Positions 1 to 35,696 of a stretch of 35,696 nucleotides of DNA are shown here, in pieces. This stretch comes from a bacterium (GTDB lineage Bacteria; Patescibacteriota; Minisyncoccia; Minisyncoccales; CG1-02-41-26). Where the stretch lies: positions 1 through 35,696 of the forward strand of contig JAGGVK010000053.1 of NCBI GenBank assembly GCA_021158045.1, read 5' to 3'. Under the pieces are notes generated by a model. It was not told the DNA's origin, made no database searches, and worked only from the letters and a program-made list of their open reading frames with translations. A program made the translations under genes and the position numbers. The number at the start of each line of letters is the position of its first letter. Positions within the stretch are counted from its first letter, which is position 1.

Positions 1-150
1 AGAACACCCTGATGTAGGAGAGGGGCTGGGAAGCGTGGATTCCGCTGGAAGCGGGATGACCGTAGAACCGTAGGGTCTCCCGTGTAGGAAAATATTAAAA
101 ACCGAGGGTTGTTAAAGAGTCCCGCTGAAAGCGGGACGATTACCTCCCTG
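1..150 (+). repeat. Palindrome-rich element fragment upstream of rpsU
   Basis: Non-coding. It holds a perfect 8-bp hairpin with a GAA loop at 119-137 and a similar imperfect one near 40-57. Positions 77-92 (CTCCCGTGTAGGAAAA) are identical to the reverse complement of 9210-9225 in the element at the fusA 5' end, and AACCGAGGG near 100-109 also recurs there. It is therefore a relative, probably cut by the window edge, of the elements at fusA and rplN. No gene is seen in it. Confidence 0.6.
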
Positions 151-158
151 TTATGTAT

Positions 159-371
159 ATGTCCTTAGAAGTTTACAAACAAGGTCAAGAAAATTCTCAT
201 AGTTTGTTGCGTCGTTTTTCTCAAAGGCTGAGGCGAAGTAGAATTTTGCTCGAATTTCGGCGTCGACAATTCAAAAAGAGGAATAGAAGCAAAACGTTAA
301 AAAAGAGGTCTGCTTTGAGAAGAAAAGCAGTTAGGGAACAAATAGAGCAGGCTGGGGAGTTTAAACTTTAG
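159..371 (+). CDS. rpsU: Small ribosomal subunit protein bS21
   Basis: Basic 70-residue protein of the 30S subunit that in the family acts near the platform and the 3' end of 16S rRNA during initiation. The N-terminal SLEV strand, the LLRRFSQRLRRSRIL helix and the arginine/lysine-rich C-terminal helix (EFRRRQFKKRNR, then KKRSALRRKAVRE) match bS21. Two in-frame ATGs lie at 153 and 159; the second gives the family-like MSLEV start and is preferred. No Shine-Dalgarno is visible. A palindromic element lies directly upstream, so its promoter is probably in or before that element. ybeY follows after 45 bp. Confidence 0.85.
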   Translation: MSLEVYKQGQENSHSLLRRFSQRLRRSRILLEFRRRQFKKRNRSKTLKKRSALRRKAVREQIEQAGEFKL

Positions 372-416
372 GAAAGAAAATTTCTGAGATTTTTAGTTGA
401 AGCGAATCTTGCTTTT

Positions 417-872
417 ATGATTGAAGTGTCTGTTAGTAATTTTTCTAAAATTGCAGTTAGAAAAAGTTTTTTAGAAAAAGTAGCCAGGCTCTTTTTTAAA
501 AAAGAGAAAGTGGCAAAGCCTATTAGTTTGTCTGTTGTTTTAGTTTCTGAAAAAGAAATTAAAAGGCTAAATGCAAAATATCGCCATAAAAAGGAGGTGA
601 CAGATGTATTAAGCTTCAACCTAAGAGAGGGCTTTAAGTTTCCTTTAAACTCTTGGAAGAATGATTTAATAGGGGAAATTGTGATTTGCCCCAGAAGGGT
701 TAAACTGCAGGCTAAGGATTTTGGAAATTCTTTTTACGGTGAATTGGCTAAAGTGCTTGTGCATGGCATTTTGCATCTTTTGGGTTTTAACCATGAGAAG
801 GGTGGAAAAGAAGCAAAAGTGATGATAGGGAAAGAGAAGGAATATTTGAATTTTATTTTGTCTCAGTTATAA
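417..872 (+). CDS. ybeY: rRNA maturation factor / endoribonuclease YbeY
   Basis: Single-domain metalloprotein of 151 residues, close to the usual family size, that takes part in 16S rRNA 3'-end processing and ribosome quality control. The diagnostic motif HGILHLLGFNHEK supplies the three metal-ligand histidines H116, H120 and H126 (family HGxLHLxGxDH, here with Asn in place of Asp before the last His). The upstream strand VTDVLSFN is also typical. Start at 417 gives MIEVSVSN, the usual N-terminus. Its place between rpsU and the division genes suits a ribosome-assembly role. No Shine-Dalgarno is seen before the start. Confidence 0.93.
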   Translation: MIEVSVSNFSKIAVRKSFLEKVARLFFKKEKVAKPISLSVVLVSEKEIKRLNAKYRHKKEVTDVLSFNLREGFKFPLNSWKNDLIGEIVICPRRVKLQAKDFGNSFYGELAKVLVHGILHLLGFNHEKGGKEAKVMIGKEKEYLNFILSQL

Positions 873-888
873 TTTAAGAAGGATGTTT

Positions 889-2106
889 ATGGGATATCAT
901 ATTATTACAGCCTTAGATATTGGCTCTTCCTTTATAAAGGCATTGATTGCGAGAGAGGACAAGAAAGATAGTAAAATTGAAGTGCTTGGTAAAGGAATTG
1001 TGGCTTGCGGTGGCTTAAGAAAAGGAGAAATTTTACATTTAGAAGAAGTTACTTCTGCAATTGCTAAATCTGTTAATTTAGCGCAAGAAGAAGCCGGCCA
1101 GAAAGTAAAGAGCTGTGTTTGTAATATTAATGGGTCTCATCTTTTTTCTACGCTTTCTCAGGGATTAGTTTCTGTTTCTAGAGCCGACCAAAGAATTTCT
1201 CCAGACGATGTTGCTAGAGCCCTACATCAGGCAGAAAACATCACTTTGCCTTCAAATAAAGAAGTTTTAGAATCTTTTCCAATTGATTTTATTGTCGATG
1301 GAGAGAAGGGCATTAAACAGCCTCAAGGATTAAAGGGAAACCGGTTAGAGGTGCGGACTTTGCTTTTATGTATTTTTTCGCCGGTGCTGGAGAATTTAAC
1401 AAAAGCAGTGCTAAATGCTGGTTTGAAAATTGATGACATTATTCCTTCTGCAATAGCAGCGGCTAGGAGCTGTTTAACGAATAAGGAAGAGGAGTTGGGT
1501 GTTTTATTGGTTGATATTGGAAGCGCAACAACAGGGATGGTAGTTTTTGAAGAAGGAAATTTAATAGATTATGAAGTATTTCCTATTGGCTCTGCTAACA
1601 TTACTAATGATATTGCTCTTGGTTTGCGGACTGATATTGTTACTGCTGAAAGAATAAAGAAAGAGTATGCGCGTATTTTCTCAAAAGGGAAAAAGCCAAA
1701 GAAGAAAAGCGCTTCTGATAAAATACAAATTCCAGACAAGTCTTTGGTCTTTTCTAAAAGAGAATTGCGCGATATTGTAGAATCAAGAGTTTCGGATATT
1801 TTTACAGAAATCCAAAAAGTGTTAAAGAAAAAACTATCTCAAAAACTTCTGCCTGGTGGTATAGTTTTAACGGGTGGAGGAGCGAAACTGCCAGGGTTGG
1901 AGGACTATGCCCGGCAAAACCTTAAACTTCCTTCGAGAATCGGGGTTCCTAAGGGTATTGAAGGATTAGAAGAAGACCCTTCATTGTCTGTGGTAGCCGG
2001 ACTCCTAAGAGGTAAAAGTGGCTTTATGGGTTGGGAGGCTCCTGAAGAGGCAGATACTGGTTTTTTTAGGAAGATAGGAAACATTTTTAGAATATTTTTA
2101 CCGTAA
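889..2106 (+). CDS. ftsA: Cell division protein FtsA
   Basis: Actin-fold ATPase that tethers FtsZ filaments to the membrane. Visible motifs are phosphate-1 (ALDIGSSFIKAL, near residue 10), phosphate-2 (LLVDIGSATTGMVVFEEG, near residue 207) and the adenosine motif (VLTGGGAKLPGL, near residue 325), with an SHS2/1C region between. The C-terminus, GFFRKIGNIFRIFLP, is an amphipathic helix of the kind FtsA uses as membrane-targeting sequence. ATG codons lie at 883 and 889; AAGAAGG at 876-882 is well spaced only for 889, so 889 (405 aa) is chosen. ftsZ follows 47 bp later. This start has one of the few Shine-Dalgarno-like sequences in the window. Confidence 0.93.
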   Translation: MGYHIITALDIGSSFIKALIAREDKKDSKIEVLGKGIVACGGLRKGEILHLEEVTSAIAKSVNLAQEEAGQKVKSCVCNINGSHLFSTLSQGLVSVSRADQRISPDDVARALHQAENITLPSNKEVLESFPIDFIVDGEKGIKQPQGLKGNRLEVRTLLLCIFSPVLENLTKAVLNAGLKIDDIIPSAIAAARSCLTNKEEELGVLLVDIGSATTGMVVFEEGNLIDYEVFPIGSANITNDIALGLRTDIVTAERIKKEYARIFSKGKKPKKKSASDKIQIPDKSLVFSKRELRDIVESRVSDIFTEIQKVLKKKLSQKLLPGGIVLTGGGAKLPGLEDYARQNLKLPSRIGVPKGIEGLEEDPSLSVVAGLLRGKSGFMGWEAPEEADTGFFRKIGNIFRIFLP

Positions 2107-2153
2107 GTTTTATAATAAATTTTTGAAGAGGGTAACTGTGCCAATATTATTAT

Positions 2154-3092
2154 ATGAATTTTTCTCCTAAAATTAAGGCTATTGGTCTTGGAGGCTGTGG
2201 CGTGAACACGGTTTCTGAACTTTCAAAATGCGCAAGGTTGAAATCTTTAGGAATTGAACTTATTGCAGCTAATACTGATTTTCAATCTCTCAAGGTTTCG
2301 CCAGTTCCTCGTAAAATTTTATTAGGCCCTCAAACAACCTTTGGTTTTGGCACAGGTATGAACTTAAAGCTTGGTGAGAAGGCTGCCAAAGAATCGTTGC
2401 CAGAGATAGAAGAGTCTATTAAAGAGGCAGATTTGCTTTTCATCACTTGCGGTTTAGGAGGAGGCACAGGAACAGCAGCAAGCTTTGTAATTGCAGACTT
2501 GGCTAAAAGGCTTGGTATTTTAACTGTGGCAGTTGTGACATCTCCATTTTCATTTGAAGGCGCCCAGCGTTTGAAAATTGCGAATTTAGGTTTAAGAAGG
2601 CTGGTAGATAAAGTTGACAGTATTGTGCCTATTTCTAATGATAAGCTCTCTGGGTTTATAGATAAGAACATTTCTTTAAAGGAGGCTTTTAAAAAATGCG
2701 ATGAAGTGTTACTAGAGGCGATTACTAGCATTTCTGACTTAATTTGTGTTCCGGGTATTATTAATGTCAATTTTGGAGACGTAAAGAAAACTTTAGAAAA
2801 GTCTGGCAGGGCTCTTCTTGGGCAGGGAGTAGCCCGAGGAGAAAATAGAGTGTTGAAGGCAGCAGAAAAAGCGGTACTTTCGCCTTTTATTAAATTTCCT
2901 TTGAAAGATGCCAAAGGAATGCTTTTAAATGTTACAGGGGGAGATGATTTAACATTGTTTGAAGTAAGAAACGCTGCTGAGTTCTTGCGCAAGTTAGCTT
3001 CTCAGGAAGCAAAGATAATTTTTGGCGCTTCAGAAGACAAAACATTAAAGAAGGGAGAAATTAAGGTTACAGTGATTGCTACAGGATTTTGA
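2154..3092 (+). CDS. ftsZ: Cell division GTPase FtsZ, tail-less form
   Basis: Tubulin-fold GTPase forming the division ring. The glycine-rich start AIGLGGCGVNTV, the tubulin signature CGLGGGTGTAA (near residue 100) and the T7 synergy loop NVNFGDVKKTL (near residue 203) identify it. Two oddities are visible. The T7 loop normally reads NxDFxD; here the first catalytic Asp is Asn while the second is kept. The protein stops at KVTVIATGF after 312 residues, at the end of the core fold, so the disordered linker and the C-terminal peptide that binds FtsA are absent although ftsA lies next door. The TGA stop overlaps the -35 box of the promoter for rnpB. Confidence 0.9.
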   Translation: MNFSPKIKAIGLGGCGVNTVSELSKCARLKSLGIELIAANTDFQSLKVSPVPRKILLGPQTTFGFGTGMNLKLGEKAAKESLPEIEESIKEADLLFITCGLGGGTGTAASFVIADLAKRLGILTVAVVTSPFSFEGAQRLKIANLGLRRLVDKVDSIVPISNDKLSGFIDKNISLKEAFKKCDEVLLEAITSISDLICVPGIINVNFGDVKKTLEKSGRALLGQGVARGENRVLKAAEKAVLSPFIKFPLKDAKGMLLNVTGGDDLTLFEVRNAAEFLRKLASQEAKIIFGASEDKTLKKGEIKVTVIATGF

Positions 3093-3117
3093 CAATTTTA
3101 TTTTTTTGTTGTATTAT
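3089..3117 (+). promoter_or_regulatory. Sigma70-type promoter at the end of ftsZ
   Basis: TTGACA at 3089-3094, a 17-bp spacer and TATTAT at 3112-3117 form a near-consensus promoter whose -35 box overlaps the ftsZ stop codon. A start near 3124 would put transcription about 60 nt before the RNase P RNA. A second TTGACA at 3158-3163 has only an A-rich -10 about 17 bp on, so it is weaker. Confidence 0.65.
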
Positions 3118-3182
3118 AAAAACAGTAAGTTTTACTTGCCTGTTAATATTACCAATCTTGACAGACAAGTCTTTCAGGTTAA

Positions 3183-3561
3183 AAATGAGAGCAAGTAGGC
3201 AAAGCAATCGCCGAGCATATAACGATTATGTGCCCGGAGGAAAGTCCGAACACCTTTCTGCTTCTATAAGGAAGTGGAAAAAGTGGTAGCGGGTAACACC
3301 CGTCCGCCGTGAGGCGAGAGGTGCGAACAGAGACGCCCGACTTCGAAAGGAGGAGGGTGCCCTATAAAACGAGAGATTGTCTTATAGGGTAAGTTCCCAC
3401 AGAAATGTGGGAAGTGAAACGGCTAAATCCTTACCTGGTGCAAGACCAAATTTTGGTTGGTCGCTTGATCCCGAGAGTAATCGAGGGACCAGATAAATGA
3501 TTGCTGTTCCCATCTTTATGGGAATACAGAATTCGGCTTATTGCCTGCTTGCTCTCATTTT
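3183..3561 (+). ncRNA. rnpB: RNase P RNA, type A
   Basis: Catalytic RNA of RNase P, which trims tRNA 5' ends. The conserved core appears in order: GGAGGAAAGTCCGAACA near 3236-3252, a GCGGGTAACACCCG region near 3288, GGTGAGTT-like elements (AGGGTAAGTTCCCACAG near 3386), GAAACGGCTAAATCC near 3415, and the 3' core ACAGAATTCGGCTTAT near 3526-3541. The P1 helix is clear: 3182-3202 pairs with 3543-3562 apart from one G-T wobble, which sets the ends. Length is about 380 nt. It sits between ftsZ and lepA on the same strand, with its own promoter. Confidence 0.93.
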
Positions 3562-3586
3562 TGTTTTGAAATAAGAGAAAGAAAAG

Positions 3587-5455
3587 ATGAAGAATTTTAC
3601 TGTTAGAAATTTTGTGATTATTTCCCATATTGACCATGGAAAATCAACCTTGGCTGACCGTTTTTTGCAATTGACAGGACAGATTCCAGAAAATAAGATG
3701 CATCCCCAATATTTAGATTCAATGTCCCTTGAGAGAGAAAAAGGAATTACAATTAAAATGCATCCTTGCAGGATGGTGTGGAAAATGCCAAATGATTTGG
3801 CTAAAAAAGAAAGGGCTGATTATTGTGTTTTTAATTTGATTGATACACCAGGGCATATTGATTTTAGTTACGAGATTTCCCGGGCTATGGCAGCAGTTGA
3901 AGGGGCTATTCTTTTGGTTGATGCTTCCCAGGGCGTTCAGGCGCAGACATTGTTTAATTTAGAGACAGCTCGTTCACAAGGTTTAGAAATTATTGGTTTA
4001 ATTAACAAAATTGATATCCCCGGAGCGAAAGTAGAGGAGACAAAAAAAGAGGTCGCCTCTCTTTTAGAAGTTCCCGAGAAGGAAATTTTAGAAGTGTCTG
4101 CAAAATTAGGATGGAATGTAGGGAAAGTTTTTCGGCTTTTGGTAGAAAAAATTTCTCCTCCAAAAAAAATACTTGAATCTGGATTACAGGACCGATTTTC
4201 TGGGTTTTGTGCCTTGATATTTGATTGCAAATACGACCCGTTTTTTGGAGTTATTAGTTTTGTAAGGGTTTTTAATGGGGAGATTCGGAGAGGAGATAAA
4301 ATTTATTTTTTGAGGACCCAAGAAGAAGGGGAAGCGAAAGAAATAGGATATTTTTCTCCACAGTTTTCTGAAACGGGCAAGTTAGCAGCAGGTGAAATTG
4401 GTTATATTAAAACTGGCATTAGGGAGCCTGATAAGGTAAGAATAGGCGACACGATAATTAGAAACACGAAAAATCGGTATAAGGCTTTAAATTCCAAATC
4501 TATTATGCCCAAGCCTCTCCCAGGGTACAAAGAGCCAAAGCCAGTTTTGTTTCTTAGTTTATACCCTACCAATCCTGATAATTTCTTGAGTCTAAAAAGA
4601 AGTCTTCTAAAATTAAGGTTAAATGATGCTGCTCTTAGTTTTCGAGAGGAGTCAAAGACAATTTTGGGCAGGGGTTTCCGCTGCGGTTTTTTAGGCTCTT
4701 TGCATGCGGAAATATCAATTAGAAGACTGAAAAACGAATTTGGGCAGGACTTAATTAGCACTTTTCCACAAGTAATTTTTAGAGTTTTAAAAAAAGACGG
4801 AAAAGAATTTCTTTTAACTTCTCCTGCTTTTTGGCCAGACAGGCATAGCATAAAAGAGATTCAAGAGCCTTGGGTGCAATTGAAAATAGTCACCCCTCAA
4901 AGGTATCTTAGCCGTGTGTTTGAGATTCTAATTTCTGTTAAATCCGAGCTTGGAAAAACAGAATTTTTTAGCTCCGAAAAATATATTGTTAAAGCAGAGG
5001 CTCCCTTGAGAGAAATAATAAACAGCAATTTTTATGATAGGCTTAAAAAAGAAACATCAGGATATGCTTCCTTCAGTTTTCAAGAAGTTGGATTTAGAAA
5101 AGCAGATTTGGTAAAGCTTGACATATTGATTGCTGGCGAAAGAGAGAATGCTTTTTCTCGGATTGTGGCTCGAGAGAAAGCCTTTGTTTCGGCAAAGAAA
5201 ATACTTAAAAAGTTAAAAGAATCTTTGCCTCATTACCAGTTTGACCTTGTTTTGCAAGGGGCGGTTGGGGGAAAAATAATTGCTAGGGAAACAATTAAAG
5301 CGAGAAGGAAAGATGTTACTGCTCCTTTATACGGAGGGGATGTTACCAGAAAAAATAAACTTTTAAAGAAACAAAAGAAAGGCAAAAAAAAGCTTAAAGA
5401 AAGAAGACAATTTACTTTGCCTTCCGATGTTTTTTTGAAGATGCTAAAACCTTAA
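3587..5455 (+). CDS. lepA: Elongation factor 4 (LepA), ribosomal back-translocase GTPase
   Basis: Translational GTPase of 622 residues (family about 600) that acts on ribosomes during elongation or assembly under stress. The GTPase domain shows G1 SHIDHGKSTLADR (near residue 13), G3 [11 protein letters not shown] and G4 NKID. The LepA-specific C-terminal domain is present (GGKIIARETIKARRKDVTAP, then LYGGDVTRKNKLL), which separates it from EF-G. The tail is unusually lysine-rich. The start at 3587 has only an A-rich leader (AAGAGAAAGAAAAG). It lies 25 bp after the RNase P RNA P1 helix and is probably read from the same promoter. Confidence 0.95.
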   Translation: MKNFTVRNFVIISHIDHGKSTLADRFLQLTGQIPENKMHPQYLDSMSLEREKGITIKMHPCRMVWKMPNDLAKKERADYCVFNLIDTPGHIDFSYEISRAMAAVEGAILLVDASQGVQAQTLFNLETARSQGLEIIGLINKIDIPGAKVEETKKEVASLLEVPEKEILEVSAKLGWNVGKVFRLLVEKISPPKKILESGLQDRFSGFCALIFDCKYDPFFGVISFVRVFNGEIRRGDKIYFLRTQEEGEAKEIGYFSPQFSETGKLAAGEIGYIKTGIREPDKVRIGDTIIRNTKNRYKALNSKSIMPKPLPGYKEPKPVLFLSLYPTNPDNFLSLKRSLLKLRLNDAALSFREESKTILGRGFRCGFLGSLHAEISIRRLKNEFGQDLISTFPQVIFRVLKKDGKEFLLTSPAFWPDRHSIKEIQEPWVQLKIVTPQRYLSRVFEILISVKSELGKTEFFSSEKYIVKAEAPLREIINSNFYDRLKKETSGYASFSFQEVGFRKADLVKLDILIAGERENAFSRIVAREKAFVSAKKILKKLKESLPHYQFDLVLQGAVGGKIIARETIKARRKDVTAPLYGGDVTRKNKLLKKQKKGKKKLKERRQFTLPSDVFLKMLKP

Positions 5456-5456
5456 T

Positions 5457-5555
5457 TTATAGGAAGGGAAGGATTAGAAATGCAATTGTGCTGAAGGCTA
5501 CCAGCGAAACCAAGGCTATCCATAAGATTTTTACAATAATTTTTTTCTTTGCCAT
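5457..5555 (-). CDS. Possible 32-residue single-span membrane protein
   Basis: A short open frame on the minus strand from ATG at 5555 to TAA at 5457. It begins MAKKKIIVK and continues as one hydrophobic segment (ILWIALVSLVAFSTIAFLIL): a positively charged N-terminus followed by one membrane helix, the composition expected of a genuine small membrane protein. It ends one base from the lepA stop (convergent) and starts 18 bp from the divergent ftsB-like gene. The AT-rich spacer carries TATAAT-like sequences. I do not recognise a family. It could be a chance frame, but the charge and hydrophobic layout argue for a real gene. Confidence 0.4.
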   Translation of the reverse strand: MAKKKIIVKILWIALVSLVAFSTIAFLILPFL

Positions 5556-5567
5556 ATAATATATAAT
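5530..5567 (+). promoter_or_regulatory. AT-rich promoter region before the ftsB-like gene
   Basis: Two overlapping TATAAT hexamers (5555-5560 and 5562-5567) lie just before the ATG at 5574, with a TTTACA-like box near 5530-5535 at a slightly long spacing. Transcription from the first would start about 7 nt before the ATG, giving an almost leaderless mRNA. The region is AT-palindromic and could also serve the divergent small gene. Confidence 0.4.
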
Positions 5568-5573
5568 ATATGT

Positions 5574-6011
5574 ATGATAACAAAATTACAAAAATTTAAA
5601 AGAGGGAAGAAAAAACCAGTCTTTAGTATCATTTTAATAGTTTTAGCCTTATTTTTTCTATCGGCGGTTTTTGCTTGGGGTAATCTAAGAATTCTGAAAA
5701 AGCGCTTAAGCTTAAAGACGCAGATTGAATCCTTGAAGAATAAACTAAGCGTTCTTAAAGAAAAGGAAGGGGCGTTAGAAAGGAAACTTCATCAATATAA
5801 AACAGATTACTATATGGAGAAGATAGCCAGAGAGAAACTTGATCTCAAGAAAAAAGGCGAAAAGGTTGTTGCTTTCCCTGTAGAGAGCGAGAGTTTTTCT
5901 CAAACATCAACTGTTGGGAATGAAAATAAAGAGAGAGGAAATTTTTGGGAAAATTTTCTAAAATCTTTTTTTGGCAGATTGCCTTTGAACAAACTTTTTG
6001 GAAAGAAATAA
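5574..6011 (+). CDS. FtsB/DivIC-like septum formation initiator
   Basis: Bitopic division protein of 145 residues. A lysine-rich cytoplasmic start (residues 1-14) is followed by one membrane helix (about 16-38), a coiled coil (about 42-76, LKTQIESLKNKLSVLKEKEGA) and the DivIC/FtsB motif YYMEKIAREKLDLKKKGEKV (about 79-98). In the family this protein joins FtsL and FtsQ in the periplasmic part of the divisome. The last 45 residues are a polar linker ending in a basic stretch, longer than in E. coli FtsB. It stops 5 bp before tRNA-Gly and fits the nearby ftsA-ftsZ pair. Confidence 0.8.
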   Translation: MITKLQKFKRGKKKPVFSIILIVLALFFLSAVFAWGNLRILKKRLSLKTQIESLKNKLSVLKEKEGALERKLHQYKTDYYMEKIAREKLDLKKKGEKVVAFPVESESFSQTSTVGNENKERGNFWENFLKSFFGRLPLNKLFGKK

Positions 6012-6016
6012 GGTTT

Positions 6017-6087
6017 GCGAGTGTAGTATAGTGGTAGTATGCAACCTTCCCAAGGTTGAGACGAGGGTTCGATTCCCTTCACTCGCT
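6017..6087 (+). tRNA. tRNA-Gly (anticodon CCC)
   Basis: A full cloverleaf folds: acceptor GCGAGTG with CACTCGC, anticodon stem CAACC/GGTTG around loop TTCCCAA, and T arm GAGGG-TTCGATT-CCCTT. The CCA end is not encoded. Seventy-one nucleotides. Confidence 0.95.
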
Positions 6088-6162
6088 TGTTTTCTTGGTT
6101 TTTTTCTTTTATGTCTTTGTTGTGGTTAAAAGAATAGTAGTTTTTTTGTAAGTACCATTTAT

Positions 6163-6233
6163 GCCGATGTAGCTTAATGGTAAAGCAATGGTTTCGTAAA
6201 CCATCGATGGCAGTTCGATTCTGCCCATCGGCT
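6163..6233 (+). tRNA. tRNA-Thr (anticodon CGT)
   Basis: Cloverleaf with acceptor GCCGATG/CATCGGC, anticodon stem ATGGT/ACCAT around loop TTCGTAA, and T arm GGCAG-TTCGATT-CTGCC. CCA is not encoded. It lies 75 bp after tRNA-Gly on the same strand. Confidence 0.95.
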
Positions 6234-6272
6234 TGGTGTGTTAGAATTTTATTGTTCCTTGCAACGAAAGGC

Positions 6273-6300
6273 TTGACATAGAACATAGTTCCGCTATACT
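6273..6300 (+). promoter_or_regulatory. Strong sigma70-type promoter for the 6S-like RNA
   Basis: TTGACA at 6273-6278, a 16-bp spacer and TATACT at 6295-6300. The predicted start, near 6307, coincides with the 5' base of the outer stem of the structured RNA that follows. No coding frame starts here, so it most likely drives a non-coding RNA. Confidence 0.7.
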
Positions 6301-6304
6301 AAAA

Positions 6305-6448
6305 ATAGCCTCACCTTTCTTAGTTAGATTCAGGGACAAGCTTTTTTCTAAGGGAGCTCAATATTTGTTGAATCCTTGGATTTAACGTGAGAGCACCCAT
6401 TTTGGATTTTTTCCTGAAAGATTCTTTCTAAGAAAAAGGTGGGGCTTT
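6305..6448 (+). ncRNA. ssrS: Candidate 6S-like regulatory RNA
   Basis: A region of about 143 nt without a gene folds into one long rod. The outer stem pairs 6307-6323 (AGCCTCACCTTTCTTAG) with 6428-6446; an inner stem is TTCAGG with CCTGAA; then comes a large asymmetric bubble with a possible small hairpin (CCATTTTGG) on its 3' side; then GCTCA with TGAG-AGC; and a closed apical hairpin GTTGAATC/GATTTAAC near 6367-6385. A long rod with a central bubble is the layout of 6S RNA, which binds the sigma70 RNA polymerase holoenzyme. A strong promoter sits just upstream. The assignment rests on structure only; there is no sequence match I can vouch for. Confidence 0.5.
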
Positions 6449-6573
6449 GTGTTTATTTTTATTATTACTATAAAAAGAAACAGCAGCAGCAACCTCGAGC
6501 ACTTTTATTAGTTAAATTATCAAAGCTAAATTTAGAATACTTCCCAATAATTGAAAACTAATGTTTGGCGCAA

Positions 6574-6801
6574 TTATTTAGCTTGGATTTTAGAAAGAGT
6601 TTTAATGCATCTTGTGCATGCCAAAACTCTCTTCCCAGCAAATTTTCGGAATGGTTGTTTCTTGATATCTTTAGGTATTTTTACCCATTGAAGGTTTGGA
6701 TACCTTACTCGTTTTGGCGTAGGGTTATATTTGCCTCGAAGTTTATTAAGCTTTCTGCCAACTTGAGGCTTTTTTCCGCATATTTGGCAAATTCGACTCA
6801 T
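6574..6801 (-). CDS. rpmB: Large ribosomal subunit protein bL28
   Basis: Basic 75-residue protein of the 50S subunit. The start MSRICQICGKKPQVGRKL and the later PNLQWVKIP and RVLACTRCIKTL segments match bL28. The two CxxC pairs (CQIC near residue 5, CTRC near residue 62) make this the zinc-binding form. It is the only certain minus-strand gene in the window and stands alone between the 6S-like RNA and the M50 protease. In mRNA sense, TATTATA-type sequence lies only about 6 nt before the ATG, so the transcript may be nearly leaderless. Confidence 0.92.
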   Translation of the reverse strand: MSRICQICGKKPQVGRKLNKLRGKYNPTPKRVRYPNLQWVKIPKDIKKQPFRKFAGKRVLACTRCIKTLSKIQAK

Positions 6802-6961
6802 AGGTATATAATATTTATGTGTGGTTATCCTAATTTTCTATAAGAGGACAAATCTTAGAAAAAATAGGAACCGTACATAATTATTTTAAGCTGCACTGGC
6901 AATGTATTATTAATTATAAAGATAGCATAAATTGCTTTAATTTTCAAATCATCCAGTTATT

Positions 6962-7627
6962 ATGGGGATAATATTATTTATTCTTGTTATAATTATATTT
7001 TTGTATTCGATTATCCTGCACGAGATTTCCCATGGAGCGATGGCAAATCATCTTGGCGACCCGACAGCAAAATTAGCGGGAAGATTAACTTTGAATCCTC
7101 TAAAACACTTGGACCCTATTGGTTCTGTGCTTTTGCCTTTTCTTTTGCTTGTTATGGGTTCTAAAATAGTTTTTGGCTGGGCAAAGCCAGTTCCTATTAA
7201 TCCTTTAAACCTAAGAGACAAAAAATATGGCTCAGCTAAAGTAGCTGCTGCGGGTCCTTTAGCAAACATTATAATGGCAGTAACATTTGGTTTAATTGCT
7301 CGGTTCTTTTTAGTTTTGCCATATACATCATTTTTGTTTAGGTTGGGAATCATTTTTGGTTATATATGTGGAATAAATCTTCTATTAGCAATTTTTAATT
7401 TAGTGCCAATTCCTCCTTTGGACGGTTCTCATATCCTTTTTTCTTTCTTAGGGGAGAGGGCTAATGGCTTGAAGATATTCCTTTCAAGGTATGGGTTTTT
7501 TATTTTACTCATTTTTATATTCTTTTTTACTGGATTGCTTTTTCCAGTTGTTAATTTTTTCTTCAGGTTAATTGTTGGCAAATCTTTTGCTTGGCTAGTG
7601 GAAATTCTGGAAGGATGGTTGACATAG
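6962..7627 (+). CDS. Site-2 protease family protein (peptidase M50)
   Basis: Integral membrane zinc protease of 221 residues. The HEISH motif lies in the first membrane helix (H20, E21, H24) and the third zinc ligand in NLVPIPPLDGSHIL (family NxxPxxxLDG, near residue 146). Five to six hydrophobic segments are visible and there is no PDZ domain, so it belongs to the compact group of S2P-like proteases common in small genomes. Substrates cannot be inferred from sequence. It is flanked by rpmB (divergent) and rpsL (115 bp downstream). No Shine-Dalgarno is seen. Confidence 0.88.
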   Translation: MGIILFILVIIIFLYSIILHEISHGAMANHLGDPTAKLAGRLTLNPLKHLDPIGSVLLPFLLLVMGSKIVFGWAKPVPINPLNLRDKKYGSAKVAAAGPLANIIMAVTFGLIARFFLVLPYTSFLFRLGIIFGYICGINLLLAIFNLVPIPPLDGSHILFSFLGERANGLKIFLSRYGFFILLIFIFFFTGLLFPVVNFFFRLIVGKSFAWLVEILEGWLT

Positions 7628-7741
7628 TAGATTTTCTTTGCTAAATTTATCAGAAGCATAAAAATGCTTTCTTATTTTATTTTTATCTTTTTATTTTTTA
7701 TTACCGCGCCAATAATTACAACTGTTATAAAATACAACAAT

Positions 7742-8161
7742 ATGCCAACTTTACATCAACTATTAAAAAAATCGAGAAAGAAGACTAAGAAAAAAACTCG
7801 GGACAGGGCTCTAACTTTTTCTATGAACACCCTAAAGAACAAGAAAGTGTATTATCCTTCTCCATTTAAAAGGGGAATGTGTTTGAAGGTTTGGACTGTT
7901 GCCCCTAAAAAACCTAATTCAGCCCTGAGAAAGGTGGCTAGGGTAAGACTTTCAAATGGTTTGGAGGTTACAGCCTATATTCCCGGGGAAGGACATAATT
8001 TACAAGAGCATTCTATTGTTTTAGTTAGAGGCGGAAGGGTTAAAGATTTGCCGGGTGTGAGATATCATATTGTGAGAGGGGTGCTGGATACCTCTGGAGT
8101 AGAAAAGCGGAAGCAAGGGAGGTCGAAATTTGGGACCAAAAAGGAAAAAGCCAAGAAATAA
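7742..8161 (+). CDS. rpsL: Small ribosomal subunit protein uS12
   Basis: Decoding-centre protein of the 30S subunit, 139 residues. The hallmark segments [19 protein letters not shown] and [20 protein letters not shown] are intact, with the lysines at which streptomycin-resistance substitutions usually fall still present. The start [10 protein letters not shown] at 7742 matches the family; an upstream in-frame ATG at 7664 would add 26 hydrophobic residues foreign to uS12 and is rejected. A basic insertion near residues 10-30 makes it about 15 residues longer than E. coli S12. It opens the str-type cluster; a 300-bp repeat region separates it from rpsG. Confidence 0.95.
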
Positions 8162-8169
8162 TTCTTATG

Positions 8170-8460
8170 ACCAATGAACAAAATCTCAAATCTCAAATCT
8201 CAAATCTCAAAATGACATCTCAAAATGCAAAATTAGAAAATTCAAAATGCAAAATTAGAAAAGCAAAATTTCAAATCTCAAATCTCAAAATGCAAAATTA
8301 GAATGCTTGGCTAAGCCAAGCAGCAAGAGAAAAAAGAGATTGCTTCGTCAGTCGCTTCGCTCCTTCCTCGCAATGACAGGGGGAGGAATCGCTTCGCTCA
8401 GGATGGCAATGTGGCGGATGGCGGAGCAATGAGCAAAGAGCAAAGAACATAAAAATTAGA
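8170..8460 (+). repeat. Composite intergenic repeat region between rpsL and rpsG
   Basis: No gene. In order it holds tandem TCTCAAA heptamers (about 8183-8225), repeats of CAAAATGCAAAATTAGAA, a 7-bp perfect hairpin GCTTGGC-TAA-GCCAAGC at 8305-8321, and a copy of a dispersed repeat (GATTGCTTCGTCAGTCGCTT through CGCAATGACAG, about 8337-8382) also found near 27540-27620, 27905-27985 and 35458-35500. Short GAGCAAAGAGCAAAG repeats follow. Its placement splits rpsL from rpsG, which are usually adjacent. Confidence 0.8.
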
Positions 8461-8470
8461 AATTTAGAAT

Positions 8471-8935
8471 ATGGCAAAGAAATTCAAAAAAAGAGAAATC
8501 AAACCGGATATCTTATACAACAGCGTTTTGGTGGCAAAGTTTATTAACCATATAATGAAAAAGGGCAAGAAATCTTTGGCTCAGAGAATTTTGTATAGAG
8601 CTTTTGAGATTATAAAGAAGAAAACAGGGAAAGAACCGTTGGAAGTTTTTAGGAATGCTATAGAGAATGTTGGTCCAGTTATCGAAGTTAAGCCAAGAAG
8701 AGTTGGCGGAGCTACTTATCAAGTACCAGTGGAAGTTAAAAAGGAAAGAAGTGTCAGTTTAGCTATGAGGTGGATTTTGACAGCAGCAAGGTCTAGCAAG
8801 GGAAAACCAATGGAGGAAAAACTAGCTAAAGAAATAATTTCTGCTGCCAATAACGAAGGAAATGCTGTAAAAAAGAAGATTAATATTCATAGGATGGCTG
8901 AAGCCAACAGGGCTTTTGCTCATTTTGCAAGATAG
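8471..8935 (+). CDS. rpsG: Small ribosomal subunit protein uS7
   Basis: 30S head protein of 154 residues that nucleates assembly of the 16S 3' domain. Matching segments are [20 protein letters not shown], the helix-rich core [20 protein letters not shown] (near residue 75-94) and the C-terminal [18 protein letters not shown]. Length is normal (E. coli 156-179). The start has only an A/T-rich leader. A long imperfect inverted repeat follows the stop before the duplicated fusA start. Confidence 0.95.
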
Positions 8936-8941
8936 GCGCAA

Positions 8942-9024
8942 AGCGAAAAGCGCAAAATGTAAAATAACAGCGCAAGGCCAAAAAAATTTTGAATTTTAAG
9001 TTGTTATTTTATACTTTCGCTTTT
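8942..9024 (+). terminator. Long imperfect inverted repeat after rpsG
   Basis: AAGCGAAAAG...TAAAATAACA (about 8942-8969) pairs with TGTTATTTTA...CTTTCGCTTTTT (about 9002-9025), including a perfect 10-bp block 8960-8969/9002-9011, and is followed by a T-rich run. It may end or attenuate transcription after rpsG. The loop is long, so this is a weak call. Confidence 0.35.
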
Positions 9025-9084
9025 TGTTTTATGTTTCTCTAATTGATTTCTTATCTTATATATGCCAAGATTATATCCAAATAT

Positions 9085-9282
9085 ATGCCAAGATTATATC
9101 CAATAGAAAAAACAAGAGACATTGGTATTATCGCTCATATTGATGCGTCGCAGTTAACACTGTTCCCCAGAAACCCTCGGTTTCTGGCGGTCGGCCTTCG
9201 GCCTCCCTGTTTTCCTACACGGGAGGATACCCAATCCTCCCGACCCCTCCTTGTGCATCAATATTCGCTTTTCTCTAATTGA
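9085..9282 (+). pseudogene. Truncated duplicate of the fusA start fused to an element
   Basis: From ATG 9085 the first 20 codons repeat the EF-G N-terminus exactly ([20 protein letters not shown] plus Ala), then the frame runs into a palindromic element and stops after 65 residues, before the P-loop GK. The copied block 9034-9146 matches 9270-9381 over 113/112 nt with a single-base indel, so the 5' leader is duplicated too. If translated, the peptide would have no GTPase function. The intact gene follows downstream. Confidence 0.85.
9137..9264 (-). mobile_element. Palindromic element at the fusA 5' end
   Basis: The body 9147-9254 lies between ATATTGATGC (9137-9146, host fusA sequence) and its inverted copy GCATCAATAT (9255-9264). 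The 36 nt at 9185-9220 are identical to 19970-20005 in the rplN element, and CCCCAGAAACCC at 9165-9176 is also shared. Read on the minus strand it begins GGGGTCGGG after a short spacer and ends GCGAC against the host sequence. No coding capacity beyond chance. The class is not one I recognise; 'mobile element' is an inference from repetition and gene-end duplication. Confidence 0.65.
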
Positions 9283-9296
9283 TTTTTATCTTATAT

Positions 9297-9341
9297 ATGC
9301 CAAGATTATATCCAAATATATGCCAAGATTATATCCAATAG
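9297..9341 (+). promoter_or_regulatory. Tandemly duplicated fusA start site with overlapping 14-codon upstream frame
   Basis: The sequence around the start codon is repeated in tandem with a 23-bp period, giving two identical ATG contexts at 9297 and 9320. The first ATG reads 14 codons ([14 protein letters not shown]) and stops at 9341, overlapping the start of fusA out of frame. The same arrangement is present in the upstream duplicate (ATGs at 9062 and 9085). Confidence 0.5.
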
Positions 9342-11425
9342 AAAAAACAAGAGACATTGGTATTATCGCTCATATTGATGCTGGTAAAACTACAGTTACT
9401 GAACGTGTTTTGTTTTACACCGGAATATCCCATAAAATTGGAGAAGTCCATAATGGAGAAGCTATTATGGATTGGATGGCTCAAGAGAAGGAAAGGGGCA
9501 TTACTATTACGTCGGCTTCAACAACTTGTCATTGGATTCCTGAAGGCTTGGAGAAGAAAAAAGAAAACGAATATCAAATAAATATTATTGATACGCCCGG
9601 TCACATTGATTTTACAGTAGAAGTTCAAAGAAGTTTACGAGTTTTAGATGGAGCTATTGTTGTTTTTGACGGTGTAGCGGGAGTTGAGCCCCAGTCGGAA
9701 ACTGTTTGGAGGCAGGCTGATAAATTTAATGTTCCTAGAATTTGTTTTGTTAACAAAATGGATAGAATGGGCGCGGATTTTGACAGAAGTTTTCAGTCAA
9801 TCATAGAAAAATTGTCGCCAAATGCTGTAGCAGTCCAAATTCCTATCGGTAAAGAGGATAAATTTGAGGGAGTGATTGACCTTATTAAAATGAAAGCATT
9901 GTATTTTGAAGGTGACTTTGGACAGGATGTTGTTGAAAAGGAAATACCAGAAAATCTAAGAGAGCAAGCAGCCCAGGCAAGAAAGGAAATGTTAGAAAAG
10001 GTAGCAGCAGAAGATGCAACTTTATTAGAAAAGTTCCTTTCAAACAAGGAAATTACCATAGATGAAATCAGGAAAGTTTTAAGAAAGAGCACTTTAAATT
10101 ATAAGCTAATACCTGTTTTTTGCGGGTCTGCCCTTAAAGATAAAGGCATACAACCTTTGTTAGACGCTGTTTGCTATTACTTGCCAAGTCCTAATGACCT
10201 CCCTCCAGTGAAAGGCACGAATCCTTTAACCGGAGATTTTGAGGAAAGGAAACACTTGGATTCTGAACCTCTGGCTGCTTTGGTGTTTAAAATTGCAACT
10301 GACCCTTATGTAGGAGCGCTTAGTTATTTTAGGATTTATTCCGGCTATCTTAGAAAGGGTTCTTATGTTTTAAATACAACGACAGGCGTTAAAGAAAGAA
10401 TAGGTAGAATATTAAGAATGCATGCCAACCAGAGAGTTGAATTAGACGAGGCTTTTGCCGGAGACATTGTGGCTACTGTTGGTCTTAAGAAAACAAGCAC
10501 TGGACACACCCTTTGCGACCCGGCTCATCCCATTGTTTTAGAGAATATTGCTTTTCCTGAGCCTGTAATCTCGGTGAGGGTAGAGCCGAAAACTCGAGCT
10601 GACCAAGAGAAATTGGTAGTGGCTTTAAAGAGGCTATCAGAAGAAGACCCCACATTTCGTATTAAAGAGGATTTAGAAACCGGAGAGACTATAATTTCGG
10701 GCATGGGGGAATTGCACCTTGAAGTTTTAACTGATAGGATGAAAAGAGAGTTTGGTGTTGTAGCCAATGTTGGCAGGCCTCAAGTGGCTTATAAGGAAAC
10801 TGTTTGCAGCGAGAGCGAGGCTGAGGGAAAGTATATTCACCAATCAGGAGGTAGGGGGCAATATGGCCATGTGTGGCTAAGAATAAAGCCAAAGGAGAGG
10901 GGAGAAGGATTTGAGTTTAAAAATGCTATTAAAGGAGGAATTATTCCTCAAGAGTTTATCCCAGCAGTTAAGAAAGGAGTAGTAGAAGCCATGGGAAAGG
11001 GAGTTCTGGCAGGTTATCCAATAGTGGATGTGGAAGTTACATTGTACGACGGTTCTTTCCACGAAGTTGACTCTTCAGAAGTTGCTTTTAAAATTGCAGC
11101 CGCAGAAGCTTTGAAGTCTGCTTCCCAAAAGGCAAAGCCCGTATTATTGGAGCCGATAATGAAAATTGAAGTTATTGTTCCTTCAGAATTCTTTGGAGAT
11201 GTTATTAGTGATTTAAACAGGAGGAGAGGCATTATTGAGGAGACAAAGGATAGGCTTAGCTTAAAAATAATTGACGCGAAAGTTCCCTTAGCGGAGATGT
11301 TTGGCTACGCTACTGGTTTGAGGTCCTTGACTCAAGGGAGAGGAACGTTTACAATGGAATTTGACAGATATGAGAAAGTACCGGAGAATATAAGTCAGGA
11401 GATAATTGAAGGTAAGAGGAAATAG
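9320..11425 (+). CDS. fusA: Elongation factor G
   Basis: Translocation GTPase of 701 residues, normal length. G1 [13 protein letters not shown] (near residue 18), G3 [11 protein letters not shown] and G4 [10 protein letters not shown] are intact, as are domain IV/V features ([13 protein letters not shown], then [20 protein letters not shown]). Start 9320 gives [14 protein letters not shown]; a frame extension to 9251 would read through element sequence and is rejected. Both ends carry elements: a partial start copy lies upstream (9034-9146) and a partial, recoded end copy downstream (11659-11733). Usually tuf follows directly; here an element and a Phd-like gene intervene. Confidence 0.96.
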
Positions 11426-11441
11426 TAAATTGAGAAAAGTT

Positions 11442-11670
11442 AAATTCCATTGTTCAGATAGGGGTCGGGGAAGAAGAATTCTTCCCCGTGGCGGAAATCT
11501 CTCTCCAAATCGCCAAAGGCGATTTGGAGGCCACATGAGGTCTCCAATTCCGCTGAAAGCGGAATTGGAGTAATAGCAGGGGTTTTAAGGAGCGAAGCGA
11601 AGCGAGGCTGAGATTGTCGAAGCCGAGCGCCTGCCAAAGGCAGGAGGAGCAGAGCGACACAATGGAATTT
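11442..11670 (+). mobile_element. Palindromic element at the fusA 3' end
   Basis: AAATTCCATTGT (11442-11453), an inverted copy of fusA sequence, precedes a 205-bp body; ACAATGGAATTT (11659-11670) follows it. The body starts GGGGTCGGGG at 11461 and ends GCGAC at 11654-11658. Three perfect hairpins lie inside: 11467-11487 (GGGGAAGAA/TTCTTCCCC), 11503-11529 (CTCCAAATCGCC/GGCGATTTGGAG) and 11542-11570 (CTCCAATTCCGCT/AGCGGAATTGGAG). The latter two and the tail GAGCGCCTGCC...GGCAGGAGG align with the reverse complement of the rplN element. No gene. Confidence 0.7.
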
Positions 11671-11733
11671 GACAGATATGAGAAAGTACCGGAGAATATT
11701 GCCCAGGAAATCATAGAAGGCAAAAGAAAGTAA
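11659..11733 (+). pseudogene. Duplicate of the fusA 3' end, synonymously recoded
   Basis: In frame it encodes the last 24 residues of EF-G ([19 protein letters not shown] then EGKRK, stop). The first 41 nt equal 11351-11391 exactly. After that nearly every codon differs from the true fusA end, but only one residue changes (Ala for Ser) and the stop is TAA instead of TAG. It is cut off from the gene body by the element. Confidence 0.85.
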
Positions 11734-11757
11734 AAAACTTTAATTGTTTTTATTTCA

Positions 11758-11813
11758 TCGTGGTTTTCCTCAAGCAATTTGTTTAATGATTGGTTGAGGT
11801 AAAAAAAGCACGA
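11758..11813 (+). promoter_or_regulatory. Inverted repeat upstream of the Phd-like gene
   Basis: TCGTG...CCTCAA (11758-11773) can pair with TTGAGG...CACGA (11794-11813) across a 20-nt AT-rich loop, 14 bp before the ATG. It might act as an operator or a translational hairpin; Phd-type proteins often repress their own promoters. Function is inferred. Confidence 0.3.
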
Positions 11814-11826
11814 TTGGTTAACAATT

Positions 11827-12120
11827 ATGGAACTAGAAGACATTAGGCAGTTTGTTAATTCTAACAATGAAAAAATTATCTTAGTTGAACATGGAGAGCC
11901 AACAGTTGTTCTGATGTCTTATGAAACCTATAAGGAGTCTTTTGGCGGTAATTTTCAGGAGGGGGAGGGGAAAAGAAATGAAACAAATACAGAGGTGAAC
12001 TTAGCAGAGAAGAAGCCTTTTTTCGAATCTAACGAGCCTGAAGATTTAGTCCCTGGTGATTCTGAATTAGAAGAAGGTGAAAATTATGGAAGTATTTCTA
12101 TTGATGATTTGCCGTTTTAG
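11827..12120 (+). CDS. Phd/YefM-like antitoxin-fold protein with acidic tail, no toxin partner
   Basis: Ninety-seven residues. The first 38 (MELEDIRQFVNSNNEKIILV, then EHGEPTVVLMSYETYKES) match the core of Phd/YefM antitoxins, where this fold binds DNA and the following segment wraps a toxin. The rest is polar and strongly acidic (EPEDLVPGDSELEEGENYG) and ends SISIDDLPF. No toxin-like frame lies next to it: fusA is upstream and tuf downstream. It is more likely a stand-alone regulator, or an orphan antitoxin, than half of a toxin-antitoxin pair. The promoter for tuf lies just after its stop. Confidence 0.65.
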   Translation: MELEDIRQFVNSNNEKIILVEHGEPTVVLMSYETYKESFGGNFQEGEGKRNETNTEVNLAEKKPFFESNEPEDLVPGDSELEEGENYGSISIDDLPF

Positions 12121-12152
12121 AATATGATATCTAATGTTTATTTGTGTTTTGC

Positions 12153-12181
12153 TTGACTTTGTGATTTCTTTTTTATAGAAT
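12153..12181 (+). promoter_or_regulatory. Sigma70-type promoter upstream of tuf
   Basis: TTGACT at 12153-12158, 17-bp spacer, TAGAAT at 12176-12181. A start near 12188 would give tuf a leader of about 125 nt that contains the 18-bp palindrome at 12212-12229. A second TTGACA at 12253-12258 lacks a well-spaced -10. Confidence 0.5.
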
Positions 12182-12211
12182 AGTAAAATAGTTGAATTTT
12201 TAATTTTTGTA

Positions 12212-12229
12212 TATTATATTAATATAATA
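12212..12229 (+). promoter_or_regulatory. 18-bp perfect AT palindrome in the tuf leader
   Basis: TATTATATT-AATATAATA is a perfect 18-bp palindrome of A and T only. It contains TATAAT (12223-12228), so it could be a second -10 region or a protein-binding site. AT-only palindromes also arise by chance in such AT-rich leaders. Confidence 0.35.
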
Positions 12230-12311
12230 CAATAACGAAACTTAATTTGAATTTGACAACTTTTTTATAAGTTATCATTTTCAAATTTTAAGTTTTTAGT
12301 TTAAAAGTTTT

Positions 12312-13508
12312 ATGGCACAAGAAAAATTTGAGAGAAGCAAGCCGCATTTGAATATAGGCACTATTGGTCATGTTGACCATGGCAAGACTACCTTAACTGC
12401 TGCTATTCTTAAAATTGCCAAAATGAAAGGGTTTAAGTCAGAAGAAAAAGGAGTTCAGGAAATTGATTCAGCTCCAGAAGAAAAGGCCCGCGGACTTACT
12501 ATTAATATTTCTCATAATGAATTCGAAACAGCCAAACGCCATTATGCTTTAATTGATTGCCCGGGTCACGCTGATTATATTAAAAATATGGTAACTGGAG
12601 TAGCGCAGATGGATGGTGCAATTTTGGTTGTCTCAGCTGTTGATGGTCCTATGCCTCAAACAAGGGAGCATGTTCTCTTGGCGCGGCAAGTTGGTTTGCC
12701 TTCTATTGTTGTTTTTCTAAATAAAACTGACCAAGTTAATGACCCAGAAATGGTAGAATTGGTGGAATCTGAGGTTAGGGAATTGTTAAATAAGTATAAT
12801 TTTTCTGGAAAAGATACGCCAATTATCAAAGGCTCTGCCCTTCAAGCTTTGAATGTCAAATCTTTAGATGAGGAGGCGGCAAAACCGATTCTTGAATTGC
12901 TTGATACGATAGATAGTTATTTCCCAGAACCGGTAAGGGCATTGGATAAGCCGTTTTTAATGGCAATTGAGGGTGTTGTTTCAAAATCCGGCAGAGGAAC
13001 AGTTGCTACAGGGCGAGTTGAGAGAGGCATTATACACGCCGGCGACAAGGTTGAAATAGTTGGTTTGCGCCCTACGAGAGAGACGGTAGCAGTGAGCATT
13101 GAAATGTTTAGAAAGTCTTTAGATGAAGGTAGAGCAGGGGATGATATTGGAGTTTTGTTAAGAGGCCTAAAAAAAGAAGAAGTAGAGAGAGGCCAGGTTT
13201 TAGTTGCTCCGGGAACAGTAACGCCTCATTCTGAATTTGAATCAGAAGTGTATATTTTAACAAAAGAAGAAGGAGGACGCCATACGCCTTTCTTCTCTGG
13301 TTATAAGCCGCAGTTCTACATTAGAACTTGTGATGTAACTGGGGAAGCAACTCTTCCAGAGGGAACAGAGATGGTTATGCCTGGCGATACAGTCAAGTTG
13401 AAAATTAAACTGATAGTGCCAGTAGCTTTGGAAGAAAAACAAAGGTTTGCCATTAGAGAAGGCGGGAGAACTGTTGGAGCAGGCGTTGTGACCAAAATAA
13501 TCAAGTAA
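12312..13508 (+). CDS. tuf: Elongation factor Tu
   Basis: GTPase that delivers aminoacyl-tRNA to the ribosome; 398 residues, normal length. Motifs are G1 [13 protein letters not shown] (near residue 17), G2/switch [15 protein letters not shown]3 [13 protein letters not shown]4 NKTDQ and G5 SALQAL. Domains 2 and 3 follow ([33 protein letters not shown]; ending [15 protein letters not shown]). No intein or insertion. The start is preceded by AT-rich sequence without a Shine-Dalgarno, odd for one of the most expressed genes. rpsJ follows after 32 bp. Confidence 0.97.
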
Positions 13509-13540
13509 AGAAGAAAAGTTATAAATTTGTCTAAAGGGCT

Positions 13541-13885
13541 ATGATTGCTGAAACGAAAGCTGCAAAAAAAGAAGAAGTTAAATCACGGTTGAGGGTAAAA
13601 CTGAAATCTTACGATTATAAAGTGGTAGATATGAGTTGTCACCAGATTGTAGATATGGCTTTTAGGGTTGGGGTTAAAGTAATTGGACCTATTCCTTTGC
13701 CTACGGAGACAAGAAAATACACGGTAAATAGGGCAACCTTTGTACACAAAGATTCAAGGGACCAGTTTGAAATGAGAGTCCATAAGAGATTGATAGAGAT
13801 ATTGAATCCTAACCAGAAATTTATTGAGACATTAAGAGACATTAATCTTCCAGCAGGTGTGGAGATATCAATAAAAGCAACATAG
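13541..13885 (+). CDS. rpsJ: Small ribosomal subunit protein uS10
   Basis: 30S protein of 114 residues, which also serves as NusE in antitermination complexes in the family. Core segments RLRVKLKSYDYKVVD, GPIPLPTETRKYTV, and HKRLIEILNPNQKFIETL match. The N-terminus carries about 14 extra charged residues (MIAETKAAKKEEVK) relative to E. coli S10. AAAGGG lies 3-8 nt before the ATG, a weak Shine-Dalgarno-like stretch. A hairpin with T-rich tail lies between it and rplC, which is unusual inside an S10 operon. Confidence 0.95.
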   Translation: MIAETKAAKKEEVKSRLRVKLKSYDYKVVDMSCHQIVDMAFRVGVKVIGPIPLPTETRKYTVNRATFVHKDSRDQFEMRVHKRLIEILNPNQKFIETLRDINLPAGVEISIKAT

Positions 13886-14017
13886 CCTTAGAACTTGTAA
13901 AACTGCAGGAGTTGGCAACTTTTTTGTTTTTACCATGTTATTTGAGAAAAACGAAAACTGTGTTTTAGAATTCTGAATATTTTAGCAAGAAGACTAACTT
14001 TTAAGGATAGAAATAGA

Positions 14018-14046
14018 ATACCGGGAGTTAGCCCCGGTATTTTATT
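14018..14046 (+). terminator. Terminator- or attenuator-like hairpin between rpsJ and rplC
   Basis: ATACCGGG (14018-14025) pairs perfectly with CCCGGTAT (14033-14040) around a 7-nt loop and is followed by TTTATT. It is 36 nt before the rplC start. It could partly end the tuf-rpsJ transcript or act as a regulated leader hairpin for the large S10 cluster. Confidence 0.6.
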
Positions 14047-14081
14047 AGGGAAAGCCTAATTCTGGCAGGATTTCCAAAAGT

Positions 14082-14714
14082 ATGAAATTTATTTTAGGAA
14101 AAAAAATAGGGATGTCGCAAATTTTTAAGGAGGGGAAAATTATACCTGTTACTTTGATTGAAGCGGGTCCTTGTTTTGTGACACAGATAAAGGAAGAGAA
14201 AGGCATACAGGAATCCTCTAATAAAGGAAAGGGGAAGGGCAATGACGGATATAATGCTGTACAAGTAGGATTTGAGAGATTGGAAGGCAAAAAAGTCAAG
14301 AGAACACAGAAAGGAAAACCATTTAAACATCTAAGGGAATTTAGAACAAAAGAAATAGAGAATTATAAAGTGGGCCAGAAAATTGACCTCTCTGTTTTTA
14401 AAGAAGGAGAAAAGGTAAAAGTGTCTGGGATTTCAAAAGGAAAAGGTTTTCAAGGAGCAGTTAAAAGGTGGGGTTTTAGCGGCAGAAATGCTACTCACGG
14501 AGTAAAGCACGAACACCGAACTTTGGGTTCGGTTGGCAGTTCTTTTCCAGAAAGGGTATTAAAAGGCAAGAAGATGCCAGGGAGGATGGGATATAGGAGG
14601 GTAACTGTGAAAAATTTAGAAATAGTTAAAATTGACCAAGAGAGTAATATAATAGCGCTTAAAGGGGCTGTTCCCGGGAGAAGGGGAATGCTCCTTGAGA
14701 TTTCTAATTTCTGA
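14082..14714 (+). CDS. rplC: Large ribosomal subunit protein uL3
   Basis: 50S protein near the peptidyl-transferase centre, 210 residues. The start MKFILGKKIGMSQIF, the segment VSGISKGKGFQGAVKRWGF (near residue 112) and the loop PGRMGYRRVTVKNLEIVKID match uL3. A lysine/glycine-rich insertion near residues 42-56 (GIQESSNKGKGKGNDG) is lineage-specific. The TGA stop is 1 base before the rplD ATG, so the two are almost certainly translated together. Confidence 0.96.
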   Translation: MKFILGKKIGMSQIFKEGKIIPVTLIEAGPCFVTQIKEEKGIQESSNKGKGKGNDGYNAVQVGFERLEGKKVKRTQKGKPFKHLREFRTKEIENYKVGQKIDLSVFKEGEKVKVSGISKGKGFQGAVKRWGFSGRNATHGVKHEHRTLGSVGSSFPERVLKGKKMPGRMGYRRVTVKNLEIVKIDQESNIIALKGAVPGRRGMLLEISNF

Positions 14715-14715
14715 T

Positions 14716-15363
14716 ATGAAAATACCTGTTTACAACCAAGAAGGGAAAGAAATAGAAAATATGGTGTTGCCTAAAGAAGTTTTTGGCATTAAGATGAATC
14801 TTGATTTAGTGCACCAAGTAGTTGTTTCCCAAATGGCAAATAGGAGGAAACCGATAGCGCATACGAAGGATAGAGGGGAAGTAAGGGGTGGCGGTAGAAA
14901 GCCTTGGCGCCAGAAGGGCACAGGAAGGGCAAGGGCCGGTTCAAATAGGTCTCCTATATGGATTGGCGGTGGAGTTACTTTTGGCCCCCGTAAGGAGAAG
15001 AAATTCAAAAAGAGAATTCCCAAGAAGATGAAGCGGAAAGCTCTTTTTATGGTACTTTCTGAGAAAGCAAGAAGAAATCAAATAGTTTTATTGGATAAGT
15101 TTGATATTAAGAACATAAAGACAAAAATTGTTTTTAATGTTTTAAGCAAGATTCCTTTAGAATCTCGAAATGCCTTGATTATCCTGCCTAAATATGATAA
15201 AAATATTATTCTCTCTTCCCGAAATATCCCTAAGATAGACACTTGCCAGGCGAAAGATATTAACGCTTTGGATATTCTGTCTTTCAAGTATTTAGTGATG
15301 CCAAAAGAATCAATAAAAGTGATAAAAGAGACGTTTGTAAAAAAGCCAAAAAGCGGAGATTAA
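14716..15363 (+). CDS. rplD: Large ribosomal subunit protein uL4
   Basis: 50S exit-tunnel protein, 215 residues, which in Enterobacteria also represses its own operon. The loop segment KDRGEVRGGGRKPWRQKGTG (near residue 55-74), followed by RARAGSNRSPIWIGGGVTFG, is the conserved tunnel extension. The start at 14716 (MKIPVYNQEGKE) is chosen because an earlier in-frame ATG at 14695 lies inside rplC and adds residues foreign to the family. A hairpin with T-run follows the stop before rplW. Confidence 0.95.
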   Translation: MKIPVYNQEGKEIENMVLPKEVFGIKMNLDLVHQVVVSQMANRRKPIAHTKDRGEVRGGGRKPWRQKGTGRARAGSNRSPIWIGGGVTFGPRKEKKFKKRIPKKMKRKALFMVLSEKARRNQIVLLDKFDIKNIKTKIVFNVLSKIPLESRNALIILPKYDKNIILSSRNIPKIDTCQAKDINALDILSFKYLVMPKESIKVIKETFVKKPKSGD

Positions 15364-15422
15364 GCATAGGGGAAGCAAGAGTTGTTTGTTGCCTTTTTGC
15401 ATTATTATTTCTAGCGCAGGAT

Positions 15423-15456
15423 AGAAGTAATTAATTTCTACTTCTTAATATTTTTT
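15423..15456 (+). terminator. Terminator-like hairpin between rplD and rplW
   Basis: AGAAGTA (15423-15429) pairs with TACTTCT (15439-15445) around a 9-nt AT loop and is followed 5 nt later by TTTTTT (15451-15456). The stem is short and AT-rich, so any termination is likely partial. The rplW ATG is 24 nt on. Confidence 0.45.
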
Positions 15457-15479
15457 CATTATATGTTTGAATTTTTACT

Positions 15480-16031
15480 ATGCCTTTATTAAACATTTTT
15501 AAAAAAAAGAAAGAGAGGAAGGAAAAGAAAAAGGAGAAAGAAGGGGAAGAAAAGGGCAGGTTGGCAAAACCGGCAAAAGAGAACACGGAGAAGATAAACA
15601 TCAAAGAAGCTGTAAAAAGCAAAGGAAAAAGAATTGTTGAGAAAGAGAAAAAGGAAACAAAAGGAAAAGCAAGAAAAAAAGAACCGAATGTCAAGAAAAA
15701 AGAAAAGTTGATTGAAGAAACACCCCTGGCAAAGAAGAGAAAACCTTATCCTTTTGCTTACAGGATTTTGAAGAGCCCTCATATAACTGAGAAGGCTACT
15801 TTATTAGCAGGGAGAAATAAATATGTTTTTAGAACTTATCCGAAAGCGAATAAAACAGAGATTAAAAAGGCGGTAGAGAGCATTTATAATGTAGAAGTGG
15901 TTTCAGTAAGGACAATTCATATTCCTTCAAAGAAAAAGCGATTGATGGCCCAAGAGGGACGAAAGAGTGGTTACAAAAAAGCAATAGTGACCTTAAAAAG
16001 GGGCCAGGAAATAGAAATATTACCAAGGTAA
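15480..16031 (+). CDS. rplW: Large ribosomal subunit protein uL23 with long charged N-terminal extension
   Basis: 50S protein at the tunnel exit, docking site for trigger factor and SRP. The uL23 domain occupies the last 95 residues (AYRILKSPHITEKATLL, near residue 91; YPKANKTEIKKAVESIYNV; ending KRGQEIEIL). Before it lie about 88 residues made mostly of Lys and Glu (KKKKERKEKKKEKEGEEKGR and onward), roughly doubling the normal length. No internal ATG start is obvious at the domain boundary, and the frame is open from 15480. The extension is probably disordered or helical and would lie near the tunnel exit. Confidence 0.92.
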   Translation: MPLLNIFKKKKERKEKKKEKEGEEKGRLAKPAKENTEKINIKEAVKSKGKRIVEKEKKETKGKARKKEPNVKKKEKLIEETPLAKKRKPYPFAYRILKSPHITEKATLLAGRNKYVFRTYPKANKTEIKKAVESIYNVEVVSVRTIHIPSKKKRLMAQEGRKSGYKKAIVTLKRGQEIEILPR

Positions 16032-16097
16032 AAGAGTTGATTGCCAGAAATCTGTAGAGAGGTTTAGAGGTTATTTGTTAAATAAAGATTTTCAAAT

Positions 16098-16877
16098 ATG
16101 GAAAAAATTTTAACTAAAAAGAAGCCTGAGAAAAGTTTATTAAAACCGCTTAAAAAGACAGGCGGAAGAAATATATCTGGCAAGATTACTGTTCGCCATA
16201 GAGGAGGAGGAGTAAAACGTCTTTATAGGATAGTTGATTTTAAAATGACAAAGATGGGTGAGAAAGCAAAAGTTATTGCTTTGGAATACGACCCTAATAG
16301 AACTAGTTTTATTGCCTTGATAGAATATCCAACAGGAGCGCGTAGTTATATTATAGCTCCACAAGGGTTGAAGGTGGGCAGAGAGGTAGAGTTTGGTGAA
16401 AAAGTTTCCCTCTCAATTGGCAATCGAATGAAACTTAAAAATATTCCTGTTGGAACTTTTGTTTATAATATTGAGATGAGCCCAAATGGAGGAGGAAAGA
16501 TTGCCAGAGCAGCTGGAAATTCTTGCCAAGTTATATCACAAGAGGAAAAATATACTGTTTTAAAAATGCCCTCAGGGGAACAGAGAAGAATTTTAGGCAA
16601 TTGCTTTGCCTCAATAGGGGTAGTTTCCAATGCAGGGCATCGTTTTCAGAAGATCGGCAAAGCAGGAATAATGCGTTTAAAGGGAAGAAGGCCAGTGGTA
16701 CGAGGGTCAGCTATGAATCCTTGTGACCATCCTCATGGAGGAGGAGAGGGAAGAAGTCCTATTGGGCTTTCCCATCCCAAAACTCCTTGGGGAAAACCGG
16801 CTTTGGGAGTAAAAACAAGAAAGAAGAAAAAGTGGACAAATAAGCTTATTATTAAAAGAAGAAGAAAAAAAAGATAA
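16098..16877 (+). CDS. rplB: Large ribosomal subunit protein uL2
   Basis: 50S core protein needed for subunit joining and peptidyl transfer, 259 residues. Matching segments are SGKITVRHRGGGVKRLYRIV (residues 27-46), LEYDPNRTSFIAL, and the conserved loop GSAMNPCDHPHGGGEGRSP near residue 204, which holds the functionally key histidine. The N-terminus is about 14 residues shorter than in E. coli. The C-terminus is a run of Arg/Lys. No Shine-Dalgarno is visible; rpsS starts 9 bp after the stop. Confidence 0.96.
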   Translation: MEKILTKKKPEKSLLKPLKKTGGRNISGKITVRHRGGGVKRLYRIVDFKMTKMGEKAKVIALEYDPNRTSFIALIEYPTGARSYIIAPQGLKVGREVEFGEKVSLSIGNRMKLKNIPVGTFVYNIEMSPNGGGKIARAAGNSCQVISQEEKYTVLKMPSGEQRRILGNCFASIGVVSNAGHRFQKIGKAGIMRLKGRRPVVRGSAMNPCDHPHGGGEGRSPIGLSHPKTPWGKPALGVKTRKKKKWTNKLIIKRRRKKR

Positions 16878-16886
16878 TCAAAATAT

Positions 16887-17198
16887 ATGGCACGCTCACT
16901 TAAAAAGGGTCCTTATGTTGACCCAAAGCTGTTAAAAAAATTGGCTAAATTGAAGCAGGGAGATAGTACGGTAATCAAAACTTGGTCCAGAGCCTCAACG
17001 ATAACACCGGAGATGGTAGGTTTTAATTTTGGTGTTTATAATGGCAAAGAGCATATTAAAGTTTATATTACTGAGGACATGGTGGGGCATAAGCTTGGTG
17101 AGTTTGCTCCTACTACTGTTTTTCATAGGCATGGTGGAAAAATGCAGAGGGAGATAGAAACAAAAGCAAAGGCAAAGGAAAACCAGAAAGCAAAATAG
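16887..17198 (+). CDS. rpsS: Small ribosomal subunit protein uS19
   Basis: 30S head protein of 103 residues. The start [19 protein letters not shown], the segment [20 protein letters not shown] and the end [19 protein letters not shown] match uS19. A lysine-rich tail of about 15 residues extends beyond the E. coli form. It sits 9 bp after rplB and 40 bp before rplV. Confidence 0.96.
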
Positions 17199-17238
17199 GA
17201 CTTTGCGTGAGGAATGAAAACTAATTATTTGTTATACT

Positions 17239-17856
17239 ATGGAGATAAAGGCAAAATTAAAATATTTGCATATAAGCCCAAGAAAGGTTAGGATGGTAGC
17301 GGATTTAATTCGAGGGAGAGATGTAAATCAAGCGAAAGCTCTCTTGGAATTTACTATTAAAAGAGGAGGGGTGCCATTGAAAAAATTGTTAGGTTCGGCT
17401 GTAGCCTCCGCGCGCCATAATTTTCAGTTAGAGGAAGACAATTTGTATATTTCAGAAATAAATGTTACCGAAGGCCCAAAGCTTAAAAGATACAGGGCTC
17501 GTTCTCATGGACAAGCATATTTGATTCAAAAGAAGACATCCCATATTACTTTAGTTCTTCGAGAGAAAGAGGAAAAAGCAAAGAAAACGCCATCAAAAGG
17601 GAAAGAGCCAACTCAAGCAGCAGCGAGAGCGGAAGAAAAAATTGAAAAACAATTGGATAAGAAAGAGGAAGGAAAAATAGAAAATGCAGCAAAAATAGAG
17701 CAGAAATCTTCCTCCCAAAGTTTGAAAGTTCCACGAGTATCTGAAAAGCCTACAAAAACTAAGAAATTGGAAAGAAAAAACAAAGAGAGAAAATCTTGGA
17801 AGAAAAAGAGAGAAAAGAAAAATTGGAGAAAAGTTTTTAGGAGAAAAGCATTTTAA
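17239..17856 (+). CDS. rplV: Large ribosomal subunit protein uL22 with long charged C-terminal extension
   Basis: 50S protein that lines the exit tunnel. The uL22 domain fills residues 1-112 (YLHISPRKVRMVADLIRGRD near residue 9; the hairpin-loop region PKLKRYRARSHGQAYLIQKK near residue 80-99). It is followed by about 93 residues rich in Lys, Glu, Ser and Ala (EEKAKKTPSKGKEPTQAAAR and onward) with no domain I recognise. Such a tail would start on the solvent face of the 50S, near uL23, which carries its own N-terminal extension here. TATACT lies directly before the ATG; no Shine-Dalgarno. Confidence 0.93.
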   Translation: MEIKAKLKYLHISPRKVRMVADLIRGRDVNQAKALLEFTIKRGGVPLKKLLGSAVASARHNFQLEEDNLYISEINVTEGPKLKRYRARSHGQAYLIQKKTSHITLVLREKEEKAKKTPSKGKEPTQAAARAEEKIEKQLDKKEEGKIENAAKIEQKSSSQSLKVPRVSEKPTKTKKLERKNKERKSWKKKREKKNWRKVFRRKAF

Positions 17857-17951
17857 GGCTTATGGAAAAACTCGTAAATTTCAATTTTAGATTGCCTTTT
17901 TCCTATACTGCTTGCTTTCATTTAATAGAGTTATTAAGGATTTTGTAATAT

Positions 17952-18608
17952 ATGAGCCATAAAACTAATCCAAAAGTATTAAGAGTGAGAGGCTTAAAAG
18001 ACTGGCTAAGTAGAGGCTATTATGGTAAGAATTTAGCCCCGGTCCTTGAAGAGGATTTAAAAATCCGTAATTTTTTGCAGAAGAAATTGTCATCAGCAGC
18101 TGTTGAAAATATAGAAATTGAAAGGTCAGGCTCTTTATTAAAAGTTATTATTAACACTGCAAGACCGGCTTTAGTTATTGGTAGAGGGGGGAGGGATGTT
18201 GAAAGGTTACAGAAATCCTTGAAAAAGATTGTTGAAGAGCCTTCTGCGAAAAAGAGTTCAAGGGTTCAGCAAGTTAAGATTGAAATTAAGGAGGTAAAGA
18301 ATTTTTGGGAATCTCCAAATTTATGTGCTCAATGGATTAGCCAGCAATTAGAAAAAAGAGTGCCATACAGGAAAGTATTAAAAATGGCTTTATCTAAAAT
18401 AATGGCTCAAAAGGCAGTGAAAGGGGCTAAGGTTGAAGTTTCCGGGCGGTTAAATGGAGTGGAGATTGCTAGAACTGAGTGGTTGGGAGAAGGGCAATTG
18501 CCCAGAACCACTCTTAGGGCTGTAGTAGATTATGGTTTTCAACAAGCCTATTGCAAGTATGGAGTTATAGGTGTGAAAGTTTGGATTTACAAAGGTGAAA
18601 GAAAATAG
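17952..18608 (+). CDS. rpsC: Small ribosomal subunit protein uS3
   Basis: 30S protein of 218 residues at the mRNA entry site, with helicase-linked function in the family. The start MSHKTNPKVLRVRGLKDWLS, the KH domain (TARPALVIGRGGRDVERLQK near residue 74) and the C-terminal domain (GAKVEVSGRLNGVEIARTEW; GVIGVKVWIYKGE) are all present. The GRGG loop replaces the more usual GxxG variants but is a normal KH loop. rplV ends 95 bp upstream; rplP starts 81 bp downstream. Confidence 0.96.
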   Translation: MSHKTNPKVLRVRGLKDWLSRGYYGKNLAPVLEEDLKIRNFLQKKLSSAAVENIEIERSGSLLKVIINTARPALVIGRGGRDVERLQKSLKKIVEEPSAKKSSRVQQVKIEIKEVKNFWESPNLCAQWISQQLEKRVPYRKVLKMALSKIMAQKAVKGAKVEVSGRLNGVEIARTEWLGEGQLPRTTLRAVVDYGFQQAYCKYGVIGVKVWIYKGERK

Positions 18609-18689
18609 AGGTTTTATGTATGCCATATTGTTTGTAATAAACTGAAATTTTTATTATAGTTTAGTTTTAAGAATTCGGGAATAATTAGT

Positions 18690-19106
18690 ATGTGGGAGCC
18701 AAGGAAGACAAAATTTAAAAAGCAGCAGAAAGGAAGAAGTAGAAAGCGCCTCAAAGAATTAAAGGGAGTAGAACTGTCGTTTGGCAGTTTTGGGATGCAA
18801 GCTCAAGATGCCTGCTGGTTGACAACTCATCAGCTTGAGGCAGTTAGGCGTGTTTTGCTTAGGTACTTAAAGAAGAGAGGAAAATTTTGGTTTAGGATAT
18901 TTCCCCAAAAACCCATTACATCTAAAGGGAATGAAGTGCCGATGGGGGGCGGTAAAGGGGCAGTTGTTGATTATGTGGTGCCAGTGCGTCCTGGAAGGAT
19001 TATTGTTGAAATAGACGGGGTAGAGGAAGGTTTGGCAAAAGAAATTATAAAACAGGCGTCAGCTAAACTGCCTATTAAAGTAAAGTTTATAAAGCGCCTT
19101 TTATGA
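18690..19106 (+). CDS. rplP: Large ribosomal subunit protein uL16
   Basis: 50S protein of 138 residues that organises the A-site and elbow of tRNA. Segments GVELSFGSFGMQAQDACWLT (near residue 27), TSKGNEVPMGGGKGAVVDYV (near residue 73) and the C-terminal ASAKLPIKVKFIKR match. Its TGA overlaps the rpmC ATG by four bases (ATGA), a sign of translational coupling and one of the few tight junctions in this cluster. Confidence 0.96.
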   Translation: MWEPRKTKFKKQQKGRSRKRLKELKGVELSFGSFGMQAQDACWLTTHQLEAVRRVLLRYLKKRGKFWFRIFPQKPITSKGNEVPMGGGKGAVVDYVVPVRPGRIIVEIDGVEEGLAKEIIKQASAKLPIKVKFIKRLL

Positions 19107-19315
19107 AAAAGAAAGAAAAAATTAGGGAGTTCTCACGTTTAGGGAAAGATGAACTTCAACAACTATTGATAAAACAGAGTTGGAAGTTGCACCAGCTTAG
19201 ATTTGACCTTGCTTCAGGCAAGGTTAGGGATATAAGGATTATAAAGGAGACAAAGAAGGACGTTGCCAGAATTAAAACACTTCTTAAGACGAAAGAAAAA
19301 GGTTTGAAACATTAA
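19103..19315 (+). CDS. rpmC: Large ribosomal subunit protein uL29
   Basis: Two-helix 50S protein of 70 residues near the tunnel exit. The helix-1 segment EFSRLGKDELQQLLIKQSWK and the conserved LRFDLASGKVRDIRIIKETK-like second helix match uL29. The start overlaps the rplP stop. A possible promoter follows its stop before rpsQ. Confidence 0.92.
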   Translation: MKKKEKIREFSRLGKDELQQLLIKQSWKLHQLRFDLASGKVRDIRIIKETKKDVARIKTLLKTKEKGLKH

Positions 19316-19359
19316 GGAATTTATTTTTGAGAGAAAAAAGGCATAAATTGGTTTCAAAT

Positions 19360-19388
19360 TTGACATTATTTACAAATTCTGTTTTAAT
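19360..19388 (+). promoter_or_regulatory. Possible internal promoter before rpsQ
   Basis: TTGACA at 19360-19365, 17-bp spacer, TTTAAT at 19383-19388. The predicted start near 19395 is 26 nt before the rpsQ ATG. It would boost the distal half of the ribosomal cluster. Confidence 0.4.
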
Positions 19389-19420
19389 CTATCTAGTGAG
19401 TTGAGTAAAAAAGAAAGCAT

Positions 19421-19696
19421 ATGCCAAAAAAGCGTTTAATCGGAACTATTATATCTAATAAAATGCAGAAGACAGTTGTTGTAAAAGTGGAAAGGTTAAA
19501 GCAGCACCCGAAGTATAAAAGAAGATATAAAGTTCATAAAAAATATAAAGCCCATATTGAAAAGGACTTAGGGTTTAAAGTTGGGGATAAAGTTGTGATT
19601 GAGGAATGCAGGCCAATTAGTAAAGACAAAAGATGGAGAGTGGTAAGCAAATTGAAAAGCGAAAAACCGCAGAGCAAGATTGAAAAAGAGAATTAA
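19421..19696 (+). CDS. rpsQ: Small ribosomal subunit protein uS17
   Basis: 30S OB-fold protein of 91 residues. Segments [39 protein letters not shown] and [19 protein letters not shown] match uS17. The last 15 residues ([15 protein letters not shown]) lie in DNA that is repeated at the 3' end of rpsE, so its tail may be of recent origin. AT-rich tandem repeats follow the stop. Confidence 0.95.
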
Positions 19697-19757
19697 TTTA
19701 ATTTTAGATTTTAGATTGTCATTTTTCATTTTTCATTTTTCATTTTTAATTTTCATT
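19650..19757 (+). repeat. Repeat spanning the rpsQ 3' end and TTTTTCA-type tandem repeats
   Basis: From about 19650 the sequence resembles 23777 onward at the end of rpsE: a shared AAATTGAAAAG, then an identical block from GAGCAAGATTGAAAAAGAGA through AATTAATTTAATTTT (about 19672-19705 and 23800-23833). It is followed by tandem TTTTTCATTTTTCAT repeats (about 19719-19757). Confidence 0.75.
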
Positions 19758-19789
19758 TGGCTGAGCCCGCTTTAGCGGGACGAAGGAAT

Positions 19790-20062
19790 ATGATTCAACC
19801 AGGAACAAAATTGAAAGTAGCTGATGTCGCTTGCCCTCCTGCCTTCGGTAGGCGCTCACTTCATTCGCTTCGCTCCCCAGAAACCCAGCTTTTACTCCAA
19901 TTCCGCTTCAGCGGAATTGGAGGCCACTTGTGGTCTCCAAATTCGCTTTTTGCGAATTTGGAGTATGTTTGGCGGTCGGCCTTCGGCCTCCCTGTTTTCC
20001 TACACAGGGGAGAATTCTTCTCCCCTGACACCCCTTTGCATCAGCTACTTTTGCCTTATTGA
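19790..20062 (+). pseudogene. Truncated duplicate of the rplN start fused to an element
   Basis: ATG 19790 opens the first 12 codons of uL14 exactly (MIQPGTKLKVAD) and then reads element sequence to a stop at 20062 (90 residues, no domain). The block 19787-19825 is identical to 20105-20143. The sequence upstream of this copy differs from that upstream of the true gene and holds a separate short hairpin (CCCGCTTTAGCGGG near 19766-19779) like the one at 119-137. Confidence 0.85.
19814..20051 (-). mobile_element. Palindromic element at the rplN 5' end
   Basis: The body 19827-20038 is bounded by AAAGTAGCTGATG (19814-19826, host rplN sequence plus one base) and its inverted copy CATCAGCTACTTT (20039-20051). 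Inside are hairpins CCAATTCCGCT/AGCGGAATTGG near 19895-19920, CTCCAAATTCGC/GCGAATTTGGAG near 19935-19963 and GGGGAGAA/TTCTCCCC near 20007-20024. It shares 36 identical nt (19970-20005) with the fusA 5' element, and its hairpin pair and tail align in reverse with the fusA 3' element. Read on the minus strand it begins GGGGTGTCAGGGG and ends GCGAC against host sequence. No gene. Confidence 0.7.
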
Positions 20063-20107
20063 CTTTAACTGAATTTAAATTTATTTTAGAAACATTATAG
20101 ACTAAAT

Positions 20108-20476
20108 ATGATTCAACCAGGAACAAAATTGAAAGTAGCTGATAATAGCGGAGCTAAAATTGTGCAGTGTTTTAATTTGCCCGGTGGCACGAGGAAACGT
20201 TATGCTCAACTTGGCGATGTAATTGTAGCTGCAGTTAAGAAAGCTGAGCCAAGAAAAGAAGTTAAACTTCACAGTATTGTAAGGGCAGTTATTGTTAGGC
20301 AAAAAAGAGAATATAAAAGAGAAGATGGCTCATATATTAGATTTGGCGATAATGCTTGTGTAATTTTAGCTGATAAAAAAAATCCAAAAGGAAATAGGAT
20401 TTTAGGGCCTATCCCGAGAGAATTAAAGAGGAAAGGATTTGAAAAAATAGTTACAATGGCAAAGGAAGTAGTTTAG
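20108..20476 (+). CDS. rplN: Large ribosomal subunit protein uL14
   Basis: 50S protein of 122 residues at the subunit interface and the docking site of RsfS-type factors. The start MIQPGTKLKVADNSGAKIVQ, the segment KREYKREDGSYIRFGDNACV and the end GPIPRELKRKGFEKIVTMA match. Full length and intact; the first 39 nt of the start region are also present in the upstream truncated copy. No Shine-Dalgarno; ACTAAAT precedes the ATG. Confidence 0.96.
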   Translation: MIQPGTKLKVADNSGAKIVQCFNLPGGTRKRYAQLGDVIVAAVKKAEPRKEVKLHSIVRAVIVRQKREYKREDGSYIRFGDNACVILADKKNPKGNRILGPIPRELKRKGFEKIVTMAKEVV

Positions 20477-20614
20477 GGTTGGTCGAAAAATTTGCGCCCA
20501 AGGGCAACGAAATCGAGCATCAAGCATATAGAGTGTTATGTGCTCAGGCGCTTGGTGCAAGAATTCATAAATTCATTTGCGCATAAATGCGCTTATTCAT
20601 TAACGATTTCTAAC
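20477..20614 (+). other. Intergenic segment between rplN and rplX
   Basis: No gene is supported: the open frame running into rplX here lacks family similarity before MKLRKGDQ. The segment is rich in short inverted repeats, for example GCGCATAAATGCGC at 20580-20593 and TTGCGCCC-AA-GGGCAA near 20496. The spacing is long for this usually tight gene pair. Confidence 0.4.
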
Positions 20615-20935
20615 ATGAAATTAAGAAAAGGTGACCAAGTTTTAGTGATTAATGGTAAAGACAGGGGAAAGAAGGGAAAAATTCTTCGTGCTTTTCCTAA
20701 AGATAATAAAATTTTAGTTGATGGAGTTGCTATTCATAAGAAACATGTTCGGCCTAAGAAAGAAGGAGAAAAAGGGCAGATTGTGGAAGTTATTTCGCCA
20801 ATTTCAGCATCAAAAGTGAAATTAATTTGCCCCCACTGCAAAAAGCCTACAAGGGTAGGCTATAAAGTAATTTTGCAGGGGGATAATCGGAAGTTAAAGG
20901 TAAGAATTTGCAAAAGATGCGGGGAAGAAATATAA
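20615..20935 (+). CDS. rplX: Large ribosomal subunit protein uL24 with zinc-ribbon-like end
   Basis: 50S assembly-initiator protein, 106 residues. The KOW motif is clear (LRKGDQVLVINGKDRGKKGK, residues 3-22), followed by DGVAIHKKHVRPKK. The C-terminal part carries CPHC (near residue 71) and CKRC (near residue 100), a four-cysteine set able to bind zinc. Start 20615 (MKLRKGDQV) is chosen; the 41 residues that an upstream start at 20492 would add have no family similarity. rplE starts 58 bp after the stop. Confidence 0.95.
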   Translation: MKLRKGDQVLVINGKDRGKKGKILRAFPKDNKILVDGVAIHKKHVRPKKEGEKGQIVEVISPISASKVKLICPHCKKPTRVGYKVILQGDNRKLKVRICKRCGEEI

Positions 20936-20992
20936 TATTGCTTTAAAACTTTGGTTTCAAAATTTTAATTTGTGTCTTCAAGCTGTATTAAT

Positions 20993-21565
20993 ATGATCCA
21001 TCTAAGCGAAAAATATAAAAAGGAAGTGATTCCGGCTATGATGAAAAAGTTTGGTTATAAGAATCGCTTAGCTGTTCCTAAAATTAAGCAAGTAGTTATA
21101 AATTGCGGATTTGGAAAATTGGTTACCAGCGAAAGCAAAAGCGAGCAAAAAAAGATTCAAGAGCATATTTTAAAAGATATGGCTCTAATCACCGGACAGA
21201 AACCTGCCTTAAGAAAAGCAAGGAAATCAATTGCGGGATTTAAACTAAGAGAGGGGAATTTTATTGGAGCGAAGGTTACTTTAAGAAAGAGGAGAATGTA
21301 TGATTTTTTGGAAAGATTAATTTATATAGCTTTTCCTCGTAGCCGAGATTTTCGGGGCCTTGACCCAAATTCTGTTGATAAAGCCGGTAATTTAACAATT
21401 GGAGTTAAGGAGCACACAATATTCCCTGAGATTTCTGTGGAGAAAGAAAAGGCTATATTTGGAATGAGTATTACTGTAGTAACTAGCGCAAATTCTCGAG
21501 AAGAAGGATTGGAGTTGTTAAGGCTAATGGGTTTTCCTTTAAGGGTAGAGAATAAAAAAATATAG
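20993..21565 (+). CDS. rplE: Large ribosomal subunit protein uL5
   Basis: 50S central-protuberance protein of 190 residues that contacts 5S rRNA. Segments [57 protein letters not shown] and the end [15 protein letters not shown] match. The ATG at 20993 ([12 protein letters not shown]) is preferred over a GTG at 20972 that would add seven residues. Length is slightly above E. coli L5 (179). Confidence 0.95.
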
Positions 21566-21627
21566 AGAAAAGTTTTGAGAAAATAATTTATTTTGCATTT
21601 TTCATTTTTATTCTTATAGTTAATTTT

Positions 21628-21813
21628 ATGGCTAAGAAATCGCAAATAGTAAGAGCTAAGAAAAAACCCAAATTTAAAACTCGAGTTGTGAGGCGCTGTT
21701 TTAGATGTGGAAGGCGGCGTGGCTATATGCGAGAATTTGGCTTGTGTAGAATATGCTTTCGTGAATTAGCAAGTAAAGGAGAGATTCCGGGAGTCAAGAA
21801 AAGCAGTTGGTAA
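21628..21813 (+). CDS. rpsN: Small ribosomal subunit protein uS14, zinc-binding type
   Basis: Short 61-residue uS14 of the C+ (type Z) class. Two CxxC pairs, [20 protein letters not shown], form the zinc site. The basic N-terminus ([20 protein letters not shown]) and the C-terminal PGVKKSSW are standard. The order rplE-rpsN-rpsH is the normal spc order. The stop is 37 bp before the rpsH ATG. Confidence 0.96.
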
Positions 21814-21850
21814 TGTAAAATAGTTTTATAAGTTTACTAATATTTTGTCT

Positions 21851-22243
21851 ATGCTTGATCCAATTGTAGATTTATTAAATAGAATACGTAACGCTCAGGC
21901 TGTTCGCCATCAGATGGTAGAAATACCTTTTTCTAAAATGAAGCTGAAAATTGTGGAAATTCTAGCCGAAAAGGGATTTATCGGTTCTGTTAGAGTTAAA
22001 AAAAAGAGAGGGAAAAAGATAATTAGCATTATATTAAAATATAACGAGATGGGCCTGCCGCAGATTTCTGGTTTGAAGCGTATTTCTAAATCAGGACAGA
22101 GAGTTTATAAAAAATCAGAAGAGCTTCAGAAAGTTAGAGGTGGATATGGGCTCCTAATTGTTTCTACGCCAAAAGGGTTGATGACAGGGCAGGAAGCGAG
22201 AAAAAAGAGATTAGGAGGAGAGATAATCTGTGAGGTATGGTGA
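21851..22243 (+). CDS. rpsH: Small ribosomal subunit protein uS8
   Basis: 30S platform protein of 130 residues, a spc-operon repressor in E. coli. The start MLDPIVDLLNRIRNAQ, the middle SGLKRISKSGQRVY and the conserved C-terminal STPKGLMTGQEARKKRLGGE match. A TTG at 21845 in the same frame would add two residues; the ATG is preferred. Confidence 0.95.
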   Translation: MLDPIVDLLNRIRNAQAVRHQMVEIPFSKMKLKIVEILAEKGFIGSVRVKKKRGKKIISIILKYNEMGLPQISGLKRISKSGQRVYKKSEELQKVRGGYGLLIVSTPKGLMTGQEARKKRLGGEIICEVW

Positions 22244-22286
22244 GCATCTAAGATAGAAATAATTTTTATTTTACATTTTAAATTAT

Positions 22287-22835
22287 ATGAGTCGTATTGG
22301 TAAAAAACCTATAATAATACCTCAAGGAATAGAAGTTAAAATTAAGGGCCAGGATGTTATTGTTAAAGGTCCGAAGGGCGAGATTTCTCAAAAGATTCCC
22401 CAGGAGGTTTTAATAAAGAAAGAAGAAAACAGGATAGTGCTCTCCCTTAAAAGACAAACAAAAGAGGCTTCATCTTTTTGGGGGCTAACAAGGGCGCTTT
22501 TGGCAAATAATATAAAAGGGGTATCAGAAGGATTTGAAAAAAGGCTTGAATTACGAGGAATTGGCTATCGGGCAGTAATGGATGGAGAAAATAAAATTCG
22601 CTTAGAAGTTGGTTTTTCCCATCCAATAATTATTTCGGTTCCTGAGGGAATTCAAGCTTCTGTGGAAAAAAATATTATTATTATTTCTGGTATTAACAAA
22701 CAAAAAGTTGGAGAATTTGCGGCAAAACTGAGGAGAATTCGCCCTCCTGAGCCATATAAAGGCAAAGGAATTCGTTATTTAGGAGAAAAGGTAAGAAGAA
22801 AAGAAGGAAAGAAAGCAGCGACGACCGCCGCCTAA
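22287..22835 (+). CDS. rplF: Large ribosomal subunit protein uL6
   Basis: 50S protein of 182 residues made of two similar alpha/beta domains, near the GTPase-associated centre. The start MSRIGKKPIIIPQGIEV, the junction GVSEGFEKRLELRGIGYRA and the signature RRIRPPEPYKGKGIRYLGEK match uL6. The end carries a short Lys/Ala tail. Normal position between rpsH and rplR. Confidence 0.96.
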   Translation: MSRIGKKPIIIPQGIEVKIKGQDVIVKGPKGEISQKIPQEVLIKKEENRIVLSLKRQTKEASSFWGLTRALLANNIKGVSEGFEKRLELRGIGYRAVMDGENKIRLEVGFSHPIIISVPEGIQASVEKNIIIISGINKQKVGEFAAKLRRIRPPEPYKGKGIRYLGEKVRRKEGKKAATTAA

Positions 22836-22899
22836 TTAATGAATCTATGAATCTTTTGCGAACACACGAATATTCGTAAATTTGTTGATAAAGAGCCTT

Positions 22900-23307
22900 A
22901 TGAAAAAAGCAACAAAAAAAGAAGCAAGGGATAGACGCCACAAAAGGGTAAGGGCTAAGATACATGGAACGGCTCAGGTGCCACGGCTTTGTGTTTTTCG
23001 TTCGCGGAAATACATTTATGCGCAATTAATTGACGATGAAAAAGGAAGGACTATTGTTGCTGCTAATGATTTAAAGCTGAAGCCATTGCCTTTGCAAAGA
23101 ATTAAACATCAAAACAAAGGCGAGAAAGAGCAGGAAGAATTATTAAGCAGGAAAGTTGCTTTGGCTTTTGAGGTAGGAAAGCTAATTGCCCAGAGGGCTG
23201 TTGCTAAAAAGATTAAAAGAGTTGTCTTTGATAAGGGGGGGTATAAGTATCATGGAAGGGTTAGGGCAGTTGCAGAGGGAGCTAGAAAGGGAGGCTTAAA
23301 ATTTTAA
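22900..23307 (+). CDS. rplR: Large ribosomal subunit protein uL18
   Basis: 5S rRNA-binding protein of 135 residues. Segments [39 protein letters not shown] and the end [20 protein letters not shown] match. An upstream frame extension to 22882 adds six residues; the ATG at 22900 gives the family-like basic N-terminus and is preferred. A charged insertion near residue 65-80 makes it longer than E. coli L18 (117). Confidence 0.95.
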
Positions 23308-23328
23308 CTCTGAAGTTCTTGTAAATTT

Positions 23329-23811
23329 ATGTTTCACAATAAAAGAGAACCAAAAATTAAAAGCGAATACGAATCTGAGCTTTTAGACTTAGCAAGGGTA
23401 ACCCGAGTTACTGCTGGAGGAAAGCAGCTTAGGTTTCGAGCAGTTGTTGTTGTTGGCAATAAGAAAGGGAAAGTTGGGGTGGGGGTATCTAAAGGGACTG
23501 ATGTTGGAAAGGCCATAGAAAAGGCTACAAGATTAGCAAAGAAAAATATAGTAGAAATTCCTATTGTTGAAAATGGCATACCTTATGTGACAGAGGCTAA
23601 ATATAGTTCCTCGAGAGTTTTGATTCGCCCTCAAAGTCAAGGCAGGGGGCTTGTGGCCGGAGGACCAGTGAGAGTAGTATGTAGGTTGTTGGGGCTGAAA
23701 GATATATCTGCTAAAATATTGTCGAAATCAAGAAACAAGTTGACCATTGCTAGAGCAACAATAAAAGCATTGGAGAAATTGAAAAGTGAAACTCGAGCGG
23801 AGCAAGATTGA
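23329..23811 (+). CDS. rpsE: Small ribosomal subunit protein uS5
   Basis: 30S protein of 160 residues that shapes the mRNA entrance and affects fidelity. Segments LLDLARVTRVTAGGKQLRFR, VVVGNKKGKVGVGVSKG and GLVAGGPVRVVCRLLGLKDI match. The last 11 codons (KLKSETRAEQD) and the sequence after the stop lie in DNA resembling the rpsQ 3' end: both genes encode KLKSE in the same frame before an indel shifts rpsE to an early TGA. rpmD, which normally comes next, is missing. Confidence 0.95.
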   Translation: MFHNKREPKIKSEYESELLDLARVTRVTAGGKQLRFRAVVVVGNKKGKVGVGVSKGTDVGKAIEKATRLAKKNIVEIPIVENGIPYVTEAKYSSSRVLIRPQSQGRGLVAGGPVRVVCRLLGLKDISAKILSKSRNKLTIARATIKALEKLKSETRAEQD

Positions 23812-23948
23812 AAAAGAGAATTAATTTAATTTTGGATTTTAATTATCATTTTTAGATTGTCATTTTTCATTTTTCACTTTTCATTTTTCATTTTTAATTT
23901 AATTTGATTTTAGATTGTCATTTTTCATTTTTCATTTTTAATTTATTA
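23777..23948 (+). repeat. rpsQ-like tail and AT-rich tandem repeats in place of rpmD
   Basis: The end of rpsE and the spacer to rplO repeat the arrangement at 19650-19757: a shared block with the rpsQ end, then ATTGTCATTTTTCATTTTTC-type tandem repeats in two runs (about 23855-23900 and 23915-23945). No uL30 frame is present in this 140-bp gap. Confidence 0.75.
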
Positions 23949-23950
23949 AC

Positions 23951-24430
23951 ATGCAGTTACATCAACTAAAACCAACTCACAAGAGGAAAAAGAAGAAAAG
24001 GATAGGGCGTGGAGGAAAACGCGGTAGATATTCGGGTAGGGGAATAAAAGGGCAAAAGTCAAGAGCAGGAAGAAAAATGCAGCCGTTCATACGAGAATTA
24101 ATCAAAAAATACCACAAGCTTAGAGGTTATAATATGTCCTCTCGTGAGAGGGTTGTTGGCGTTAATGTAGATGTTTTAGACAGGTATTTTAAAGATGGTG
24201 AGTTAGTTAATCCCAAAATTTTGACTGCAAGGAGAATAATTCGTAAAATAAAGGGAAGAATGCCTAAAATTAAAATTTTAGGGAGAGGAGAACTAAAAAA
24301 GAAACTAGTAGTTAGAGGATGTGAAGTATCAAAAGGAGCTGAAGCAAAAATTAAGAAAGTTGGGGGCACAGTGAAAGTGGCAAATAGCCAAGACCAAATG
24401 TCCAATAAAGCTCAAAGCTCTAATGGTTAA
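23951..24430 (+). CDS. rplO: Large ribosomal subunit protein uL15
   Basis: 50S assembly protein of 159 residues. The basic glycine-rich start (KKRIGRGGKRGRYSGRGIKG, residues 16-35) and the C-terminal fold (KIKILGRGELKKKLVVRGCE, then VSKGAEAKIKKVGGTVKV) match uL15. The last 15 residues (SQDQMSNKAQSSNG region) read through low-complexity repeat-like DNA (CCAAATGTCCAATAAAGC), suggesting that the original stop was lost and the frame extended into a repeat. secY follows after 158 bp. Confidence 0.94.
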   Translation: MQLHQLKPTHKRKKKKRIGRGGKRGRYSGRGIKGQKSRAGRKMQPFIRELIKKYHKLRGYNMSSRERVVGVNVDVLDRYFKDGELVNPKILTARRIIRKIKGRMPKIKILGRGELKKKLVVRGCEVSKGAEAKIKKVGGTVKVANSQDQMSNKAQSSNG

Positions 24431-24588
24431 AGATAATTATATTTTTGGTTTTAAGAGTAAAGATTTAATTGGTTATTAGGATTTGAGATTTGAATTTTGA
24501 CCATTGGGCATTGGATTATTTCCTGTCCATGTGAGAGACAAAGTAATTATGTCCCTATGTAGTTCAGGGTTGAGTTTAAATATTTTTT

Positions 24589-25872
24589 ATGAACTGGTTT
24601 CAAAAACTCATTTTAATATTTAAAGATAAACAACTTCGTGGCAAGATATTGTTTGTTCTGGGTGTTTTTGGTGTATTTAGATTGATGGCAAATATTCCTA
24701 TTCCAGGCATTAATGTTGAAAATCTAAGAAAGATATTTGCCAGGAGCCCAATGCTGGGGCTTTTTGATTTGTTTGCGGGGGGAGCGTTGAGTAAACTCTC
24801 TATTGTGATGTTAGGGTTGGGCCCTTATATTACAGCTGTTATTATTCTACAGCTTTTGACAATGATTTTTCCAAGTTTAGAGAAAATGTACAAGGAAGAA
24901 GGGGAGCGCGGCAGGCAGAAATTTAATCAATATGGCAGAATATTAACCGTGCCTTTAGCAGCCCTGCAGGGTTATGGAATGTTAACTTTATTCCAAAAGC
25001 AAGGATTCATTCCTCCCCTTTCTTTGCCATTGCTTCTGGCTTCAGTTGCAACTATTGTTGGAGGGGCTATGCTTTTGATGTGGTTGGGGGAGTTAATTTC
25101 AGAAAAAGGAATTGGCAATGGAGTTTCGCTCTTAATATTTGCTGGTATTGTTGCAAGAACTCCTTCCGAGGTAGGAAAGCTTGCTGTGGGTTGGAATGTT
25201 GCCAATATTCCTTCATATATTTTATTTTTTGTAGGCGCTTTGTTTATCATCACAGGAGTGGTCTTGATAAATGAGGCAAGGAGAAATATTCCCATATCTT
25301 ATGCAAAAAGAGTGAGGGGGCAGAAAGTATACGGAGGGGTTTCAACTTATTTGCCGATGATGGTTAATCCTGCTGGTGTGATACCTATTATTTTTGCCTT
25401 GAGCCTTTTGCTTTTTCCAGGCATGCTTGCAAATTTGTTGTCTGCTACTGGTAATCCAACATGGGCTAATTTTGCTATAGGAATTAATAATATATTAAAA
25501 AATCTTTGGGTTTATGGAATATTGTATTTTGTTTTAGTTTTTCTTTTTACTTACTTTTATACGGCTATTACTTTTGACCCAAAAGCTATTGCCGAAAATC
25601 TCCAAAAAATGGGCGGGTTTGTTCCCGGAATTAGGCCCGGCGCTTCTACAGCAGAATTTTTGCATAAAATTCTATATAGAATTCTTATTATTGGAGCTAG
25701 TTTTTTAGGCTCTGTAGCCGTTTTACCAACTGTTATTCAGTCTTTAACCGGTGTTCATGCTTTTAGCTTCTTAGTTGGTGGTACCGGGCTTTTGATTATT
25801 GTCAGTGTTGTTTTAGACACATGGCGGCAAATTAAAGCCCAATTGGAGATGAAAGAATATGAAAGATTCTAA
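24589..25872 (+). CDS. secY: Protein translocase subunit SecY
   Basis: Channel-forming subunit of the Sec translocon, 427 residues with ten predicted membrane helices. The first helix region (GKILFVLGVFGVFRLMANIP), IPGIN, the plug/TM2 region FDLFAGGALSKLSIVMLGLG, the TM4-5 loop SEKGIGNGVSLLIF and the cytoplasmic loops with RRNIPISYAKRVRGQKVYGG (C4) and MGGFVPGIRPGASTAEFL (C5) match. It inserts membrane proteins such as the M50 protease and divisome proteins here. Standard place after rplO. No strong Shine-Dalgarno. Confidence 0.96.
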   Translation: MNWFQKLILIFKDKQLRGKILFVLGVFGVFRLMANIPIPGINVENLRKIFARSPMLGLFDLFAGGALSKLSIVMLGLGPYITAVIILQLLTMIFPSLEKMYKEEGERGRQKFNQYGRILTVPLAALQGYGMLTLFQKQGFIPPLSLPLLLASVATIVGGAMLLMWLGELISEKGIGNGVSLLIFAGIVARTPSEVGKLAVGWNVANIPSYILFFVGALFIITGVVLINEARRNIPISYAKRVRGQKVYGGVSTYLPMMVNPAGVIPIIFALSLLLFPGMLANLLSATGNPTWANFAIGINNILKNLWVYGILYFVLVFLFTYFYTAITFDPKAIAENLQKMGGFVPGIRPGASTAEFLHKILYRILIIGASFLGSVAVLPTVIQSLTGVHAFSFLVGGTGLLIIVSVVLDTWRQIKAQLEMKEYERF

Positions 25873-26001
25873 AAGGTTTTTGCTTTTGAAAGCGAACCGA
25901 GGTGTGGCCTGGACATCTATAAAGCCTTTATTCCTTTCTATAGCAGTACCGAGCGCATAAAGCTTTATGTGTTTAATACCTGCCAATAAACAATCTCTAA
26001 T

Positions 26002-26697
26002 ATGAGAAACAAATTGGTTATAATCTTATTAGGAGCCCCAGGCGCAGGCAAAGGAACGCAGGCTGAACTTTTGTCGGAGAAATTGAATTTGTATTATTTT
26101 GAAACAAGCAAAATCTTGGAAAATGCAATCAAAAAAGCCAAAGAAGGGGATTTTATAAAAGTTGCTGGCAAAAAATATTTTTTCGACTATGAAAGAAAAC
26201 TTTGGGAAACAGGAAAACTTTGCGACCCGCCTTTTGTTGTTTTTTTAGTTAAAGAAAAGATTAAAAACCTTTATAAATCAGATGAAAATTTAGTTATTGC
26301 CGGGTCTCCGCGGACATTATACGAAGCAAAGAGTATAATGCCCCTCTTGGAGAAATTATATGGCGTAGAAAATATTAAGGTTGTCTTAATTGAGGTTTCT
26401 GCCCAAGAATCGATATTTAGAAATTCTCATCGAAGAATTTGCCGGTTGATGAGGCATCCTATTTTATACAATAAAGAAACCAAGAATCTTAAAATGTGTC
26501 CTTTAGACGGTTCAAGATTAATTAGAAGAAAGGGCCTTGACGACCCCGAAACTATTAAAGTAAGGTTAAAGCAATATCATACCAGAACCCTTCCTTTGGT
26601 GGACTACTTTAAGAAAAGAAATTTGGCGGTGAAGAGAATCAATGGTAAGGGGTCGGTGGCTAATGTTTTTAAAAGAGTTTTGGAAGCATTAGAATAA
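26002..26697 (+). CDS. adk: Adenylate kinase family protein
   Basis: Nucleoside monophosphate kinase of 231 residues; in the family it interconverts AMP and ADP with ATP. The P-loop GAPGAGKGTQ (residues 11-20) and the LID-end motif RKGLDDPETIKVRL are intact. Differences are visible: the usual DGFPR motif reads AGSPR (Ala at position 100 for Asp), the STGD-like helix reads ETSKIL, and the LID has only partial cysteines (CRLMRHP, CPLDG). The position secY-adk-map supports the name, but substrate range may differ from classical Adk. It starts 129 bp after secY. Confidence 0.85.
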   Translation: MRNKLVIILLGAPGAGKGTQAELLSEKLNLYYFETSKILENAIKKAKEGDFIKVAGKKYFFDYERKLWETGKLCDPPFVVFLVKEKIKNLYKSDENLVIAGSPRTLYEAKSIMPLLEKLYGVENIKVVLIEVSAQESIFRNSHRRICRLMRHPILYNKETKNLKMCPLDGSRLIRRKGLDDPETIKVRLKQYHTRTLPLVDYFKKRNLAVKRINGKGSVANVFKRVLEALE

Positions 26698-26721
26698 AGT
26701 TTGAACATATATAAATCTAAA

Positions 26722-27483
26722 ATGATTTCTGTCAAATCTAAAAAGGAGATTGAAATAATGAGCGAGGGAGGAAGGTTGTTGGCTGAAATTTTAGACGAGG
26801 TGTCAAAAGAAATTAAGCCAGGAATTACTACTCAAGAATTAGATAAACTAGCGGAGGAACTTATTTTGAAAGCAGGTGCGAAACCTGCTTTTAAAGGATA
26901 CAATGGCTTTCCGAATACCCTTTGTACGTCAGTTAACGAGGTGGTTGTTCACCAAATTCCTTCCCGTTACAAGCTGAAAGAAGGGGATATTATTACCTTA
27001 GATATAGGCCTTGTGTTCAAAGGCTTTTTTAGCGATATGGCAAAAACATATCCGGTGGGCAGAGTTAGCCCGGAAGTTTTAAGGTTGATTCGCGTAACTA
27101 AAAAAGCGCTGAAGTTTGCTATTAAAAAGTCAAGAGAGGGGAATACTTTTGGCGACATTGGAAACACAATACAAAGATATGTTGAGTCTCAGGGGTTTGG
27201 TGTAGTCAGAGAGCTTTGCGGGCATGGTATTGGCAGAAATTTGCATGAAGAGCCCGAGGTTCTAAATTATGGAAAGCGCCATAAAGGGCCCAAAATTAAA
27301 GAGGGAATGACCTTTTGTATTGAACCTATGGTTACTATGGGCGATTGGCATCTCGTGCAGTTTAAAGATGGTTCTGGCTGGAAAACTCGAGATGGTTCTC
27401 TATCTTGCCATTTTGAGCATGAAATAGCTGTAACAAAAAATGGCCCCATTGTTCTAACAGAACTTAAAAAGGCTCTGAAGTGA
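26722..27483 (+). CDS. map: Methionine aminopeptidase, type I
   Basis: Two-metal enzyme that removes initiator methionine from new proteins; 253 residues, normal. Ligands are visible as D94 (TLDIGL), D105 (FSDMAK), H168 (CGHGIG), E201 (FCIEPM) and E234 (FEHEIAV). A substrate-contact His lies in VNEVVVHQIP. The ATG at 26722 (MISVKSKKEIEIM) is preferred to a TTG at 26701. It follows adk by 24 bp and is the last gene of the ribosomal run: the usual infA, rpmJ, rpsM and rpoA do not follow. Confidence 0.95.
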   Translation: MISVKSKKEIEIMSEGGRLLAEILDEVSKEIKPGITTQELDKLAEELILKAGAKPAFKGYNGFPNTLCTSVNEVVVHQIPSRYKLKEGDIITLDIGLVFKGFFSDMAKTYPVGRVSPEVLRLIRVTKKALKFAIKKSREGNTFGDIGNTIQRYVESQGFGVVRELCGHGIGRNLHEEPEVLNYGKRHKGPKIKEGMTFCIEPMVTMGDWHLVQFKDGSGWKTRDGSLSCHFEHEIAVTKNGPIVLTELKKALK

Positions 27484-28030
27484 GTTCTTAAATCAACAAG
27501 TTTTCTGGCATTTTTTCTCTCTGTCGTTACAATGAGCCTTCCTCTCTTGTCATTGCGAGGAGTCTTCCTCTCTTGTCATTGCGAGGAAGGAGCGCAGCGA
27601 CTGACGAAGCAATCTCTTACGCCTGTCATCACAAGAGCTGTAGCATCCCTTAGCCACGAGCGAAGCGTGATGGGACAGGCAGTAAAAATGAAAGATGAAA
27701 AGTGAAAAATGAAAAACTAAAATCTAAAATTAAAAGAAACTTTGCATTTTGAATTGTCATTTTGAGATTTGAGATTTGAGATTTGAGATTTAACTGGGGT
27801 TCTTCGCTTAACGGCTCAGAATGACAATTGGTAGTTGTTCCATAACGAAGCAATGAGATTGCCGCGTCGTCCCGCCTTCGGCGGAACTCCTCGCAATGAC
27901 AAAAAGGAGCATCATTGTGAGGAACCTCCCTCTCTTGTCATTGCGAGGAAGGAGCGCAGCGACTGACGAAGCAATCTCTTTCCCTCTGTCATCTGAGCGA
28001 AGCGAAGTATCTCCAGTATTTTATTTTTTA
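27484..28030 (+). repeat. Intergenic repeat cluster between map and galT
   Basis: No gene. Two near-identical copies of a dispersed repeat (CTTGTCATTGCGAGGAAGGA ... GACGAAGCAATCTCTT, about 27566-27617 and 27931-27982) and a partial copy (27537-27552) lie here. Between them come tandem GAGATTT heptamers (about 27765-27790) and a block (about 27793-27905) that is the inverted counterpart of 35565-35680 with only scattered differences, including the hairpin CCCGCCTTCGGCGG. Confidence 0.85.
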
Positions 28031-28040
28031 GTAGTTGGTG

Positions 28041-28046
28041 TATAAT
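28041..28046 (+). promoter_or_regulatory. -10 box for galT
   Basis: A perfect TATAAT at 28041-28046 lies 33 bp before the galT ATG; the -35 region is only T-rich. The predicted start is near 28053. This would separate galT transcription from the repeats upstream. Confidence 0.45.
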
Positions 28047-28079
28047 AGAATGTGAAAAAGCCTATTTTATAAAGAGAAT

Positions 28080-29189
28080 ATGAAAAATCGCTTTCATCAA
28101 AAAAATTCTAAAAAAACTCATCATCTTAACTCGCGTAAGAAACGAACTCTACAAGAGAATAGCATATCCAAAAGAGCGAATTTTCCATCTGAGCTTCGGT
28201 TTGACCCTATGGGTAGAGACTGGGTGGTAATTGCTACAGGTCGGGCAAAGCGTCCAGAAACTCTCAAATGGGCTGAGCAAACAGAAGAAAAAGTGTCTGA
28301 ATCGGATTGTCCTTTTTGCCATATGGAAACTCAGAAATTTCCTACTTTAATCTTTTCCCATGGCAAGAGAGTTTTGAGGTCTAAAAATGTTCCAAAAAAT
28401 TGGACAACAGTTTCTATTCCTAATAAATTTCCTGCCTTCCAATCCTCAGATTCTTTAGGCGAGAGAAGAGAAGGGCCTTATAAGATAATGAGAGCAGTTG
28501 GTTTCCATGAGGTAGTTATAACTCGCGACCATAAAAGGCATATCGCAAAGTTATCTATATCTGAAATAAAAGAATTAATTGATGTTTATCATTTGAGATA
28601 TTCGTTTTTGATGCGCCAAAAGCGTGTTAATTATGTTTCTATATTCTGTAATCATGGGGTAAGGGCTGGTGCTTCTATTGCCCATCCTCATTCTCAAATT
28701 ATAGCTGTTCCTCTTATTGACTCTGATTTGAGAAAAGCCCTTAATAATGCCAGAGAATATTATAAAATTCATAAGAAATGCGTTTACTGTGTGAGTAATG
28801 ATTGGGAGAGAAAACAAAAGAAAAGGATTGTTTTTGAAAATGAGAAGTTTTTAGCTATTTGCCCTTTTGCTTCTAAATCAGCTTTTGAAGTTATTATTTC
28901 TCCTAAGAAACATTCTTCCCGATTTGACGAGATAACAGAAGAGGAAAAATTTTCTTTGGCTGAAGCTTTTAAAGTTGTTTTATCAAAACTTGACAAGGGA
29001 TTAAATAATCCACCTTATAATTTTTATTTACATAGCGCTCCATGCGATGGTAAAAATTATAACTTTTACCATTGGCACTGGACAATTTTGCCAAAGACAA
29101 CTACCCCTGCCGGCTTCGAATTAGGTGTGAGAATAGAAATTTCTACCATTGAACCAGAAAAAGCGGCAGCGTATCTTAGGAAGCAATAA
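28080..29189 (+). CDS. galT: Galactose-1-phosphate uridylyltransferase family protein
   Basis: HIT-superfamily nucleotidyl transferase of 369 residues. In the Leloir pathway it swaps UMP between UDP-glucose and galactose-1-phosphate. The nucleophile motif AHPHSQ is at residues 201-206 (H204 expected to carry UMP), and the second-half motif FYHWHWTILPK is near residue 330. Two zinc-type pairs, CPFC (near residue 77) and CVYC (near residue 238), are present. A basic 35-residue N-terminal stretch precedes the FDPMGRDWVVIATGRAKRP core. It could instead be an ADP-glucose phosphorylase-type relative; no galK or galE is nearby. Its 3' end is copied in inverted form 68 bp downstream. Confidence 0.82.
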   Translation: MKNRFHQKNSKKTHHLNSRKKRTLQENSISKRANFPSELRFDPMGRDWVVIATGRAKRPETLKWAEQTEEKVSESDCPFCHMETQKFPTLIFSHGKRVLRSKNVPKNWTTVSIPNKFPAFQSSDSLGERREGPYKIMRAVGFHEVVITRDHKRHIAKLSISEIKELIDVYHLRYSFLMRQKRVNYVSIFCNHGVRAGASIAHPHSQIIAVPLIDSDLRKALNNAREYYKIHKKCVYCVSNDWERKQKKRIVFENEKFLAICPFASKSAFEVIISPKKHSSRFDEITEEEKFSLAEAFKVVLSKLDKGLNNPPYNFYLHSAPCDGKNYNFYHWHWTILPKTTTPAGFELGVRIEISTIEPEKAAAYLRKQ

Positions 29190-29244
29190 AACAATAAAGG
29201 TAATAAGATAATAAGAAGTTTAATGGTTCAATGGTAGAAATTTC
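29136..29244 (+). repeat. 21-bp inverted copy of the galT 3' end
   Basis: GAAATTTCTACCATTGAACC(A) at 29136-29156 inside galT is perfectly complementary to 29224-29244 after the stop. The following sequence to about 29335 is GC-rich with AGCGAGGCGAAG repeated (about 29287 and 29320). It recalls the inverted host copies at the fusA and rplN elements, but no direct copy of galT follows. Confidence 0.8.
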
Positions 29245-29354
29245 GGTTTCCCCCGTAGTGGACGCCACCCACCCGCCACCCTAACAGCGAGGCGAAGCCC
29301 GCTTTCGTTAAAACTTCAGCGAGGCGAAGAGGTTATCATGCATTTAACAATAAT

Positions 29355-30137
29355 ATGATGCCATTAATTATTGCGAATTTAAAGTGTAATCCTTCTACTC
29401 TAAGAGAGGCCAGGCGCCTTTTTATTTCTTTAAAAAAAGGATTGGGAAATATTAGGAAAGCACAAGTTGTTGTTTGTCCTCCTTTTTTATATATTCCAGA
29501 ACTTATTAAAATATTCGGCAGGGCTGGTAAGATAAAATTTGGCGCCCAGGATTGTTTTTGGGAAAAAGAAGGCGCCTTTACAGGAGAAGTTTCTCCTCTT
29601 TCTCTCAAAAGCATTGGAGTAAGCTTTGTTATTTTAGGTCATTCCGAGAGAAGAATAAATTTTGCAGAGAGCGATGAAATGATAAATAAAAAATTAAAAG
29701 CAGCATTATCTGTGGGTCTTTTGCCTATTTTGTGCGTTGGGGAGACGAAAAAGGAAAGGAGAGAGGGAAGAACTTTTCAAGTTTTGAAGAAGGAACTCCG
29801 AGTTGGCTTAAAAGGCGTTTCTGCCAAAAACGCTTCAAAAATAATCTTGGCTTACGAACCAATTTGGGCTATTGGGTCGGGAAAGCCCTGTGAGCTAAAT
29901 GAGATTATAGTAGAGGTGCTTTCCATAAGAAAAATTATTGCTGCTTTGTATAGAAAGAAAGTTGCCAGAGAAGTAAAAGTAGTTTATGGGGGCAGTATTG
30001 ATGCAGAGAATATATCTAAATATAGCACTGACTCTAATTTACAAGGTTTTTTGATAGGGGGGGCTTCTTTGAACTCTCGGGAGTTTATGAAAATTGTTGG
30101 AACAATAGTTAAAAAAAATTCGGATTTTAACTTTTGA
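29355..30137 (+). CDS. tpiA: Triosephosphate isomerase
   Basis: Glycolytic enzyme interconverting dihydroxyacetone phosphate and glyceraldehyde-3-phosphate; 260 residues, normal. Catalytic residues are visible: N8 and K10 in IIANLKCNP, H96 in ILGHSERR and E168 in AYEPIWAIGSGKP. Phosphate-binding ends VYGGSI and GFLIGGASL are present. Two adjacent ATGs (29355 and 29358) are possible starts. It lies between galT and the YkuK-family gene on the same strand, with 13 bp to the latter. Confidence 0.94.
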   Translation: MMPLIIANLKCNPSTLREARRLFISLKKGLGNIRKAQVVVCPPFLYIPELIKIFGRAGKIKFGAQDCFWEKEGAFTGEVSPLSLKSIGVSFVILGHSERRINFAESDEMINKKLKAALSVGLLPILCVGETKKERREGRTFQVLKKELRVGLKGVSAKNASKIILAYEPIWAIGSGKPCELNEIIVEVLSIRKIIAALYRKKVAREVKVVYGGSIDAENISKYSTDSNLQGFLIGGASLNSREFMKIVGTIVKKNSDFNF

Positions 30138-30150
30138 ATTTACTAGAGAT

Positions 30151-30669
30151 ATGCCAAATATTGAAAAAGGCAGTTTTTACAATCCTACTCTTGGTAAAAT
30201 AAGTTTTGCTCGTGTCTGTCAGGAAATTCTCAATTATATGTTAGAGAAGCCTGATAGATTTTATGAAGTCGTAGTTGGATGCGATTCTTCTTCAGAAGAA
30301 ACACCTTCTTTTCCAGTGGCTATTGTTGTTTTGAGAGTTGGAGAAGGGGGAAGGTTTTTTCTGCGCAAAATTATAAGGTTTAACAAAGGAAAGAAGGTTT
30401 TTCATAATTTTCATCAGAGAATATTGCAAGAAATTTTATTGTCTTGTGAAATAGGATTATCTTTACGAGAGAAGTTGACTGAGAAAATTAACTCTTCGCA
30501 CAAGGAGTTGAATTACCAGTTTCGTTATATCCACGCTGATATTGGTGAAAATGGCCCTACTCGAGATATGATAAAAGAGGTTATTGGATTAATTCAAAGC
30601 AATGGTTTTGAAGCAAAAATAAAACCAGAATCCTTTGCAGCTTCAATAGTGGCTGACCGTTTTACCTGA
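30151..30669 (+). CDS. YkuK-family (DUF458) RNase H-like protein
   Basis: One hundred seventy-two residues. The layout matches the YkuK/DUF458 family: an early strand with acidic residue and serines (VVVGCDSSSEE, near residue 42), the segment HNFHQRILQE, and the hallmark IHADIGENGPTRDMIKEVIG (near residue 129) followed by KPESFAASIVADRF at the end. The fold is predicted RNase H-like in the family; activity is not established to my knowledge. The conserved acids could be a metal site. It follows tpiA closely and is ended by a good terminator before alaS. Confidence 0.75.
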   Translation: MPNIEKGSFYNPTLGKISFARVCQEILNYMLEKPDRFYEVVVGCDSSSEETPSFPVAIVVLRVGEGGRFFLRKIIRFNKGKKVFHNFHQRILQEILLSCEIGLSLREKLTEKINSSHKELNYQFRYIHADIGENGPTRDMIKEVIGLIQSNGFEAKIKPESFAASIVADRFT

Positions 30670-30708
30670 TTTTTAGGATTGCAAAGTTTTAGTAGAAGAT
30701 AAATGTTT

Positions 30709-30736
30709 GAAGAAGCTCTCAGCTTCTTTATTTTTT
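30709..30736 (+). terminator. Rho-independent terminator before alaS
   Basis: AAGAAGCT (30710-30717) and AGCTTCTT (30721-30728) form a perfect 8-bp stem with a 3-nt loop, followed by TATTTTTT. It ends the tpiA-ykuK transcript, or could attenuate alaS if transcription reads through. TATACT at 30749-30754 just after it may be the alaS -10 box. Confidence 0.75.
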
Positions 30737-30769
30737 ACGAAAATAAATTATACTGAATATGAAGCAAAA

Positions 30770-32659
30770 ATGACATCCAAAGAATTACGAAAAAGATTCC
30801 TAAATTTCTTTAAACAAAGAGGGCATAAGATTATTCCTTCAAGCTCTTTAATTCCTTTGTCTTCGACAGTTCTTTTCACATCTGCGGGTATGCAGCAGCT
30901 TTTGCCTTATTTATCAGGAGAAAAAGATGTGGTAAAAGATTTTGGCACACGGCATTTAGCTTCTTATCAAAAATGTCTTCGCACGGGTGATATTGAACTT
31001 ATAGGTGATGATACACACAATACTTTTTTCGAGATGCTGGGAAATTGGTCGATTGGGCAGGATGAAAAAGGAGAATATTTTAAAGAGAAAGCTATTAATT
31101 ATGCTTTGAATTTTTTCTGTGATGTTTTAGGGTTAAAAAGAGAGCGCTTATGGGTAACTGTTTTTAGCGGAGCAAAAAATATTCCCCCAGACAAGGAGTC
31201 TTTTGAAATATGGAAGAAATATGGGATACTCCCTTCTCATATTAGAAGTTTTGGTATGACGGATAATTTTTGGGGACCGGTTACAAAAGAAGGCCCTTGC
31301 GGCCCATGCACGGAGATTCATTATGATAGGGGGGAAGAATATGGTTGCGGTTATCCTGACTGTGGGCCTAATTGTCCTCGATGCCAGAGATTTGTAGAGC
31401 TGTGGAATTTGGTTTTTATGGAATATAATAAAAAGTTGAAAACCAAGAATTCTTACAATAGAACCATAGCGTTAAAACAGGCCTCTGAAAGTTTCCAATA
31501 CGAAAAACTGCCTCAAAAAAATGTTGATACTGGCATAGGCTTTGAAAGGCTGGCAGCCGTTTTAGAAGGGAAGCCTTCGGTTTATGAAACAGACATTTTT
31601 TGGCCGATTATTCAAGAGATAGAAAAGAAGTCTCCTGTAAATTATTTACAGCAAAAGAGAGTGTTTAGAATTTTAGCCGACCATTTGAGAGCTATAGTTT
31701 TTTTGGTTTCAGAAGGTGTTGTGCCAAGCAATTTAGATAGAGGGTATGTTTTAAGAAGAATTTTGCGCCGTATGATTAGATATTCTACTTTGCTCTTGCT
31801 TAAGGGAGTTTGGTATGCGGATTGTTTGAAGAGAATAGGAGAATATTACGAGGGAATCTATCCTAGCCTTCTCCAAAATGAAGAGAGGGTTATTACGGTT
31901 ATTGAAAATGAGAGAGAACAATTTGAAAGAACATTGCAAAAGGGGATGAAGCAGTTTAAGAAATTGATAGAATTTAAGCTCAAAAATGGAAAGCCAAAAA
32001 TTATTAGGGGAGAAGAAGCCTTCGAACTTTATGAGACTTATGGTTTTCCTCTTGAGCTGACTGTGCAATTAGCCCAAGAGAAAAATTTTTCGGTGGAGAG
32101 AGAAAACTTTTGGAAAACTTTTAAGGAACACCAGGAAATCTCTCGCCGGGGGGCGGAGAAGAAATTTGGAGGGCATGGAATAGAGAAAATACAAAGCAAA
32201 GAGGAAAAGATAAAAATTACAAAACTTCACACAGCCACCCATCTATTGCAAGCTGCTTTGAGAAAAGTTTTGGGTTCTCAAGTTAAACAGCAAGGTTCTG
32301 ATATTAATGAAGAGAGATTGCGGTTTGATTTCTCTTTTAATAGAAAGCTGACCGGCAAAGAACTTAAAGAGGTTGAGAATTTAGTAAATGAAAAAATAAA
32401 AGAGAACTTAGCGGTTAAATTTGATAAATTGCCGTTAGAAGAAGCTTTGAGATCTGGAGCTTTGGCTTTTTTTCGAGAAAAATACCCTTCAGTTGTTAAG
32501 GTTTATACTATTTTTAACCCAGAAACAAAAGAAGTTTTTTCTAAGGAGATATGCGCTGGTCCCCATGTGCGCACAACATCTCAATTAGGGCATTTTAAGA
32601 TTTTAAAAGAACAATCTTCAGAAAGGGGAGTAAGGAGAATTCGGGCTACTTTAGAGTAG
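30770..32659 (+). CDS. alaS: Alanyl-tRNA synthetase lacking the C-Ala domain
   Basis: Class II synthetase charging tRNA-Ala; 629 residues against about 875 in E. coli. The catalytic domain starts at once (SKELRKRFLNFFKQRGHKII; ASYQKCLRTGDIELIG; FFEMLGNWSIG). A cysteine-rich loop (CGYPDCGPNCPRCQRF) lies in the aminoacylation domain. The editing domain keeps its zinc ligands: H487 and H491 in HTATH, C595 and H599 in CAGPH. The protein ends right after it (RRIRATLE), so the C-Ala dimerisation and tRNA-bridging domain is missing. Start 30770 (MTSKEL) is chosen over 30707, which lies before the terminator hairpin. Confidence 0.93.
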   Translation: MTSKELRKRFLNFFKQRGHKIIPSSSLIPLSSTVLFTSAGMQQLLPYLSGEKDVVKDFGTRHLASYQKCLRTGDIELIGDDTHNTFFEMLGNWSIGQDEKGEYFKEKAINYALNFFCDVLGLKRERLWVTVFSGAKNIPPDKESFEIWKKYGILPSHIRSFGMTDNFWGPVTKEGPCGPCTEIHYDRGEEYGCGYPDCGPNCPRCQRFVELWNLVFMEYNKKLKTKNSYNRTIALKQASESFQYEKLPQKNVDTGIGFERLAAVLEGKPSVYETDIFWPIIQEIEKKSPVNYLQQKRVFRILADHLRAIVFLVSEGVVPSNLDRGYVLRRILRRMIRYSTLLLLKGVWYADCLKRIGEYYEGIYPSLLQNEERVITVIENEREQFERTLQKGMKQFKKLIEFKLKNGKPKIIRGEEAFELYETYGFPLELTVQLAQEKNFSVERENFWKTFKEHQEISRRGAEKKFGGHGIEKIQSKEEKIKITKLHTATHLLQAALRKVLGSQVKQQGSDINEERLRFDFSFNRKLTGKELKEVENLVNEKIKENLAVKFDKLPLEEALRSGALAFFREKYPSVVKVYTIFNPETKEVFSKEICAGPHVRTTSQLGHFKILKEQSSERGVRRIRATLE

Positions 32660-32684
32660 TTATATTTTATGTTAAAATAAACAT

Positions 32685-33890
32685 ATGAGTTCTATTTTTT
32701 CTAAAATCTTTTCTAAAAAACAACCTTCTCAAAACATTTTCTCAAAGAAAAATAAGTTTCTTCTTATCAATATAGGCGCCAATCAAATAGAAGGTTTAAT
32801 TTTTAATTCATCTAAGAAGTTTCTTCAAATTATTGATTATAAAATAGAGCCTATAGAATGCTTTGGGGTGTTTGAGTCGCGTGATTTTAACTCAGATGTA
32901 ATTAGAAAAGCATTCTCTGCCCTTTTTGATAACCTAAAAATAAAAAAGGGTGAGTTCTCAAAGGTGCTTGTAGGGTTGCCCCCGGAAATTTTGAAAGCAA
33001 GAATAAGTTATGTAGATTTGCACAGAACAAGAGATAGTATTATAGATGTGAAAGAATCAGAAGATATTTTGCAGTTTGTTTACCAAGAATCAGATAAATT
33101 ATACCACCGCCAAATTTTGGAAAAATACAAAATACTGCCGGAAGATTTTCTTTTTCTGAGGAGGAAAATTTTGGGTATTAAAATTAACGGTTACAAAGTG
33201 CCCGCTATTTTGGGATATAAGGGAAAATTGCTTGAGTTTAGAGTGCTTAGCTTGTTTGGTTTTACTGAACAGGTTAAAAGATATCAGGGATTTCTCAAAG
33301 AATTTGGTTTTCAGGATATTGAGTTCTTTCATGAATCTGAAGGAATTGTTGCTGAACTGAAAAGGGGGCAAAAATTTTTTGGAGTTTTAATTGATATTAA
33401 TTCTTCCAGCACTCAGATTTTTTGGATTAAAAATAGTGCTTTATACTGGATAGGAGATTTTAAGATAGGAGATTCTCTTTTCCAAGAAGCGCTCTCTAAA
33501 CATTTCGGTATGGATAAATCCTTAATAAGTGAATTGGAAGGTAAGTTTCTGGAAGGAAAGGTTAGCAGAGGTTTACAGGAAGAACTCCGAGAACTTTTTG
33601 CTCCCTTGTTTTTCAAATGGGTTACTGGGCTAAAACAAGAACTTGCCTCATTGGAAAAATTGGGTTTTGTGCCTCCTCAAATATTTTTCTTCTGGGGAAA
33701 GAGTGTTGTGCCCATACTTTTCCAATACCTTAAAAAGGATATCGATTGGGGAGGATTGATGTTTTCTAAAAATATGAAGATTTCATTCATATTGCCGCGC
33801 AATTTGCAAGTTAAAGGTCCTACTGCTTGGTTAAAGAATCCAGGCTTTACAAGGACAATATTATTGGCTCGAGCTTCTATTTATGATTAA
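32685..33890 (+). CDS. PilM/FtsA-like actin-fold protein
   Basis: Four hundred one residues with a degenerate actin-like ATPase layout: LLINIGANQIEGLIF near residue 26 (phosphate-1-like), GVLIDINSSSTQIFWIKNSA near residue 226 (phosphate-2-like, with the DIxxxxT pattern), and FFWGKSVVPILFQYL near residue 333 (adenosine-like, with GG lost). The serine-rich basic start has no membrane helix. The following gene overlaps by 8 nt and encodes a membrane-anchored protein, an arrangement like pilM with pilN/pilO, where PilM is the cytoplasmic partner of a bitopic protein. The function is inferred from fold and neighbour only. Confidence 0.55.
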   Translation: MSSIFSKIFSKKQPSQNIFSKKNKFLLINIGANQIEGLIFNSSKKFLQIIDYKIEPIECFGVFESRDFNSDVIRKAFSALFDNLKIKKGEFSKVLVGLPPEILKARISYVDLHRTRDSIIDVKESEDILQFVYQESDKLYHRQILEKYKILPEDFLFLRRKILGIKINGYKVPAILGYKGKLLEFRVLSLFGFTEQVKRYQGFLKEFGFQDIEFFHESEGIVAELKRGQKFFGVLIDINSSSTQIFWIKNSALYWIGDFKIGDSLFQEALSKHFGMDKSLISELEGKFLEGKVSRGLQEELRELFAPLFFKWVTGLKQELASLEKLGFVPPQIFFFWGKSVVPILFQYLKKDIDWGGLMFSKNMKISFILPRNLQVKGPTAWLKNPGFTRTILLARASIYD

Positions 33891-35157
33891 AAAGTTTTTT
33901 GACATTATCCCTCCTGCAAAAATAAAAGAAAGGCCCGCTAAAACAGTTTCTGGAGCCTATCCTGCTTCAAAAAAGAAGCCTTCCTTGAGAAAAAAGAGGT
34001 CTCTTTCAAAGATATTAACATTGGCAATAGCATTGTTGCTGTTTTTTACTGGCCTTGTTTTGTTCTTGAGCTTTAACTCTAAAGCTACTATAGTTTTGAT
34101 GCCATACGAAAATCCTATTGAAGCTGAAAAGATGGTTTCTGCTTCTTCTGAAACTGGTTCATTTAGCCTTGAAAAAGGAATTGTGGAGGCAAAAATTCTA
34201 AAAGTGGAGGAAACTGACATAGACAGATTTTCTTCAACTGGGGAGAAAACAAAAAAAGGAAAGGCGCATGGCGTTTTGCGCATTTATAATAAAGTAACAC
34301 CCTCAAGGAGTATTGTTTTTAGAGCAAACACTCGTTTTTTATCTTCAGAAAATTCAAGAATGTTCATTTGTCCACAAAAAATATATATTCCCGGAAGCTA
34401 TATAAAAGACAAGAAGGTTATGCCAGGAACTGTAGATGTTGAAGTAGAAGCTGTTGAGCCAGGAGAAAGTTACAATATAGCTCCTTCAAAATTTTCTATT
34501 CCTGGGCTTGCGGGCACTTCACTTTATTATAGCGTGTATGCGGAATCAAAATCGCCTTTTTCTGGAGGGTTTACGAAGAAAGTCAAAGTTGTAAGTGAAA
34601 AAGATATTTCTGGAGCCAAAGATATTTTGCAAAAAAGGCTCTTCACAAAAGCTAAGGAGGATTTGGAAAAAAAGGCACCTGATAATTTTAGTTTATCAGA
34701 AGAGTCTATTTTAGAGAGTTCGCCTCAGATATCTTGCCAACAGAAAATTGGAGATGTAAGTGATAGTTTTTTTTGCCAGGGAAGCACAACGATTCAAGCT
34801 ATGGCTTTTAATTCATTCCAGTTAAATGAACTTGCGAAGAATTTTATCCTTTCTAAAGCTTCTCCTGATAAAAAAATTAATGAAAAAAGTATCTCTTTCC
34901 ATTACGATGTGCATCATATGGATATCCAACATAAAAAAGCAGAGCTTCTTCTGAAAGTTTCCGCAAAAACCTACAAAGAGATTGATAGAGAATCATTTTT
35001 TTCAAAGATTAAAGGCAAATCAATTGGAGATGTTAAGAAAATTATCTTTGAAAACTATCCTTGGATTAAAAGTTCAAAAATAAAAGTGTTTCCGTTTTGG
35101 TCACATATTATCCCTAAGGACAAAAATAGAATTTATGTCCAAATTGTTTTAGAATAG
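33883..35157 (+). CDS. Membrane-anchored protein with large extracytoplasmic domain
   Basis: Four hundred twenty-four residues. A basic cytoplasmic part (residues 1-43) precedes one membrane helix (about 45-66, ILTLAIALLLFFTGLVLFLS) and a long outer part. The outer part has a beta-rich region with the pattern AHGVLRIYNKVTPSRSIVF, then VEAVEPGESYNIAPSKFSIP and GLAGTSLYYSVYAES, which resembles the domain often annotated baseplate J-like in CPR genomes. A helical and KH-like segment follows (IGDVKKIIFENYPWIKSSKI). No signal cleavage site is evident. Its start overlaps the actin-fold gene, implying a joint function, perhaps in a surface or envelope machine. Role unknown. Confidence 0.55.
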   Translation: MIKKFFDIIPPAKIKERPAKTVSGAYPASKKKPSLRKKRSLSKILTLAIALLLFFTGLVLFLSFNSKATIVLMPYENPIEAEKMVSASSETGSFSLEKGIVEAKILKVEETDIDRFSSTGEKTKKGKAHGVLRIYNKVTPSRSIVFRANTRFLSSENSRMFICPQKIYIPGSYIKDKKVMPGTVDVEVEAVEPGESYNIAPSKFSIPGLAGTSLYYSVYAESKSPFSGGFTKKVKVVSEKDISGAKDILQKRLFTKAKEDLEKKAPDNFSLSEESILESSPQISCQQKIGDVSDSFFCQGSTTIQAMAFNSFQLNELAKNFILSKASPDKKINEKSISFHYDVHHMDIQHKKAELLLKVSAKTYKEIDRESFFSKIKGKSIGDVKKIIFENYPWIKSSKIKVFPFWSHIIPKDKNRIYVQIVLE

Positions 35158-35199
35158 CGAGAAGTATATAGAAATTAGCTGCTATTTTGAATATCCCTA

Positions 35200-35391
35200 A
35201 TTGTTATTCTGAGCCGTTAGGCGAAGAACCCCAGTTAAATCTCAAATCTCAAATCTCAAATCTCAAAATCACCCTGAAGCAGAACAAGTTCGCTACAGGG
35301 CAGGCAATTCGAAATTCAAAATTACATAGAAAGTTCTAAATCCGAAATCCCAAACAAAACTAAATGAGAAATCAAAAATCAAAAATCTAAA
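35200..35391 (+). repeat. AT-rich repeats after the last gene
   Basis: No gene. It opens with TTATTCTGAGCCGTTAGGCG...CCCCAG (about 35203-35233), then tandem AAATCTC heptamers (35237-35268), then short AAATTCAAAATT-type stretches. The opening block recurs at 35645-35675 and, inverted, near 27793-27825. Confidence 0.75.
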
Positions 35392-35422
35392 GGGCGTTGC
35401 TTAGCTAAGCTAAGCAACGCCC
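35392..35422 (+). repeat. Perfect 14-bp hairpin with TAA loop
   Basis: GGGCGTTGCTTAGC pairs with GCTAAGCAACGCCC across TAA. It resembles the hairpin at 8305-8321 (GCTTGGC-TAA-GCCAAGC); both lie between AAATCTC-type tandem repeats and a copy of the GATTGCTTCGTCAGTCGC repeat, so it is a module of the same composite repeat. No T-run follows, so it is not a standard terminator. Confidence 0.75.
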
Positions 35423-35696
35423 AAAGTAGCGCTCCACTCAGGATGACAGAGGAAAAGGGATTGCTTCGTCAGTCGCTTCGCTCCTTCCTCGCAATGACAA
35501 GAGGGAGAATCGCTTCGCTCCTTCCTCGCAATGACAGGGAGGGAGAGAACTGCAATAACCTCCTTTTTGTCATTGCGAGGAGCTCCGCCGAAGGCGGGAC
35601 GACGCGGCAATCTCATAGCTTCGTCATGGAACGACCACCAATTGTCATTCTGAGCCGTTAGGCGAAGAACCCCAGTTAAATCTCAAATCTCAAATC
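35423..35696 (-). repeat. Dispersed repeat cluster at the window end
   Basis: A full copy of the GATTGCTTCGTCAGTCGCTT...CGCAATGACA repeat (about 35459-35500), a partial copy (35509-35537), then a block of about 130 bp (35565-35696) that is the inverted counterpart of about 27775-27905, including GCCGAAGGCGGGACGACGCG and the final AAATCTC heptamers. Open frames here are chance. Confidence 0.8.

Follow-up and report, generated by a model that had tools for sequence, protein, structure and literature searches.

The DNA between galT and tpiA in the source genome is probably what is left of a single, now decayed insertion of a small mobile element that is non-coding and rich in hairpins. Taken alone, this feature is a minor fossil; it is valuable as a pointer to an apparently undescribed family of gene-less, very small mobile elements in Patescibacteria. 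Positions are those of the window, by which we mean the whole stretch of 35,696 nucleotides analysed, except where another contig is named. The source genome (G000) is the sole member of its genus among the genomes compared.

An inverted repeat at the end of galT

The galT coding sequence, taken from the ORF list and from tblastn comparison to relatives, occupies positions 28080 to 29189 of the forward strand and terminates in EISTIEPEKAAAYLRKQ before the stop codon. In relatives, galT terminates in EISTIEPEKAAEYLRKQ, and the EISTIEPE motif at this end is conserved. A repeat search found a 26-nt inverted repeat (92% complementary) with arms at 29136-29161 and 29219-29244, spaced 57 nt apart. 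Self-match also recovered its perfect 21-nt core (29136-29156 and 29224-29244), and both procedures thus reproduced the exact 21-bp inverted copy of galT coding DNA that a first-pass annotation had placed at 29224-29244. The repeat is far above chance: the longest perfect inverted repeat within 28900-29599 is 21 nt, and 40 dinucleotide shuffles gave a mean of 10.8 and a maximum of 14. Directly 3' of the inverted arm lies GC-rich DNA with repeated sequence (29245-29329), as that annotation had also described; CAGCGAGGCGAAG occurs in it twice (29285-29297 and 29317-29329).

The predicted RNA fold of positions 29120-29354 has an energy of -69.6 kcal/mol (z = -5.7), and the perfect stem is formed and dominates the fold. 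A strong hairpin over the galT stop codon had been anticipated from the sequence; the strong stem is indeed predicted, but the stop codon is located in the loop between the arms, outside the stem. The stem added to the end of the galT mRNA is probably a by-product.

The gap between galT and tpiA in relatives

The coding sequence of tpiA (triosephosphate isomerase; 29355-30137, forward strand, from the ORF list and relatives) begins 165 bp downstream of galT. The corresponding gap is 0-3 bp in L009, L011, L013, L014 and L021 and 43 bp in L008; it is longer in a few relatives (e.g. L015, L017, L022, L026), and some have no tpiA nearby. Because the gap is only 0-43 bp in many relatives, the 165 bp are read as an insertion. 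No inverted repeat like that at galT was found in the relatives examined. The repeat is therefore not an old conserved feature, and we take the arm at 29136-29161 (forward strand; 21 nt perfect at 29136-29156, EISTIEPE in relatives) to be X, the native galT end and template, and the arm at 29219-29244 (perfect at 29224-29244) to be X', its inverted copy.

Positions 29250-29329 matched C6:10351-10430 of the same genome with 91% identity over 80 bp, and the repeat unit at galT matched C9:177-221 with 96% identity over 45 bp. Further partial matches of the GC-rich DNA were found at C6 again and at C26, also in this genome. The C6 copy is complete and led on to a larger family.

Architecture and distribution of the element family

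The core architecture was derived from an alignment (A1) of 31 copies. In element orientation, stem B (TTAGAAACC-NNN-GGTTTCTAA) is followed by stem C, which is variable, then by CTGTTTTCCTACACGGG and stem D, and last by GACCCC and a pyrimidine tail; our covariance model R1 covers these three stems, with stem C variable, and the GACCCC tail. Pairwise covariation was seen in both stem B and stem D. In addition, the tail after GAC mirrors stem D, in that the purine arm, the arm that forms Watson-Crick pairs with it and the tail vary jointly as C.G-C or T.A-T (A1 columns 69-76 / 85-92 / 96-103); column 72/89/99, for example, holds 13 G-C-C and 14 A-T-T triples. Matching triples numbered 102 of 124, against 62 +/- 6 on permutation; when permutation was confined within genomes they numbered 80 of 96, against 55 +/- 6, and none of 20,000 permutations reached as high. 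Covariation of this kind is what an intramolecular triple helix would leave behind and suggests a possible triplex. A candidate third strand, parallel-complementary to the purine arm of the hairpin, is thus found in the family, and this part is absent at galT.

In this Patescibacteria order the covariance model matched 23 genomes out of 60; the source genome had 13 matches, and the largest number in any other was 28. Of 380 genomes from across the phylum, 3 contained a short exact motif, and 2 of these belong to this order; the family is nearly absent from the rest of the phylum. A search of the whole window with Rfam gave only RNase P and two tRNAs and no element match, none of five element loci came near an Rfam gathering score, and a viral collection gave no match to the 22-mer core. 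A search of the literature, with subscription journals and preprints outside its range, found no account of elements like these from Patescibacteria or the Candidate Phyla Radiation.

Several other placements were noticed. The 22-bp G/C-rich module GGACGCCACCCACCCKCCRCCC (29258-29280 in the window) recurs in L044 (leuS), L035/L047 (mnmA-like), L036/L041 and L051, apparently also within protein genes, and the copy in the Nealsonbacteria leuS seems to be in frame; the viral collection does not contain this module. Some genomes have the element immediately 5' of start codons (L052, L060, L063, L072, L103-L106, L112, L113), and these copies have a common junction, CATAGTGGTAATAC..AGTCGC (reverse complement ending in ..GTATTACCACTATG). 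At L057 and L067 the element abuts exactly the 5' end of a tRNA gene, and at L061, L163 and L167 it is within or next to tRNA T-arm sequences. Contigs often terminate in the element.

The insertion signature

Comparison of the two flanks by blastn gave, for copies that interrupt genes, the layout X1, element, X', X2 at 13 loci, with boundaries placed by hand; more loci were added later. X1 and X2, direct copies 21-113 bp long, both end at one base, and this shared end coincides, exactly or within a few bases, with the element start on the X1 side. The bases that adjoin the insertion point are repeated in inverted orientation as X', in most cases over 9-19 nt, and X2 runs on into the gene, which is thereby rebuilt intact.

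Intact copies on the forward strand of the window are found at the fusA 5' end (9034-9381: X1 9034-9146, element 9147-9253, X' about 9255-9264, X2 9270-9381 into the gene; R1 match 9165-9252, E 1.3e-19), at the rplN 5' end (19787-20143: X1 about 19787-19826, element 19827-20038, X' 20039-20051, X2 20105-20143; model match 19935-20037) and, with the element reversed, at the fusA 3' end (11351-11733: X2 11351-11425, X' 11439-11453, element 11454-11658, X1 11659-11733; model match 11456-11529 on the minus strand). The orientation of the element relative to the gene is opposite at 5' and 3' insertions. A self-splicing intron, considered in view of genes in which X1 and X2 are both coding, was rejected because opposite orientations leave no single RNA strand able to serve.

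With left boundaries set automatically, and some of them misplaced, flank statistics on 47 copies gave a mean of 3.70 for inverted arms anchored at the boundaries, compared with 2.75 on permutation (10,000 permutations, maximum 3.47); arm scores of at least 9 were found in 4 of the 47 true flank pairs and in 0 of 2162 mismatched pairs. Direct copies at the same boundaries averaged 9.04, compared with 5.28 permuted (maximum 7.68). An empty site is seen at trxB-eno, which is interrupted in G009 and uninterrupted in its congeners G016 and G021. Sequence comparison shows that the target is duplicated, that an inverted copy adjoins the element and that the boundaries are precise.

A reused site in fusA and divergence of X1 from X2

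The 3' end of fusA is interrupted at the same codon in G000, G044 (L215), G457 (L213) and G479 (L214). This reused site, within codons F-T-M-E-F-D, is thus shared by four genera of three families, which carry differing element sequences. Synonymous changes predominate in the older X1/X2 pairs: over eight pairs, 56 codons differ synonymously and 15 non-synonymously; the individual ratios are 9/1, 19/3 and 5/0 for fusA and 8/0 for rnhA. The synonymous pattern at fusA, rnhA and L064 is not what plain duplication with later decay of X1 would give, and these codon comparisons disfavour such a history there. Since the differences at these loci are mostly synonymous in both copies, a further step seems to be needed, e.g. 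allele exchange between species, and exchange of element-bearing alleles by homologous recombination would explain both the reused site and the synonymous bias. Neutral decay of X1 stays compatible with trxB, L114 and L120, and the third-position excess over all eight pairs (62 of 86) still fits selection on X2 with X1 neutral (P = 0.17).

By inspection, X1 and X2 differ almost only synonymously at L178 (the rnhA 5' end in G039), L064 and fusA 3', and both look like functional coding ends.

The galT copy

The galT-tpiA gap can be read along the forward strand in the terms above. The sequence AACAATAA directly follows the galT stop codon (29190-29197) and is succeeded by an AT-rich junction (29198-29218) and by X'. 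Joined directly to X' is one half of stem D (29245-29257, minus strand, reverse complement TACGGGGGAAACC), so that the element half starts with GGTTTCCCCCGTAG; a G/C-rich module, GTGGACGCCACCCACCCGCCACC, comes next (29258-29280), which is inserted also in unrelated contexts in other Patescibacteria, and then the repeat unit that contains CAGCGAGGCGAAG (29281-29329), truncated relative to the C6 copy. The right junction (29330-29354) includes a second, identical AACAATAA at 29346-29353, directly before tpiA.

The element ends after 29329, at about half its expected length, and its remains are the 5' half of stem D with repeat units of the stem-C side; the complete core with stems B and D is absent. 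Model R1 (positions 49-77) accordingly gave only a weak partial match, to 29262-29233 on the minus strand (E 0.11, filters off, 401 bases), because most of the core is missing, and the tie to the family is drawn instead from the C6 and C9 matches and from the layout. Of the insertion layout, galT retains X2, X' and half an element; X1 is missing, save for a possible footprint of 8-9 nt. The same junction type, with half of stem D joined to X', occurs at L120, and at C6 with another stem sequence.

The first-pass annotation had likened the galT end to half of the fusA 3' pattern without the final direct copy. This holds for the order X2-X'-element, which is found intact, with X1, at fusA 3' and 12 other loci, but not for the structure of the element end, which is nearer to the permuted subtype of C6 and L120 than to the fusA/rplN subtype. 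Its suggestion of a decayed or half-completed event is well supported, given the 91% match to a complete copy; the GC-rich segment does recur elsewhere (C6, C9 and C26), and in many relatives, all of them outside the genus, galT runs directly into tpiA. A plain terminator conserved across many species would have spoken against that annotation; the relatives show no sign of one, as they lack such a repeat.

A model for the insertion

We propose that a staggered break or pair of nicks in the target would provide 3' ends, to one of which element DNA is joined. The far end of the element could then fold back on the near end, the hairpins at its ends placing the 3' terminus beside the flank, and prime copying of this adjacent flank, which would yield X'. 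The new 3' end might re-anneal at an upstream microhomology on the other strand and copy forward to give X2. An overlap of X' and X2 would be expected, because synthesis of X' would stop and restart at microhomology, and overlaps of 2-9 nt are seen at five loci (L053, L107, L114, L118, L120). Where a start or stop codon lies within X, X2 would rebuild the gene, and for this reason the gene would survive; insertions in essential genes would survive only with a start or stop codon in X, and a bias to gene ends would thus arise without targeting. That X' is instead a pre-existing targeting arm, or guide, is less likely, as its length varies and a different gene is copied each time.

A complete event at a 3' end would read, in gene direction, gene-X2-X'-element (reversed)-X1-downstream, as at fusA 3', and galT would read gene-X2-X'-(half element)-tpiA. 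We suppose that later deletion removed the element's outer half together with almost the whole displaced X1, leaving at most AACAATAAT before tpiA. The original gap would have been AACAATAAT, duplicated along with X, with only the outer end of X1 kept. The two copies of AACAATAA stand at exactly both places so predicted, after the stop codon and before tpiA; this pair is a probable remnant of the direct duplication, although, being 8 AT-rich bases, it is of supporting value only.

As for what moves the element, the source genome (97.9% complete) gave no matches to Y1_Tnp (PF01797) or RVT_1 (PF00078). The element-rich genomes G014, G023, G039 and G042 likewise lack both, and RVT_1 is also absent from G009, G026, G038, G043, G051 and G059. 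The mover may belong to some other enzyme family, or may act from another cell.

Tentatively, we would go further and suggest a new class of element, gene-less and possibly triplex-forming, that inserts near gene ends, copies the flank by folding back and duplicates the gene end, its alleles spreading by recombination, with galT as a fossil of the process. If so, the element sits without harm in essential genes (fusA, rplN, rpsO, rpsJ, rnhA and tRNA genes), and its alleles pass between species by homologous recombination, which leaves two gene ends with mostly synonymous differences. The more general reading, of galT as a decayed insertion, already explains a puzzling inverted repeat as a fossil in which the order of events can be read. 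The signature, a long direct copy and a short inverted one, points to repair of a break by fold-back synthesis and to a route by which DNA can enter essential translation genes without destroying them. Predictions for other genomes are microhomology between X' and X2, the triple covariation and the reused fusA site.

Alternative explanations

Two unrelated events could have been superimposed at galT, a template-switch (quasipalindrome) mutation that made X' and a later insertion of an element fragment beside it. A passage of PMC8794818 indicates that template switching alone can produce perfect hairpins, and no X1 survives at galT as proof of a joint event. We nevertheless consider this unlikely: X' directly adjoins the element end at galT and at other loci, and host-derived arms at element boundaries exceed those in permutations.

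Short, palindromic, dispersed and non-coding sequences also bring to mind repeats of the REP/REPIN type, with a RAYT (Y1 HUH) transposase as their mover, or else a retroelement. Target duplications of variable length are typical of target-primed reverse transcription, and those observed here do vary in length. Given the absence of both Y1_Tnp and RVT_1 from the source genome and the four element-rich genomes named above, either origin is quite improbable.

There is very little to recommend a conserved galT transcription terminator or mRNA-stabilising hairpin kept by selection. The strong predicted stem would suit it, but the loop is 57 nt long and contains the stop codon, and the short-loop GC-rich stem with a T-run that marks an intrinsic terminator is not found here; terminator prediction called no terminator-like site at the repeat, and relatives, in which galT runs into tpiA, lack the structure.

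An assembly or amplification chimera is scarcely credible: the element is a repeat, often at contig ends, and fold-back chimeras of whole-genome amplification do yield inverted copies, but the layout recurs in many genera with exact element boundaries, fusA is interrupted at one common site in four genera, and many substitutions now separate X1 from X2, which is impossible for a laboratory chimera.

Comparison with known systems

The insertion we favour shares with template-switch mutations a short inverted copy of neighbouring DNA able to form a perfect hairpin. It differs in that the inverted copy edges a dispersed GC-rich element, and that intact copies then add a direct copy of the gene end. 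Like MITEs, REP/BIME/REPIN sequences and Rickettsia palindromic elements, the present elements are small, non-coding, palindromic, dispersed and modular, and some lie within genes. In contrast to these, Type 1 copies carry no element-derived terminal inverted repeats, target duplications are long and of varying length (21-113 bp), and there is the extra inverted copy X'; the inverted arms are host sequence, so that neither the terminal inverted repeats nor the fixed short target duplication of a MITE is found. REP/REPIN systems with RAYT differ also in their Y1 transposase, which G000 lacks. A possible parallel is E. coli icd, where insertion of prophage e14 or phage 21 supplies or creates a replacement for the gene end, differing from it mostly at synonymous positions, and the gene works; the present element, by comparison, has no integrase or other genes, is about 70-210 bp long and uses many target genes.

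The TM motif (Holder et al. 2015, PMC4666352) is likewise a dispersed GC-rich repeat for which a three-stranded hairpin of a single strand is possible. It has been linked to genome instability in bacteria, and in E. coli it is reported to be always intergenic and unassociated with mobile elements (PMC4666352). Here, by contrast, the possible triplex is one component of a larger element whose target is duplicated, its strands covary between copies, and the galT copy lacks the third strand.

Other features of the window

Another dispersed intergenic repeat, cattgcgaggaaggagcgcagcgactgacgaagcaatctctt, was noted at 27530-27985 and 35460-35640, and short AT-rich tandem-like runs (ctcaaatctcaaatctcaaa) occur in several intergenic regions (8180-8290, 27700-27800, 35220-35270). 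A small ORF between fusA and tuf (11826-12120, MELEDIRQFVNSNNEKIILVEHGEPTVVLMSYETYK...) resembles, by eye, an antitoxin of the Phd/YefM type.
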